Below the pieces are notes generated by a model, which had not been told where the DNA came from, made no database searches, and saw nothing but the letters and a program-made list of their open reading frames with translations. From positions 996,426 through 1,060,425 of the forward strand of contig NZ_JAPVBI010000001.1 in assembly GCF_026967925.1 (NCBI RefSeq): 64,000 nucleotides of DNA. The letters are read 5' to 3'. The position numbers and the translations under genes are program-made. Every line of letters begins with the position of its first letter. Position 1 is the stretch's first letter. Shown here piece after piece: positions 1 to 64,000 of the stretch. This stretch comes from Modestobacter sp. VKM Ac-2985. GTDB taxonomy: Bacteria > Actinomycetota > Actinomycetes > Mycobacteriales > Geodermatophilaceae.

Positions 1-26
1 GGCACGGTCGTGGGCCAGGAGGTGTC

Positions 27-482
27 ATGTCCACATCTGGGGAGAACCGCTCATCGGCTCGCGCGAGGCGCTGGCTGCTGCTGGCGCTGATCGGCCTGCT
101 CGTGCTGGTGGCCCTCGCCGTCGCCGCCGTCGTCGTCGCCCAGCGGGACGACCCGGTCGACCTGAGCGAGGGGATCAGCGCCGAGGAGGTCGGACAGGAC
201 GTCGATGCGTCCGGCCTGGTCGTCACCGAGACCGTCCAGAGCGCCGGGTTCTTCATCGACACCGACACCGGTCCCGTGTTCGTGTACTACGGCGACCTGA
301 CCGACCGGTTCGGCATCGGAACGACGATCGCCGAGCTCGAGGGCGAGGTGGCCGCCGTCACCGACGAGTTCCTCGACGAGCTGAGCGGTGAGCTGGAGCC
401 CGATCAGCTCGCTCTGCTGGCCGACGTCGAGGTCTACGTCCAGGCGGACGAGCTCGCGGTGGTCCCACGTGCCGGCGACTGA
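27..482 (+). CDS. Membrane-anchored protein of unknown function
   Basis: A 151-residue protein with a short basic cytoplasmic head, one membrane helix at about residues 15-40, and an acidic extracytoplasmic domain of about 110 residues without cysteine. The domain is rich in Val, Glu and Asp and looks like a small beta-rich fold, but I do not recognise a family. The ATG is chosen because an AGGAGG ribosome binding site lies about 6 bases upstream (17-22). It stands 42 bases before the NSS transporter on the same strand and may share its transcript. Topology is confident; function is unknown. Confidence 0.75.
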   Translation: MSTSGENRSSARARRWLLLALIGLLVLVALAVAAVVVAQRDDPVDLSEGISAEEVGQDVDASGLVVTETVQSAGFFIDTDTGPVFVYYGDLTDRFGIGTTIAELEGEVAAVTDEFLDELSGELEPDQLALLADVEVYVQADELAVVPRAGD

Positions 483-524
483 GCCGGTGCGCGGGGTCGA
501 CGTCGTCACGGAACAGGACGTGGC

Positions 525-2138
525 ATGAGCACGCCGGCAGGGCAAGCCGCACAGCCTGACCAGGAGCGCCGCCGCGGCGGCTTCAGCTCCCGGCGCGTCT
601 TCATCCTGGCAGCGATCGGGTCGGCCGTCGGGCTCGGCAACATCTGGCGGTTCCCCTACGTCGCCTACGAGAACGGTGGCGGCGCCTTCCTGCTGCCCTA
701 CCTGGTCGCGCTGCTGACCGCAGGCATCCCGTTCCTGCTGCTGGACTACGCGATCGGCCATCGCCACCGTGGCTCGGCACCGCTCTCCTTCGCCCGGCTG
801 CGCCGCGGCACCGAAGGGCTCGGCTGGTGGCAGGTGGGCATCTGCTTCGTCATCGCCGTCTACTACGCGGCGGTCATCGCCTGGGCGCTGCGCTACACCT
901 TCTTCTCCCTCGACGAGGCGTGGGGCGCCGATCCCGAGGGCTTCTTCTTCGGCGAGTTCCTCCAGGCCGGTGACGTCCGGGTCACCGCCGACGTGGTGCC
1001 CGGGGTGCTCTGGCCCCTCGCGCTGGTGTGGCTGGCCGTCCTGGTGATCATGGCCCTCGGTGTGCAGCGCGGGATCGGCGTGACCTCGCTCGTCGTCATC
1101 CCGGTGCTGGTGCTCGCCTTCGCCGCCCTCGTCGTGCAGGCACTGCTGCTGCCGGGCGCCGGGGCCGGCCTCGACGCGCTCTTCGCACCCGAGTGGTCGG
1201 CCCTCACCTCGGCCTCGGTCTGGGCGGCCGCGTTCGGCCAGATCTTCTTCTCGCTGTCGGTCGGCTTCGGCATCATGATCACGTACGCGTCGTACGTCGG
1301 CCGCCGGGAGGACATGGTCGGCTCCGGCCTCGTCGTCGGGTTCTCGAACTCCGGCTTCGAGCTGCTCGCCGGCATCGGGGTGTTCGCCGCGCTGGGCTTC
1401 ATGGCCCAGGCCAACGGGGTCCCGGTCGACGAGGTCGCCAGTGGCGGGATCGGCCTGGCCTTCATCGCCTTCCCGGCAATCATCAGCGAGGCCCCCGCCG
1501 GCGCCCTCCTCGGCGTCCTGTTCTTCGGTGCGCTGGTCATCGCCGGCATCACCTCGCTGATCAGCGTGATCGAGGTGGTGATCTCCGCCGTCCGGGACAA
1601 GCTCGACACCGGCCGGCTCACCGCCACCCTCGCGGTCGGCGTCCCCGCCGCGGTGCTGAGCCTGGTGCTGTTCAGCACGACGAGCGGCATCTACGTGCTC
1701 GACGTCGTCGACCACTTCGTCAACCAGTACGGGATCCTCGTCGTGGCGCTGGTCAGCATGCTGGTCGTCGCGTGGGCGCTCCGGGCACTGCCCGTCCTCG
1801 GCGCGCACCTCAACGTCCACGGGCGTCCCCGGGTGGGCACCGGGTGGCGGCTGCTGACGAGCGTCGTCGCACCGGCGGGCCTGGCCGTGGTGCTCGTCCT
1901 CGCACTGCGGGACGACCTCGCCGCGCCGTACGAGGACTACCCGGCCTGGCTCCTGCTGGTCCTCGGCTGGGCACTCGTCGTGGCGCTGCCGCTCATCGGC
2001 TTCCTCCTCGCCCGGCTGCCGTGGCGCGCCGGGACGCACCTGGACGGACCGCCCCCCGGCTCCGACCCGGCGGAGCCGCTGCACGCGCCCGACCCGGCCC
2101 CGCACACCCGCCACCAGGACGACGGAGGACCCCGATGA
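525..2138 (+). CDS. Sodium-dependent NSS (SNF) family transporter
   Basis: A 537-residue polytopic protein with about 12 membrane helices. The first helix carries the hallmark GLGNIWRFP stretch of neurotransmitter:sodium symporters, the unwound segment that binds Na+ and substrate, followed by the usual GGGAF. Bacterial members import amino acids. The next gene is a MetS-type small subunit overlapping by 4 bases (ATGA). In Corynebacterium the MetP/MetS pair imports methionine and alanine, so a similar substrate is inferred here. The C-terminus is a Pro- and Asp-rich cytoplasmic tail. The family is certain; the substrate is not. Confidence 0.93.
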   Translation: MSTPAGQAAQPDQERRRGGFSSRRVFILAAIGSAVGLGNIWRFPYVAYENGGGAFLLPYLVALLTAGIPFLLLDYAIGHRHRGSAPLSFARLRRGTEGLGWWQVGICFVIAVYYAAVIAWALRYTFFSLDEAWGADPEGFFFGEFLQAGDVRVTADVVPGVLWPLALVWLAVLVIMALGVQRGIGVTSLVVIPVLVLAFAALVVQALLLPGAGAGLDALFAPEWSALTSASVWAAAFGQIFFSLSVGFGIMITYASYVGRREDMVGSGLVVGFSNSGFELLAGIGVFAALGFMAQANGVPVDEVASGGIGLAFIAFPAIISEAPAGALLGVLFFGALVIAGITSLISVIEVVISAVRDKLDTGRLTATLAVGVPAAVLSLVLFSTTSGIYVLDVVDHFVNQYGILVVALVSMLVVAWALRALPVLGAHLNVHGRPRVGTGWRLLTSVVAPAGLAVVLVLALRDDLAAPYEDYPAWLLLVLGWALVVALPLIGFLLARLPWRAGTHLDGPPPGSDPAEPLHAPDPAPHTRHQDDGGPR

Positions 2139-2269
2139 GCACGGCCGCGATCGTGATGATGGTGGTGGCGATGGCCGTGATCTGGGGTGGCCTCGCCCTG
2201 GCCATCGCCAGCCTGCTGCACCACGGCGCCGTCGAGGAGCGCGCCGAGGACCCGCGCCGGGACCTCTGA
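2135..2269 (+). CDS. metS: MetS-family small subunit of NSS transporter
   Basis: A 44-residue protein: a single membrane helix at about residues 5-28 followed by a short polar, acidic tail (two His after the helix, then Glu/Asp/Arg). Its start ATG overlaps the stop of the NSS transporter (ATGA), the arrangement seen for MetP-MetS methionine/alanine importers in actinobacteria. MetS is required for activity of its large partner in Corynebacterium. The size, the MSTAAIVMM-type N-terminus and the context all fit the family. Translational coupling to the upstream gene is likely. Confidence 0.82.
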   Translation: MSTAAIVMMVVAMAVIWGGLALAIASLLHHGAVEERAEDPRRDL

Positions 2270-2288
2270 CCCCGGCCGGCGGACGGCA

Positions 2289-2315
2289 GGTCGGGGCGTC
2301 GACGACGCCCCGACC
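2289..2315. terminator. Bidirectional hairpin terminator
   Basis: A 12-bp perfect inverted repeat (2289-2300 and 2304-2315) with a GAC loop, placed between the convergent NSS/metS operon and the minus-strand reductase. There is no strong T tract, as is common in high-GC actinobacteria. Confidence 0.7.
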
Positions 2316-2316
2316 G

Positions 2317-3009
2317 TCACATGTCGCGGTAGCGGACGGCTGCGGCCAGCTGCTCTGTCAGCTTCGCCCGGGTGACCTGGCGCCCCGGCACCTCGGGGAA
2401 GCCGTCGCCGGGGACCGCGTAGGGCACGACGTAGGCCGCCGTGTCGCGCTGGAAGCGCCAGCCCTCCGCGAGCGGGCCGACGTCGTGGGCGTCGTAGCCG
2501 ATCGAGTCGAGGAACGCCGACACCGTCTGCTTGGCCGTCTCGTCGTCCCCGGCGACCGGCAGGACGGAGCGCTCGGGGTCGCCCGCGGGCCGCTGCAGCG
2601 TGCCGAGCTGGGTGACGTAGATGTTGTTGAAGGTCTTCACGACCTGCGCCTCCGGCAGGTGTGCCTGGAGCAGCTCGCTGGTGGTCGTCGACTCGTCGTC
2701 GAGCTCGGCGATGTGCCCGTCGCGGTCGGGGTAGTAGTTGTTCGTGTCGATCACGACCTTGCCGCGCAGCGGCTCGACCGGCACCTCGCGGTAGGCCTTG
2801 AGCGGCACGGTCACGACGACGACGTCGCCGGCCGCGGCGGCCTCGGCCGCAGTGGCCGCCCGGGCGCGCGGCCCGAGCCGGCCGACGAGCTCGGTGAGGG
2901 TCTCCGGCCCCCGGCTGTTGCTGAGCACGACGTCGTGGCCGGCGTCGACCGCGAGCCGGGCGACGGTGCTGCCGATGTTGCCGCTGCCGATGAGTCCGAT
3001 GGTGGTCAT
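2317..3009 (-). CDS. NADPH-dependent F420 reductase-like NAD(P)-binding protein
   Basis: A 230-residue Rossmann protein of the F420-dependent NADP oxidoreductase-like family (NAD-binding domain shared with proC and 6PGDH). The N-terminus has the dinucleotide motif GLIGSGNIGS, then a SNSRGPE segment where NADP-preferring members bind the 2'-phosphate. I start at the ATG of MTTIG because an upstream ATG would add seven residues before the nucleotide-binding strand. The usual F420 partner enzymes are not adjacent, so the true substrate is open; many such proteins are annotated only as NAD(P)-binding oxidoreductases. It is convergent with metS and separated from it by a hairpin. Confidence 0.82.
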   Translation of the reverse strand: MTTIGLIGSGNIGSTVARLAVDAGHDVVLSNSRGPETLTELVGRLGPRARAATAAEAAAAGDVVVVTVPLKAYREVPVEPLRGKVVIDTNNYYPDRDGHIAELDDESTTTSELLQAHLPEAQVVKTFNNIYVTQLGTLQRPAGDPERSVLPVAGDDETAKQTVSAFLDSIGYDAHDVGPLAEGWRFQRDTAAYVVPYAVPGDGFPEVPGRQVTRAKLTEQLAAAVRYRDM

Positions 3010-3042
3010 GTCCGCGGGAAGCGCGCCCACGGCCGGGTCATT

Positions 3043-3069
3043 CCCGGCCGGCGGCGTCCGCCGGCCGGG
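3043..3069 (-). terminator. Strong GC hairpin after the MetE-like gene
   Basis: A perfect 12-bp stem (3043-3054 with 3058-3069) and a 3-base loop directly after the stop codon of the minus-strand MetE-like gene and before the reductase start. It probably ends the upstream transcript and separates the two genes. Confidence 0.65.
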
Positions 3070-4104
3070 TCAGAGCTCGGCGCGGAGCAGCTCCGCAGCT
3101 CGGGCGAGGGACCGCATCTTGCCCGCGGCCGACTCCCGCGGCAGGTACTTCAGCCCGCAGTCGCTGGACAGCACGAGCCTGTCGACGTCCACGTGGTCCA
3201 GCGCGCGGCGCACCCGGTCGGCGACGACCTGCGGGGTCTCCACCTCGGGGGTGGAGAGGTCCAGCACGCCCAGCGCGACGCCCGTGCCGCGCAGCGGGCG
3301 CAGGGTCGCCGGGTCCAGGTGCGACTGCGCCGTCTCGATCGAGATCGCCGCGGCGGGCACGTCGGCGAGCTGCGGCAGCACCGAGTAGCCCTCGGGCCGG
3401 TCGGCGACCATCGCCGCGTAGCCGAAGCAGACGTGCACGTGCACCGGCCCAGGGGCGTCGGCGAGCGCGGCGGTGAGCACCTCGACGCCGTAGCGGCGGG
3501 CCACCTCGGGGCGGGCCTGCAGCCACGGCTCGTCCAGCTGCACGATGTCGGCGCCGGCGGCGAACAGGTCGGCGATCTCTGCGCGCACCACCTCGGCGTA
3601 GGCCAGCGCCAGGGCCCGGTCGTCGCCGTAGTGGTCGTCCTGCGCCTGCTGGGCCATGGTGAACGGGCCGGGCACGGTGATCTTCACGGCCCGGTCGGTG
3701 TGCGCGCGCAGGAACCGCACGTCCGCCGCCTGCACCGAGGCCGGCCGGCGGATCTCACCCACCACCCGCGGCGCCGGGATGTCGATGCCGGAGCGGTTGC
3801 GCACCGACCCCGGGTGGTCCAGGTCCAGCCCGTCGAGCGCGGTGGCGAAGTGGTTGGAGTAGGACTCGCGCCGGATCTCGCCGTCGCCGACGATGTCCAG
3901 CCCGGCCTCCTCCTGCGCCCGGATGGTGGCCAGCGTGGCGTCGTCCTGGGCCTCCTGCAGGAACTCGGTGGGCACGCGCCACAGCTCCTTGGCCCGGACC
4001 CGCGGCGGGAACTGGTGCCCGAGCCGGTCGCGGTCGATCAGCCAGTCCGGCTGGGGGAGGCTGCCGACGACGGTCGTGGGCAGCGGGGGGAGCGAGACGG
4101 GCAC
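3070..4104 (-). CDS. MetE C-terminal-domain (cobalamin-independent methionine synthase) family protein
   Basis: A 344-residue TIM-barrel protein matching the catalytic C-terminal half of MetE. The zinc ligands of the family are visible: His and Cys in HVHVCFGY, Glu in SIETAQS, and a late Cys in SSDCGLK. It opens with a PTTVVGSLPQP segment typical of the stand-alone C-terminal family. Full MetE is about 750 residues with an N-terminal pseudo-barrel, so this is the short form, whose methyl donor and acceptor differ between members. I choose a GTG start at 4104 because AGGAGG lies just upstream; a longer frame exists but lacks such a site. Family confident, substrate unknown. Confidence 0.85.
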   Translation of the reverse strand: MPVSLPPLPTTVVGSLPQPDWLIDRDRLGHQFPPRVRAKELWRVPTEFLQEAQDDATLATIRAQEEAGLDIVGDGEIRRESYSNHFATALDGLDLDHPGSVRNRSGIDIPAPRVVGEIRRPASVQAADVRFLRAHTDRAVKITVPGPFTMAQQAQDDHYGDDRALALAYAEVVRAEIADLFAAGADIVQLDEPWLQARPEVARRYGVEVLTAALADAPGPVHVHVCFGYAAMVADRPEGYSVLPQLADVPAAAISIETAQSHLDPATLRPLRGTGVALGVLDLSTPEVETPQVVADRVRRALDHVDVDRLVLSSDCGLKYLPRESAAGKMRSLARAAELLRAEL

Positions 4105-4265
4105 GGTTCCTCCTGAGGACGTGGACGCGCCCGATCCTCCACGCTGCGTGCGACGGGGCCGGAGGAGGCTCCCCGCAGGGCCCGGGTCTGCCGCGCCTCG
4201 GAGACGTCGTTTCGTCCGCCCGGCACCGGGCACCGGGGGGACATGACTGGACGGGACGTCCCCCG

Positions 4266-5204
4266 GTGAGCGTGCGGAGTCGGCTGGAACGTGCCCTGGG
4301 GGCGGTCGAGCGCTGGGACGTCCTCGACGCGCCGGGCTACCAGGTGGAACACGGCATAGCGCTGACCTACCTGCTCACCGGCCGGCTGGCCCGACCGCTG
4401 CAGGACCTGCTGCACGGCGTCTGGCTGGGCCACCCGCTGCACCCCGCGCTGGTCACCGTGCCGGTCGGGGCCTGGTCGGCGGCGCTGGTGCTCGACGGTC
4501 TCGACGCGACCGGCCGTGGCGGTCCGGGAGCCGGCCCGGCGGCCCGGGCCGTGGTCGGCGTGGGGGTGGCCGGCGCGGTGGCGTCCGCGGCGACCGGGTT
4601 CACCGACTGGCAGCACGCGCACGACGGCGCCCGGCGGGTCGGGCTGGTGCACGCCGGGCTGAACAGCGCCGCCCTCGCGCTGTACGGCTGGTCCTTCGTC
4701 GACCGCGGGCGCGGCCGGGCGGTGCGGGCCCGGGTCACCGCGGCGACCGGGCTCGCGCTCACGGTGGCCAGCAGCTGGCTGGGCGGTGCCCTGTCCTACC
4801 GCCACGGCCTCGGCACCGACCACGCCGACCGCAGCCCCGAGCCGCGCCGGTTCACCCCGGTGCTCGCGCAGGCCGACCTCGTCGAGGGGGAGCCGGTCGG
4901 GGTGGACGTGGCCGGCGTGCCGGTGGTGCTGGTCGCCCAGGACGGCGAGGTCCACGCCGTGGGCGGCACCTGCCCGCACCAGGGCGCACCGCTGGGGGAG
5001 GGGTGGCTGCACCGCGGGGAACTGGTCTGCCCGTGGCACGGCTCGCGCTTCGACCTGGCCACCGGGGAACCGGCACAGGGCCCGTCGACCGCCCCGCTGC
5101 CCTGCTTCGAGACCCGGGTGAGCGACGGCCAGGTCGAGGTCCGCCGCCGGCGGCACTGGCGCAGCCCCACCGCCACGACGACCGCCGAGGAGGCGTCCCG
5201 ATGA
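4266..5204 (+). CDS. Fusion of DUF2231-like membrane domain and Rieske [2Fe-2S] domain
   Basis: A 312-residue protein. Residues about 50-185 form a DUF2231-like membrane domain with four hydrophobic helices, opening with LGHPLHPALV. Residues about 200-300 are a Rieske ferredoxin domain with complete cluster ligands: Cys236-x-His238 in CPHQG and Cys255-x2-His258 in CPWHG. This predicts a membrane-tethered redox protein that passes electrons to or from a heme or quinone partner. It overlaps the hemerythrin-like gene by 4 bases (ATGA), so the two are probably co-translated. Start is GTG; it lies in a near-perfect inverted repeat (4231-4268) that may affect initiation. Confidence 0.87.
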   Translation: MSVRSRLERALGAVERWDVLDAPGYQVEHGIALTYLLTGRLARPLQDLLHGVWLGHPLHPALVTVPVGAWSAALVLDGLDATGRGGPGAGPAARAVVGVGVAGAVASAATGFTDWQHAHDGARRVGLVHAGLNSAALALYGWSFVDRGRGRAVRARVTAATGLALTVASSWLGGALSYRHGLGTDHADRSPEPRRFTPVLAQADLVEGEPVGVDVAGVPVVLVAQDGEVHAVGGTCPHQGAPLGEGWLHRGELVCPWHGSRFDLATGEPAQGPSTAPLPCFETRVSDGQVEVRRRRHWRSPTATTTAEEASR

Positions 5205-5683
5205 AGGCCGATGAGGTGCTGACCGCCCACCACGACGTGCTGCGCGGGCTGCTGCGAGAGCTCGCGGAGACGACCGACGACCAGGTCACGGACCGCCGGC
5301 GGCTGCGGGACCGGCTGCTGCGCGAGCTGGAGGTGCACACCCAGATCGAGGACGAGCTGTTCTACCCCGCCGTCCGGGACGTCTCCCCGCTGCTCTCGCT
5401 GGCCCACGCCGAGCACCGGCAGATCGACGAGCAGCTCGCGACCGTCATGCGCACGCCCGTGGACGACCCGGAGTTCGTCACCGAGGTGCGGATGCTCTCC
5501 TCGACGCTGCACCACCACACCTTCGAGGAGGAGCAGCGGATGTTCCCCCAGGCGCACGGCCTCGGTGAGGAACGGCTGGAGGAGCTCGGCCGTCAGCTGC
5601 AGGAGCGGCAGGAGGAGCTCGGCCGGTCCGGGGCCATGCGGCTGATCGTGCGGCTCAAGCGGATGACGCTGAAGCTCGTCTGA
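5201..5683 (+). CDS. Hemerythrin-like HHE domain protein
   Basis: A 160-residue all-helical protein. Histidines and acidic residues recur at helix spacing (AHHDV near residue 10, EVHTQIEDELFYPA, AHAEHRQID, STLHHHTFEEEQ), the pattern of the non-heme di-iron site in hemerythrin HHE proteins. Bacterial members bind O2 or NO, or protect Fe-S clusters. The ATG overlaps the stop of the Rieske fusion gene, suggesting one functional unit in redox or oxygen sensing. The C-terminus ends in a basic stretch. Family confident; role inferred. Confidence 0.88.
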   Translation: MKADEVLTAHHDVLRGLLRELAETTDDQVTDRRRLRDRLLRELEVHTQIEDELFYPAVRDVSPLLSLAHAEHRQIDEQLATVMRTPVDDPEFVTEVRMLSSTLHHHTFEEEQRMFPQAHGLGEERLEELGRQLQERQEELGRSGAMRLIVRLKRMTLKLV

Positions 5684-5709
5684 CCCGCCTCTCACCTGAC
5701 CCGCCGGGG

Positions 5710-5725
5710 GTACAGCAGGCTGTAC
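5710..5725. promoter_or_regulatory. Palindrome upstream of the two-component operon
   Basis: GTACAG-CAGG-CTGTAC is a perfect 6-bp inverted repeat about 50 bases upstream of the histidine kinase start and just upstream of a TAGCGT element (5765-5770). A candidate site for the NarL-type regulator encoded by the second gene of this operon (autoregulation); not proven. Confidence 0.45.
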
Positions 5726-5778
5726 TCCTGGCCCGGATCGCTGTCCCCGCCCCGTGAAGGGCCCTAGCGTCAGCAGCC

Positions 5779-7041
5779 GTGGCGACGACGAGCAGGCAGC
5801 GTGCGGGCGCCCGGCGAGGCCCCGTGGCCCGCACCGCCGGCCGCAGCCTCGTGGCGCTGGAGCAGCTGCCGGGTGCGCTGGGCACGGCGTTGCTCGCGCT
5901 GGGCGTACTGCTGTTCCTGCTCGGCGCACTGGTCACCAGCCTGGTCGGGATCGGGTTGCTGGCGCTGCCCGCCGGCCTCCGCGGGGTCCACGCCGTCGCC
6001 GAGCGGGAGCGGGCTCGGCTCGGTCGCTGGGGCCCGGAGGTCGTCGGCGCGGGGCCCCCGCCACGGCGGCTCCGGGACGCAGCCGCCGACCCGGCCACCC
6101 GGCGCCAGGTGCGCTGGCTCGCCGGCCACGCGACAGCCGGCCTGCTGCTGTCGGCGGTCGGTCTGCTGCTGCCGATCTACGCCGTCCGCGAGCTCACCTT
6201 CCCGCTGTGGTGGCAGCTGCTGCCCGACGACGAGGCCACCGACGCGCTGACCTTCTGGGTGGTGTCCGACTGGGCCGGTGTCGTCCCGGTCGTGGGGATC
6301 GGCCTGGCCTGGGCGCTGCTCACCGTCGTCCTCACCCCGCCGGTGGCCGGCCTGCTGGCCCGGCGCGGACGCCGGCTGCTCGCGGCGGACGCCGGCACGG
6401 ACCTCTCGCTGCGGGTCGCGGAGCTCACCGCCACCCGCGCCGCCGCCCTGGACGCGCACGCCACCGAGCTGCGCCGGATCGAGCGGTCGCTGCACGACGG
6501 CGCACAGAACCGGCTGGTCGGTGTCACGGTGCTGCTGGGGGCCGCCCGGCGGGCCGTGCCCCGGGACCCCGCAGCCGCCGAGGAGATCCTCGGGCGGGCG
6601 CAGGACGCCGCGGAGCAGGCGCTGGCCGAGCTGCGAGCGGTGGCCCGCGGCATCCTGCCGCCGGTGCTGGAGGACCGCGGTCTGGCCGGCGCGCTCACCG
6701 GGCTGGCCGCGACCTCCGCCGTGCCGTGCCAGGTGGACGTCGACGTGCCGGTCCGCTGCGCCGCCTCGGTCGAGGCGACCGCGTACTTCGCCGTGGCCGA
6801 GGCGCTGACCAACGTGTCCCGGCACAGCGGGGCCGGCCGGGCCGCGGTGGACGTGCGACTGCGTGCGGGGCGGCTGTGCGTCCGCGTCACCGACGACGGT
6901 GCCGGCGGCGCGGTCGAGGGCGGCGGCTCCGGCATCGTCGGCATCCGCCGCCGGGTCGAGGCGCACGACGGCACCCTGACCCTGACCAGCCCGCCCGGCG
7001 GGCCCACCACCCTGACCGTGGAGCTGCCGTGCGGATCGTGA
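5779..7041 (+). CDS. NarL-type sensor histidine kinase
   Basis: A 420-residue kinase. The N-terminal half has four membrane helices arranged in two pairs (about 30-70 and 110-195). The HisKA_3 dimerisation motif is ERSLHDGAQNRLV with the phospho-acceptor His239, followed by a HATPase domain with N-box YFAVAEALTNVSRH and G-box DDGAGG. No extracellular domain is large enough to suggest a ligand, as in LiaS/DesK-like membrane-stress sensors. The response regulator overlaps its 3' end by 13 bases. The GTG start lies 8 bases after a TAGCGT -10-like element, so the mRNA may be leaderless. Confidence 0.93.
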   Translation: MATTSRQRAGARRGPVARTAGRSLVALEQLPGALGTALLALGVLLFLLGALVTSLVGIGLLALPAGLRGVHAVAERERARLGRWGPEVVGAGPPPRRLRDAAADPATRRQVRWLAGHATAGLLLSAVGLLLPIYAVRELTFPLWWQLLPDDEATDALTFWVVSDWAGVVPVVGIGLAWALLTVVLTPPVAGLLARRGRRLLAADAGTDLSLRVAELTATRAAALDAHATELRRIERSLHDGAQNRLVGVTVLLGAARRAVPRDPAAAEEILGRAQDAAEQALAELRAVARGILPPVLEDRGLAGALTGLAATSAVPCQVDVDVPVRCAASVEATAYFAVAEALTNVSRHSGAGRAAVDVRLRAGRLCVRVTDDGAGGAVEGGGSGIVGIRRRVEAHDGTLTLTSPPGGPTTLTVELPCGS

Positions 7042-7688
7042 TCGCCGAGGACGACGCCCTGCTGCGCGAGGGCCTGGCCCTGCTGCTGCGGGCCGAGCAG
7101 CTGGACGTGGTGGCGACCGCGGCCGGTCCGGCGGAGTTCCTCACCGCGCTGGACCAGCACCGGCCCGACGTGGCGATCGTCGACGTCCGGATGCCGCCGA
7201 CGCACACCGACGAGGGGATCGTGGCCGCCGTCGAGGCGCGGCGCCGCCGGCCGGACCTCGCCGTCCTCGTGCTGTCGGCGCACGTGGAGCAGGCCTTCGC
7301 CACCGACCTGCTCGCCGGCGGCGCCGCCCGGCTGGGCTACCTGCTCAAGGAGCGGGTCGGCCGGGTGGAGGAGTTCCTGGGTGCCCTGCACCGGGTCGCC
7401 GCCGGCGGCACCGCGATCGACCCCGAGGTGGTCGCCCAGCTGTTCGCCCGGACCCGGACCGACACCCGGCTGGAGCGGCTCAGCCCACGAGAGCGGGAGG
7501 TGCTGGCCCTGATGGCGGAGGGGCTGGGCAACACCGCGATCGGGGAGCGGCTGGTGGTCACCGACGGTGCGGTGCACAAGCACATCCGCAGCATCTTCGC
7601 CAAGCTCGACCTGCCGCCCGACGACCGGGCCGACCGCCGGGTGACCGCGGTGCTCCGCTACCTGGACGACGTCCGCCGCCGCGGGTGA
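7029..7688 (+). CDS. LuxR/NarL-family response regulator
   Basis: A 219-residue protein: receiver domain at residues 1-120 with phosphorylation site Asp52 in AIVDVRMPP and acidic pocket ED near residue 8, then a LuxR HTH at about 145-210 (LSPREREVLALMAEG, then TDGAVHKHIRSIFAKL). It starts with GTG inside the 3' end of the kinase gene, so it is translationally coupled and is the cognate regulator. The target is unknown; the palindrome at 5710-5725 is a candidate autoregulatory site. Confidence 0.94.
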   Translation: MRIVIAEDDALLREGLALLLRAEQLDVVATAAGPAEFLTALDQHRPDVAIVDVRMPPTHTDEGIVAAVEARRRRPDLAVLVLSAHVEQAFATDLLAGGAARLGYLLKERVGRVEEFLGALHRVAAGGTAIDPEVVAQLFARTRTDTRLERLSPREREVLALMAEGLGNTAIGERLVVTDGAVHKHIRSIFAKLDLPPDDRADRRVTAVLRYLDDVRRRG

Positions 7689-7757
7689 CGCGTGCTCCTC
7701 GATCGCGCGGCCAGGCCTGGTCGTCGACCACGTGCGGGTGTGCCCACCGGGCACGGC

Positions 7758-8522
7758 TCAGGCGACGACTCGCAGCAGCGCCTGCCCGGCGGCACCCAGC
7801 GGGAAGACCAGCAGCAGCCAGGCCATGGCGGTGCCGATGCCTCGACCAGGTGCACGAGCCGCTCGTGCCGCCGGCGCAGCGGCTCCCAGCGCCACCACGA
7901 GCAGGGCCCCGAGGGTGCAGAAGACGACGGCGTCACCGGCGTAGCCCAGGTAGACCCCATAGCCGATGGCGCCTTCGGAGAGGAACACCCCGCCCAGGAG
8001 CGCCGCGCTCAGCCCCGCCCAGCGCAGCGACCGCACCCGACGCCAGCACCATCCCGCCGCGCCGAACAGCGGACCGCCGACCACGCCGGTGGCCACCCAC
8101 AACACGACCATGGACGGGTTGACGCCGAAGTCACGCACCATGGAGACGAAGTAGTACCCGCCGACCTCGCCGAGGCAGACGAGCACCCCGGCGACGGCAG
8201 CGACCCACGACCGCCTGGTCAGCGCACCGACGGCGAAGGCGGGGGCGACCCAGGGACTGACTGCGTTGGCGAGCCCGGAGAAGGGCCAGGGCAGGACCGT
8301 CTGCAGGCCAGACGTCGCGGCTCCCCATGCCAGGCCGACCAGCACGGCCACGCCGAGCGCCGCGGGGGTGCCCAGCCCAGATCGCTCCTCCGCACTCGGC
8401 GCGAGGTGGGAACCGCCGCCGTCGACACCGCCGTCCCGGTCGTGGGCAACGTCGAGAGGACGGTCAGGAGAAGCCTGCGGAGCCTCGGACGACACGGCGG
8501 CAGCGGGGACGGGATTGCGCAC
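7758..8522 (-). CDS. Multi-pass membrane protein (DUF6518-like)
   Basis: A 254-residue protein with a disordered, charged N-terminus (about 50 residues, Asp/Gly-rich) and five or six membrane helices from residue 53 to the end. The spacing and the GLAWG, LPWPF and GYYF motifs resemble DUF6518 proteins of actinobacteria, for which no function is established. It stands alone between the response regulator (convergent) and a small membrane protein. The family assignment is from memory of its pattern and is moderate; the topology is clear. Confidence 0.65.
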   Translation of the reverse strand: MRNPVPAAAVSSEAPQASPDRPLDVAHDRDGGVDGGGSHLAPSAEERSGLGTPAALGVAVLVGLAWGAATSGLQTVLPWPFSGLANAVSPWVAPAFAVGALTRRSWVAAVAGVLVCLGEVGGYYFVSMVRDFGVNPSMVVLWVATGVVGGPLFGAAGWCWRRVRSLRWAGLSAALLGGVFLSEGAIGYGVYLGYAGDAVVFCTLGALLVVALGAAAPAARAARAPGRGIGTAMAWLLLVFPLGAAGQALLRVVA

Positions 8523-8729
8523 GGTCGAACCCTGGCAGGCAGCAGGTCATCGCGGATCGGCCTGCGGACGGACATCGGCGAACACACCTCATCCCCAGGT
8601 CGGAGCGCTCGTCGATCCGGTACTCGCCGTCCTGCCAGGCCGCCGTGCCTCCAGCAGGCGGACCCGGACGACCTCATCGGCCGCTGCGCTGAGTCTGCTG
8701 GCTCAAGGACGGGACTGTCGGTCGCGCGC

Positions 8730-9188
8730 TCAGGCTTGGTCGGACGAAGGTGCGGGGACCAGCCAGAGCCCGATCGTCAGCACGCCGTACGCCAGGGCCG
8801 GACCGGTGTGCGGGAGCCGCTTGCCGGCCGCGGCCCGGGCCTGTCCCTGGCGGAAGGCCCATCGTTCGACGGCGACCACCCCGCGGGCCGCGAGGGCGAG
8901 CGCGGCCGCCGCGGAGCCGAGGGTGACGGCCTGCTTGCCGGCGGGCAGCGACCGGAAGGTGAACGGCGGGTCATCGCCGCCGCCGGGTCCCGGCCGTTCA
9001 CGGGTGGTGGCCAACGCCGCCCGCAGCTCGGGTGCACTGAGCGCGAGGGACCCGGCAAACAGGCCGACCTTCACCCATCCCCGAGCGGTGCGCGAGGAGA
9101 TGCCGTCGGGCAGGGCGTACCAGAGGACGGTGGCCGCTCCCGACGCGAGGACTGCACCTGCTCGCGGGGGCGCCGCGGTGGTCGTCAT
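8730..9188 (-). CDS. Small multi-pass membrane protein, unknown
   Basis: A 152-residue protein with four hydrophobic segments (about residues 10-27, 40-55, 82-100 and 128-148) separated by charged loops, one of them Gly/Pro-rich. I do not recognise a family. The start is the ATG of MTTTAAPP. The preceding 207 bases (8523-8729) contain no recognisable gene. It is divergent from a LuxR fragment. Confidence 0.6.
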   Translation of the reverse strand: MTTTAAPPRAGAVLASGAATVLWYALPDGISSRTARGWVKVGLFAGSLALSAPELRAALATTRERPGPGGGDDPPFTFRSLPAGKQAVTLGSAAAALALAARGVVAVERWAFRQGQARAAAGKRLPHTGPALAYGVLTIGLWLVPAPSSDQA

Positions 9189-9239
9189 GCAGCCATCCTC
9201 CCGTGCGCCCCGGCCCGTGGGGACCGAGATCGGTGCGGC

Positions 9240-9491
9240 TGAGCGTCCCGGCGGTGCAGCCCCAGCAGGCGCCGAGCAGTGCCGCCGCAGCCGCAGGGCC
9301 AGCACGACCAGGCCGGTGACCTGCGGCTGATGGCGCACGGCCTGAGCAACGGTGAGATCGCCACCGAGCTGTTCCTCGGCCTGCAGACCGTCAAGACCCA
9401 CGTCAGCAGCCTGCTGCGCCAGCTCGGCGCCCGGGACCGCACGCAGGCCGTGATCGCTGCCTACGCGTCGGGGCTGGTGCCGCTGCGCTGA
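9240..9491 (+). pseudogene. LuxR-type response regulator remnant (HTH only)
   Basis: Only the DNA-binding part survives: residues RLMAHGLSNGEIA followed by TVKTHVSSLLRQLGARDR, a near-perfect LuxR HTH. The 'LTPREREVL' lead-in is already degraded (reads QHDQAGDL) and there is no receiver domain or start site upstream; the preceding 90 bases contain only Ala/Gly/Pro-rich noise. A normal NarL regulator is about 215 residues. The left boundary is approximate. Most likely the 3' end of a deleted two-component system. Confidence 0.7.
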
Positions 9492-9528
9492 GCACCCGAC
9501 TGCGCGACGGCGCAGCCGGGGTCCTCCC

Positions 9529-10713
9529 TCACTCGCAGATCGCGGCGTCCACGACGTCCTCGACGTGCACGTACTGCTCGAGCGCGGTGGGCAGGGCCGT
9601 GACCGCGACCATCGCGCCGCGCCCGTCCTCGGTCACCGCGCCCCGGGTCTCGTAGCCGGGGATGTCGCCGCCGTGGGTCCAGGCGGTGCCCCCGCAGCTG
9701 AGCGTGAACGTCTGCAGCCCCAGCCCGTAGGCCTCGTCACCGCGGGCGGAGGAGTCCGGCGCCGGCACCGTCGCCTGCATCTCGGCCAGCAGCGCGGGCG
9801 TCAGCAGCTCGCCGTCGACCAGCGCGGTGAAGAAGTCCAGCAGGTCGCCGGGGGAGAAGACGAGCTGGCCGGCGGCCCAGCCGAAGGAGGGGTCCTGCAC
9901 GGTGACGTCGGCGTACTCGGCCCCCGGCTCGGCGGCGTAGTAGCCGTGCGGGTGGTCGCCGCGGAGCTCCTGCTCGCCCTCGTGCGGCCAGTAGGTGTCG
10001 TCCAGGTCGAGCGGCTCGATGATCCGGGTGGTGATCTGCTCGCCGATCGGCCGGCCGGTGACCTCCTGGACGAGCAGGCCGGCCAGCACGTAGTTGGTGT
10101 TGCTGTACTGCCAGCTGCTGCCGGGGGCGAAGGTGGCCGGCCGGGCCAGCGCGATGTCCAGCAGCTGGTGCGGCTCGACGTAGCGGTGCTGGTTGGCGGC
10201 GTGGTCGGCGACGACGACGTCGACGTAGTCGGGCAGCCCGCTGGTGTGCTGCAGCAGCTGCCGCACGGTGATGGCGTTGCCGTCTCCGCCCGGGCCGCGG
10301 ACCAGGCCGGGGAGGTACTGCTCGATCGGTGCCTCCAGGTCGACGAGCCCCTCCTCGACCAGCTGCAGGACGACGGTCGCGACGAAGGTCTTGGTGTTGC
10401 TGGCGATCCGCACCTCGCCGTCGACCGGCACGGGCTCGCCGGTGGTCAGGTCGCCGACCCCGGCGGTGAGGTGGTGCACCCGGCCACCCGAGCCGCGGAC
10501 GGCGGCGAGCGCGCCGGGGAACCCGTCGTCGGCGACGAGCGCGTCCAGTTCACCCTGCAGGGCGTGCGCCGGCCGGGCGGCATCGGCCGCAGCGTCGTCG
10601 GGGCTCAGCACGCCGGTGGCGCCGGCGGTGGTCACTGCAGCGGCGGCGACGAGCAGCGTGGCCCAGGTACGGCGGGGGATGGGGGAGCGGTTCGGGGCGG
10701 TGGCTGCGGGCAC
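9529..10713 (-). CDS. Secreted serine hydrolase (class C beta-lactamase / D,D-peptidase family)
   Basis: A 394-residue protein with an N-terminal signal sequence (helix about 17-35). The penicillin-binding fold motifs are present: SxxK as SNTK with nucleophile Ser105 and Lys108, YSN as QYSNTNY, and HGG near residue 345. This matches the beta-lactamase/transpeptidase-like esterase family (R61 D,D-carboxypeptidase type), which includes peptidases, esterases and beta-lactamases. No lipobox is seen. The GTG start is the only one placing a signal peptide correctly. Exported hydrolase is confident; substrate unknown. Confidence 0.88.
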   Translation of the reverse strand: MPAATAPNRSPIPRRTWATLLVAAAAVTTAGATGVLSPDDAAADAARPAHALQGELDALVADDGFPGALAAVRGSGGRVHHLTAGVGDLTTGEPVPVDGEVRIASNTKTFVATVVLQLVEEGLVDLEAPIEQYLPGLVRGPGGDGNAITVRQLLQHTSGLPDYVDVVVADHAANQHRYVEPHQLLDIALARPATFAPGSSWQYSNTNYVLAGLLVQEVTGRPIGEQITTRIIEPLDLDDTYWPHEGEQELRGDHPHGYYAAEPGAEYADVTVQDPSFGWAAGQLVFSPGDLLDFFTALVDGELLTPALLAEMQATVPAPDSSARGDEAYGLGLQTFTLSCGGTAWTHGGDIPGYETRGAVTEDGRGAMVAVTALPTALEQYVHVEDVVDAAICE

Positions 10714-10836
10714 GGGGACTCCTCGGAGCAGGTCGATCGTGCGGACCTCCCGAGCCTGTCCGGGGAGGCCGCGCCGATCGATCCCGCCCAGGGGTCACCC
10801 GAGGTGGCGCAGGCTGCACCCGGGAGTGGCGTCTCC

Positions 10837-11340
10837 TCAGCCCTCGATCGAGGCGCAGGCCACCCAGGCCGCGTCGTCGGCCAGGTCCTCGTCCTCCAGT
10901 GGCAGCACGAGCAGTGAGGTGCCGTCCTCGTCGGCCAGCAGGTCCAGGTCGAACTCCCCGGCCAGGGTGCTCAGCTCGCCGACCTCGTTCTCGGTCACCG
11001 GCAGGTCCGGGAGGTCGGCCACCGGGGCGCTGTCGATCGCGTCCTCGGTGCAGCCGCCCTCGCTGACCAGCAGCATCGGGTGATCGCCCGGGGTCAGCCC
11101 GCTGGCGTCCACCTCGATCTCCGTCCCGTTGGTGGTGCTGCCGAAGGTGGCGGTGCCCAGCACGCTGCCCTCGGGGTCGACCAGTTCGCCGGTCAGGTCG
11201 ACCAGCACCTCGGGCTCTTCGGTCACCGCCCCGTCGTCCAGCGCCTCGAAGGAGCCTCCGACGCCGTCCTCGTCGTCCCCGCAGGCGGTGAGCACGAGAG
11301 CGGCGGCGGCCGTGGCGGCGAAGAGCATCGTCCGCTTCAC
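10837..11340 (-). CDS. SodC-like lipoprotein lacking Cu/Zn ligands
   Basis: A 167-residue lipoprotein: signal peptide with lipobox LTAC (Cys20), then a Cu/Zn-superoxide-dismutase-like beta fold. The segments GTATFGSTTNGTEIEVDAS, GLTPGDH and ADLPDLPV follow the order and spacing of SodC (strand, GLTPGxH, GDLPNL). But the HGFHIH cluster is replaced by HPMLLVSE, and the C-terminal metal His is absent. Dismutase activity is therefore unlikely; a structural, chaperone or metal-free role is possible. The GTG start is chosen for the signal peptide. The GGCTE cysteine that pairs in SodC and a late Cys (WVACASIEG) remain, so the disulfide may be kept. Confidence 0.72.
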   Translation of the reverse strand: MKRTMLFAATAAAALVLTACGDDEDGVGGSFEALDDGAVTEEPEVLVDLTGELVDPEGSVLGTATFGSTTNGTEIEVDASGLTPGDHPMLLVSEGGCTEDAIDSAPVADLPDLPVTENEVGELSTLAGEFDLDLLADEDGTSLLVLPLEDEDLADDAAWVACASIEG

Positions 11341-11464
11341 AGGGAACTCCTTCAGGTCGTGGGCATGGTCCGGGAGGGGACTGCCCCCGTTGCCCGCGTC
11401 CCACTCCCGTCGGTCGTGGACTCGATGCCGAGCCGTGACCTCGGCCAGCGGGTAGGAACGACAC

Positions 11465-12466
11465 ATGGAGTTCCGACACCTGGGCCGCAGCGGCCTGAAG
11501 ATCAGCGAGATCACCTACGGCAACTGGATCACCCACGGCGGTCAGGTGGAGGCCGACGCGGCGAACGCCTGCGTCCGCGCCGCCCTCGACGCCGGGATCA
11601 CCACCTTCGACACCGCCGACGTCTACGCCGGTGGCCGGGCCGAGGAGGTGCTGGGCAAGGCGCTGGCCGGTGAGCGGCGCAGCGGGATCGAGCTGTTCAG
11701 CAAGGTCTACTGGCCGACGGGCCCGGGCCGGAACGACCGTGGGCTGTCCCGCAAGCACGTGCTCGAGTCGATCGACGCCTCGCTGCGCCGGCTCGGCACC
11801 GACTACCTCGACCTCTACCAGGCCCACCGCTACGACTACGAGACGCCGCTGGAGGAGACGATGCTGGCCTTCGCCGACGTCGTGCGCAGCGGCAAGGCGC
11901 TCTACATCGGCGTCTCGGAGTGGCGGGCCGAGGAGATCCGGGCCGGCAAGGCCCTCGCCGACGAGCTGGGGATCCCGCTGGTGTCCAACCAGCCGCAGTA
12001 CTCGGCGCTCCACCGGGTGCCCGAGGCGGAGGTCATCCCGGTCTCCCGCGAGCTGGGCATCAGCCAGATCGTGTTCTCACCCGTCGCGCAGGGCGTGCTC
12101 ACCGGCAAGTACCTGCCGGGCCAGCCGGTGCCGGCCGGCTCGCGGGCGACCGACGAGAAGGGCGGCGGGGCGAACATGATCGCCCGCTGGATGAAGGACG
12201 ACGTCCTGGAGCGGGTGCAGGAGCTCAAGCCCGTCGCCGACGACCTGGGGCTGACGATGGCCACGCTCGCGGTGGCCTGGGTGTTGCAGGAGGAGAACGT
12301 CGCGGCGGCGATCATCGGGGCCAGCCGGCCGGAGCAGGTGACCGACAACGTCAAGGCCTCCGGGGTCCGGCTCGACGACGACGTCAAGAAGCGGATCGAC
12401 GAGGTCCTCGCCCCGGTGGCGCTGACCGACCCGGCGCTGACCAACAGCCCCGACCCGCGGCCGTGA
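11465..12466 (+). CDS. Aldo/keto reductase (Kv-beta-like)
   Basis: A 333-residue TIM-barrel oxidoreductase. The catalytic tetrad is visible: Asp and Tyr in FDTADVY, Lys in LFSKVYW and His in QAHRYD. The C-terminal NADPH-binding region has IIGASRPEQV. It resembles the potassium-channel-beta-like AKR branch (MEFRHLGRSGLKISE start), which reduces aldehydes with NADPH. The physiological substrate is not deducible. The ATG follows a TAGGAA element by only 7 bases, suggesting a leaderless mRNA. A strong hairpin follows the gene. Confidence 0.93.
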   Translation: MEFRHLGRSGLKISEITYGNWITHGGQVEADAANACVRAALDAGITTFDTADVYAGGRAEEVLGKALAGERRSGIELFSKVYWPTGPGRNDRGLSRKHVLESIDASLRRLGTDYLDLYQAHRYDYETPLEETMLAFADVVRSGKALYIGVSEWRAEEIRAGKALADELGIPLVSNQPQYSALHRVPEAEVIPVSRELGISQIVFSPVAQGVLTGKYLPGQPVPAGSRATDEKGGGANMIARWMKDDVLERVQELKPVADDLGLTMATLAVAWVLQEENVAAAIIGASRPEQVTDNVKASGVRLDDDVKKRIDEVLAPVALTDPALTNSPDPRP

Positions 12467-12471
12467 GACCC

Positions 12472-12503
12472 GGCCGGGCGGGCTCGCCGGAGCCCGCCCG
12501 GCC
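12472..12503. terminator. Bidirectional hairpin terminator
   Basis: A perfect 14-bp GC-rich stem (12472-12485 with 12490-12503) and a GCCG loop between the convergent aldo/keto reductase and glycoside hydrolase genes. Confidence 0.7.
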
Positions 12504-12511
12504 CGGCCCGG

Positions 12512-14068
12512 TCAGGACGGCCGCTGCTGGGGCTGCGGGGTGGTGGCCGGGCCGCGGCCGTGCGGCGGGCGGCGGCCGGCGACGTGCCCGGTGTGCGGGA
12601 CCGGCGAGGGATGGTGCGCATCGCGCGGGGCGTCCCGGTGCGTGTCCCGCTGGGCCGGGGTGATCCGGGGCAGCTCGCTGGTGAGCCAGCGGACCGGACG
12701 CCGCTGGGCCGGACGCCGGGCGGCGAGGAAGTCCAGCGCGATCGCCGCCGTCCACGACTGGTCGCGGCTGCCGAGCGTCTCGCCGGTCACCGGCTGGTAG
12801 TACTCGGCGAAGTCGCAGTCGATCAGCTGGGACAGCCCGGCCAGCCGCAGCTGGTTGGCGGCCTCCGGCTCACCGGAGCGGTTCAGCGCCCAGGCCATCA
12901 GCCAGTTGAGCACCGGCCACTGCGGCCCGCGCCAGTAGGTCTGCTCCCGGAACGCCGGGGAGGCGGGGGAGACCGAGGGCATGACCGGCCAGCGCAGCCG
13001 GGAGTGCCCGCACCACCGCGGCCCGAGCAGCAGGTCGCGCTGCCGGCGGGTGAGCGCCTCGTCGCCGCCGCACAGCAGCGGGGCGAACCCGGCGGCGCTC
13101 TCCACGTCCAGCCACTGGCCGGTGCGCAGGTCCAGGTCGCGGGCCAGCCCGGTCCGGGTGTCGACCGAGCGCAGCACGCCGGTGCGGAACCGGCGGGCGA
13201 TCGCCCGGGACTGCTCCACACCCCCGGCCGTGCCGCCGCCGATCCCCAGCTCCTCGCCCATGTCGGCGAGCAGGTCGCTGGCGGCGGCCAGCAGCGCCGA
13301 CACCAGCACGTCGCCCACGACGAAGTCGCCGGTGGCCCGGTAGGCGGTGTCGTCGTACCGGGTGCGGACCTTCTGCTCCAGCAGCCACAGGTAGCGGGCG
13401 TACTCGGCGTCGGTCGGCCGCTGCGACGGGTCGGCGACGTGGGCCAGGTCGGCGCGGACGAACGGCGGCATGTCCGGCTGCGGGTGCACGTTGGCGTAGG
13501 GGGAGTCCCAGCGCGGGGAGTCGTCCATCCCGGACTCCCAGCCGTGGTGGATCTCCACCAGCCCGTAGGAGTAGGGGTCACGGGCCGTCGCCAGGTAGGA
13601 GTGCCAGGCCAGCCACTGGTCGAAGGTCTCCCGCACGAACTCCTCGGCAAGCTCGAGGTCGGCGCCGCCCTTCCGGCGGGCGTCGTGCAGGATCCGGGAC
13701 AGGGCGATGACGTGGATCGGCGGCTGGCAGATCCCCGACGTCAGCACCCCGGCCGGGCGGGCGGCCGCCACCTGGGTGCGCCAGCGCTCCGGGCCGGGGA
13801 AGTAGTCGCTGGGCTCGTGGAACAGGATGTGCGGGATCATCCCGGTCGCCCACTGCCCCGACAGCAGGCTGCGCAGCTCGTCGAGCGCCCGGGGGACCGA
13901 GACCGTCGCGATGCCCAGCGCCACGAAACCGGCGTCCCAGCTCCACATGTGCGGGTACAGCGTGGGGGAGGCGACGGTGAAGGCGCCGCGGTCGTTCGCC
14001 CGCAGGACGTAGCCGGCGCGGCCGGACATCAGCCCGATCTCCACCGCGCTCGGTTGGGACACGGTCAT
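12512..14068 (-). CDS. ggh: Probable glucosylglycerate hydrolase (GH63-like)
   Basis: A 518-residue (alpha/alpha)6-barrel hydrolase. Segments MWSWDAGFVALG, IHHGWESGMDDSPRWD and YWRGPQWPVLNWLM are characteristic of the bacterial GH63 branch whose mycobacterial member hydrolyses glucosylglycerate, releasing glucose and glycerate when nitrogen is restored. Catalytic acids are expected in the WDAGF and ESGMDDS segments. The last about 45 residues are a His/Pro/Arg-rich tail not expected in the family. I use the ATG of MTVSQ with AGGAG upstream; a longer frame to 14143 is possible. No synthesis genes (gpgS, gpgP) are in the window. Confidence 0.8.
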   Translation of the reverse strand: MTVSQPSAVEIGLMSGRAGYVLRANDRGAFTVASPTLYPHMWSWDAGFVALGIATVSVPRALDELRSLLSGQWATGMIPHILFHEPSDYFPGPERWRTQVAAARPAGVLTSGICQPPIHVIALSRILHDARRKGGADLELAEEFVRETFDQWLAWHSYLATARDPYSYGLVEIHHGWESGMDDSPRWDSPYANVHPQPDMPPFVRADLAHVADPSQRPTDAEYARYLWLLEQKVRTRYDDTAYRATGDFVVGDVLVSALLAAASDLLADMGEELGIGGGTAGGVEQSRAIARRFRTGVLRSVDTRTGLARDLDLRTGQWLDVESAAGFAPLLCGGDEALTRRQRDLLLGPRWCGHSRLRWPVMPSVSPASPAFREQTYWRGPQWPVLNWLMAWALNRSGEPEAANQLRLAGLSQLIDCDFAEYYQPVTGETLGSRDQSWTAAIALDFLAARRPAQRRPVRWLTSELPRITPAQRDTHRDAPRDAHHPSPVPHTGHVAGRRPPHGRGPATTPQPQQRPS

Positions 14069-14228
14069 CTGCTGGTCCGCTCCTCTCGCCGGTGCCCGGC
14101 CATCCTCACCCGCGATGGTGGGAGACGCCTGCCCGCCGGGCACAGTTCATGCGAACGTCACGCGACGGTCGTTGACCGCCACGCCAGCAGTCTCACGCGG
14201 ACGGGCCCGGCATGCTCCAGCGGGTGGG

Positions 14229-15254
14229 TCAGCCCTTCTCGTGCGCCGTCCGGTGGGCCTTGACGACCACGAGCACGTCCTCGCTCTGCAGGGTGCCGAT
14301 CAGCGGGTCGTCGAAGCGCAGCGTGCGCCCGCCGCGGGCCACGGACAGGACGACGTCCCGCAGCTGGCGCGGCCCGAGGCCGACCTCGGACTGGCTGACC
14401 GTGCGCTGCGCGAGGTCCAGCCCCCGCCCGCTGGTCAGCAGGTCCTCGACGACCGCGACGACGCCGGGCTGGTCGGTCGACAGGCCGAGCAGCCGCCCGG
14501 ACGTGGCCGAGGAGGTGATCACCGAGTCGGCGCCGGACTGGCGCAGCAGGCTGGCGTTCTCCTCCTCGCGGACGCTGGCGGTGATCGGCACCGTCGGGTT
14601 GAGCTGCCGCACGGTCAGGGTGATCAGCACGGCCGCATCGTCGCGGTCGGCCGCCACCACGACCGCCCGGGCCTTCTCCACCGACGTGCGGCGCAGCACC
14701 TCCATCCGACCGGCATCGCCCAGCACACCGGTGAACCCCGCCGCGGTGGCCTCGTCGATGGCCTGCGGCGAGGGGTCGACGACGAGGATGTGGTCGGCAT
14801 CGGTGCCCGTGCTGAGCAGGGCGCGGATGGCGCTGCGGCCCTTGGTGCCGTAGCCGCACACGATGACGTGCTGGCGCACGCGAGACCTCCAGCGTCGGAT
14901 CCGGAACTCCTCCCGGGAGCGCGCGGTGAGCGCCTCCAGGGTCGTCCCGATGAGAACGATCAGGAACATGATGCGCAACGGCGTGATCACCACGATGTTG
15001 ACCAGCCGTGCGCCGGCGGTGATCGGGACGATGTCGCCGTAGCCGGTGGTGGAGAGGCTCACGGTGGCGTAGTAGGTGGCGTCCAGCAGGCTGATCTCGC
15101 CGCCCTGGTTGTCCGCGTAGCTGTCCCGGTGCAGGTAGACGATCAGCACGGTGGCGATCAGGACGGTGGCGGCGATGATCACCCGGCGCCCGACCTGCCG
15201 GGCCGGGGACTCCTCGGTGTGCGGCAGGTGGACGCCGCTGTGGTCGTCCCTCAC
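14229..15254 (-). CDS. Two-helix K+ channel with RCK (TrkA-N) domain
   Basis: A 341-residue channel: TM1 at about residues 25-46, pore loop with the K+ selectivity filter TTGYGD near residue 75, TM2 at about 80-110, then a cytoplasmic Rossmann-type RCK domain (HVIVCGYGTKGRSA, with NAD-type glycine motif) and a C-terminal TrkA-C-like part. This is the MthK/Kch layout; the RCK ring gates the pore in response to ligand. It may balance the Kdp uptake system encoded 35 kb away, which is inference. Confident. Confidence 0.92.
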   Translation of the reverse strand: MRDDHSGVHLPHTEESPARQVGRRVIIAATVLIATVLIVYLHRDSYADNQGGEISLLDATYYATVSLSTTGYGDIVPITAGARLVNIVVITPLRIMFLIVLIGTTLEALTARSREEFRIRRWRSRVRQHVIVCGYGTKGRSAIRALLSTGTDADHILVVDPSPQAIDEATAAGFTGVLGDAGRMEVLRRTSVEKARAVVVAADRDDAAVLITLTVRQLNPTVPITASVREEENASLLRQSGADSVITSSATSGRLLGLSTDQPGVVAVVEDLLTSGRGLDLAQRTVSQSEVGLGPRQLRDVVLSVARGGRTLRFDDPLIGTLQSEDVLVVVKAHRTAHEKG

Positions 15255-15348
15255 GATGCCCCGTTCACCCTGCTCACCGGACCGGCCGCTCGCACGTCAC
15301 CGGCGGGACGATAGCCGCCGTGGCTGGGGACCGTGGGCCCCGCCGCCG

Positions 15349-15900
15349 TCAGGTCGGGGTGTCGGCCGGTCCCGGGTTGGGCTGCGGCCCGCCGAGCCGC
15401 TCCGCCCCGGGCGTTGCCTGCACGGCGGCGAGCACCCGGTCCAGCAGGCCGTGCAGCGTCGCCGCCTCCGTCTCGGTCAGCCCCAGGACGGCGGGGCGGC
15501 CCAGCTCGGCCAGCACCGGGCCGGCGGCCAGCAGCGCCTGGTGGCCGGCCTCGGTGATGTGCACCTGGGCCCGCTGGCCGCGGCGGACCGGCCCGGGCCG
15601 CTCGACCCAGCCGGCGTCGACCAGCCCGTGCAGCAGGGCGCTCATGCTCTGTGGCGTCAGCTGCAGCCGGCGGGCCAGCTCTGCGGAGGTGAGCGTGCGG
15701 GCGCGGGCCAGGTGGACCAGCACCACGAAGGTGTGCGGCCGCAGCCCGACGGTGGCCAGCTCCCGGGCGAAGAGCGCGTTGACCGCGGCGCCGGCCCGGG
15801 CGAGGGCGTAGGCGGGGATGCCGGCGGGGTCCTCGGCGAGCCAGGGCGGCAGCCCGGCGCCCGGGCCGTCGCCGTCCGCTGGATCCGCCACGGAGGACAC
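15349..15900 (-). CDS. MarR-family transcriptional regulator
   Basis: A 183-residue regulator with the MarR winged helix: TSAELARRLQLTPQSMSALLHGLVDAGWVER is split here as helix-turn-helix at about residues 85-115, then a wing with RRGQRAQVHIT. It is divergent from an MMPL exporter and a perfect 8-bp inverted repeat lies between, so it very probably represses the exporter. Start is uncertain: GTG at 15900 keeps the operator outside the gene, whereas ATG at 15921 would place the start inside it. Family confident, start moderate. Confidence 0.88.
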   Translation of the reverse strand: MSSVADPADGDGPGAGLPPWLAEDPAGIPAYALARAGAAVNALFARELATVGLRPHTFVVLVHLARARTLTSAELARRLQLTPQSMSALLHGLVDAGWVERPGPVRRGQRAQVHITEAGHQALLAAGPVLAELGRPAVLGLTETEAATLHGLLDRVLAAVQATPGAERLGGPQPNPGPADTPT

Positions 15901-15916
15901 CGTAGGTTGTCCGCAG

Positions 15917-15936
15917 AGCATCAGCCTCCTGATGCT
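15917..15936. promoter_or_regulatory. MarR operator between marR and MMPL gene
   Basis: AGCATCAG-CCTC-CTGATGCT is a perfect 8-bp inverted repeat with a 4-base spacer in the divergent intergenic region, 20 bases before the MMPL start. Size and position fit a MarR dimer site controlling both genes. Confidence 0.72.
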
Positions 15937-15955
15937 TCGGGTCGAGGGGGACGAG

Positions 15956-24579: not shown

Positions 24580-25137
24580 ATGGCCAGCATCACCCAGATC
24601 CCCGGCTACGTCGTCGGCACGTGGGACATCGACGCCTCCCACTCCACCGTGGGCTTCGCCGTCCGCCACATGATGGTCAGCAAGGTCCGCGGCTACTTCC
24701 GCGAGTTCTCCGGCGAGATCGTCACCGCCGAGGACCCGGCCCTCTCCACGGTGCACGCGACGGTCGACATGGACTCGATCGACACCCGCCAGGAGCAGCG
24801 CGACGCGCACATCAAGTCCGCGGACTTCTTCGACGTCGGCAACCACACGGTCATGGAGTTCCGCTCCACCAGCGTGCGCAACAAGGGCGAGGACTGGGTC
24901 GTCGAGGGCAACCTGACGATCAAGGGCATCACCAAGCCGGTCACCATGGCCCTGGAGCTCAACGGCTTCGGCCCCGACGCCTACGGCGGCACGCGGGCCG
25001 GCTTCTCCGGCAAGACCTCCATCTCCCGCAAGGAGTTCGGCGTGGACATCGACATGCCGATGGACGGCGGCGGCGTCGTCGTCGGCGACAAGATCGAGGT
25101 CGAGCTCGAGATCGAGGGCGTGCTCCGCACCGCCTGA
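24580..25137 (+). CDS. YceI-family polyisoprenoid-binding-like protein
   Basis: A 185-residue lipocalin-like protein. The WDIDASHSTVGFAVRHMMVSKVRG opening, DMDSIDTRQEQRDAH, and LTIKGITKPV are hallmark YceI sequences; the family binds isoprenoids and is linked to stress or base-induced responses. No signal peptide is visible, so it is the cytosolic type common in actinobacteria. Divergent from a MarR regulator that probably controls it. Good GGAG ribosome site upstream. Confidence 0.94.
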   Translation: MASITQIPGYVVGTWDIDASHSTVGFAVRHMMVSKVRGYFREFSGEIVTAEDPALSTVHATVDMDSIDTRQEQRDAHIKSADFFDVGNHTVMEFRSTSVRNKGEDWVVEGNLTIKGITKPVTMALELNGFGPDAYGGTRAGFSGKTSISRKEFGVDIDMPMDGGGVVVGDKIEVELEIEGVLRTA

Positions 25138-25155
25138 TCAGGCACCCGTCACGCA

Positions 25156-25187
25156 CAGGGCCTCCACCCGCTCGGGTGGGGGCCCTG
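25156..25187. terminator. Bidirectional hairpin terminator
   Basis: A 14-bp stem with one G-T wobble (25156-25169 with 25174-25187) and a GCTC loop, between the convergent yceI-like gene and the GGDEF/EAL gene. Confidence 0.7.
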
Positions 25188-25194
25188 CTGCGTG

Positions 25195-27297
25195 TCAGGG
25201 CAGGCGCTGCTGACCGGTCTGCCGCCGTCCCTCCGTGAGCAGTGCGCCCAGCCGGTCGCCGGTCACCGGCGGGGAGAGGTGGTGGCCCTGTGCGTAGGTG
25301 CACCCCACCCGGCGGGCCAGCTCGAGCTGCGCCGCGGTCTCCACCCCCTCGGCGAGCACCGCCATGTCCAGCGCCGCACCGAGCGCCGCGACTGCGCCGA
25401 GGAGCGCCTCGGGGGCCGTGGCGGCAGCCGGCAGGGGCCCGGCGACGAGGGCGCGGTCCACCTTCAGCACGTCGGCGGGCAACGAGGCCACCGCCGCCAG
25501 CGAGCTGTACCCGGCCCCGAAGTCGTCCAGGGCGATCCGGACGCCGTGGGTGCGCAGCTCGCGGAACTGGGCCACGGCGTGCTCCGGGTCGCGGGCCAGC
25601 GCCGTCTCGGTCAGCTCCAGCACGAGGTCCCCAGGGTCCAGGTCCCGCTCGGCCAGCGCCTGGCGGACGTCGTCGACCAGCGTCCCCGAGGACAGGTGGA
25701 CGGCGCTCACGTTCACCGCGACGGCCAGGTCGTGCCCGTCGGCCCGCCACGCCTCGGCCTGGGCGATCGCCGTCCGCAACAGCCAGCGGGTGATCGGCAC
25801 GATCATCCCGGTCTCCTCCGCGATCGGGATGAACTCGGCCGGCTCGAGCCAGCCCCGGTGCGGGTGCTCCCACCGCACCAGTGCCTCGCACCCGGTCACC
25901 GTGCCGCTGGGCAGGTGCACCACCGGCTGCCAGCGCACGGTCAGCTGGTCCAGCGCCGCCGCGTCCCGCAGGTGGGTGACGACCTGACGCCTGTCCTCCA
26001 GGGCGCTGCGCAGGGTCGGGGTGAAGTGCAGGTGCTGGTCCCGGCCGTCGGACTTCGCGGCGTACATCGCGGCGTCCGCGTCCCGGAGCAGGTCCTCGGG
26101 CCCGGTGTGCGCCGGGTCGGAGGTGGCCGTCCCGATGCTGGCGGTCAACGACAGCCGCGTCCCGGCCAGCTCGAACGGCTCGTCGAAGACGGCCCGGAAC
26201 CGGTGGGCCAGCAGCTCCCCGGCCGGGGCGTCGCAGTCGCGGGCGACCACCACGAACTCGTCCCCGCCCAAGCGGCCGACCACGTCGCTCGTGCGGGTCC
26301 GCTGCGACAGCCGGGTCGCCAGCTCCTGCAGCAGCAGGTCGCCGGTGGAGTGCCCGAGCGAGTCGTTGACCTGCTTGAAGCCGTCGACGTCCAGGTAGAG
26401 GACGGTCACCGGGCCACCGTCCTCGGCCAGGGCCCCGGTGATCGTCTCGTGCAGGGCGGCGCGGTTGGGCAGCTCGGTGAGGTGGTCGTGCCGGGCCTGC
26501 CAGGCGGCCCGCTGCTCGGCCCGCACCCGGTCGGTGATGTCGGTGTGGGTGACGACGACGCCCGGTCCGCCGTCCACCGGGAACGCCTGCAGGTGCCACC
26601 AGGTGCCGACGGCTCCGCTGCCCGCGTCGGTCGGCGGGGAGTAGTCGAGGGAGAAGGACGGCGCCCGCCTCTCGAGCACCGCCTGAAGCCCCTCGACCGC
26701 CCGCTGCGCGTCGGGGTCGCCGGTCGCGGCCAGCGCGCGGCAGGCGGCCAGGTAGTCGTCGCCGGTCCGGCTGGCGGCCGGCCGACCGGCCGTCGTCCCC
26801 TGTGCCCAGGCGGTGTTGGTGGTCAGGATCGTGCCGTCGTCGCCGAGGATCGCGGTGCGGGCCGGCAGCGCGTTGAGCACCCCGCGGATGAGGGAGGACT
26901 CCGCGGCACGCTCCTCGTCGAGCGTGCGCCGTTCGTGCACGTCCCGGAAGAAGACGACCAGGTCGTCCAGGACGGGGTAGGCGCGCACCTCGAACCACCG
27001 GTCCAGCGGTTCGTAGAAGAACTCCAGGTGCTGGGTCGACCCGGTCGACCGGGCCCGCCGGACCGACTCCTGCCAGGGCGCGCCGGGCCGGTCCGGGAAC
27101 TGCGTCCAGAGCACCTCGCCGACGAGCTCGGCGGCCGGCCGCTCGAGCAGCCGTTCGGCGGCGCCGTTGACCCAGGTGTAGCGGTACTCGGCGTCCAGGA
27201 AGCAGACCGCCTCGCTGATCGGCGTCAGCGCCTCGGTGGCCCTGGCGCGCCAGGACCCGTCGGCCACCCACGGTGGTGGGTCGGTGTGCTGGGTCAT
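25195..27297 (-). CDS. PAS-GGDEF-EAL cyclic-di-GMP enzyme
   Basis: A 700-residue soluble protein. Two PAS-like domains (about 15-115 and 135-260) are followed by a GGDEF domain with the intact active site RLGGDEFVVVA and an EAL domain with intact CEALVRWEHP, a DDFGAGYSS loop and LKVDRALV. Both catalytic signatures are complete, so it may synthesise and/or degrade c-di-GMP; the balance is presumably set by the PAS input. No membrane segment. The EAL domain ends near residue 690. It is divergent from a small membrane protein. Confidence 0.94.
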   Translation of the reverse strand: MTQHTDPPPWVADGSWRARATEALTPISEAVCFLDAEYRYTWVNGAAERLLERPAAELVGEVLWTQFPDRPGAPWQESVRRARSTGSTQHLEFFYEPLDRWFEVRAYPVLDDLVVFFRDVHERRTLDEERAAESSLIRGVLNALPARTAILGDDGTILTTNTAWAQGTTAGRPAASRTGDDYLAACRALAATGDPDAQRAVEGLQAVLERRAPSFSLDYSPPTDAGSGAVGTWWHLQAFPVDGGPGVVVTHTDITDRVRAEQRAAWQARHDHLTELPNRAALHETITGALAEDGGPVTVLYLDVDGFKQVNDSLGHSTGDLLLQELATRLSQRTRTSDVVGRLGGDEFVVVARDCDAPAGELLAHRFRAVFDEPFELAGTRLSLTASIGTATSDPAHTGPEDLLRDADAAMYAAKSDGRDQHLHFTPTLRSALEDRRQVVTHLRDAAALDQLTVRWQPVVHLPSGTVTGCEALVRWEHPHRGWLEPAEFIPIAEETGMIVPITRWLLRTAIAQAEAWRADGHDLAVAVNVSAVHLSSGTLVDDVRQALAERDLDPGDLVLELTETALARDPEHAVAQFRELRTHGVRIALDDFGAGYSSLAAVASLPADVLKVDRALVAGPLPAAATAPEALLGAVAALGAALDMAVLAEGVETAAQLELARRVGCTYAQGHHLSPPVTGDRLGALLTEGRRQTGQQRLP

Positions 27298-27417
27298 CGG
27301 GCTCCTCGCACGGTCCGGACGGACTCGGGCGGCGAACCGTACCGCTCAGGGTCACCGCTCACCCTCCCGTGCACAGGCCCGGCCCGCCGGGTCGGGGACG
27401 CTGGGACACTCGAGGAC

Positions 27418-27756
27418 ATGTCGACCTCGACCCTCAGTCGCGTGCAGGCCCGCTTCCCCTCGGCCGTCGCGGTGGCCGTCGGGCTGGCCGCCGGTTTCGG
27501 CGTCGCCCAGGGCACCGGGGTGCGGGCGCTCGGCGGCGTCGTGTTCGCCGCGGGCGGCCTGGCCGCCGGCTGGCTCTGGTACCGCCGTCGCGGGGCGGCG
27601 GTGGCCGCGGCGCTGGCGGCGGGCTACGTGGCCGCCTTCGTCGGTGCGCACGTGCTGGCCCTCGGTGTCGGCTGGCCGTCCTGGCTGGCGGTCGGGGTGG
27701 TCACGGTGGTCGCCGCGGCGGTCTCCTGGGTGGTGGCCGACCGCCCGTCGTCGTGA
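27418..27756 (+). CDS. Small membrane protein, unknown
   Basis: A 112-residue protein with four hydrophobic stretches (about 15-32, 36-52, 57-75 and 80-105), a basic N-terminus and WYRRRG in the middle loop. It resembles the many small actinobacterial proteins annotated only as membrane proteins. GAGG lies just before the ATG. No functional link to the neighbouring typA gene is evident. Confidence 0.68.
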   Translation: MSTSTLSRVQARFPSAVAVAVGLAAGFGVAQGTGVRALGGVVFAAGGLAAGWLWYRRRGAAVAAALAAGYVAAFVGAHVLALGVGWPSWLAVGVVTVVAAAVSWVVADRPSS

Positions 27757-27957
27757 GGCCCCGGTCCAGAGGCTCGTCCCGAGCCTGCGAGGGATGAGGG
27801 GGGGGCGAGGCCCTTCACGAGTGGTAGACCGGTCACAGCCGCTCGGAGGGGGCCTGTCGTCCCCTACCATGGGAAGGTCTCGGCCGCCCGTGCCGTTACA
27901 CCTGTCGCGCGCCGCTGCGCGCAGACCCCCACGCGATCCCCCGAGGTGCCTCTCCGC

Positions 27958-29847
<1,890 letters not shown>

Positions 29848-29873
29848 GCACGGACCCTCCGGGGTCGTGATCG

Positions 29874-29905
29874 AACGCCGTCGTCCCTCCGGGGACGGCG
29901 GCGTT
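29874..29905 (+). terminator. Rho-independent terminator of typA
   Basis: A 14-bp stem with one wobble pair (29874-29887 with 29892-29905) and TCCG loop, followed by TTTCGTCGTC, 27 bases after the typA stop. A small palindrome (ATCACG-GTT-CGTGAT, 29983-29997) is the only other structure seen in the following 240 bases, which hold no gene. Confidence 0.72.
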
Positions 29906-30151
29906 TCGTCGTCCGGTGGGGACGACGCGCGGACGAGGACTGCTGGCACGGGTGAGTCCAGTGGGTAGAGAGTTGTCAGTCGATCACGGTTCGTGATGGC
30001 TGGCCGCGTGGGTCAGGCGCGTTCGCCGGCTCTCCTCGTGGCGCGCCGGGGTGTCGCAGCCTCGGTCGTAGGTTCCGGTCCGGAGAGGTGGGTCCGGCGG
30101 GGAAGGCCGGGCGCACCTGGGGGAACGGTGTGAGAGGTGGTCGGGAAGCCG

Positions 30152-30631
30152 ATGACGGTCCAGCGGGCAGCAGGTTTCCGGAACGGGATCGACGTGCGGG
30201 TGCGCTTGCGCCCGGCGACGGCAGCGACCGACGGCACGTTCGACGGGGCGTGGTGGCCGCGCAGCCGGCTGCTCTCCGTCGAGCTGCCCGAGCTGGCGGC
30301 GGCGCTGCAGAGCCTCGGCGTGCGGATCGACCGTTTCACCTACGCCGTGGGCGCCTGGGACGAGCCCCCGGCCCGCAAGGCGCTGATCGGCGGCCGCACT
30401 GTGCGCACCGGCGGGTTCGCCAGCATGGACCAGCAGCTGGTCTGCCTCACCGTCGACGGTGACCGGCGGGTCGACCTGCTGGTGGTCCCGCCGGAGGCCG
30501 ACGCGCTCACCGGCGTGCGGGCGCTCCGGCTGGCCGGCCTGCGCGAGGACGCCGGCAACCCGCAGCGCGGGCTGCTCACCGCCCCGTCCCGCTCCCAGGT
30601 CGTCCCGCTGACCGGAGTCCGCGCCGGCTGA
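30152..30631 (+). CDS. DUF5994-like protein
   Basis: A 159-residue soluble protein. The sequence pattern RVRLRPATA, DGTFDGAWWPRSR, ELPELAAAL and LLVVPPEAD matches the actinobacterial DUF5994 family, which is abundant but without known function. The ATG at 30152 is preferred over a GTG five codons upstream; both are usable. No operon partner is evident; the downstream region holds a nested palindrome. Confidence 0.7.
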   Translation: MTVQRAAGFRNGIDVRVRLRPATAATDGTFDGAWWPRSRLLSVELPELAAALQSLGVRIDRFTYAVGAWDEPPARKALIGGRTVRTGGFASMDQQLVCLTVDGDRRVDLLVVPPEADALTGVRALRLAGLREDAGNPQRGLLTAPSRSQVVPLTGVRAG

Positions 30632-30660
30632 GGCCCGCCCCGGCTCGTGCCTGAGCCGGT

Positions 30661-30744
30661 CCGGCGGGGTTGAGCCGGTCGGGCTGGGGTTGAGCCGCGT
30701 CAGCACGCGGCTCGACCCGCGCCCAGGCGGCTCAACCCCGCCGG
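30661..30744. repeat. Nested palindrome (cruciform-like)
   Basis: Perfect 17-bp outer arms (30661-30677 and 30728-30744) enclose a second hairpin with 14-bp arms (30687-30700 and 30705-30718, one mismatch). Both arms carry the motif GGTTGAGCCG, which recurs with its complement at about 32160-32200 on the far side of the epimerase gene. Confidence 0.7.
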
Positions 30745-31110
30745 GGCTCGCGCGTTGCCGCCAGTGGCCCGGTGACCCACCGGAACACCGGGCAGGTCCA
30801 ACCAGACGAGCAGGTCGGCCCGCTCCGTCAGCAGTGGGCGCACCGGTTCGTACTGCCACTCGGTGACCCAGGTCGGCTCCGCGGCGAAGCGCCGGGCGTC
30901 GTCCTCGAAGCTGGGGCGGGCTTCCCACCCCGGGCCGTGGAAGAGGGCGTCGATCTCCACGTGCGGCAGGTCCAGCAGCGCGCCGATCCGGGCAGCCAGC
31001 GTGGTCCTCCCCGCTCCGGAGGTACCCACGACCAGCACTCGGGACGGACGCCGGGGGAGCGGGTCGTCCGGTCCCAGCAGCGTCACCGGGCCACGGTGGC
31101 CACCACCCAC
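30700..31110 (-). pseudogene. Truncated P-loop kinase / AAA (topology-modulation-like) remnant
   Basis: The first about 90 residues match the actinobacterial P-loop kinase group called AAA family or adenylate-kinase-like: RVLVVGTSGAGRTTLAARI (Walker A with Arg in place of Lys), HVEIDALFHGPGW and WVTEWQYE, up to LLVWLDLP. After this the normal C-terminal two-thirds (the Arg-rich LID and helices) is missing; the frame runs into Ala/Gly-rich sequence and the nested palindrome. The start is probably GTG at 31086. Likely a truncated, non-functional gene, possibly broken by the palindromic element. Confidence 0.65.
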
Positions 31111-31187
31111 CCGCGCGGCGGAGAGTGGCGACTACGCCGGGAGTGAACCGGCTGGACGGCGGCCTGCGGCTGCGCTGAGGTCGGGGC

Positions 31188-32165
31188 ATGCGACTCCTGG
31201 TCCTCGGCGGCACGCACTTCCTCGGCCGGCACGTCGTCACCGCTGCGCTGGAGCACGGCCACGAGGTGGCCACGTTCACCCGCGGCGTCTCCGGGGCGCC
31301 CGCGGCCGGGGCCCAGATGCTGATCGGTGACCGCGACGACCCGGTCGCCCTGCCGACGGCGCTGGACGGCTGGGTGCCGGAGCTGGTCGTCGACACCTCC
31401 TGCCAGACCCGCGCGGCGGCGGAGCACGCGGCGGCCGCGCTCGCCGACGTCGCCGGCTACGCCTTCGTCAGCAGCCTGAACGCCTACCGGGGCTGGCCGC
31501 CCGGGCCGATCGCCGGTGAGCACGAGCCGACCTGGGACTCCGACGAGGACTCCTACGGGCCGGACAAGGCGCACGCCGAGCGGGTGCTGGGTGCGGCGCT
31601 GGGGGAGCGGTTCCTCACCGCGCGGGCCGGGCTGATCGTCGGGCCGCACGACCCGCTGTACCGGCTGGGCTGGTGGCTGGACCGGATCGCCACCGGCGGC
31701 CGGGTCGTCGTCCCGGCGGAGGGGTTGGACCAGCCCATCGCCCTGGTCGACGCCCGGGACCTGGCGGGCTGGCTGGTCGAGTCAGTCGAGCAGGGCCGGT
31801 CCGGTGCGGTGAACGCCACCGGCCCGGCCGGGATGACGACCTTCGGTGGGCTGCTGGACACCTGCCGGGACGTGACCGGCGGCGACGCGGAGTGGCTGCC
31901 GGTGCCCGAGGCGGGGCTGCTGGCGGCCGGCGTCCAGGAGTGGAGCCACCTCCCGCTGTGGCTGGCAGCGAGCACCGCCCGCACCGCCTGGGACGTCGAC
32001 ACGACGCGTGCCCGGGAGCTCGGCCTGCCCTCCCGTCCGGTGTGCGACTCGATCGCCGACACCTGGACCTGGATGCAGACCGGCGAACGTCCGGAGCCCC
32101 CGGCCGGCCGGCCACTGCCTGGCCTCCCTCTCGACCTGGAGCGGACCCTGCTGACTCGGGGTTGA
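31188..32165 (+). CDS. NAD-dependent epimerase/dehydratase family protein
   Basis: A 325-residue extended-SDR enzyme. Nucleotide-binding motif LGGTHFLGRHV at the N-terminus, a catalytic YGPDK (YxxxK), and FVSSLNAY upstream. It belongs to the NAD-dependent epimerase/dehydratase group that lacks clear sugar-nucleotide signatures; these act as reductases or RNA-binding-like SDRs. The reaction is not predicted. It is flanked by GGTTGAGCCG repeat sequences on both sides. Confidence 0.88.
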   Translation: MRLLVLGGTHFLGRHVVTAALEHGHEVATFTRGVSGAPAAGAQMLIGDRDDPVALPTALDGWVPELVVDTSCQTRAAAEHAAAALADVAGYAFVSSLNAYRGWPPGPIAGEHEPTWDSDEDSYGPDKAHAERVLGAALGERFLTARAGLIVGPHDPLYRLGWWLDRIATGGRVVVPAEGLDQPIALVDARDLAGWLVESVEQGRSGAVNATGPAGMTTFGGLLDTCRDVTGGDAEWLPVPEAGLLAAGVQEWSHLPLWLAASTARTAWDVDTTRARELGLPSRPVCDSIADTWTWMQTGERPEPPAGRPLPGLPLDLERTLLTRG

Positions 32166-32196
32166 GCCGCACCGGCTGTGGGTCGACCCGGGTGGC

Positions 32197-32832
32197 TCAC
32201 TCCAGCCGGCGGAGCCGCACCACCTCGTCGGCGTCGTGGTGGTCGTGCTCGCCGGCCGGCCGAGCCTGGGCGCCGGCCAGGACGACGTCCCACTCCCGCA
32301 GGTCCAGGTCGGCGAGCACGTCGGCGGCGGTGGCGAAGCGGTCCGCGCCCCACACGGCGGCGCGCTGCTCGTCGTACCCGTGGCCGACCCACAACAGCGT
32401 GCCGCCCGGGGCGACGGCGGCGGCCAGCCGGGGCACCAGCGCGTGGCGCACCGCGGCCTCCGGGTGCAGGAAGTGTGCGGTGACCAGGTCGAACGCCGCA
32501 GCGGCCGGCTGCCAGGTGGCGACGTCGCCCTGCACCCACGTGACCTGGTCACCGAGCCCGGCGGCCGCCGCCTGGGTGGCACCCCGGTCCAGGGCCGTCT
32601 GCGACCAGTCCAGGCCGGTCACCTGCCAGCCGCGGGAGGCGAGCCACAGCGTGTCGCCGCCCTCGCCGCAGCCGACGTCCAGGGCTCGCCCCAGCGGCAG
32701 GTCGGCGGCCTGCGCGGCGAGGGTCGGGTTGACCCGGCCGCTCCAGAGGGCCTCCTGGGCGGCGTAGCGCTCCTCCCAGGAGGCGTGGTCGGAGCCGGTG
32801 TCGGTGAGCTGTTGCTGCTGGTGGTCGTGCAC
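32197..32832 (-). CDS. Class I SAM-dependent methyltransferase
   Basis: A 211-residue methyltransferase. SAM motif I is ALDVGCGEGGDT near residue 50, motif II GLDWS, motif III ATWQ, then FDLVTAHFLH. It resembles the thiopurine/tellurite-resistance-type small methyltransferases (TehB or UbiE-like). The N-terminal WEERYAAQEALWSG segment is typical of that group. Substrate unknown. Adjacent to, and in the same direction as, a thioredoxin-reductase-like gene. Confidence 0.9.
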   Translation of the reverse strand: MHDHQQQQLTDTGSDHASWEERYAAQEALWSGRVNPTLAAQAADLPLGRALDVGCGEGGDTLWLASRGWQVTGLDWSQTALDRGATQAAAAGLGDQVTWVQGDVATWQPAAAAFDLVTAHFLHPEAAVRHALVPRLAAAVAPGGTLLWVGHGYDEQRAAVWGADRFATAADVLADLDLREWDVVLAGAQARPAGEHDHHDADEVVRLRRLE

Positions 32833-32841
32833 CGTTCCCCC

Positions 32842-33855
32842 TCAGATCCCGTGCCGGCGGTCGCCGAGCACCTGGTCGCACAGCTCCCGCTCGACGGCGG
32901 GTGAGAAGACCCGGCGTCCGGCCACGGCCCGGCGGGTGTCCTCCATGATCAGGTCGGCGTTGACCGCCGCACCGGCGGTCAGCCCGGCCGCGGCCGAGCT
33001 GATCACCTGGGCCTTGATGTCGGTGACGTTCCCGGCCGCCCACACCCCCGGGACGGCGGTCGCCCCGGTCGCGTCCACCGGCACCCCGCTGCCCATCACC
33101 AGCTCGCCCATCCGCTGCTCGACCACCTCGAGCCCGAGGGACTCCAGGACGCCGGCCCGCGCGGTGAACCGCGGGGCCACCACCAGGGCGTCGCGGGCGA
33201 TCACCGTGCCGTCGGCCAGCCGGACCCCGGTGAGCCTCCCGTCGGCGGTCTCCAGGCCGACGACCTCGCCGACGACCACGCTGATGCCCCGCGCGGCGAG
33301 CTGCTCCCACTCCTCCTCGGTCGGCTGCGGGCCGGTGTGCAGGAAGAGGGTGAGGTCGGCGGTCCACTGCCGCCACATCAGCACCTGGTGCACGCCGAGG
33401 GGGCTGGTCGCCAGGACGCCGACCGCCTGGTCGCGCACCTCCCAGCCGTGGCAGTACGGGCAGTGCAGGACGTCGCTGCCCCACAGCTCGCGCACCCCCG
33501 GGACGTCGGGCAGCTCGTCGACCAGCCCGGTGGTCACCAGCAGCCGACGGGCGTGCACCGACCGCCCGTCGGCCAGCCGCACCTCGAAGCCGCCCTCGGC
33601 CGGGGCGGCGGAGGTGACGTCGCCGTCGGTGAACTCCCCGCCGTAGCCGGTCACCTCGCTGCGCCCGATCGCCAGCAGCTCGCGCGGCGGGATGCCCTCC
33701 CGCCCCAGGTAGTTGTGCGCGTGCGTGGCGGGGGCGTTGCGGGGCGCTCCGCCGTCCACCACCAGCACCGATCGGCGGGCCCGGCTGAGCGCCAGTGCAC
33801 CGCTCAGGCCGGCGGCGCCACCGCCGACGACCACCACGTCGTACTCCGTCTCCAC
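32842..33855 (-). CDS. Thioredoxin-reductase-like NAD(P)/FAD oxidoreductase
   Basis: A 337-residue flavoprotein. FAD-binding GGGAAGLS at the N-terminus, redox-active-type motif HCPYCHGWEV (CxxC) near residue 130, and a C-terminal GVWAAGNVTD FAD motif. This is the layout of the thioredoxin reductase-like family with a CPYCHG motif that is found next to thioredoxin or in stand-alone roles. The second NAD-binding glycine motif is weak (GVLATSP), so the electron donor is uncertain. The methyltransferase follows 10 bases away and is probably co-transcribed. Confidence 0.9.
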   Translation of the reverse strand: METEYDVVVVGGGAAGLSGALALSRARRSVLVVDGGAPRNAPATHAHNYLGREGIPPRELLAIGRSEVTGYGGEFTDGDVTSAAPAEGGFEVRLADGRSVHARRLLVTTGLVDELPDVPGVRELWGSDVLHCPYCHGWEVRDQAVGVLATSPLGVHQVLMWRQWTADLTLFLHTGPQPTEEEWEQLAARGISVVVGEVVGLETADGRLTGVRLADGTVIARDALVVAPRFTARAGVLESLGLEVVEQRMGELVMGSGVPVDATGATAVPGVWAAGNVTDIKAQVISSAAAGLTAGAAVNADLIMEDTRRAVAGRRVFSPAVERELCDQVLGDRRHGI

Positions 33856-33966
33856 CGTGCGCTCCTCTGCTCGGACGGCGGGTCACCGGGATGGTGACCC
33901 GCCGGGTCCGACAGTGCGCCGGGAGAACGTCTCGCGGCAAGAATCGTTGCCGCTACGGCAAAGAGG

Positions 33967-34977
33967 TCAGGAGTGCAGGCGGCCCACCGGCACGCCGTCG
34001 GCGTCGACCGGCGCCACCTGGTTCGGGTGCGCGGTGCGTTGCGCCCGGGCTGCCCGCTCCTGCTCGGCCAGCTGCTCCGCCTCGGCGGCCAGCGCCTCGG
34101 CCGCCTCCGCCGCGCGCTCCCTGCGGTACTCGCGGAAGGACCAGACCACCGCCGCCGCCCAGGTCGCGTAGACGACCGCCAGGACGACGTACCGGACCGG
34201 GTCGCTGGCGCCGACCCAGTCGCTGCTGAGCAGGCTCGTCGCGTTGGTGGAGACGATCATGCCGCCGACCCCGGCGCCGAGCAGCCGCGGCGGGACGAAG
34301 CGGACCAGCCAGGCGGCCAGCGGCGCGGCGACCAGGCCGCCGGCCAGCAGGCCGAGCACCCAGAAGGCGTTGATCCCCTGGCTGCCGAGGGCGAAGAGGA
34401 AGCCCGCGCTCGCAGCGAGGGAGACCAGGAACTCCGAGGTGTCGATCGAGCCGATCGTCTTGCGCGGCTCCATCCGGCCGCTGGCCAGGATGGCCGGGGT
34501 GCTGACCGGGCCCCAGCCGCCACCGCCGGTGGCGTCGATGAAGCCGGCGGTCAGGCCGAGGGGGGCGAGGAACCGGGCGCGCATCGGCTTGCCCAGCTGG
34601 CGCTTGTCGATGCCGCGCAGGGTGAAGCGGGCCAGCAGGTAGAGGCCCAGGCCGAGCAGGATCAGTGACATCACCGGCCCGGCGACGGCGGTGGAGATGT
34701 TCGACAGCACGGTCGCCCCGGCGAAGGCGCCGATCGCGCCCGGGACACCGATCTTGGCGACGACCTTCCAGTCGACGTTGCCGAACTTCCAGTGCGAGAG
34801 ACCCGAGGCGAGGTTGGTGCCGATCTCGGCCAGGTGCACCGTGGCCGAGGCGGCGGCCGGGTTGGTGCCGATGGCGAGCAGCAGCGTCGTGGAGGTGACG
34901 CCGTAGCCCATGCCCAGGCTGCCGTCGACGAGCTGGGCGCCGAGGCCCGCGAGGGCGAGCAGGATCAGGGTCTTCAC
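33967..34977 (-). CDS. TauE/SafE-family sulfite/sulfonate exporter
   Basis: A 336-residue protein with eight membrane helices in two four-helix repeats, each beginning with the family-type GxGxG motifs (LVDGSLGMGYG and FIDATGGGGWG). TauE/SafE proteins export sulfite, sulfoacetate or related anions. A 55-residue highly charged, Ala/Glu-rich C-terminal tail (predicted coiled coil) is an addition to the usual about 260-residue core. A cysteine-type leader peptide gene lies 90 bases upstream, which supports a sulfur role. GTG start at 34977. Confidence 0.92.
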   Translation of the reverse strand: MKTLILLALAGLGAQLVDGSLGMGYGVTSTTLLLAIGTNPAAASATVHLAEIGTNLASGLSHWKFGNVDWKVVAKIGVPGAIGAFAGATVLSNISTAVAGPVMSLILLGLGLYLLARFTLRGIDKRQLGKPMRARFLAPLGLTAGFIDATGGGGWGPVSTPAILASGRMEPRKTIGSIDTSEFLVSLAASAGFLFALGSQGINAFWVLGLLAGGLVAAPLAAWLVRFVPPRLLGAGVGGMIVSTNATSLLSSDWVGASDPVRYVVLAVVYATWAAAVVWSFREYRRERAAEAAEALAAEAEQLAEQERAARAQRTAHPNQVAPVDADGVPVGRLHS

Positions 34978-35067
34978 GGGGGATGTGCTCCGGGTTCGAG
35001 GGTGCGGGCGCGCCGGGTGAGGGCGCAGCAGACCGCGTGAACGAGGGGCGCCGGACGGCGCGGGAGG

Positions 35068-35184
35068 TCAGCGGCCGAGACAGACGGCGGTGCTGACCCG
35101 GAGCAGGTCGACGTGCAGACGGCTCACCAGGAACGCACCGGGGAGGGCCGACGGGAGGCGGGTGGGGTGCCCACCGGTCGCCAT
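35068..35184 (-). CDS. Putative cysteine-responsive leader peptide
   Basis: A 38-codon ORF whose C-terminal end reads SRLHVDLLRVSTAVCLGR, matching the consensus of actinobacterial cysteine-attenuator leader peptides found upstream of sulfur-metabolism genes (basic residues, H-V-D-L-L-R-V, ending near a Cys codon). The functional peptide may start at the GTG at 35127 (19 codons). The TauE/SafE exporter begins 90 bases downstream on the same strand. Stalling at the Cys codon would sense cysteine; a small GCGCC/GGCGC hairpin lies between. This is too short to be found by usual gene calling. Confidence 0.68.
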   Translation of the reverse strand: MATGGHPTRLPSALPGAFLVSRLHVDLLRVSTAVCLGR

Positions 35185-35256
35185 CGCCGTCGTCGTCACG
35201 GCGACATTCCTACCATGTTGGTGGGGATTGTGCGGAAGGGGGCCGGGAGTGCCCGG

Positions 35257-36780
35257 TCACGTCCGCAGGACGTCGTTGCGCACCGTCGCCCAGGCGACTG
35301 CCGAGCCCAGCACCATCGCCGCCGCGCAGAGCACGAGGGCGAGGGAGTAGCCGGAGCTGAACGACGCCGGGTCGGTGTGGTCGTCGCCGGAGAGCCCGAC
35401 CGCCACCGGCAGCGCCGCGACGGCGAGCAGGTTGGCCGCCCGGGCGACGGCGTTGTTCACCCCGCTGGCCACGCCGGCCAGGTGGTCGGGCGCGGCGCCG
35501 AGGACGGTCGCGGTCAACGGGGCCACCACCAGCGCCATGCCCAGCCCCAGGGCCAGTGAGCCGGGCAGCACGTCGACCCAGTAGGAGCTGCCGGACCCGA
35601 CCCGGGTCAGCCACAGCAGGCCCCCGGCGGACACCAGCGGGCCGACCGTCATCGGCAGTCGCGGCCCGATCCGCTGGGCGAGGGCGCCGGCCCGCGCCGA
35701 CAGCACCGTGATCACCAGGATCGTGGGCAGCAGCGCGGCGCCGGCCGCGGTGGCGTCGTAGCCGAGCACGGTCTGCAGCTGCAGGACGAGGAAGAACATG
35801 ACCCCGCCCAGCGCCCCGTAGACGGCCAGGGTGCTCAGGTTGGCGCCGGTGAACTGCCGGTCGGCGAAGACGCCCAGCGGCAGCATCGGCTGCGCCGCCC
35901 GGCGCTCCCGGACGACGAACGCCGCCCCGGCCAGCACGCCGACCGCCGCGGCGACCACCACCTCCGGGCTCCCGGGGTCGCTGCCCGCGGAGATCAGCGC
36001 GTCGGTGACCCCGGCCAGTGCCAGCGCGCCGAGGACGGCGCCGAGCACGTCGAACCGCCCGGTGCGCTCGGGGTCCCGGCTCTCCGGCAGGTGCCGGACG
36101 GCGACCAGGACGACGACCACCGCGAACGGCACGTTGATCCCGAACACCCAGCGCCAGCCGATCGAGTCGACGAGGAACCCGGCCAGGAACGGGCCGACCA
36201 GCCCGGCCAGGCCGCCCAGCGCCGACCACAGGCCGATGGCCCGGGGGCGGTCCCGGTGCCGGAAGGAGGACTGGATGATCGCCAGGCTGCCGGGGGTCAG
36301 CAGGGCACCGCCGATGCCCTGCAGCACCCGGGCGGCGACGAGCTGACCGGTCGTCTGTGCCAGCCCGCAGGCCAGCGAGGCGATCGCGAACCAGACGACG
36401 CCGAGCACGAAGACCCGGCGGCGTCCGTACCGGTCGCCGAGCGCGCCACCGAGCAGGACGAGCGAGGCCAGCGCCAGCGTGTACCCGGTCACCGTCCACT
36501 GCAGCCCGGACAGGGAGGACCCGAGGTCGCGGCTGATCGAGGGGAGCGCGACGTTGACCGCGGTGGCGTCCAGCAGCGCCATGGCCGAGGCGAGCACGGT
36601 GGCCAGCAGCACCCAGCGGCCCGGGGCGGTGCCCAGCGCGACGGGCTCGCCGGCGTCCGGCGGTGACCCCCCGGCCGCCGCGGACGGGGACGCGGCCACG
36701 GGCTCATCCTGGTCGATCGACCGACCGTCCGGGGAGCAGGGGCCGTCGGTGTGGGCCGGCTCTCCTCCGAGGGCGTGCAC
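35257..36780 (-). CDS. DHA2-family MFS multidrug transporter (14 TM)
   Basis: A 507-residue major-facilitator protein of the drug:H+ antiporter-2 class with 14 predicted helices. Motif A GGALGDRYGRRR after TM2, motif C-like GIGGALLTPGSLAI, and MALLDATAVNVALP in TM1 are typical. These exporters act on drugs or small metabolites. Divergent from the copper operon, 40 bases apart, so a shared control region is possible. GTG start at 36780 gives a 48-residue polar N-terminus; an internal start is possible. Confidence 0.93.
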   Translation of the reverse strand: MHALGGEPAHTDGPCSPDGRSIDQDEPVAASPSAAAGGSPPDAGEPVALGTAPGRWVLLATVLASAMALLDATAVNVALPSISRDLGSSLSGLQWTVTGYTLALASLVLLGGALGDRYGRRRVFVLGVVWFAIASLACGLAQTTGQLVAARVLQGIGGALLTPGSLAIIQSSFRHRDRPRAIGLWSALGGLAGLVGPFLAGFLVDSIGWRWVFGINVPFAVVVVLVAVRHLPESRDPERTGRFDVLGAVLGALALAGVTDALISAGSDPGSPEVVVAAAVGVLAGAAFVVRERRAAQPMLPLGVFADRQFTGANLSTLAVYGALGGVMFFLVLQLQTVLGYDATAAGAALLPTILVITVLSARAGALAQRIGPRLPMTVGPLVSAGGLLWLTRVGSGSSYWVDVLPGSLALGLGMALVVAPLTATVLGAAPDHLAGVASGVNNAVARAANLLAVAALPVAVGLSGDDHTDPASFSSGYSLALVLCAAAMVLGSAVAWATVRNDVLRT

Positions 36781-36820
36781 CGCCGGGAACTGGACGGCCC
36801 GCAGCGACGACTGTGCAACC

Positions 36821-38635
36821 GTGCAGCAGCAGGAGTGGCCCCGGCGAGCAGGTCACCGCCGTCCCGGGTCGTGGGCGCAGCGGCTGTCCGCCGCCGTCCT
36901 GCTGGGCGCGCTGCTGGTGCTCGGGGTGCTCGTCGACGTGGGGACCGCCCGCCCGGCCGCCGCGCACGCCACGGTGGTGACGACGACGCCGGCCGACGGC
37001 GCCCGGCTGGACTTCGCGCCGGCCGAGGTGGTCATCGAGTTCGACGAGGCGGTCTCCCTGGGCGCCGGCTACGCCCGGGTCCTGGACGGCGACGGGGAGC
37101 GCGTCGACACCGGCGCCGCCGAGGTGCGGAACACCACCCTCACGGTGCCGCTGCGCGAGAACCTGCCCGATGCCGGCTACGTGGCCACCTACCGGGTCGT
37201 CTCGGCGGACTCCCACCCCATCTCCGGCGCCTTCTCCTTCGCGGTCGGGAACGGCGAGCTGGTGCCGGCCGGCTCCGTCGGCGAGGGGGACGGCGCGGAC
37301 CCGGCCGTGGCCACGGCGCTCCCGGCCGCCCGGTGGCTGGGCTACCTGGGCCTGGCCCTCGGGCTCGGGGTGCCGCTGGTGCTGGCCACCTGCTGGCCGG
37401 GTGGCTGGGCGGTGCCGCGGCTGCGCCGGCTGGCCGGCGCCGGGCTGGCCGCCGTCGTCGTCGGCGGGCTGCTCTCGCTGCTGCTGCAGGGCCCCTACGC
37501 CGCCGGGAGCGGACTCGGTCAGCTGCTGGACCCGCAGCTGCTGGGCACCACGCTGGAGTCGACCTTCGGCCGCACGTTGCTGCTGCGGGTGGTGCTCGCC
37601 GGGGTGCTGGCCGCCGTCCTGCTGCGGGGCTGGCGGCGGGGGAGCGCGCCGGGCGCCGGCTGGCTGGTCGCCGCCGGGGTGCTCGGCACCGCACTGGTGC
37701 TCTCCGTCGCCGCGATCGGCCACCCGGTCGCCGGGCCGCTGCCCGTGCTGGCCGTGACCGTGGCCGCCGTGCACGTCGCGGCGATGAGCGTCTGGCTGGG
37801 CGGGCTGGTCGTGCTGCTGGCCGGCGCCCTCCGCGGGCCGACGCCGGCGGGGGAGCTGCTCGCCGCGCTGCCCCGCTGGTCGGGCCTGGCCGCCGGCTGC
37901 ATCGGCGCCCTGGTCGTCACCGGGGTGCTGCAGTCGGTGCGAGAGGTCGGGTCGCTGTCGGCGCTGTTCGCCACCACGTACGGCTGGGTGCTGGTGGCCA
38001 AGGTCGGGCTCGTGCTGCTGGTGCTGGCCGCCGCCCTGGTGAGCCGGGACTGGGTGCAGCAGCGGGTGGGCACCCGCCGCCGCCCCTCGCGCCGGGTGGT
38101 CGCGCACGCGTTCGCCGCCGGGTCGGCCCCCACCGCCGAGGACCTCCCCGCCGAGGACCCCGCTGCCCCCGCGCCGCCGGCGACGATCGGCGTGCTGCGC
38201 CGGGCGGTGCTGCTCGAGTGCATCGGCGCTGCCGTCGTCCTGGCGCTGTCCGCGGTGCTGGTCGGCACCCCGCCGGCGAAGGCGGCCGTCGCCCAGCCGG
38301 TCGAGGTGACCCTGCCGCTCCAGTCGGCCGGCGGCACCGGTGACGCCGGCTCGGTGCAGGTCACCCTGGACCCGGCCACGCCCGGCCCGACCACGCTGCA
38401 CGTCTACCTCTTCGACGCCGTCGGGCAGCTGACCCAGCCCCAGCAGATCGGGGTCGCCCTCACCGAGGTGGAGCAGCAGATCGGCCCGCTGGACGTCGAG
38501 CTCGCCCCGGCCGGGCCGGGGCACTACGTCGCCGACCCGACGCTGCCGACCACCGGCACCTGGACCTTGACGGTGACCGTCCGGCTGGACGAGTTCACCG
38601 CGGTCACCGCCAGCACCGTCTTCCCGGTGCGCTGA
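36821..38635 (+). CDS. CopC-CopD fusion copper protein
   Basis: A 604-residue protein: signal-like helix (about 25-42), then a CopC domain beginning AAAHATVVTT, whose N-terminal His coordinates Cu after cleavage, with a second conserved HPISGAFSF. The CopD part spans about residues 160-480 with eight or nine helices, and a C-terminal YtkA-like periplasmic domain (about 490-600) follows. CopC binds copper in the periplasm; CopD moves it into the cytoplasm. Start is uncertain: GTG at 36821 is the first placing a good signal peptide. Head of the copper operon 36821-41227. Confidence 0.88.
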   Translation: MQQQEWPRRAGHRRPGSWAQRLSAAVLLGALLVLGVLVDVGTARPAAAHATVVTTTPADGARLDFAPAEVVIEFDEAVSLGAGYARVLDGDGERVDTGAAEVRNTTLTVPLRENLPDAGYVATYRVVSADSHPISGAFSFAVGNGELVPAGSVGEGDGADPAVATALPAARWLGYLGLALGLGVPLVLATCWPGGWAVPRLRRLAGAGLAAVVVGGLLSLLLQGPYAAGSGLGQLLDPQLLGTTLESTFGRTLLLRVVLAGVLAAVLLRGWRRGSAPGAGWLVAAGVLGTALVLSVAAIGHPVAGPLPVLAVTVAAVHVAAMSVWLGGLVVLLAGALRGPTPAGELLAALPRWSGLAAGCIGALVVTGVLQSVREVGSLSALFATTYGWVLVAKVGLVLLVLAAALVSRDWVQQRVGTRRRPSRRVVAHAFAAGSAPTAEDLPAEDPAAPAPPATIGVLRRAVLLECIGAAVVLALSAVLVGTPPAKAAVAQPVEVTLPLQSAGGTGDAGSVQVTLDPATPGPTTLHVYLFDAVGQLTQPQQIGVALTEVEQQIGPLDVELAPAGPGHYVADPTLPTTGTWTLTVTVRLDEFTAVTASTVFPVR

Positions 38636-38670
38636 AACCCCTGCACGTCCTGAGATCCGAGGAGAACACG

Positions 38671-39402
38671 TTGTCCCTGTCCCTGCTCCGTCCCGTGCGC
38701 CGTCCGGCCGTCGTCCTGCTGGCCGCGCTGCTCGCCTGGGCCGGGCTGCTCGTCGCCGGCACCGGCGTCGCCTCCGCGCACGTCACCGTCTCCTCCGGTG
38801 ACGCTGCTCCGGGTGGCTACGGCAAGCTCACCTTCCGGGTGCCGAACGAGAGCGACACCGCCAGCACGGTCGGGCTGCGGGTCCAGGTCCCCACCGACAC
38901 CCCGCTGACCTCGCTCCGCGCGCAGCCGGTGCCCGGCTGGACCGTCTCGCTGACCGAGGCGCAGCTCCCCGAGCCGGTCGAGGTGCACGGCGAGCAGGTG
39001 GACCAGGCCGTCTCGGTCGTGGAGTTCCGGGCCGAGGACGGGCAGGGCATCGCCCCCGGCCAGTTCCAGGAGTTCGCCCTCTCCGGCGGGCCCTTCCCGG
39101 AGACCGACGAGCTGGTCTTCAACGCCGTGCAGATCTACAGCGACGGCACCGAGGCCGCGTGGATCGAGCCGACCGTCGACGGCCAGCCCGAGCCGCGGTA
39201 CCCGGCGCCGGCGCTGTCCCTGGCCGCGGAGGACGCCGGGACCTCGACCGACACGGTCGCGACGTCGACCGACACGGCAGCGGACGAGGGCGGCAACGGC
39301 ACGGCCGTCACCGCGCTGGTGGTCGCGGTGCTCGGGCTGCTCGCCGGGCTCGGTGGTCTCTTCCTCGGTCTGACCGCGCGCCGACGTACCGTGGCTCCGT
39401 GA
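38671..39402 (+). CDS. YcnI-family (DUF1775) copper-binding protein
   Basis: A 243-residue exported protein: signal peptide (about 1-30) ending ASA, followed directly by HVTVSSGDA; YcnI proteins bind Cu(II) with this N-terminal His. The DUF1775 core follows, then a disordered Thr/Asp-rich linker (STDTVATSTDTAA repeated) and a C-terminal membrane helix with RRR anchor. TTG start at 38671 with GAGGAG 6 bases upstream. Second gene of the copper operon; overlaps the next gene by 4 bases (GTGA). Confidence 0.92.
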   Translation: MSLSLLRPVRRPAVVLLAALLAWAGLLVAGTGVASAHVTVSSGDAAPGGYGKLTFRVPNESDTASTVGLRVQVPTDTPLTSLRAQPVPGWTVSLTEAQLPEPVEVHGEQVDQAVSVVEFRAEDGQGIAPGQFQEFALSGGPFPETDELVFNAVQIYSDGTEAAWIEPTVDGQPEPRYPAPALSLAAEDAGTSTDTVATSTDTAADEGGNGTAVTALVVAVLGLLAGLGGLFLGLTARRRTVAP

Positions 39403-40073
39403 GCGCTGTGACCCACCCGGCCCGTACCGGGCTGACTGCCCTGACCCTAGCGACCGGGCTGCTGCTGGCCGGCTGCGGCGGGGACGCCGACGCCGACGCC
39501 AGTGCCGAGGCCACCGGCCACGACCACGGATCGGCGGAGGCCCCGGCCACGCTCGAGGGCGGTGTCCGGGAGGGCGGCATCCAGCTGGCCGACCCGTACC
39601 AGAAGCCGGACTTCACGCTCACCGACACCTCCGGTGCGCCGTTCGACTTCGCCGAGCAGACCGCGGCGGGGCCGACCCTGCTGTTCTTCGGCTTCACCAA
39701 CTGCCCCGACATCTGCCCGACCACCATGGCCGACGTCATGCTGGCGCTCGGTGAGGTCGACCCGGCGGTGGCCGAGCAGACGTCGGTGGTGTTCGTGACC
39801 ACCGACCCGGCGCGGGACACCCCCGAGGTCCTGCGGGAGTACCTGGACCGGTTCGACGCCGGCCTGCCGTACGACTTCATCGGCCTCACCGGTGACCAGG
39901 AGCAGATCGACCAGGCGCAGCTGGCCGCCGGCATCCCGGTGGCGCAGAACGGTGGCGAGAGCCACTCCGCGCTGCTGCTGCTCTACGGCACCGACGGGGA
40001 GGCCGACGTCGCCTTCGACTCGGCCAACACCCCTCGCGACATCGCCCTCGAGCTGGCTGCCACCGCCGGGTGA
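39399..40073 (+). CDS. SCO1/SenC-family copper chaperone lipoprotein
   Basis: A 224-residue lipoprotein: lipobox LLAGC, a His/Asp-rich N-terminal segment (GHDHGSAEA), then a thioredoxin-fold SCO domain. The copper ligands of Sco are present: CPDICP (CxxxC) near residue 105 and His in SHSALLLLYG. Sco proteins deliver copper to the CuA site of cytochrome oxidase. GTG start overlapping the ycnI stop (GTGA); downstream gene again overlaps by 4 bases. Confidence 0.94.
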   Translation: MSAVTHPARTGLTALTLATGLLLAGCGGDADADASAEATGHDHGSAEAPATLEGGVREGGIQLADPYQKPDFTLTDTSGAPFDFAEQTAAGPTLLFFGFTNCPDICPTTMADVMLALGEVDPAVAEQTSVVFVTTDPARDTPEVLREYLDRFDAGLPYDFIGLTGDQEQIDQAQLAAGIPVAQNGGESHSALLLLYGTDGEADVAFDSANTPRDIALELAATAG

Positions 40074-41227
40074 GCCCGGGCGGCGTGCGTCCGGAGGCGG
40101 GGCGGGTCCTCGTGGTCCTGCTCGGGGTGCTGGCGGTCCTCGCCCTCGCCGCGCCGGCGTCGGCGCACGTCGGCGGCGGCGCGGCGGGCAGCGACTTCTC
40201 CGCCGCCGTCCGGGCGGTCTCCCCGCAGTTGCCGGGGGTGACCGTCCGGGTGCTGCAGTTCGGCGACGAGCTCGAGGTGGTCAACGAGACCGACACCGAG
40301 CTGACCGTGCCGGGGTACTCCGGCGAGCCCTACCTGCGGGTCGGGCCGGACGGCGTCTGGCGCAACGCCGCCAGCCCGGCCACCTACCTGAACCTGGACC
40401 GGTACGGGCGGGTGCCGATGCCCGACGGCGTCGACATCACCGCGGCGCCCCGCTGGGAGCAGGTGTCCACCCAGTCGCAGTACGTGTGGCACGACCACCG
40501 GACCCACTGGATGACCGAGGACCAGCTGCCCCCGGTGGTCGCGGCAGATCCGTCCCGGCCGCACACGGTGATCGAGTGGACCGTGCCGATGGCCCACGGC
40601 GGGACCGACGTCCTCGTCGAGGGGGTGCTCACCTGGACCCCGCCGCCACCGGGCTGGTTGGTCTGGCCCGGCCACCTGCTGCTGCTGGCCGGCACGGTGG
40701 CCGCCGGCTGGCTCGCCCGGGGTCCTCGGCCGCTGGCCGCGGTGCTCGTGCTGGGGGCGCTGGCGTCGCTGTACCACGCGCTGGCCACCCCCGAGCCGCC
40801 GAGCAGCGTCTCCTCGCACGCCGGTGCGATCGTCTCGGCCCTGCTCCCGGCGCTGCTGGTGCTGCTGGTGGCGGCGATCGGCGTGCGGGCGGCCGGGCGC
40901 GGTCGCGGCGTGCTCGCCGGCCTGATGGCCGTGGTGGCCGGTTGGCTGCTGCTGGTGCAGGGCCTGCCCGACGTCGACGTGCTCTGGACGGCGAACGCGC
41001 TGACCGCGGGGCCGCAGCCGCTGGCCCGGATCGCGGTCGCGGTGCTCGTCGCCGGCGGGCTGGGGCTGCTCCTCGGCGGGGTCGGTGCTGTCCGCCGCTT
41101 CCGGGACGACGCACCGACGGACGACGCACCGACGGACGGCGCACCGACGGGCGCGGCACCGACGGGCGGGGCGACCCCGGGTGTGCCCGGCCCCGATGCC
41201 CCGGTCGGCGAACCCGCCCTGAGGTGA
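40070..41227 (+). CDS. Membrane protein of copper operon, unknown family
   Basis: A 385-residue protein: signal peptide to about residue 32 (ASAH start of the mature part again gives an N-terminal His), a 170-residue periplasmic domain containing a His-rich cluster VWHDHRTHWM, and then about six membrane helices (210-350). The C-terminal tail has tandem APTDDAPTDGAPTG repeats. The mature N-terminus and His cluster suggest copper contact. It is the last gene of the operon, overlapping Sco1 by 4 bases. Related proteins are seen beside CopCD/Sco in actinobacteria but I do not know a name. Confidence 0.8.
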   Translation: MSPGGVRPEAGRVLVVLLGVLAVLALAAPASAHVGGGAAGSDFSAAVRAVSPQLPGVTVRVLQFGDELEVVNETDTELTVPGYSGEPYLRVGPDGVWRNAASPATYLNLDRYGRVPMPDGVDITAAPRWEQVSTQSQYVWHDHRTHWMTEDQLPPVVAADPSRPHTVIEWTVPMAHGGTDVLVEGVLTWTPPPPGWLVWPGHLLLLAGTVAAGWLARGPRPLAAVLVLGALASLYHALATPEPPSSVSSHAGAIVSALLPALLVLLVAAIGVRAAGRGRGVLAGLMAVVAGWLLLVQGLPDVDVLWTANALTAGPQPLARIAVAVLVAGGLGLLLGGVGAVRRFRDDAPTDDAPTDGAPTGAAPTGGATPGVPGPDAPVGEPALR

Positions 41228-41287
41228 CCCGTCGACGTGTCGAGACGTCGACTCGGCGCCGAGTCGACTCGGCGACGGGTTGTCACC
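41223..41287 (+). terminator. Nested hairpin terminating the copper operon
   Basis: An exact 22-bp palindrome (41247-41268) lies inside longer outer arms (about 41223-41234 with 41273-41287, a three-base bulge). It starts at the stop codon of the last copper gene. Confidence 0.65.
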
Positions 41288-41440
41288 AGTCACTTCCGCA
41301 CCGTCGCGAGGAAGTCACGCGGCGTGTCCTGGCGAACACGCCGGGCAGCGAATTACAACAGTGTCACTAGATGTTTCGATGTCTGCCAGACCGATCCGGA
41401 GCCGTAGGAGGACGCCGGGGGTTCCAGGAGAGGCAGGCGC

Positions 41441-42319
41441 ATGGGTTCGAGGCACGCCGGCGCGACCGTCCGCCCCCGCGGACGTCGGGTCGCACCGTCC
41501 TCGGGCGCTCAGCCCTCGGTCTCCCCGTTGTCTGGCGCGGAGCCCTCGGTCTTCCCGTCGTCCGGCTCCCCGTCGTCTGGCTCGTGGCCGGCCGCTCTCC
41601 CGGCTGCCCCGGCGGCGGTCGCCCGCCGGCGTCCGGCCGCGCTGCTGGCGGCGCTCGTCGTGGGGGCCACGGTCGCCCTGATCGGCACCCAGACGCTGCC
41701 CGCCGCCGATGCCCGGGAGTCGGTCGAGGTGGCCGAGCTGCTCGGCTCGGACGCCGAGGGGCTGCTGGAGACCGAGCTGACGCCGCAGCTGGCGATCACC
41801 GAGGTCGAGGCGCGCGCCCGGCTGGAGGAGGTCGCCGCCTCGCGGGCCGAGCGGGCCGACCGGGTGGCGAAGGAGCAGGCCGCCGCAGCCGAGGCCGCCG
41901 AGGCGGCGGCGGAGGCAGCTCGGCCCAAGGCATCGCCGCCGGTGAAGGGCGCCCGGCTGACCAGCTGCTTCTGCCCGCGCTGGGGGACGATGCACTGGGG
42001 GATCGACCTGGCGGCGCCGATGCTCACCCCGGAGTACGCGGTCGAGGACGGCGTCGTCCTGCGGGCCGGTGCGGCCAGCGGCTACGGCCTGGTCGTCTAC
42101 ATCCTGGGCGTCAGCGGTGACGTGACCGTCTACGGGCACATGGAGAAGATCCAGGTCGAAGCCGGTGACGTGGTCAGCGCCGGCCAGCAGATCGCCCTGC
42201 TGGGCAGCCGCGGCCAGTCGACCGGCCCGCACCTGCACTTCGAGGTCCACCAGGGTGGGCTGGACGGCAAGCGCGTCGACCCGGTGGTCTGGCTGCGCGC
42301 CCGCGGCGTCGAGCTGTAG
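41441..42319 (+). CDS. Secreted or membrane-tethered M23 metallopeptidase
   Basis: A 292-residue protein: disordered Ser/Pro-rich N-terminus (1-60), one hydrophobic helix (about 65-82), Ala/Glu-rich coiled-coil linker (115-160), then the M23 LytM-type domain. Zinc ligands visible: His in MHWGIDLAAP plus Asp, and HLHFEVH near residue 266. The enzyme should cleave peptidoglycan cross-bridges or act as an amidase activator. The 3' end of the gene, including its stop codon, is repeated downstream in a 22-bp tandem array. Upstream, 41288-41440 has no recognisable riboswitch. Confidence 0.93.
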   Translation: MGSRHAGATVRPRGRRVAPSSGAQPSVSPLSGAEPSVFPSSGSPSSGSWPAALPAAPAAVARRRPAALLAALVVGATVALIGTQTLPAADARESVEVAELLGSDAEGLLETELTPQLAITEVEARARLEEVAASRAERADRVAKEQAAAAEAAEAAAEAARPKASPPVKGARLTSCFCPRWGTMHWGIDLAAPMLTPEYAVEDGVVLRAGAASGYGLVVYILGVSGDVTVYGHMEKIQVEAGDVVSAGQQIALLGSRGQSTGPHLHFEVHQGGLDGKRVDPVVWLRARGVEL

Positions 42320-42370
42320 CGCCCGCGGCGTCGAGCTGTAGCGCCCGCGGCGTCGAGCTGTAGCGCCCGC
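42297..42370. repeat. 22-bp tandem repeat containing the M23 stop codon
   Basis: Three exact copies of a 22-bp unit (42297-42318, 42319-42340, 42341-42362) plus an 8-base partial. The first copy encodes the peptidase C-terminus RARGVEL and its TAG stop. The repeat stops just before the downstream minus-strand gene. Confidence 0.9.
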
Positions 42371-42853
42371 TCAGACCTGGCGATGCCAGGCGGTGACCAG
42401 GGTGGGCAGCACGATCCCGATGTGGAACGGCAGCAGGATCGCGCCGAGGAGGATGTTCGTGCCCGGCGCCGGCCAGTCGGCGACCAGCCAGACGGCGACG
42501 GCGGCGAGCTCCAGGGTCAGCAGGGCGAAGCCGATCCGGTAGGCACGTGCGTAGGCCTCGCCGCGCAGCTGCCACTGACGCTCGTCCAGTGCGTGAGCCG
42601 GCAGTTCCTCCACCCCGCGGGTGCTGCCCTTGAGGGCGCCCAGGCACAGGGTGAACGCGACCAGCAGGACCGCCATGCCGACGGCGAAGGGCACGGGCGC
42701 CCGCTCGGCGATGAGGAAGAGACCCGCCTCCACGACCAGCAGCCCGCACATCGCCACCACCAGCCGGCGTCGGACGCGTGGGGTGCGGGTGGACTCGAAG
42801 CGCGGGTCGTCGAGACGGGCGGCGCGCCGCTGGGTGCGGGTGGGGCTGCTCAT
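42371..42853 (-). CDS. Membrane protein paired with XRE regulator
   Basis: A 160-residue protein with four membrane helices (about 30-50, 55-75, 105-128 and 132-155) and a polar, basic N-terminus. The middle loop has ALDERQWQLRGEAYARAYRIG, a motif shared with DUF2178-like membrane proteins that accompany small XRE regulators. Its ATG overlaps the stop of the XRE gene by 4 bases, so the two are translated together. Confidence 0.72.
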   Translation of the reverse strand: MSSPTRTQRRAARLDDPRFESTRTPRVRRRLVVAMCGLLVVEAGLFLIAERAPVPFAVGMAVLLVAFTLCLGALKGSTRGVEELPAHALDERQWQLRGEAYARAYRIGFALLTLELAAVAVWLVADWPAPGTNILLGAILLPFHIGIVLPTLVTAWHRQV

Positions 42854-43122
42854 GAGGACTCCTGGGTGCCGTAGACCTGCTCGGACAGGGTGCGGAACGG
42901 GGTGAGGGAGAAGACCGCCTCCATCGGGAGGCCGAAGACGGCGGCCAGCCGCAGCGCGAGGGTGGCGCTGGGGCTGTACTCGCCGCGTTCGAGGTAGCCG
43001 ATCGTCTGGTAGTGCACGCCGACGGCGTCGGCCAGCTCCTGGCGGGACATGCCGCGCTCGGTGCGCAGCAGGGTGAGCCGGTTGTACAGCTGTGGCTCCT
43101 CGGAGCGCTTACGCGGCGGCAT
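42850..43122 (-). CDS. XRE-family HTH regulator
   Basis: A 90-residue protein made almost entirely of a Cro/C1-type HTH: NRLTLLRTERGMSRQELADAVG then VHYQTIGYLERGEYSPS. Small XRE proteins of this size pair with a membrane protein and regulate it. It is the first gene of the two-gene unit. Confident family, target inferred from context. Confidence 0.92.
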   Translation of the reverse strand: MPPRKRSEEPQLYNRLTLLRTERGMSRQELADAVGVHYQTIGYLERGEYSPSATLALRLAAVFGLPMEAVFSLTPFRTLSEQVYGTQESS

Positions 43123-43155
43123 GTAGCAAAGTTACTACGTCTGATCGCTGACGCG

Positions 43156-43848
43156 CTATCCCGGGAGGGGAGGGTCTTTCAGGAAGCGGTAGCCCATGCC
43201 GGGCTCGGTGTGCAGGTACCGCGGGTGCGCCGGGTCGGGTTCGAGCTTGCGGCGCAGCTGGGCCAGGTAGACCCGCAGGTAGTTGGTCTCCCGTTCGTAC
43301 GCCGGGCCCCACACCGACTGCAGCAGCTCGCGCTGGCCGACCAGCCGGCCGGGGTTGCGCACCAGCTCCGACAGCAGCGCCCACTCGGTGGGGGTCAGCC
43401 GCACCGCGACGCCGTCCACCGTCACCTGCTTGGCGGCGAGGTCGACGGTGAAGTGGTCGGTGACCACCTGCGCCTGCCCGGGGTCGGCGGTGCCCCGGCG
43501 GAGGGCGGCGCGCAGCCGGGCGAGCAGTTCGGCCATGTCGAAGGGCTTGGTCACGTAGTCGTCGGCGCCGGCGTCCAGGGCGCCGACCTTGTCCGAGCTG
43601 TCGCCGCGGGCCGAGAGCACCACGATCGGGCCGGTGAACCACGGGCGCAGCCCGGCGAGCACCTCGGTGCCGTCGAGGTCGGGGAGCCCCAGGTCCAGCA
43701 CGACGAGGTCGGGGTGGGCGGCCGCCGCCTCGGCGAGCGCGGTGCGCCCGTCCTCGGCGGTGACCACGTCGAAGCCGGCGGCGCGCAGGGTGATCCGCAG
43801 GGCACGGCGCAGCTGCGGGTCGTCGTCGACGACGAGCACCCGGCTCAC
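43156..43848 (-). CDS. kdpE: KdpE response regulator
   Basis: A 230-residue OmpR-family regulator: receiver domain with acidic pocket DDD at 7-9 and phospho-acceptor Asp in VVLDLGLPD, then an OmpR winged helix (EWALLSELVRNPGRLVGQRELL and ETNYLRVYLAQLRRKLE). Its ATG overlaps kdpD's stop by 4 bases. KdpE activates kdpFABC at low K+ or high osmolarity. Direct repeats with 11-bp period upstream of kdpF and kdpD are its likely sites. It is 6 kb from kdpFABC and on the opposite strand. Confidence 0.95.
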   Translation of the reverse strand: MSRVLVVDDDPQLRRALRITLRAAGFDVVTAEDGRTALAEAAAAHPDLVVLDLGLPDLDGTEVLAGLRPWFTGPIVVLSARGDSSDKVGALDAGADDYVTKPFDMAELLARLRAALRRGTADPGQAQVVTDHFTVDLAAKQVTVDGVAVRLTPTEWALLSELVRNPGRLVGQRELLQSVWGPAYERETNYLRVYLAQLRRKLEPDPAHPRYLHTEPGMGYRFLKDPPLPG

Positions 43849-46370
43849 GCCTCGGCCGCCGTCAGTCGGGTCCCGGGCGCGTGGTCGACGGGGGCGGCCG
43901 GCAGTGACACCAGCATGGTCAGCCCGCCACCCGGGGTCTCCTCAGCGGTGAGGGTGCCGCCCATCGCCTCGGTCAGGCCGCGGGCGACGGCCAGGCCCAG
44001 GCCGACGCCCTGCCCGGCGGGGGAGTCGCCCAGCCGCTGGAACGGCGCGAACATCCGGTCCCGGTCCCGCGCCGGCACGCCGGGGCCACGGTCGACCACG
44101 CGCACCTCGACCCGGCCGTCGACGCGGGAGACGTCGACCTGCAGGCCGCCGGGCGCGTGGCCGGCGGCGTTCAGCAGCAGGTTGGCCACCACTCGCTCCA
44201 GGAGCCCGGGGTCGGCCAGCGCCGGCGGCACGTCGGTGGCGTCGGGGCGGGTCACCCGCCGCCGCTGGGTGGGGTCCAGCCAGGTGAGCGCCCGGCCGAC
44301 CACCGCGGCGACGTCGACCGGGTCCGCGGCCGGGGTGACCACACCGGCCTGCAGCCGGCTCATGTCCAGCAGGTTGTCGACCAGGCCGGTGAGCCGGTCG
44401 GCCGACTCGTCGACGGTGGCGACCAGCTCGGCGCGGTCCTCCTCGCTCAGCGCGAGCTCCTCGGTGCGCAGCGCGGACGCGGCGGCCTTGATCCCGGCCA
44501 GCGGGGTGCGTAGGTCGTGGCTCACCGCGGCGAGCAGGGCGTTGCGCATGCTGTTGCCCGCGGCGAGCCGGGAGGCCTCCGCGGCCTGGGCGGCGAGCCG
44601 GCCCTGCTGCAGGGCGACGGCGGCCTGCTCGGCGACGGAGACCAGCACCTTCCGGTCACCGGCCGGCAGCGCGCGCCCGCACAGCCGCAGGGTGAGGGTG
44701 TCGGTGACCGCGACGTCGTCGACTTGGTCGTCAGCGCCGGGTTCGCCGCAGGTGCCGACGGTGTGCTCGCGACCCTCGGCGTGCTCCACCATCGTGACCG
44801 CGCGCAGGCCGAACGCCTCTCGGATCTGCTCCAGCAGGCTGGGCAGGGCCCGGTCGCCGGCGAGCACCGAGCGGGACAGCGAGGCGAGCATGGCCGTCTC
44901 GGCGCGGGAGCGGGCCGCTGCGGTGGCCCGGCGGGCGGACCGGTCGACGACGGCGGCCACCGCCACGGCCACGACCACCCCGCCGAACAGCGAGACGACG
45001 TCGTCGACCTGGCTGACCGTGAGCCGGCCGGTGGGGGCGGTGAAGAACCAGTTGGCGACCAGCCCGCCGGCGACGGCGGCGGCCAGTGCGGGCCCCAGCC
45101 CACCGACGATCGCCACCGCCGTGACGAGCAGGACGAAGGCCAGCAGCACGCTGGCCAGCGACAGCGCCGCCTGCGCGGCGATGCAGCCCAGCGCCAGGAC
45201 CGGCACGCCGACCACCGCGAGCAGCCAGCCCAGCCAGCGGCGCCGCGCGGTCAGGGCGCCGTGGCTGCGGGGCAGCCGCCAGCCCTGCGATCCGGCGGCG
45301 GAGTGGGTGACGATGTGCACGTCGATCTCGCCGGAGCCGGCGATCACCCGCCCGCCGATGCCGCCGCGCAGCGCCCGTGCCCACCGGGTGCGGCGGCTGG
45401 TGCCGATGACCAGCTGGGTGGCGTCGACGCCGCGGGCGAACTCCAGCAGCGCGTCGGCGACGTCGTCCCCGACCACCTGGTGGTAGCTGCCGCCCAGGCT
45501 CTCCACCAGGACCCGCTGGGCGCGCAGCGCGCCGGAGGAGGCGCCGGCCAGGCCGTCGCCGGAGAGCACGTGCACGGCGAGCAGCACGCCGTTGCCGCTG
45601 CGCCGGGCCACCCGGGAGGCACGGCGGATCAGCGTCTCGCCCTCTGGGCCGCCGGTGAGGGTGACGACCACCCGCTCGCGGGCCTCCCAGACGTGGTCGA
45701 TGGCGTGGTCGTGCTTGTACGTGCGCAGCCCCTCGTCGACCCGGTCGGCGAGCCACAGCAGCGCCAGCTCCCGCAGCGCGGTCAGGTTGCCGACCCGGAA
45801 CCAGTGGCCCATGGCGGCGTCGACCCGCTCGGCGGGGTAGACGTTGCCGTGCGCCAGGCGGCGGCGCAGTGCCTCGGGGCTCATGTCGACCAGCTCGATC
45901 TGGTCGGCCCGGCGGACCGCCGCGTCGGGCACGGTCTCCTGCTGCGGGACGCCGGTGATCTGCTCGACCACGTCGTTGAGGCTCTCCAGGTGCTGCACGT
46001 TGACTGTGGTGAGCACGCTGATGCCGGCGTCCAGCACCTGCTCGACGTCCTGCCAGCGCTTCTCGTGCCGGCTGCCGGGCACGTTGGTGTGCGCCAGCTC
46101 GTCGATGACGACGACGTCCGGGCGGCGGGCGAGGACGGCGTCGACGTCCAGCTCGTCGAGGGTGACGCCGCGGTGGGTGACCTGGGCGCGGGGGAGCACC
46201 TCCAGCCCGTCGAGGGCGGAGGCGGTGCGCGGCCGGCCGTGCGTCTCGACCAGGCCGACGACGACGTCGCAGCCCCGCTCGCGGCGCCGGTGGGCCTCGC
46301 CGAGCACGGCGAAGGTCTTCCCGACGCCGGGGGCGGCGCCCAGGTAGATGCGCAGCGTGCCGCGGGCCAT
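43845..46370 (-). CDS. kdpD: KdpD sensor histidine kinase
   Basis: An 841-residue sensor. N-terminal KdpD ATP-binding domain (Walker A GAAPGVGKT, then VETHGRPRT), a universal-stress-protein domain (about 240-360), four clustered membrane helices (385-480, DUF4118), a GAF-like region, the HisKA box AAVSHDLRTPLAGIKA and a HATPase domain (NLLLNAAGHAP; DRGPGVP). All expected KdpD parts are present. Start ATG 46370. It senses K+ limitation, possibly also c-di-AMP through its USP domain. Confidence 0.96.
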   Translation of the reverse strand: MARGTLRIYLGAAPGVGKTFAVLGEAHRRRERGCDVVVGLVETHGRPRTASALDGLEVLPRAQVTHRGVTLDELDVDAVLARRPDVVVIDELAHTNVPGSRHEKRWQDVEQVLDAGISVLTTVNVQHLESLNDVVEQITGVPQQETVPDAAVRRADQIELVDMSPEALRRRLAHGNVYPAERVDAAMGHWFRVGNLTALRELALLWLADRVDEGLRTYKHDHAIDHVWEARERVVVTLTGGPEGETLIRRASRVARRSGNGVLLAVHVLSGDGLAGASSGALRAQRVLVESLGGSYHQVVGDDVADALLEFARGVDATQLVIGTSRRTRWARALRGGIGGRVIAGSGEIDVHIVTHSAAGSQGWRLPRSHGALTARRRWLGWLLAVVGVPVLALGCIAAQAALSLASVLLAFVLLVTAVAIVGGLGPALAAAVAGGLVANWFFTAPTGRLTVSQVDDVVSLFGGVVVAVAVAAVVDRSARRATAAARSRAETAMLASLSRSVLAGDRALPSLLEQIREAFGLRAVTMVEHAEGREHTVGTCGEPGADDQVDDVAVTDTLTLRLCGRALPAGDRKVLVSVAEQAAVALQQGRLAAQAAEASRLAAGNSMRNALLAAVSHDLRTPLAGIKAAASALRTEELALSEEDRAELVATVDESADRLTGLVDNLLDMSRLQAGVVTPAADPVDVAAVVGRALTWLDPTQRRRVTRPDATDVPPALADPGLLERVVANLLLNAAGHAPGGLQVDVSRVDGRVEVRVVDRGPGVPARDRDRMFAPFQRLGDSPAGQGVGLGLAVARGLTEAMGGTLTAEETPGGGLTMLVSLPAAPVDHAPGTRLTAAEA

Positions 46371-46414
46371 GCCGCCATGATCACCCCGGGTACCGACAGT
46401 CCGGTGCCGCCGCG

Positions 46415-46441
46415 CGTCAGGATCCCGTCAAGACCACCCCT
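46415..46441. promoter_or_regulatory. KdpE-type direct repeat upstream of kdpD
   Basis: CGTCAGG (46415) and CGTCAAG (46426) are 11 bp apart, followed by ACCACCCCT. The same pair with the same spacing occurs twice upstream of kdpF (49708/49719 and 49741/49752), the last also followed by ACACCCCT. Located 45-71 bases upstream of kdpD, in opposite orientation to it. Confidence 0.65.
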
Positions 46442-46466
46442 GCCGGGTGACCCGGGGTCGGCCGGC

Positions 46467-47222
46467 TCAGCTGGCCTGGCGGTGCGGCCGGCAGGCCAGG
46501 GACCCGTGCCGCAGCCGGCGGCGGGCCAGCAGCGCCCCGACCAGGACGGCGACCGCGGCGGCCGGCACCCAGGCGGCGTCGTCGGCGACCTGCTGCCCGA
46601 GCTCCCGGGACAGCAGGACGACGGTGGTCGCCCACGCGGTGCTGCTGGCGACGACGACCGGCGCCAGCAGCCGCAGCGGCACCCCGCCGCCGCCGGCGAC
46701 GCGGGGCGTCAGCGTCCGGGTGACCGCGGCCCAGTGGGCGGCGGCGAGCACCAGCGCCGTGTGCCCGGGCGACGTGCTGGTCAGCCACGCCTCCGCCTGC
46801 CGCACCGCGGGTTCGACCCGGGTCCGCAATCGGCCCTGCGGTGGGCCGGTCGTCCGGCGGTGGTGGCCGCGCAGCCAGCCGTGCACCGCCCCACCGCCGC
46901 TTGCGGTCGCGGCGACGGCGATGGGCAGCGCCGGGTGCGTGCCGGTGGTCGCCGACCACAGCCCCAGGACGACGAGCGTGGTCGACCCGGGCAGCAGCAC
47001 CCCGGCGATCACCCCGCTCTCCAGGGCCAGGACCAGCGCGGCGACCCCGAGCACCAGCACCGCCGGCCACCCGCCGACCTGGTCGAGCGCGGTGGTCACC
47101 ACGGACGTGCCCGCACCGTCGTCCGCATCTGCTGCCCCCCTGGTCGCCGTCGTCCCGACGGTGGTCGGTGCCGCTGGCGATCGGCTGGGCTCAGCCTGTC
47201 GGGAACCGGTGCCCCGGCACAT
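46467..47222 (-). CDS. DedA-family membrane protein
   Basis: A 251-residue protein with the DedA (SNARE-associated/VTT) core: a re-entrant segment ALESGVIAGVLLPGSTTLV typical of the family, then hydrophobic segments to residue 245, and a basic C-terminus. DedA proteins are involved in membrane-lipid flipping and proton motive force. Start ATG at 47222 (AGGGGGA upstream) gives a 40-residue polar leader before the first helix; a shorter form may be produced. Same strand as kdpDE, 96 bases upstream, so it might be co-transcribed. Confidence 0.85.
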   Translation of the reverse strand: MCRGTGSRQAEPSRSPAAPTTVGTTATRGAADADDGAGTSVVTTALDQVGGWPAVLVLGVAALVLALESGVIAGVLLPGSTTLVVLGLWSATTGTHPALPIAVAATASGGGAVHGWLRGHHRRTTGPPQGRLRTRVEPAVRQAEAWLTSTSPGHTALVLAAAHWAAVTRTLTPRVAGGGGVPLRLLAPVVVASSTAWATTVVLLSRELGQQVADDAAWVPAAAVAVLVGALLARRRLRHGSLACRPHRQAS

Positions 47223-47317
47223 CAGGGATCCCCCTGATCCCTTGACCACGGGGCCCGGCGACGCCACGGTCGACCCTCAGGAGGAGACGCCGTGAGCAGC
47301 AGGTCAGGACCGGTCCG

Positions 47318-47752
47318 ATGAGCCGCGCGAGCGAGGACTCCAACCGGCGGATGCTGCGCGCCCGGGACGCGATGGACCGCTCCTACGCCGAGCCGCTCGA
47401 CGTCCCGGCGCTGGCCCGGATCGCCTTCGTGTCGGAGGCGCACTTCATCCGCACCTTCCGGGCCACGTTCGGCGAGACGCCGCACCGGTACCTGCAGCGG
47501 CGTCGGGTGGAGCGGGCGATGTGGCTGCTGCGCAGCACGGACCGGTCGGTGACCGAGATCTGCATGGCCGTGGGCTTCAGCAGCCTCGGCACGTTCAGCC
47601 GGGTCTTCGCCGAGATCGTGGGGGAGCCGCCGAGCGTCTACCGCCGCCGTGGGCCGCTGGCGCCGGTGCCGTCCTGCTTCGGCATGCGCTGGTTGCGGCC
47701 GAGCACGGACAGCGCAGTTTCGGAGAAGCCCGGGGACGACGCTCGCCCCTAG
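47318..47752 (+). CDS. AraC-family regulator (DNA-binding domain only)
   Basis: A 144-residue protein consisting of a double HTH AraC domain: VPALARIAFVSEAHFIRTFRATFGETPHRYLQRRRVERAMWLLR and VTEICMAVGFSSLGTFSRVFAE, with no N-terminal cupin. Short AraC regulators next to VOC-family genes are common in actinobacteria; the VOC protein begins 10 bases downstream and may be the target or the effector binder. ATG start; no strong Shine-Dalgarno visible. Confidence 0.92.
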   Translation: MSRASEDSNRRMLRARDAMDRSYAEPLDVPALARIAFVSEAHFIRTFRATFGETPHRYLQRRRVERAMWLLRSTDRSVTEICMAVGFSSLGTFSRVFAEIVGEPPSVYRRRGPLAPVPSCFGMRWLRPSTDSAVSEKPGDDARP

Positions 47753-47762
47753 CGTCCTGACC

Positions 47763-48185
47763 ATGTTGAACACCATCACGATCAGTCAGGTCTTCGTCCC
47801 CGACCAGGACGCCGCGCTCGACTTCTACGTCGGCAAGCTCGGCTTCGAGGTGCAGACCGACATGCAGTTCGGCCCGATGCGCTTCCTCACCGTCGCGTTG
47901 CCCACCGACCCCGGGCACGCCGTCCTGCTGGAGCGGCCGGGCCCGCCCGGCTACAGCGAGGAGATCGCCGCCCAGGTGCGTGACCTCATCTCCAAGGGCG
48001 CCGCCGGCGGGCACCTGTTCTTCAGCACCGACGACGCGCACAAGACCCATGCCGAGCTCAAGGAGCGGGGCGTGGAGATCCCCGAGGAGCCGGTCGTGCA
48101 GCCCTACGGCATCGACTTCGGCTTCCGCGACCCGTTCGGCAACCACGTCCGCGTCGCCCAGCTCACCCCGCCGCCGTCCACCTGA
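47763..48185 (+). CDS. VOC (glyoxalase/bleomycin-resistance) family protein
   Basis: A 140-residue paired beta-alpha-beta-beta-beta protein. Opening ITISQVFVPDQDAALDFYVGKLGFEV and closing GIDFGFRDPFGNHVRVAQL are classic VOC signatures, with candidate metal ligands His and Glu positions in each half partly replaced. Enzymatic activity is uncertain; many members bind small molecules. A CCTAGCGT -10-like element ends 7 bases before the ATG, so a leaderless promoter inside the araC 3' end is likely. Confidence 0.9.
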   Translation: MLNTITISQVFVPDQDAALDFYVGKLGFEVQTDMQFGPMRFLTVALPTDPGHAVLLERPGPPGYSEEIAAQVRDLISKGAAGGHLFFSTDDAHKTHAELKERGVEIPEEPVVQPYGIDFGFRDPFGNHVRVAQLTPPPST

Positions 48186-48288
48186 CTCGCCCGCGCGACG
48201 CGGGTGATGGAAAGGCGCTTCGCGCGTGTCGCCCTGGCTGGTGGCACGCGTCGTGCGCGACTCAGCGACGGCAGGCGATCAGATCGAG

Positions 48289-48349
48289 ACCAGTCCGACG
48301 ACTGCCGGCGGAACGCTGTTGCCTCAACGCGGCACGCCGTCGGACTGGT
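48289..48349. repeat. 12-bp inverted repeat in intergenic region
   Basis: Arms ACCAGTCCGACG (48289-48300) and its complement (48338-48349), 37 bases apart, between the convergent VOC and HAAS genes. Could be a terminator or a remnant of inserted DNA. The intergenic region (48186-48358) holds no gene. Confidence 0.4.
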
Positions 48350-48358
48350 TCACGTGCT

Positions 48359-49132
48359 TCAGCCCAAGACCCAGAACACGATCCCCACCGCAAGGTAATA
48401 GGTGGGGACCATCAGGGCCGGCACCAAGGTGATCCAGCCTGATCGCTGGGCTGCCCTGTTCGCTCGCGGCTCAGGGGCGAGAGGGGAGGTGACGAGATCG
48501 TCGGCGGAGTCGCCAGTCAGCTCGCGGTACTCGAGCCAGGACAGGGCGAGCACCACCATGAAGAGCCCGATCGCGATCACTGCCGGTGACACCGGAACAA
48601 CGGTCGCTGACGAGATTCCACTGGCTGCTGCGGCTCCCACACCAGCCGCGGTGACCACGGCGAAGAGGGCGGTGCCCACCACCCAAGGGTGCGCCAACAG
48701 CGGGCGCAGCACTCGAGGCAGGCACAGCAGCGCGGCCGCGACCACGGCGAGACAGCCGAGCTGCACCAGGTTGTAGGTCAGTGGCTCACCACTGGCCCAG
48801 TTCCGGATCGCAGCGGTGCCCACGAGCATGGCCAGCACCTGACCGGCGCCGAGGGCGGCGATGGTCCACACCCCGGACACGCGCTCGGGTGAGCTCTCCG
48901 CATCGATCTCCCGGGCGTAGTCGGTGGGATCACCGAACGCTGCCGATGGGGGTTCACCGGTCTCCGTGCAGTGGCCCTCCACCTCGCCCAGGCGCTCCCC
49001 GATCACCGGGCCGGGGACGTCTCGCAGCCGCAGCTCGAGCACGAACGCGCTGCACCACTCCTGGTGGGCCCGGACGAACGGACGCTCCCAGACCTCCTGC
49101 GGTGCGGCCTGCACGCCGGGGGACTCGCTCAT
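48359..49132 (-). CDS. HAAS-domain membrane protein partnered with PadR
   Basis: A 257-residue protein: N-terminal soluble region of about 100 residues with the HAAS-like pattern (helical, ERLGEVEGHCTETGEPPSAAFGDPTDYAREI) followed by six or so membrane helices. HAAS proteins are encoded with PadR regulators and act in signalling across the membrane. It overlaps the PadR gene by 4 bases (ATGA). Start ATG 49132 has GAGGAG 6 bases upstream. The last residues mark a membrane helix near the stop. Confidence 0.82.
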   Translation of the reverse strand: MSESPGVQAAPQEVWERPFVRAHQEWCSAFVLELRLRDVPGPVIGERLGEVEGHCTETGEPPSAAFGDPTDYAREIDAESSPERVSGVWTIAALGAGQVLAMLVGTAAIRNWASGEPLTYNLVQLGCLAVVAAALLCLPRVLRPLLAHPWVVGTALFAVVTAAGVGAAAASGISSATVVPVSPAVIAIGLFMVVLALSWLEYRELTGDSADDLVTSPLAPEPRANRAAQRSGWITLVPALMVPTYYLAVGIVFWVLG

Positions 49133-49506
49133 GCTGAACTCCTCGAGGAGTGGGTGGAGTGGACAAAGGCGTCGCCGCCCGCGGCAAGGTGGACGCCGAC
49201 CCGGGCCGAGAACGCCTCCCACCGGGTGAGGCCGTGCTCCAGCTCGGCGCGGCCGGCGTCGGTGAGGGTGAAGTACTTGCGCCCCGGACCGGTGCCACCG
49301 GTCCGCCAGTCGACGATGACCAGCTCGTTCTTCTCGAGCCGGGCCAGCAGCGGGTAGAGCGTGCCGCCCTTGATGTCGCCGAAGCCCGCGTCGGCCAGCC
49401 GACCGGCGATGGCATAGCCGTAGGTGGGCCCATCAGCCATGACCCGCAAGACGCACAGCTCGAGGACCCCGCGGAGCCACTCGCTGGGCTGCGGTCCGGT
49501 CGGCAC
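49129..49506 (-). CDS. PadR-family transcriptional regulator
   Basis: A 125-residue winged-helix protein: WLRGVLELCVLRVMADGPTYGYAIAGRL and GTLYPLLARLEKNELV are hallmark PadR sequence, then the wing GPGRKYFTLTDAGR. It is co-translated with a HAAS-domain membrane protein, its likely signalling partner. A palindrome at 49522-49545 just upstream is its probable autoregulatory operator. Confident. Confidence 0.95.
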   Translation of the reverse strand: MPTGPQPSEWLRGVLELCVLRVMADGPTYGYAIAGRLADAGFGDIKGGTLYPLLARLEKNELVIVDWRTGGTGPGRKYFTLTDAGRAELEHGLTRWEAFSARVGVHLAAGGDAFVHSTHSSRSSA

Positions 49507-49521
49507 ACCTTGATAGTCCCT

Positions 49522-49545
49522 CTACTTAGACCGCCTGTCTAGTAG
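49522..49545. promoter_or_regulatory. PadR operator
   Basis: CTAC-T-TAGAC-CGCCT-GTCTA-GTAG: perfect 5-bp arms around a 5-base spacer, extended by CTAC/GTAG with one extra base. Located 16 bases upstream of the PadR start, as expected for autorepression. Confidence 0.6.
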
Positions 49546-49707
49546 CTGCTGTCCGGACTTCCCGGCGTGTCTCAGGCCGGGACCGTCCGCCCGTCCGAAC
49601 GACTTCACGCCAACCGCCTCCCAGACCACGAGCTCGTCATCATCCGCAGCGGCTGTTGCACGCACCCGTTGAGACCGCCGCCATTTCTGTCGCACTCGGG
49701 CGATGTC

Positions 49708-49791
49708 CGTCAGGACGGCGTCAAGGTCGCCACCCCCCGCCGTCAAGGACTCGTCAAGACACCCCTCAGCACCGCTGAGCGCTCCTAGCGT
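49708..49791 (+). promoter_or_regulatory. kdpF promoter region with two pairs of KdpE-type direct repeats
   Basis: Four heptamers CGTCA(A/G)G at 49708, 49719, 49741 and 49752: two pairs, each with 11-bp period, the usual spacing for OmpR-family tandem sites. A TAGCGT -10-like hexamer follows at 49786-49791, about 28 bases after the last heptamer. The rest of 49546-49853 holds no gene. Confidence 0.65.
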
Positions 49792-49853
49792 CGCCGCCCG
49801 GACGTGGACGACGTCAGGTCGTCCACCCGGATGCGGATGAAGGTGCTCTCGAC

Positions 49854-49937
49854 GTGACCGACGTGGTCTACGTGCTCCTGACGCTGGTGGTCTTCGGGCT
49901 GCTCGCGCTGGCGGTGCGGGGGGTGGAACGGCTGTGA
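49854..49937 (+). CDS. Tiny single-helix membrane ORF upstream of kdpF
   Basis: A 27-residue ORF, GTG start, with one membrane helix ([18 protein letters not shown]) and a basic end RGVERL. It overlaps kdpF by 4 bases (GTGA), so it is within the kdp operon and coupled to kdpF. Too short for normal gene calling. Similar short ORFs before kdpF occur in other actinobacteria as I recall, but no function is known to me; a role as an additional Kdp accessory peptide is inference. Confidence 0.6.
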
Positions 49938-50014
49938 CCTGGGTTGCGTTGGCCGTGGCCGCCGGGCTGGTGCTCTACCTGCTCGCGAGCCTGCTGTTCC
50001 CGGAGCGGTTCTGA
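49934..50014 (+). CDS. kdpF: KdpF, small subunit of K+-transporting ATPase
   Basis: A 26-residue peptide with one helix ending LLFPERF, matching the KdpF pattern (single helix, then P-E-R/K-F). KdpF stabilises the KdpFABC complex. Its stop overlaps the kdpA ATG (TGATG). GTG start. Confidence 0.88.
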
Positions 50015-51723
50015 TGAGCGCCACGGCAGCCGGCTGGCTGCAGGTGGCGCTGCTGGTGATCGCGCTCGTCGCCGTCCACAAGCCGCTGGGCGACTGGATG
50101 GCCCGGGTGTTCACCACCGACGCCACACCCCCTCTGGGGCAGAAATGGCCATTTCTGCCCCAGGGCTCGAGGCACTGGCGGGTCGAGCGGCTGGTCTACC
50201 GGGCCGTGGGGGTGGACGCCGACGCCGAGCAGCGGTGGCCGGTCTACCTGCGCAGCGTGCTGGCCTTCTCGCTGGTGTCGGTGCTCTTCCTCTACCTGCT
50301 CCAGCGCGTGCAGCAGTGGCTGCCGCTGGAGAACGACATGGCCGCGGTGGAGCCGGGCTCGGCCTGGAACACCGCGATCAGCTTCGTGACCAACACGAAC
50401 TGGCAGGGCTACAGCGGCGAGTCGACGATGGGCCACCTGGTCCAGATGGCCGGGCTCGCGGTGCAGAACTTCGTCTCCGCCGCCGTCGGCATCGCGGTGG
50501 CGATCGCGCTGGTGCGCGGCTTCGCCCGCAGCGGCACCGACCGGCTGGGCAACTTCTGGGTCGACGTGACCCGGGCGATCACCCGGGTGCTGCTGCCGTT
50601 GGCCACGGTCGCCGCCGTCGTCCTGGTGCTCGGTGGCGTGGTGCAGAACCTGTCGTCGGGCACCGACGCGACGACGTTGGCCGGGGCGACCCAATTCCTG
50701 CCCGGCGGGCCGGTCGCCTCGCAGGAGGCGATCAAGGAGCTGGGCACCAACGGCGGTGGCTTCTACAACGCCAACTCCGCGCACCCCTTCGAGGGCCCGA
50801 GCGCCTGGATCTCGCTGTTCCAGGTGTTCCTGCTGCTGGTCATCCCGTTCTCGCTGCCGCGCACCTTCGGCCGGATGGTCGGTGACCGCAAGCAGGGCTA
50901 CGCGATCGTCGGCGTGATGGCCGGCCTGGCCGCCGCGTCGCTGGCGCTGACCAGCTGGGCGCAGGCCCGGGCCGGGGGAGCGGCGCTGCAGCTCGCGGGG
51001 GCCGCGACCGAGGGCCAGGAGGTCCGCTTCGGCGGGCCGCTCTCGGCACTCTTCGGGACGGCGACGACGCTGACCTCGACCGGCGCGGTCAACTCGATGC
51101 ACGACAGCTACACGCCCACCGGCGGCCTGCTGGTGATGGCGAACATGATGCTCGGCGAGGTCGCGCCCGGCGGGGTCGGCTCCGGGCTCTACGGGATGCT
51201 CGTGCTCGCCGTCGTCGCAGTCTTCGTCGCCGGGCTGATGGTCGGGCGCACCCCGGAGTACCTGGGCAAGAAGCTCGGCCGCCGGGAGATGACGCTGGCG
51301 TCGCTGTACGTGCTGGTCACCCCGGTGCTCGTGCTCACCGGGACGGCGGTCGCCGTCGCCACCGACAGCGGGCTCGGCTCGCTGCTGAACAGCGGGTCGC
51401 ACGGGCTGAGCGAGGTGCTCTACGCCTTCACGTCGGCGTCGAACAACAACGGCTCGGCGTTCGCCGGGCTGAGCGCGAACACGCCCTTCTACAACACCGC
51501 GCTGGGCCTGTCGATGGCCTTCGGCCGCTTCCTGCCCATCGTGCTGGTGGTCGCGCTGGCCGGCCGGCTTGCCGCACAGGGCAGGGCGCCGGTGACCGCC
51601 GGGACGTTGCCCACCCACCAGCCGCTGTTCGTCGGCCTGCTGGGCGCCGTCGTCCTGGTCGTCGTCGGCCTCACGTACTTCCCGGCGCTCGCCCTTGGCC
51701 CCCTCGCCGAGGCCCTCGCATGA
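50014..51723 (+). CDS. kdpA: KdpA, K+-binding channel subunit
   Basis: A 569-residue, ten-helix protein of the Trk/Ktr channel superfamily. Filter-region motifs include [31 protein letters not shown] and [12 protein letters not shown], as in KdpA of E. coli (557 residues). It binds K+ on the outside and passes it to KdpB. A 30-bp perfect palindrome (50134-50163) lies in frame within the coding sequence, encoding [10 protein letters not shown], between the first helix and [13 protein letters not shown]. Coupled to kdpF. Confidence 0.97.
50134..50163. repeat. 30-bp palindrome inside kdpA
   Basis: A perfect 30-bp palindrome (CTGGGGCAGAAATGG and its complement). The core 24 bp recurs exactly between kdpA and kdpB (51736-51759). 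It adds a short in-frame insertion to KdpA. Confidence 0.88.
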
Positions 51724-51735
51724 CCGCCACCCCTA

Positions 51736-51759
51736 GGGCAGAAATGGCCATTTCTGCCC
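51736..51759. repeat. 24-bp palindrome between kdpA and kdpB
   Basis: Exact core of the palindrome found in kdpA (GGGCAGAAATGG and its complement), in the 58-base kdpA-kdpB gap. Either DNA strand reads QKWPFLP when translated. Confidence 0.88.
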
Positions 51760-51781
51760 CCCTGACGACTGAAGGACTGTC

Positions 51782-53836
51782 ATGACAACGGCGCTCGATC
51801 GTCGTCCCGTCTCCACCGCACCCACCGATCCACGTCCCCGCGCGGCGATCGAGTGGGGGCCGGCGCTGGCCGGCGCCGTCCGCAAGCTCGACCCGCGCGG
51901 GCTGGTCCGCCAGCCGGTGGTGTTCGTGGTGTGGGTCGGCTCGGTGTTCTCCACCGTGCTGGCGCTCACCGACCCGTCGGTGTTCGGCTGGCTGATCGCC
52001 GGCTGGCTGTGGCTGACCGTGCTGTTCGCCAATGCCGCCGAGGCCGTGGCCGAGGGGCGCGGCAAGGCGCAGGCCGACACCCTGCGCAAGGCCCGGCAGA
52101 CCACCGTCGCCTACCTGCTCGACGGCACCGAGGTGCCCGCCGCCGACCTGCGGCCGGGCATGCGGGTGGTCGTCGTCGCCGGGCAGGTGATCCCGGGGGA
52201 CGGCGACGTCGTCGAGGGGATCGCCAGCGTCGACGAGTCGGCGATCACCGGGGAGTCGGCGCCGGTGATCCGCGAGTCCGGCGGTGACCGCTCGGCGGTG
52301 ACCGGTGGGACGACGGTGCTGAGCGACCGGATCGTCGTGGAGATCACCAGCAAGCCGGGGGAGACGTTCGTCGACCGGATGATCGCCCTGGTCGAGGGCG
52401 CCTCCCGGCAGCGGACGCCGAACGAGATCGCGTTGAACATCCTGCTCAGCTCGCTGACCATCGTGTTCCTGGTCGTGGTCATCACACTGCAGCCGCTGGC
52501 GATCTACTCCGGCGCGGAGCAGTCGTTGACCACGCTGATCGCGCTGGTGGTCTGCCTGATCCCGACCACGATCGGCGCGCTGCTGTCGGCGATCGGCATC
52601 GCCGGGATGGACCGGCTGGTGCAGCGCAACGTGCTGGCGATGAGCGGCCGCGCGGTCGAGGCCGCCGGCGACGTGAACACCCTGCTGCTGGACAAGACCG
52701 GCACGATCACCCTCGGCAACCGGCAGGCGTCGGAGTTCGTCGCCGTCGGCGGGTGTTCAGACGACGAGGTCGCCGACGCCGCGCAGCTCGCGTCGCTGGC
52801 CGACGAGACGCCGGAGGGGCGCAGCATCGTCGTCCTGGCGAAGGAGCGGTACGGCCTGCGCGGGCGGGACGACCTGCCGGGTGCGGAGTTCGTGCCGTTC
52901 ACCGCGCAGACCCGCATGAGCGGGGTCGACCTGCCTGACGGCCGGCAGTTGCGCAAGGGCGCCGCGGGTGCGGTGCTGGCGTGGGTGCGGGCGCAGGACG
53001 GCCCGGTGCCGCCGGAGGTCGGGGACGTCGTCGACGGCATCTCCGCCGCCGGCGGGACGCCGCTGCTGTTGGCGTCCACCACGGCGGACGGCGCCCGAGT
53101 GTTGGGCGTCATCCACCTGAAGGACGTCGTCAAGGCGGGGATGGCCGAGCGGTTCGCGGAGCTGCGCCGGATGGGCATCCGCACGGTGATGATCACCGGC
53201 GACAACGAGCGGACCGCCCGGGCGATCGCCGCGGAGGCCGGGATCGACGACGTGTTGGCCGAGGCGACGCCGGAGGACAAGCTGGCGCTGATCCAGCGCG
53301 AGCAGGCCGGCGGCCGGCTGGTGGCGATGACCGGCGACGGGACGAACGACGCCCCGGCGCTGGCGCAGGCCGACGTCGGGGTGGCGATGAACACTGGGAC
53401 GACCGCGGCCAAGGAGGCCGGCAACATGGTCGACCTGGACTCCGACCCGACGAAGCTGATCGAGATCGTGGAGATCGGCAAGCAGCTGCTGATCACGCGG
53501 GGGTCGCTGACCACGTTCTCCATCGCCAACGACCTGGCGAAGTACTTCGCGATCCTGCCGGCGATGTTCGCTTCTGCGTTCCCGGGGCTGGACGCGCTGA
53601 ACGTGATGCGGCTGTCCTCGCCGGAGTCGGCGATCCTCTCCGCGGTCGTGTTCAACGCGCTGATCATCGTGGCGCTGGTGCCGCTGGCCCTGCGCGGCGT
53701 GAAGTACCGGCCGGCGTCCGCGTCGGCGATGTTGCGCCGCAACCTGCTGCTCTACGGCGTCGGTGGCGTGGTGCTCCCGTTCGTCGGGATCAAGCTCATC
53801 GACCTGCTCGTCTCTCTCATCCCCGGGATCGCGTGA
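51782..53836 (+). CDS. kdpB: KdpB, K+-transporting P-type ATPase subunit
   Basis: A 684-residue P-type ATPase. Phosphorylation motif DKTGTIT near residue 307, TGES in the actuator domain, [16 protein letters not shown] hinge and [16 protein letters not shown]. It couples ATP hydrolysis to K+ movement through KdpA. Length matches E. coli KdpB (682). The 58-base gap from kdpA carries the 24-bp palindrome. kdpC follows with a 1-base overlap (TGATG). Confidence 0.98.
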
Positions 53837-54444
53837 TGTCCGCTCTGCGTTCGGGCCGCCAACTGGTGGCCGCTGTTCGTGCCCTGCTCGTGGCCACTGT
53901 GGTGCTCGGGCTGGCGTACCCGCTGCTGATGACGGGCGTCGCCCAGCTGATCGCGCCGGCTCGGGCCGATGGCTCACTGGCGTCGGTGGACGGTTCCGTC
54001 GTGGGGTCGTCGCTGATCGGCCAGTCGTTCACCGACGAGGACGGCGACCCGCTGTCGGAGTACTTCCAGTCGCGGCCGTCGGCCTTGGACTACGACGGAG
54101 CGGCGTCGGGTGGGTCGAACCTGGGGCCGAACTCGGACGAGCTGGTGGCCGCGGTGGGAGAGCGGCGGGCTGACGTGGCCGCCTTTAACGGCGTCTCGGA
54201 GTCCGAAGTCCCGGCCGACGCGGTGACGGCGTCGGGGTCCGGGCTGGACCCGGACATCTCCCCGGAGTACGCGGCAATCCAGGTGTCTCGCGTCGCCGAG
54301 GCGCGCGGGGTGCCGGTGGACGACGTCCAGGCCCTGGTGGACGAGCACACCGACGGGCGAGACCTCGGCTTCATCGGGGCGCCGCACGTGCGGGTGCTGG
54401 AGCTCAACCTGGCGCTCGACCAGCGCCTCGGCGCAAGCGGCTGA
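53836..54444 (+). CDS. kdpC: KdpC, K+-ATPase accessory subunit
   Basis: A 202-residue protein: N-terminal membrane helix (about 12-33) and an extracytoplasmic domain with family motifs GSSLIGQSF, YFQSRPSA, SGGSNLGPNS and DPDISPEYA. KdpC assists K+ binding and complex assembly. Normal length. Last gene of kdpFABC, co-translated with kdpB. Confidence 0.97.
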   Translation: MSALRSGRQLVAAVRALLVATVVLGLAYPLLMTGVAQLIAPARADGSLASVDGSVVGSSLIGQSFTDEDGDPLSEYFQSRPSALDYDGAASGGSNLGPNSDELVAAVGERRADVAAFNGVSESEVPADAVTASGSGLDPDISPEYAAIQVSRVAEARGVPVDDVQALVDEHTDGRDLGFIGAPHVRVLELNLALDQRLGASG

Positions 54445-54560
54445 CAGATGTCCACCAGCACTGGACACGCCACACAGTGCTGGTGGACCCCCTCACCGAG
54501 ACCTCCTCGGTGGGCATGTATCGTTCTCCACGGCTCGGACACACCAGACCGGGTCGGCAA

Positions 54561-54633
54561 GGGGCTGTGGCGCAGCTGGTAGCGCACCACACTGGCAGTG
54601 TGGGGGTCAGGGGTTCGAGTCCCCTCAGCTCCA
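54561..54633 (+). tRNA. tRNA-Ala (anticodon GGC)
   Basis: A 73-nt cloverleaf: acceptor 5' GGGGCTG pairs with CAGCTCC at 54626-54632; D-arm GCGCAGCTGGTAGCGC; anticodon loop CTGGCAG (anticodon GGC); TPsiC arm GGGGTTCGAGTCCCC; discriminator A. The 3' CCA is not encoded. An integrase remnant starts immediately downstream, so this tRNA is the likely attachment site of the island. Confidence 0.95.
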
Positions 54634-54654
54634 CCCCGATCACCAGGCCGTTCC

Positions 54655-55270
54655 CCTTCGGGGAGCGGCCTGAGTCGTCTCTGGTTGCAATTTGCCCACC
54701 CTCACCTGGCAGCAGCAGCAGGGCGCCCATGCGGTCGGCAGCCTCGCGCGCGAGCGCCGGCATGACGTGGCTGTAGATGTCCATCGTGGTGCGCATCTGG
54801 GTGTGGCCGAGCAGCTCCATGACCACCCGCGGGGTGGACGTGCTCGGCGAGCAACAGCGTCGCGGCGGTGTGCCGGCCGTCGTGCAGCCGAACGTGTCGG
54901 ACACCGGCCGTCTGCAGGAGCCGGGTCCAGTCGTCGTAGTCGGTCTTCCTGTGGATCGGCCTGCCGTTGGGCTGGGCGAAGACCAGGTCCTCGTCGTGCC
55001 ACTCGGAGCCGGCCAGCATCCGCTCGCCGAGCTGTGCGGCTTTATGCCGGTGCAGCTCGGCGACGAGAGGTAGCGGGAGCGCCACGGTGCGCTGGCTCTT
55101 GGGCTCCTCGTAGATCAGTCCGCCACCGCGGACGCGATGGATGCTCTGCCGGACCGAGAGCGTGTTGTTCAGCAGGTTGACGTCCTTCCACTTCAGCGCC
55201 GGGGCCTCGGAGTGCCGTAGCCCGAGGGCAAAAGCCATAGTCCAGCGGGCGGAATTGCGGACGGAAGTGC
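54655..55270 (-). pseudogene. Tyrosine recombinase (integrase) remnant
   Basis: The catalytic domain is recognisable: Arg box SARWTMAFALGLRHSEAPALKW, HDGRHTAATLLLAEHV (H-x-x-R), LLGHTQMRTTMDIYSHV with His and the Tyr nucleophile. It is broken by a one-base insertion in a G run at 54831-54834, which shifts the frame between AEHV and PRVVMELLGH. The N-terminal about 200 residues are gone: upstream DNA is an IS3 remnant. Boundaries approximate. It lies next to tRNA-Ala, the classic place for such an integrase. Confidence 0.88.
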
Positions 55271-55289
55271 TGCACGGATCGGTGACAGG

Positions 55290-55790
55290 TTCGATCAGGC
55301 GGCCTGAGCGGCCTGAGCGGCCTGAGCGTGGGTGCGATGGTCTCGTACTCGATGAGCGCGAGTCGATCGAGGGCGTTCTGGCGGCGCCGGCGGTGGTAAG
55401 TCAGTTCGATCGAGGTGACGATCGCGATCCGCAGCTCTTGTCGAGTGCGCCAGTGTCAGCGGTCGAGGACGCTTCTCTGCGACAGTGAAAAGGTGTTCTC
55501 ATGACGGCGTTGTCCCCGGCTGCGCCTACTCGGCCAGCTGGTGCCGGTCGAGGACGTGGACAAATCATCGGCTATGGAATTGCGGCCCTCGATCTGAATG
55601 CACGGCGCAGCCAGCCACATCGGCACCGTGAGCGTGGTGTCGGGAGACGGGTTGTCGAGGGCTGCGACCGCGAGCCGGGACTTGCGGAGCTCGCCGTCGG
55701 GACGCCTGAGGACCCCGACGATGAGCTTGTCGACAGCTTCGAGAATGCGGTCGGCTCGCCGACCTGGTTCGCCCAGCAAGGCTGAAGGGA
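55290..55790 (-). pseudogene. Decayed IS3-family transposase (OrfB) remnant
   Basis: Reading three minus-strand frames reconstructs the C-terminal half of an IS3-type DDE transposase: SRLAVAALDN, DVAGCAVHSDRGPQFHSR, FVHVLDRH, a stop, FSLSQRSVLDR, a stop, HWRTRQELRIAIVTSIE, and LTYHRRRRQNALDRL ending in EYETIAPTL. These match in order the rve core of actinobacterial IS3 OrfB. At least two stops and two frameshifts make it inactive. Its end abuts the truncated integrase, so the insertion probably removed the integrase N-terminus. No terminal inverted repeats identified. Confidence 0.8.
55301..55327. repeat. 9-bp tandem repeat, three copies
   Basis: GGCCTGAGC repeated three times exactly at the junction between the IS3 remnant and the integrase remnant. 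Confidence 0.85.
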
Positions 55791-56118
55791 GATGCGGCGA
55801 CTCGTAGCAGTTTGACGCGATGCCTGACCGTGCTCCCGGGTGCCGGCGTCTGGTTCATGGGCCGATGCCACCTCCGGATCATGGCGCCCTTGGAGTCGCA
55901 GCGCTTAGACGGCGGTGTCGGCAAGGCGATGAAGCGCCGTGCGTTTGGCCTGGACGGCGCGTACCGGTACTGCCAAGCTGCTGTCCTCGCCTGCGGGGAA
56001 CGGAGGAGGTCACGCTGTTGCGCCCGACAGCCAGAAGCGCTGACCGTAAGACGGTCCGGCGGCTCTGCATGACGGTTCTGCGGGCGCTAATCAACCAGTA
56101 CGGAGCGGGGGCGATAGC
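55791..56118. other. Gene-free decayed DNA at island edge
   Basis: About 330 bases with no credible gene in either strand; possible 5' remainder of the IS3-type element. It presumably contains the promoter of the 718-residue island protein that starts at 56119; no clear -10 or ribosome site is seen except GGAGCGGGGG 10 bases upstream of the start. Confidence 0.45.
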
Positions 56119-58275
56119 GTGACGGATCGGGCTCTGATCGTGCACGATGGCCGGCTGCCGGGAGGCGCGGGCGCCGTGGTTCTTGCACGCTTGCTCGAGC
56201 GAGCGGACAGTCGCGTGGTGACCGTCCAGCACCTGGTGACCGGGCAGGATGCGCGTTACTTCTGGACAACAGAGATCGGCCGCCTGCTCGAAGAAGCGGA
56301 CAAGCACACGAAGCTCATCCTGTTCGGCGTAACGTATTACGATCTTGAGGACCACCTGGCGAGCGAGGCGCTGGCGGAACTCGACAGGGCCTACGGCGAG
56401 CTGGAGATTTGGTCGCATCGCTGGCCGGACGGCTATTCGCGACCATCGCGGAACGTCAATATTCCGCCGCAGGACATCGTCTACGGGCCACTCGGATACG
56501 AGCTTACGCCGCCTGAGAAGCGCCTGCTTCGGCTGTCGCTGGTGGCCGCCCGCGCAGTGCCGACGGAGGGACGCGATGACGACGTCGCACTGGTCAGTGC
56601 CTTGACTCAGTGGCTTGAGGTGGATCCCACAAACTGGGACCGACTAGTGCGCGAGCCAGACCTCGCCGCGCTGCTTGCCGAAGCGCGGGCCGCCCACACG
56701 CGGGCTAGTCGGGTCGCCGACGCCACGGTGATCGAAGAGCACACCGACTTCATAGACTTGAATATTGCGGGTCGACACGTCAGCCACGAGATTGCCATCA
56801 TCGATGACGTTTTGGCCGATCGCCGGGCGGCCAAAAACACTGTCGTCGTCGCCTGGCTTGGGACCGATCGCGTCCTGCTGTGTCGCCGCGATCCGCAGCA
56901 AGAGTTGCCGTCGCTGCGCTGGCTCATCGACAACCGCCTCCAGGGTGCCGTTCCGGTGGCGCTGCGCGGCGAGGCGTATGGCCCCCAGGACTCCGTCTAC
57001 TTTCGGCTGACTGACGTCGGGGTGAAGTCGGCGCTACGACCCGAGATGCGTGAGCTCGCAAAGCAGCTCGCCGCGGCCTCGACCGGTGGCCGATATCTGA
57101 CCGCAGCGGTCGCCCGCGACGTTGCGGGCATTGCGAACCGGGTCTTCCGGTCGATTGACCTGACCGGCCAGTTCACCCGGAGTCATGATCCGCAGATCGA
57201 GGTCGTGGCGGCCGACCTCTACGACTTGATCCACACCAGCAGTCGAACCGGCGAGCGGCGCCATACGCTGACCATGCCGATTCGGGTCTATGGGCCAGCG
57301 GCTATCGCCTTCCTCTACATGGACGGCGGCTACAACTCGGATAAAGCCGAGCGTCTGCTCGAGGGGGCCATGGTTGGTCTCAGTGGTCGGGGGGTGGCCT
57401 GGCTCGGGCTGCCGCCGCAGTCCGGACGCCTGCGCCTGGACATCCGGCCAATTCTACAAGCGGATGAAGATATCGCCGCAGTCCGGGAAGCGCTCCGTGC
57501 ACCCCGGATAAAGTCGATCGCCTCGGAAGGGCTGGTGGCGACCGACTCCGTCATCGGCAAGGTGCTGTCGAATGTCCGGCTCGACCGTCTGGTGACCATT
57601 GCCGACTCGGAAACGATTGGGCCGTCCGTTGCCCATGCACTGACCCTCCTGGCGGCAGGCGCTGCCCTGCGCGAGGGAGCAGCTAAGGCTTCGATCTTGG
57701 ACTTGTTCGCCGGTAGTGGCGTCGCGAACCGGCTGCTTTCGAACGCCGGCTTTGATGTCACCTCAGTCGACCTGTATGTGTCCGCCAGCTCTGTGGGTCT
57801 CGACTTTTCAAGTTCACCCAGTCTCTGGCTACGGGCCGACGCTCGAGCTGTGGTACATCAGAGCCACCCACTGATCGAGCAGCAGTTCGATGTGATTGGA
57901 CTAGACCCGCCACATTCCGAACTGGTGGAGCTGTTGTTCGGAGCGGAGCAGGGCGAATCGCTCGTCCGTCTGTGTGCTCGCCGGTCTGATCTGCTGGTCT
58001 TGTACCAGGGACATAGCACCCAGCGTGGCCGGCTCGACTTGGTAATGAACGGGCTCGCCGAGGCCGGATGGTGTCACCGGTCGATTTTGCTTGTCGAGGA
58101 GGAATTGATTGTCGTTGCCACCACGGAGCGGACAAAGGCGGATGACTTCCAGCTGCTGGTCCAGCGCATCGTCGACGATGTGCAGGTGTGGTTCATTCGG
58201 CATCAGATGCCAGACGTGCACGCCGTTGAGCTTGCCATAGGTCACGACCCTGTTGGTAAGTTCGAGCTGGCGTGA
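56119..58275 (+). CDS. DHH-like/methyltransferase fusion, candidate defence protein
   Basis: A 718-residue protein of no family I recognise. N-terminal half (about 1-330): alternating strands and helices resembling DHH phosphoesterases (LIVHDGRLPGGAGAVVLARLL, then LILFGVTYYDLEDHL and IWSHRWPDGY), but the DHH and DGD metal residues are missing or altered. Middle: TVVVAWLGTDRVLLCRRD. C-terminal part (about 500-680): class I methyltransferase with SAM motif ILDLFAGSGVANRLL, acidic VDLY, and a catalytic-type LDPPHSE as in DNA/RNA amino-methyltransferases (DPPY variant with His). Lower GC than the core genes. Followed after 52 bases by a kinase-like gene. Function inferred only from context. Confidence 0.72.
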   Translation: MTDRALIVHDGRLPGGAGAVVLARLLERADSRVVTVQHLVTGQDARYFWTTEIGRLLEEADKHTKLILFGVTYYDLEDHLASEALAELDRAYGELEIWSHRWPDGYSRPSRNVNIPPQDIVYGPLGYELTPPEKRLLRLSLVAARAVPTEGRDDDVALVSALTQWLEVDPTNWDRLVREPDLAALLAEARAAHTRASRVADATVIEEHTDFIDLNIAGRHVSHEIAIIDDVLADRRAAKNTVVVAWLGTDRVLLCRRDPQQELPSLRWLIDNRLQGAVPVALRGEAYGPQDSVYFRLTDVGVKSALRPEMRELAKQLAAASTGGRYLTAAVARDVAGIANRVFRSIDLTGQFTRSHDPQIEVVAADLYDLIHTSSRTGERRHTLTMPIRVYGPAAIAFLYMDGGYNSDKAERLLEGAMVGLSGRGVAWLGLPPQSGRLRLDIRPILQADEDIAAVREALRAPRIKSIASEGLVATDSVIGKVLSNVRLDRLVTIADSETIGPSVAHALTLLAAGAALREGAAKASILDLFAGSGVANRLLSNAGFDVTSVDLYVSASSVGLDFSSSPSLWLRADARAVVHQSHPLIEQQFDVIGLDPPHSELVELLFGAEQGESLVRLCARRSDLLVLYQGHSTQRGRLDLVMNGLAEAGWCHRSILLVEEELIVVATTERTKADDFQLLVQRIVDDVQVWFIRHQMPDVHAVELAIGHDPVGKFELA

Positions 58276-58327
58276 TCACCATATGTGATGAGTCATTCGC
58301 AATCTCCGGGCTAGAAGGCGCGACCAG

Positions 58328-59191
58328 ATGACCGCGATTCGGCACGTGGCAGCGGTCGATGCCCTCGGTGAGTTCCTGCCTTTGGGTGGCGCCGTCGGAT
58401 CCCAGCACGCTGACCTGCTGATTGGGTACACGGGACAGGATCTAGCATCGGCCGGGCCGCCCGCCTGCTGGCCTGGAGAGTCGCTTCTGAAACGGGTGGG
58501 TGTCAGGCGCGGCCTGAGCCGAGCGGAGTGCCTGGCCATAGGCGACGGGTACCTCGAGTACCGGCACGCATTGGCGCGGCAAACGACTTGGCAGATGCCT
58601 CGCCTCGCCGAGGTGGTCGCCCATGGCGGTGACCAGGAGTGGCACCTGCTGCTGATCGAGCAGTACGTTCGGGGTGAGTCGCTGTCGGCGTTTCTGGGGA
58701 GTACGCGTCACTCCGCCGAGTACCGACAGGCAGCGCTAGCAGCGGTGCTGCGCAACGTGCTGAGTCATCCAGAGACGAACCGGGCCATCTCGGTGAACGG
58801 CCATCGGCTCCGGCTGGTCGGACAGGGCGTCGACCTGAAGCCATCTAATGTGGTCGTCGCCACGATCGGCTCGCCGTACTTGGTCGACCAGTTCCCGCCA
58901 CTGCTCTTGGACGGCAGCGGCGCGGTGCGGTTCCGGTGGGAGCGGCTGCACACGTTCAGTGAGGAGAAGCTCAAGATCCTGTGCTTTACCAAGGCAGGAG
59001 CCATGCTCCGCCTGCTCCGACTGCTGCAACTCAGTGCGCGGAGCGTGGAGGAGGCGGCACGGCTGACGCGTGGATTCCTCGCCACCGTCCAAGCCGTCGG
59101 CCCACGACAGACCGACTGGCGTTTCTTGTGGCAGGAGGTCCAGGCCAATTTCCCGACGCTGCGGCGGTTGTATGCCGGGGCAACAAGTTGA
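58328..59191 (+). CDS. Protein-kinase-fold protein, unknown
   Basis: A 287-residue protein. It has a catalytic-loop-like VDLKPSNVVV near residue 175 (the D-x-K-x-x-N pattern of protein and small-molecule kinases) and, 15 residues later, LVDQFPP where the DFG metal-binding Asp would lie; LLLIEQYVRGES resembles the hinge. A glycine-rich loop and the N-lobe Lys are not obvious, so it may be an atypical or inactive kinase, or bind another nucleotide. The N-terminus (EFLPLGGAVGS) may fold over the N-lobe. It follows the DHH-like/methyltransferase gene at 52 bases and probably forms a two-gene unit with it. No name known to me. Confidence 0.7.
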   Translation: MTAIRHVAAVDALGEFLPLGGAVGSQHADLLIGYTGQDLASAGPPACWPGESLLKRVGVRRGLSRAECLAIGDGYLEYRHALARQTTWQMPRLAEVVAHGGDQEWHLLLIEQYVRGESLSAFLGSTRHSAEYRQAALAAVLRNVLSHPETNRAISVNGHRLRLVGQGVDLKPSNVVVATIGSPYLVDQFPPLLLDGSGAVRFRWERLHTFSEEKLKILCFTKAGAMLRLLRLLQLSARSVEEAARLTRGFLATVQAVGPRQTDWRFLWQEVQANFPTLRRLYAGATS

Positions 59192-59651
59192 CTGGATCGT
59201 TTAAAGTGGGTCAATGGCTGTCATGCCCGTACCGTTCGAACTCCACGCCGAACAGGCGAAGGGCTCGACAGTGCCGACTGTCGGGCCCGTCGTCGTTCCC
59301 ACGTGATGCAGCCCGTCCACCCCGCTCCGGAGTAGGTTCCTCGGAACCTGCGGAGGTGTGGTCGAGCTCTGGGCGCCGCTGCGCGACGTGATGGCGATGC
59401 AGCCCCTGGCGGGGGAACCTAAGGGCGCCGGGAAGTCCCGCTGCGCTGGCTGGTCAAAAAGGCGCTGAAGATGCGCCTTTCCCGCTTGGCGGTGGGGGAG
59501 GCGCGCCAAAGGAGTGCCGGTCCCGACGCGTCAGCCTGGACGGACACGGTCTGACTAGACTCGGACCGGCGAACCGCGCCCGACATCGAACGGGGACGGG
59601 TCGTGACAACTGCAGTATTGACCACCCCTGGGCCATCGCACCGGAGACTCC
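59192..59651. other. 460-base intergenic region
   Basis: No credible long gene. A tiny 30-codon frame starts at 59214 (MAVMPVPFELHAEQ) with no family support. A GGTTCC-TC-GGAACC palindrome lies near 59336 and a terminator-like hairpin at 59458-59480. Confidence 0.5.
59458..59480. terminator. Hairpin terminator in island gap
   Basis: AAAGGCGC-TGAAGAT-GCGCCTTT: 8-bp perfect stem, A-rich before and T-rich after, so it could work in both directions. It separates the kinase-like gene from the membrane/nuclease-like gene. Confidence 0.65.
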
Positions 59652-60722
59652 TTGCTTACGCCGGACCACAGCCACCTGCGCAAGTACTTGGCGACCCTGG
59701 GCGTGGCCATCGTTGCCGGCACGCTATCTCTAGCTGGCTTATTCTTCAGGCTTCAGCAAGACCTTCTAATTTCACAATCGCGTTTGGACGAGACGACCAG
59801 CGTGGCACGGGAGGCCATCTTGGCGCGGCAGCGATACCTCGCGGTCGCCACCGACTGGCTTCCTTGGGTCGCGCTCATCGGAGTAGTGGTCGGCCTGGCA
59901 CTGGCCGCCTACGGGCTTCTCGGATGGAATAAGCGTCAGCGGGTGGCGGATGAAGTGGAGGATCAGACTCGGGAGAGGGGGCGCCTAGAGCTCAAGGCCT
60001 TGACTGACGCTGAGAAGATGGACAAGATCGCGAAGGATGCCCAAGAGAGCGCTCAGGATGCCCGTCTGAGTGCGGGGAGTGTTGGGGACGACGGAAGTAG
60101 TTCGGCTGGTGACGAGGCATCTCCTGATCCTAAGTCGGGCAAGGGGGAAGAGTCCCAGTTGGATGAGCCCCCCGCCTCTTCGGTCGTGATCGAGCAGTAT
60201 TCTGAGCCGCGAATGTCTACTTCGTCGCGGCCAACAGCCGTATCGCTCACGATGAACGATCAAGATATTGATCGAGCGTCCCTGCACCTTCGCATCGCCG
60301 AGATTGAACGCCGAATGGTCGATCGCCTTGTCCGGGCAGTCCCTGCCAAGATGAAGTTGGTGCCGAATATCAGTGTGCGATCTCAAGGTCGAGTTGCAGC
60401 GTTCGACGCGGTGGCCGTAGACGCGAAAACTATTCCTAGGTATCTGTTTGACGTTAAGTATGCGAGCAGTTCCAGGCACGCGCGCAACGCCTTAATCAGC
60501 TCGGTGCGGCGATCGGCCGACTGGCCGCACTTGGATGATGCGACTCCCATGATCCTGCTGGTTGTGGAAGAGCTCGATCCAAAGTCAATGAATTCACTGC
60601 AGGGCATCGCCCATGACTATCTTTCGAACCTGAACAGGCAAATTGGGCTGGTCATCTTCAGTGCCGATGAGGTGGAGTCCATGAGTGACGATGAATTCGC
60701 CGAGCGACTGGGTCTTCGCTGA
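59652..60722 (+). CDS. Two-helix membrane protein with nuclease-like C-terminal domain
   Basis: A 356-residue protein: membrane helices at about residues 12-32 and 68-92 (short extracytoplasmic loop), a charged coiled-coil and Ser/Glu-rich linker (95-190), then a cytosolic domain (about 215-350). Here strands AFDAVAVDAKTIPRYLFDVKY show Asp followed by D-x-K, the order of PD-(D/E)xK nucleases, plus ILLVVEEL and IGLVIFSADE. Nuclease activity is inferred from this pattern only. TTG start with GGAG five bases upstream; the next in-frame ATG is at residue about 120, so TTG is preferred. Membrane-bound effectors of this style occur in phage defence systems. Confidence 0.68.
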   Translation: MLTPDHSHLRKYLATLGVAIVAGTLSLAGLFFRLQQDLLISQSRLDETTSVAREAILARQRYLAVATDWLPWVALIGVVVGLALAAYGLLGWNKRQRVADEVEDQTRERGRLELKALTDAEKMDKIAKDAQESAQDARLSAGSVGDDGSSSAGDEASPDPKSGKGEESQLDEPPASSVVIEQYSEPRMSTSSRPTAVSLTMNDQDIDRASLHLRIAEIERRMVDRLVRAVPAKMKLVPNISVRSQGRVAAFDAVAVDAKTIPRYLFDVKYASSSRHARNALISSVRRSADWPHLDDATPMILLVVEELDPKSMNSLQGIAHDYLSNLNRQIGLVIFSADEVESMSDDEFAERLGLR

Positions 60723-61042
60723 CTAGGATTGACGATCCAAAAGGCTTGGGGGCTGGCTCGCCAGCAACGATCTCCGCACTATGCAGCGAGTCAACCCTCA
60801 AGGCTCCTGGTTGTGGGCGGATGCCCCCCGGCCCCGAGGACTTCGAGCCGACCTGAACATCGATCTCGCGGAGGCGCTGGACCAGTGGGTTCGCGTCAAG
60901 GCCGAGCCTCGGCCGGCCCGGCGCAGACCCGAGAGTGCGTCCAAGTGCGTTCAGCACAGGTCACGCTGGTGCGGAGCACACGCGCGCTCGGCGCAGACTG
61001 GGTGGCGGCCTTCGATTGGCAACAGCGAAGCGCCAGTTGAGC
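60723..61042. other. 320-base convergent intergenic region
   Basis: Between the 3' ends of the membrane/nuclease-like gene and qatD. I see no credible gene, tRNA or clear terminator in it. Confidence 0.5.
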
Positions 61043-61813
61043 CTAGTGCACCGGGAGAGTCGCGAGTAGGTCCGCGATGCGCTTCGGCAGTCGAGCGACA
61101 GCCCCTGACTTCGTCGAGATGTCCCGCAGGTTGCGATACGCGCGCTGCCTGACGACGGGTGGTGTCATCGCGCGAATGTGACTGATCCGGTCTTCCAGCG
61201 GATAAGTGTTCCCGGGCAGGCGCGCTTTGGTGCGCGCACGGGAACTCGGAAAATCGGTCTCAGGTAGCCAGCGGTCCTCGGGAATGCGTTCCAGGGCCTC
61301 GTCTGTCATCGCTGCGTTGACAGAGAAGTAGCAACCGGCCCCAGCGGCCCGCTCCACCTGATCCGGGTTGCCGCTGAACCAATGAAGGATGAGGCCGGGG
61401 TGAGGCCGTTTCTCGATTGCGTCCAACACTGGATCGATGCGCCCTGTGCTGTGCACGCTGATCAAGACCGGCTGATCCTGCAACTCGTCCAGAATCGACT
61501 CGAAGACCGCCTGCTGAGTCTTAATGCTTCCTCGTCGGTCCATCCCGACTTCGCCGACAACGGCAAAGTATGGATGAGCGCGACGAAAGGTTTCCGCCGA
61601 GTACTCTTCCAGGGCTGCCGGGAGGCCCGGATGTACTCCTAGCCCCCATGTGAGAGGGCGGTCTTGGCGCTGAACTACTTGGCGTGCCTCTTGCAGTGAG
61701 CGTGTCATCGCAAATATCACTGAGTCGCCGAGCGGGCGAATCTGTGCAGGTGTGACGTCATGCGCGATGTGTGCATGACAGTCGAGAGGTGGGAGGTCAA
61801 GGGAGTGGGACAT
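61043..61813 (-). CDS. qatD: QatD, TatD-like DNase of the Qat anti-phage system
   Basis: A 256-residue metal-dependent hydrolase of the TatD family. Metal ligand motifs: DCHAHI near residue 12, GLGVHPG, GEVGMDR (the GEIGLD Glu), ISVHSTGR, LHWFSGN and LPETDFPSS (ETD). This is the TatD-like nuclease of the Qat system (ATPase, QatB, QueC-like QatC, TatD-like QatD). Overlaps qatC by 17 bases, so translation is coupled. Last gene of the operon, in the standard order qatA-B-C-D. Confidence 0.92.
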   Translation of the reverse strand: MSHSLDLPPLDCHAHIAHDVTPAQIRPLGDSVIFAMTRSLQEARQVVQRQDRPLTWGLGVHPGLPAALEEYSAETFRRAHPYFAVVGEVGMDRRGSIKTQQAVFESILDELQDQPVLISVHSTGRIDPVLDAIEKRPHPGLILHWFSGNPDQVERAAGAGCYFSVNAAMTDEALERIPEDRWLPETDFPSSRARTKARLPGNTYPLEDRISHIRAMTPPVVRQRAYRNLRDISTKSGAVARLPKRIADLLATLPVH

Positions 61814-63059
61814 CGCTCAACTCCTTCCGTCCTCTCTCGCACAGACTGAGAACCTCATCGAGATCGATATCCGCGGGCCAAGCGGCGGAGGCGATGAGAT
61901 CAACTTCGTCAACCGGTGAGGCCAGGGCTTCCTTGAGAGCGATCAGGTCCGACCGGCGTCGTGCGATCAGGGTTGTCCGTGCCTCGCCTGTGACTTCGTT
62001 GATCAAATAGGGCGTGTCATCCGCGACGCCAGCGGCGATAAAGGCGCCGCGTCGAACGATGCACGCGATGCAGAGTCCGCAGTTATGCGTAGCGTTCCCG
62101 CCAGTGAGTCGTCCACCGTCGAGTTTGCTGCATGACAGCGTCCGCGCGGCGCCCTCTTGGATGCCGGGCAGGTCGCTGTCGGCAGCCTTGCGGACGAGTT
62201 CCCCCTTGGTCAGCATGGCGTACGGATTGTGGATGGCGATGTTCAGGGAGAGTTCGTTAGTGAGGCGCTGAACTTGATAGAACGTCCACGGGTGCGTTGA
62301 CTTGGTTGACAGTGCTCCGCCGCGTGAGGCCTGCAGGGGCAGGTTGATGCTGGTGAAGCCGTTCTCGGGGACGATGACTTCACGAGCGCTCGTCCCGCTT
62401 GCTGCGGCGATAGCGAGAGCCATGAAAAGCAGTGACCTTGTTCGAGTGGAGGGCTCGCGCTTGGCGGCGGTCTGCGTGATCTGAAGCCGCGTCCAGGAGA
62501 ACATCGGGACTCTGTGGCAGAACCACGCTTCGGCCAGGTTCTGGGCGTGCCGGACAGCGGTGGATGCATCTCGGTGCCCTACGTGGAGTCGGTGCGCCGC
62601 CGAAGCCGCATGGTCCACGGCGCCGGAGAATGAATCTAGCCCGCCGGACAGAAGCATGACGTCGCGCCGCTCGACCGGTACTTGTACCTGACCAGGGGGG
62701 TCGACGCTTTGAACGGGCGTTAGTTCCCAGGTGTCTCCCGTAAGCCAAGCCAAGATGTCCATCACGGTGCGGCCTGGGTCGGACAGCCAGAGATCGGGTC
62801 GTCGCAAGTGCACCGTGAGGTGCAAGTCGCGGGAGAAATGGGTCGGCCTCGGGGCCAGGCGGTCGGTGACGTACGCCGCGACGGCGATTCGCAGTAGATC
62901 GACCGCCTCGTCGGCTACGGCGCCGAAGCCATCGACGTACCAGCCGATGTCCGACTTCAGCGTGTCCGTTGATCCTGGATCGGGGGACCAGGCGATCTGT
63001 TGTGCTGCCGGGTTGGCGGTGGTGGCACCCGAGGGCAGCAGTTCGACGGCGGTCATCAT
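61797..63059 (-). CDS. qatC: QatC, QueC-like nucleotide-modifying enzyme of Qat
   Basis: A 420-residue enzyme with a QueC-like PP-loop ATPase domain: VMLLSGGLDSFSGAVDHA (SGGxDS) near residue 137, and a C-terminal zinc cluster HNCGLCIACIVRRGAF with CxxC pairs as in 7-cyano-7-deazaguanine synthase. The first 130 residues are an extra domain specific to QatC. It probably makes or installs a 7-deazaguanine-like group on protein or nucleic acid during defence. ATGA overlap with qatB upstream and 17-base overlap with qatD. Confidence 0.93.
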   Translation of the reverse strand: MMTAVELLPSGATTANPAAQQIAWSPDPGSTDTLKSDIGWYVDGFGAVADEAVDLLRIAVAAYVTDRLAPRPTHFSRDLHLTVHLRRPDLWLSDPGRTVMDILAWLTGDTWELTPVQSVDPPGQVQVPVERRDVMLLSGGLDSFSGAVDHAASAAHRLHVGHRDASTAVRHAQNLAEAWFCHRVPMFSWTRLQITQTAAKREPSTRTRSLLFMALAIAAASGTSAREVIVPENGFTSINLPLQASRGGALSTKSTHPWTFYQVQRLTNELSLNIAIHNPYAMLTKGELVRKAADSDLPGIQEGAARTLSCSKLDGGRLTGGNATHNCGLCIACIVRRGAFIAAGVADDTPYLINEVTGEARTTLIARRRSDLIALKEALASPVDEVDLIASAAWPADIDLDEVLSLCERGRKELSDVPLP

Positions 63060-63886
63060 GTCGTGCCCTTCAGTAGGCTGACGGCATCTGCCGTCAGCCT
63101 GGTTGCCTTCTCGATGAAGGTCCTAGGCGAAAAGCGCCCCATTACTGCGAGGCGCGCCCCCTTGATCCGTCGCGCGATGTAGGGCTTCACGAACTGCTCG
63201 AACTTTCGTGTCGCTTGTGCGGAGAGTCCGTCGCGAGCCCGCTTCGACCTCAGTTCGACCAGGGCCGACCGGTAGACGAAGGCACTCAGGAACGTGCGCA
63301 GCACTTCCTCCTCGCTCAGGGGCGACTTAGCAGCCAGGACTTCCTTCATCGTCTCGTAGGCCGCCTTGCGGAGGGCCTCGTCATCCGGGTGCCCGGGAGC
63401 GCCGATGACGTCGTCCAGAATCCGCATGCACTGCTCTCGCACCGGAAGTGCCGAGAGTTCACGCAGGTTGAGGCCAAGATCATCGAGTGCGCTGGCATTG
63501 CCTTCTCGAAGGGCATACGCCCCAGCGATGGCGGCGGCTCCTCGGGCGGCCTGCTTCTGAAGCGATCTCGGCGAGCGACTTCGGCCCGTACTGCCGGATG
63601 AGCCACTGCGAACCGACCCGCTCCCGCCGCCGCGCTCATGGCGCTTGGAGGCGAGCAGGTCATTGAGGTTGAAGGAGGGACTCTGCCGTGGGCGGCGAAG
63701 CGCTGTGTCCTGCTTCAGGAAGGCGTTAGCGATGGCCTGAGCCACGGCTTGGGCATGGTCGTTTGGTCGGGAGCCGTCGTCGGATGCGGGGCTGGATTTA
63801 CCGCTGCTGTCAAGGTCAGCGAACGCATCATGGGCGTCTGCCCAAGAAGCCGATCCACTACCTCCGTACGCCCCCGACGTGCCCAT
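63056..63886 (-). CDS. qatB: QatB, Qat system protein
   Basis: A 276-residue protein. The MGTSGAYGGSG N-terminus is typical of QatB, which is a likely substrate or carrier for the QueC-like enzyme. The N-terminal 110 residues are disordered and Ser/Gly-rich; the rest is helical with SALVELRSKRARDGLSAQATRKFEQFVKPYIARRI. The molecular role of QatB is not established. Its ATG overlaps the qatA stop by one base (TAATG) and its stop overlaps qatC (ATGA). Confidence 0.9.
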   Translation of the reverse strand: MGTSGAYGGSGSASWADAHDAFADLDSSGKSSPASDDGSRPNDHAQAVAQAIANAFLKQDTALRRPRQSPSFNLNDLLASKRHERGGGSGSVRSGSSGSTGRSRSPRSLQKQAARGAAAIAGAYALREGNASALDDLGLNLRELSALPVREQCMRILDDVIGAPGHPDDEALRKAAYETMKEVLAAKSPLSEEEVLRTFLSAFVYRSALVELRSKRARDGLSAQATRKFEQFVKPYIARRIKGARLAVMGRFSPRTFIEKATRLTADAVSLLKGTT

Positions 63887-64000
63887 TACCGGTCGCTGAG
63901 CATCTGCTCGGCAGCCGTCCGCACCATCGGGGACAGGTGTTGGTCGCGCTGGATCTCACGGAGCAGACCCTTCACCTCCGGATGCGGGCTGTCACCGAGG
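63886..64000 (-). CDS. qatA: QatA C-terminus (partial; runs off the right edge)
   Basis: Only the last 37 codons are in the window, ending LSPMVRTAAEQMLSDR and a TAA that overlaps the qatB start by one base. In complete Qat operons the first gene is a KAP-type P-loop ATPase, so this is inferred to be its C-terminal end; no motif is visible in the fragment itself. The gene lies mostly beyond position 64000. Confidence 0.75.
   Translation of the reverse strand, partial: LGDSPHPEVKGLLREIQRDQHLSPMVRTAAEQMLSDR

Follow-up and report, generated by a model that had tools for sequence, protein, structure and literature searches.

The window, a stretch of 64,000 nucleotides from Modestobacter sp. VKM Ac-2985, contains most of an island of lower GC content (57.0-66.8% in 500-base windows, 55,001 to 65,500) between flanks with 68.6-73.0% on the left (50,001-55,000) and 71.6-78.2% on the right (66,001-72,000). 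Two intact reading frames on the same strand, separated by a gap of 52 bases and here called gene 1 and gene 2, lie in this island. The initial annotation had placed the pair in a tRNA-associated island beside a Qat defence operon. Its coordinates proved exact in the ORF reading, and its setting is borne out by the tRNA-Ala gene, the Phage_integrase fragment and QatD, QatC and QatB, with QatA just beyond. The features are:

54404..55238, minus strand: broken tyrosine-recombinase gene in overlapping frames, with PF00589 in 54705-55238 (E 3.2e-13); outside the two-gene unit
54561..54635, plus strand: tRNA-Ala(GGC), the left border of the island and a variable site in sibling genomes
56119..58275, plus strand: gene 1, GTG start, 718 aa; predicted methyltransferase fused to a putative degenerate DHH-DHHA1-like N-terminus
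58328..59191, plus strand: gene 2, ATG start, 287 aa; predicted divergent kinase-fold protein
59652..60722, plus strand: neighbouring membrane protein whose C-terminus may be nuclease-like (by eye)
61043..61813, minus strand: qatD (PADLOC/family models)
61797..63059, minus strand: qatC (PADLOC/family models)
63056..63886, minus strand: qatB, beginning MGTS (weaker model match)
63886 to about 65652, minus strand: qatA, extending beyond the window

QatB of a working qat operon also starts with MGTS (excerpts of PMC13279940). The broken integrase is the sole mobility gene recognised in the window. In a search of 102,575 bases for a downstream repeat of the tRNA end no match exceeded 13 bases, and the seven proteins of the island gave no match in four sibling stretches. 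A scan for promoters and terminators gave no signal above chance.

Neither gene matched a Pfam or NCBIfam model at its cut-off or a PADLOC or PHROGs model at E 0.001, in line with the earlier statement that the pair fits no known family. Among the anti-phage systems of PADLOC-DB 2.0 no model was significant; the best matches, MTase_II for gene 1 (E 0.021) and PD-T4-6 for gene 2 (E 0.0059), each cover only part of the protein. A match to DUF6218 in the Pfam scan (E 0.0066) was under the cut-off, covered 64 residues and was not used. A PDB sequence search with the pair returned nothing useful.

A second copy of the pair was found in another genus, in Geodermatophilus sp. DF01-2, where the gap between the genes is 11 bases. 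The copies are 67% identical for gene 1 and 46% for gene 2, with 707 and 283 alignable codons, respectively, and because the pair recurs in this way we regard both frames as genuine genes. Differences at codon positions 1/2/3 number 187/131/437 in gene 1 and 124/103/186 in gene 2. The dN/dS values (Nei-Gojobori, two copies) are 0.27/2.34 and 0.58/2.67, respectively; dS is close to saturation and therefore only the direction of dN versus dS is safe. Substitution in both genes is mostly synonymous. The motifs FAGSG, DPPH, DLKPSN and VDQFPP are identical in both copies, a comparison of little power as it rests on two copies that are 67% identical in gene 1.

The Geodermatophilus copy sits in a different mobile element, without Qat: no Qat protein match was obtained at E 0.01 on its contig (49,341 bases, minus 77). 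This contig carries a resolvase, Replic_Relax, a T4SS coupling protein and two DNA-methylase genes. At the locus itself DNA-methylase and GHKL-ATPase/ParB genes were found, together with a match to a single component, MzaB (E 1.3e-15), and no complete defence system was recognised. A search for papers on MADS turned up nothing relevant. One of the DNA methylases matches the PglXI model (E 9.1e-11) among 60 methyltransferase models, which we take as a generic methylase match. The pair was also considered as a component of Qat and discarded as such, given that it matches no Qat model, lies on the opposite strand and has no Qat match on the second contig. Likewise, the gene at 59652-60722 was rejected as a third member, having no match on that contig.

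The pair is very rare, with two loci known, and was found in one of the 111 other genomes of the family. No further pair was detected in 394 genomes of the class, 397 of the order or 297 of one other actinobacterial family, nor in phages and viral contigs (five scans). Plasmids also gave none; at E 10 only weak partial matches appeared, some of them kinase genes matching gene 2. With gene 2 as query no pair was found in 396 genomes of the phylum, where two frames beyond gene 2 itself were returned, both PASTA-type Ser/Thr kinases by reading. The contig scan matched 40 stretches, one of which is a relative; since its query consisted of no more than two short seed patterns, it could have overlooked distant relatives. 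The class, order and other-family scans gave 11 short stretches besides the window itself. Not counted as relatives were, by eye, the methyltransferase-like L005, L014, L015, L017 and L019, the MurG-like L004, the MerR-type regulator L018, the deacetylase-like L020, the carbamoyl-phosphate-synthase-like L021 and a frame in L016 with no recognisable content, nor was a stretch in L114 (E 8.4e-6, profile positions 453-507). Among the genomes, plasmids, phages and viral contigs searched, no homologue was seen in a housekeeping locus. The initial annotation had named conservation of the pair and its repeated placement beside defence genes as what would support its reading. Conservation is supported by the second mobile element, whereas repeated defence neighbours are not, as only two loci are known and only the one with Qat is a clear case.

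In the C-terminal part of gene 1 the following features were located by profile comparison, the two motifs also by motif reading:

about residues 490-700, plus strand: predicted class I methyltransferase domain
57691..57738, plus strand: methyltransferase motif I, LDLFAGSGVA, within residues 525-540
57886..57930, plus strand: methyltransferase motif IV, FDVIGLDPPHSELVE, residues 590-604

Compared with 15 methyltransferases (15 of 30 fetched loci, the rest being dropped by the motif filter), this C-terminus scored 46.4% (E 2e-4), whereas the reversed and 39 shuffled controls reached at most 0.7%. Motif I and motif IV both lie within the matching profile, so that the methyltransferase with FAGSG and DPPH, earlier recognised by eye, is upheld and the C-terminus is predicted to be a class I SAM methyltransferase. 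Weak matches under the curated cut-offs were obtained to the tRNA G26 dimethyltransferase (E 0.013) and to Cons_hypoth95 (E 0.26), the latter of RsmD type; further weak matches to the domain are DNA methyltransferases and TehB. Since DPPH is unusual at motif IV, the target class of the enzyme is uncertain.

For the N-terminus of gene 1, in which a degenerate DHH domain had been proposed, candidate features were placed as follows:

about residues 1-345 (approximate), plus strand: DHH-DHHA1-like region (fold search, low-confidence model)
56137..56178, plus strand: place of DHH motif I, IVHDGR(L/V)PGG(A/T)GAV, residues 7-20 (predicted strand order; no DxD pair)
56398..56442, plus strand: place of the DHH signature (motif III), (E/D)(L/I)E(I/V)WSHRWPDGYS(R/Q), residues 94-108 (predicted strand order; SHR for DHH)
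57076..57126, plus strand: candidate DHHA1 glycine motif TGGRYLTAA, within residues 320-336 (inferred by eye)

The motif definitions behind motifs I and III are those we assume for DHH proteins, and TGGRYLTAA is likened to what we take to be the GGGH motif of DHHA1. In the predicted structure (mean pLDDT 42.6) an N-terminal alpha/beta order is followed by a helical linker and then by the region with TGGRYLTAA. With this low-confidence model, the best 8 of 1109 PDB fold matches are GdpP, DhhP and PAP phosphatase, and the six with E <=0.001 are all GdpP or DhhP; the AlaRS C-Ala domain stands at rank 33. The note's reading of the N-terminus is thus favoured by the fold search with a weak model, and goes unrecognised in the profile comparison with 16 actinobacterial NrnA-like DHH proteins (16 of 16 fetched loci; NrnB/COG2404 outside that set), which gave a probability of 0.1%. 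Pfam DHH gave no match in gene 1 at E 1. Neither the metal-binding DxD nor the DHH motif is present, both copies having HDGRxPGG and SHRWPDGY in their places, and FGVT replaces the motif II aspartate.

The fold match could be an artefact of a poor model, with an N-terminus unrelated to DHH. The low pLDDT fits this, as do the missing profile match to DHH proteins and the superposition of the eight matches on the model (rmsd 16-22 Å, TM about 0.12 by query length). On the other side, these eight, which we take to belong to one superfamily, span about 355-374 columns, a RecJ-named phage protein is the second match in an independent library of viral proteins, and the predicted strand-helix order fits the DHH motif places. 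We hold an artefact to be unlikely and the DHH-DHHA1 fold to be supported by the modelling but not secure. The rest of the anatomy of the pair is fairly secure.

Gene 2 keeps K55, D169-L-K-P-S-N174 and D187 in both copies. Against 29 Ser/Thr kinases it scored 91.8% in a local profile comparison (E 7.2e-7, profile columns 109-208) and only 14.8% end to end; the reversed and 39 shuffled controls (40 in total) reached at most 0.8%. Here the motif filter had retained 29 of 30 fetched kinase loci; it favours motif-bearing rows, and the controls were run against the same targets. The local similarity extends over the hinge, the catalytic loop and the metal-binding Asp, with DLKPSN aligned on DVKPxN and VDQ on TDF. 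HRD, DFG and the glycine-rich loop were not found, the corresponding sequences being G(V/I)DLKPSN and VDQF. In the fold search every one of the best 50 of 1463 PDB matches (E up to 10) is a protein kinase; none reached E 0.001, the model has a mean pLDDT of 41.3, and 48 of these 50 superpose with an rmsd above 11 Å. For both genes the TM values of model against fold matches are about 0.1-0.3. Gene 2 gave no Pfam match at E 1, and its only library match under E 0.001, to a stretch of TIGR01666, the model for the YccS transporter (E 9.7e-4), scores 17.4 bits where the cut-off is 470.75 and was taken as chance. The kinase-type character first read from the DLKPSN loop is therefore backed by the profile and the fold matches, and gene 2 is, judged from its sequence, kinase-related. 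With neither an HRD histidine nor a glycine-rich loop to be recognised, it could be a pseudokinase or a kinase of small molecules. Fold searches with both weak models gave DHH and kinase similarity, respectively. Neither of the two findings that the initial annotation had named as refuting, single homologues in housekeeping loci or folds without such similarity, was observed in these searches and scans.

Our preferred interpretation, which we put forward tentatively and somewhat below an even chance, is an accessory cassette of a dead DHH-DHHA1 module, a methyltransferase and a kinase partner, plausibly acting in defence. Both genes would then form one transferable unit. We infer that the DHH-DHHA1-like module, having lost its metal-binding residues, would no longer cut and would still hold a nucleic acid or nucleotide ligand. 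It would hand this ligand to the class I SAM methyltransferase, which has apparently intact motifs and would probably methylate a base at an amino group. Gene 2, the kinase-fold partner, in which the main catalytic residues are kept, could switch the complex on and off through phosphorylation. As cargo of mobile elements, once beside Qat, the likeliest benefit of the cassette would be protection against phages or rival elements. A more specific form of this idea is distinctly unlikely: a two-gene immune system in which the dead cyclic-dinucleotide/oligonucleotide phosphodiesterase fold would sense a nucleotide signal or nucleic-acid fragment made upon infection and the kinase-controlled methyltransferase would be directed onto phage or host RNA or DNA.

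The location of both copies on mobile elements, the resolvase, Replic_Relax, T4SS coupling protein and DNA-methylase genes around the second one and the lack of a significant match in the defence library would also suit a module that modifies nucleic acids or nucleotides for the benefit of the element itself, in self-marking, transfer regulation or anti-restriction. We consider this rather unlikely, as the pair lies directly beside Qat and is intact while the only recognised mobility gene is broken, so that it appears to outlive the mobility genes. Tailoring of a small molecule or peptide by a methyltransferase and a phosphotransferase-like kinase, for example in resistance or specialised metabolism, is quite improbable. 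Actinobacterial accessory islands often carry such genes, and kinase-fold proteins include small-molecule phosphotransferases. However, gene 2 favours Ser/Thr kinases over APH (91.8% versus 3.4%, the APH profile being built from only 9 of 30 fetched loci), the scanned neighbours of either copy include no recognised biosynthetic gene, several of them matching no family, and it is hard to see what a DHH-DHHA1-like module would do in such a pathway. We regard as very improbable a modification of tRNA or rRNA in which the DHHA1-like part would bind tRNA, as C-Ala does, the methyltransferase would modify it and the kinase would regulate. The weak matches to the tRNA G26 dimethyltransferase and Cons_hypoth95 and the C-Ala domain among the fold matches point this way; the former are under curated cut-offs and accompanied by DNA methyltransferases and TehB, and a pair present in only one of 111 other family genomes is no core modification.

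If the cassette reading is true, a GdpP/RecJ-type nuclease fold would have lost its metal site, been joined to a methyltransferase and acquired a kinase partner, and this 3 kb unit could be used to probe dead nucleotide phosphodiesterases as bacterial immune sensors. A pair that were only the element's own modification module would be of lesser importance. A literature search by title found no description of such a pair, and its rarity suggests that current defence catalogues give poor coverage of the island cargo in environmental actinobacteria.

Among known systems, PknB-type Ser/Thr kinases align with gene 2 in the hinge, the catalytic loop and the DFG region, whereas gene 2 has GVD/GID for HRD, DQF for DFG and no recognised glycine-rich loop. 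The weak match to PD-T4-6, reportedly a single-gene Ser/Thr-kinase system from a defence screen, runs across the kinase core (residues 89-187) and is partial and not significant. MTS/RsmC-like and other DPP(Y/F)-type class I methyltransferases align with gene 1 in the AGSG and DPP motifs; gene 1 has DPPH in place of NPP(F/Y), and no family reached its cut-off. BREX type 2/Pgl likewise pairs a Ser/Thr kinase (PglW, with kinase and endonuclease domains) and a methyltransferase (PglX) in phage defence (excerpts of PMC12839542). PglW, however, has 1400-1600 residues and several domains against the 287 residues of gene 2, no PglX or PglW model matched gene 1 or gene 2 at E 0.1, and no BREX model matched among the six window proteins scanned.

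The N-terminus of gene 1 resembles GdpP, DhhP, PAP phosphatase and RecJ in its predicted fold and differs from the DHH-DHHA1 phosphoesterases, including RecJ and NrnB/COG2404, by other residues in place of DxD, the motif II aspartate and DHH, and by its fusion to a methyltransferase. Binding of RNA or ssDNA is associated with DHHA1 and C-Ala domains, and DHH proteins that lost their activity survive in structural roles, as in archaeal RecJ homologues and CDC45 (excerpts of PMC3307487). The latter are replication proteins for which these excerpts mention neither a methyltransferase fusion nor a kinase partner, but they would share with gene 1 the proposed DHH fold, kept after catalysis was lost.

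The window, positions 996426-1060425 within a 4.7 Mb genome, carries two intact genes on the same strand with 52 bases between them. The surrounding features are:

54561-54635, tRNA-Ala gene, left of the pair
54705-55238, Pfam PF00589 match in a broken tyrosine-recombinase gene with overlapping frames, left of the pair
56119-58275, + strand, gene 1 (DHH-like/methyltransferase fusion), 718 residues, GTG start
58328-59191, + strand, gene 2 (divergent kinase-fold protein), 287 residues
59652-60722, membrane protein unrelated to the pair, between the pair and the Qat operon
Right of the pair, strand opposite to it, Qat operon of four genes (QatD, QatC, QatB, QatA)

The Qat operon was identified by model matches to QatD, QatC and QatA, the match of QatB being weaker. 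GC content is 57.0-66.8% in the island (500-base windows, 55,001 to 65,500), 68.6-73.0% in the left and 71.6-78.2% in the right flank (500-base windows). The tRNA-Ala gene, the Qat neighbour and the drop in GC bear out the tRNA-associated island of the initial annotation, as the reading frames do its two-gene unit. The actinobacterial QatB (63056-63886) starts with MGTS despite its weak match to QatB models; the available text of PMC13279940 describes MGTS as the conserved beginning of QatB proteins, where a glycine substitution abolished defence. The C-terminal stretch FDAVAVD...YLFDVKYA of the 59652-60722 protein looks by eye like a PD-(D/E)xK nuclease core; all family models stayed below cut-off for this protein and its PHROGs matches were weak.

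When 112 genomes of the family were searched with gene 1, two matched, the window's own and Geodermatophilus sp. DF01-2, a member of another genus. In this second copy (67% identity for gene 1, 46% for gene 2) the gene order is unchanged and the genes lie 11 bases apart. Codon differences between the copies are most frequent at third positions in both genes, and dN is well under dS for each. The surroundings in DF01-2 are:

One side of the pair: Resolvase, IrrE-like peptidase, DNA methylase, Replic_Relax, T4SS coupling protein
Other side: membrane protein, sigma-like protein, GHKL ATPase (MzaB match), two ParB-like proteins (one under the Pfam cut-off), another DNA methylase

Neither a Qat protein nor a relative of the 59652-60722 gene was matched on this contig at E 0.01. 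Since the same pair is kept while its surroundings differ, it is one unit that has moved between elements, which supports the expected conservation of the pair. No further members were found in 394 class, 397 order and 396 phylum genomes (the latter searched with gene 2), in 297 genomes of one other actinobacterial family, or in plasmids, phages and viral contigs; these genome sets are samples overlapping in part, and the seeded scans are biased to close relatives. Short stretches matched by gene 1 include L114 (G1181:C1:259612-259785, E 8.4e-6) at profile positions 453-507, immediately ahead of the methyltransferase domain, and L018, comparably short, inside a MerR-type regulator frame.

On the DF01-2 contig, the GHKL ATPase (L006 18830-20644, - strand; MzaB match, E 1.3e-15) is divergent from a group on the other strand (L011 10756-14072, +) that comprises both ParB-like proteins together with an N6/N4 DNA methylase; the whole set may be an undescribed restriction-like module. 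The protein at L006 16876-17802 (- strand), with a CxxC...EHV pattern resembling by eye an HNH-type endonuclease, matched solely an unknown PHROG (E 3.6e-7).

The island site is variable between sibling genomes. In DNA fetched from four siblings, left-flank homology extends to the tRNA end and right-flank homology restarts 4 to 15 kb further on. Between these flanks, all four lack matches of at least 60 bases to the window island, and none of its seven proteins matched the four stretches at E 0.01. The site is filled there with other DNA, including a DUF4238 protein in one sibling (L034). Several of 23 genus genomes hold short additional copies of the final ~45 tRNA bases, as expected for stacked integrations. 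Near the window island, a search for a downstream copy gave nothing above 13 bases, and the island's right end is therefore not defined. As a recurrent cargo site, this tRNA-Ala gene merits a survey.

The methyltransferase in gene 1 is supported. Family matches of the C-terminal part were weak and chiefly concerned methyltransferases acting on nucleic acids, with TehB also represented. The profile of this part matched that of 15 methyltransferases with 46.4% (E 2e-4; controls at most 0.7%); in the alignment AGSG falls on CGTG and DPPH on NPPF. The two copies hardly differ in motifs I, post-I, III and IV. DPPY or NPPF is common at this place; as DPPH is unusual at motif IV, the methylation target cannot be named.

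The degenerate DHH N-terminus proposed for gene 1 is seen in a fold search with a low-confidence model but not in a profile comparison. All six PDB fold matches at E <=0.001 were GdpP or DhhP, and ranks 7 and 8 were PAP phosphatase, all three of them DHH-DHHA1 proteins. Among viral proteins the second match was named RecJ. Rank 33 in the PDB search was the C-Ala domain of AlaRS, kin to DHH-DHHA1 proteins according to the available text of PMC3307487. However, the model is poor (pLDDT 42.6, pTM 0.31; ten-residue means 58-79 at residues 161-260), the N-terminal profile gave no signal against 16 DHH proteins, and with TM-scores of ~0.12 by query length the matches reflect local structure-string agreement and not good superposition. 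Should the fold be correct, the order of the predicted strands would put HDGRxPGG in the place of motif I, FGVT in that of motif II and SHRWPDGY in that of motif III. At these places both copies lack the metal-binding DxD, the aspartate of motif II and DHH, while the residues around them mostly agree. The region could be a dead enzyme retained for binding, although two copies at 67% identity are a slim basis for that reading.

For gene 2 no family model reached cut-off, the lowest E-values being those of YccS (9.7e-4; 17.4 bits against 470.75) and PD-T4-6 (0.0059). The two-copy profile matched 29 Ser/Thr kinases of related genomes locally with 91.8% (E 7.2e-7), against 3.4% for the APH family, 0.3% for DHH proteins and at most 0.8% for controls in which the profile was reversed or its columns were shuffled (39 times); aligned end to end the real profile gave just 14.8%. 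The alignment covers the hinge and pairs DLKPSN with DVKPxN and VDQ with TDF. In the phylum search, two frames besides gene 2 itself were hit, both PASTA-type kinases by reading. All 50 PDB matches listed for the structure model were protein kinases, although the model is poor (pLDDT 41.3) and the best E only 3.2e-3. K55, D169, N174 and D187 are identical in both copies, but neither an HRD histidine nor a glycine-rich loop is recognisable, so catalytic activity is likely but not certain.

In a working model, a putatively dead DHH-DHHA1 region would bind a ligand (nucleotide, RNA or ssDNA), the fused methyltransferase would modify this ligand or a target brought to it, and gene 2 might regulate by phosphorylation. 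Host protection would be the likeliest benefit, because the pair is intact as cargo beside Qat while the island's own integrase is broken. In line with the initial annotation, neither protein is covered by a family model of Pfam, NCBIfam, PADLOC or PHROGs. Every domain comes from a known superfamily and the combination appears to be new; no description of such a pair was found in the literature searched on DHH-methyltransferase combinations, kinases, defence, Qat and Geodermatophilaceae islands, mostly at the level of titles and abstract beginnings. In BREX type 2 a kinase acts with a methyltransferase, according to the available text of PMC12839542. Neither gene matches its component models, and the pair would thus resemble BREX type 2 in its kinase and methyltransferase logic rather than as a member.
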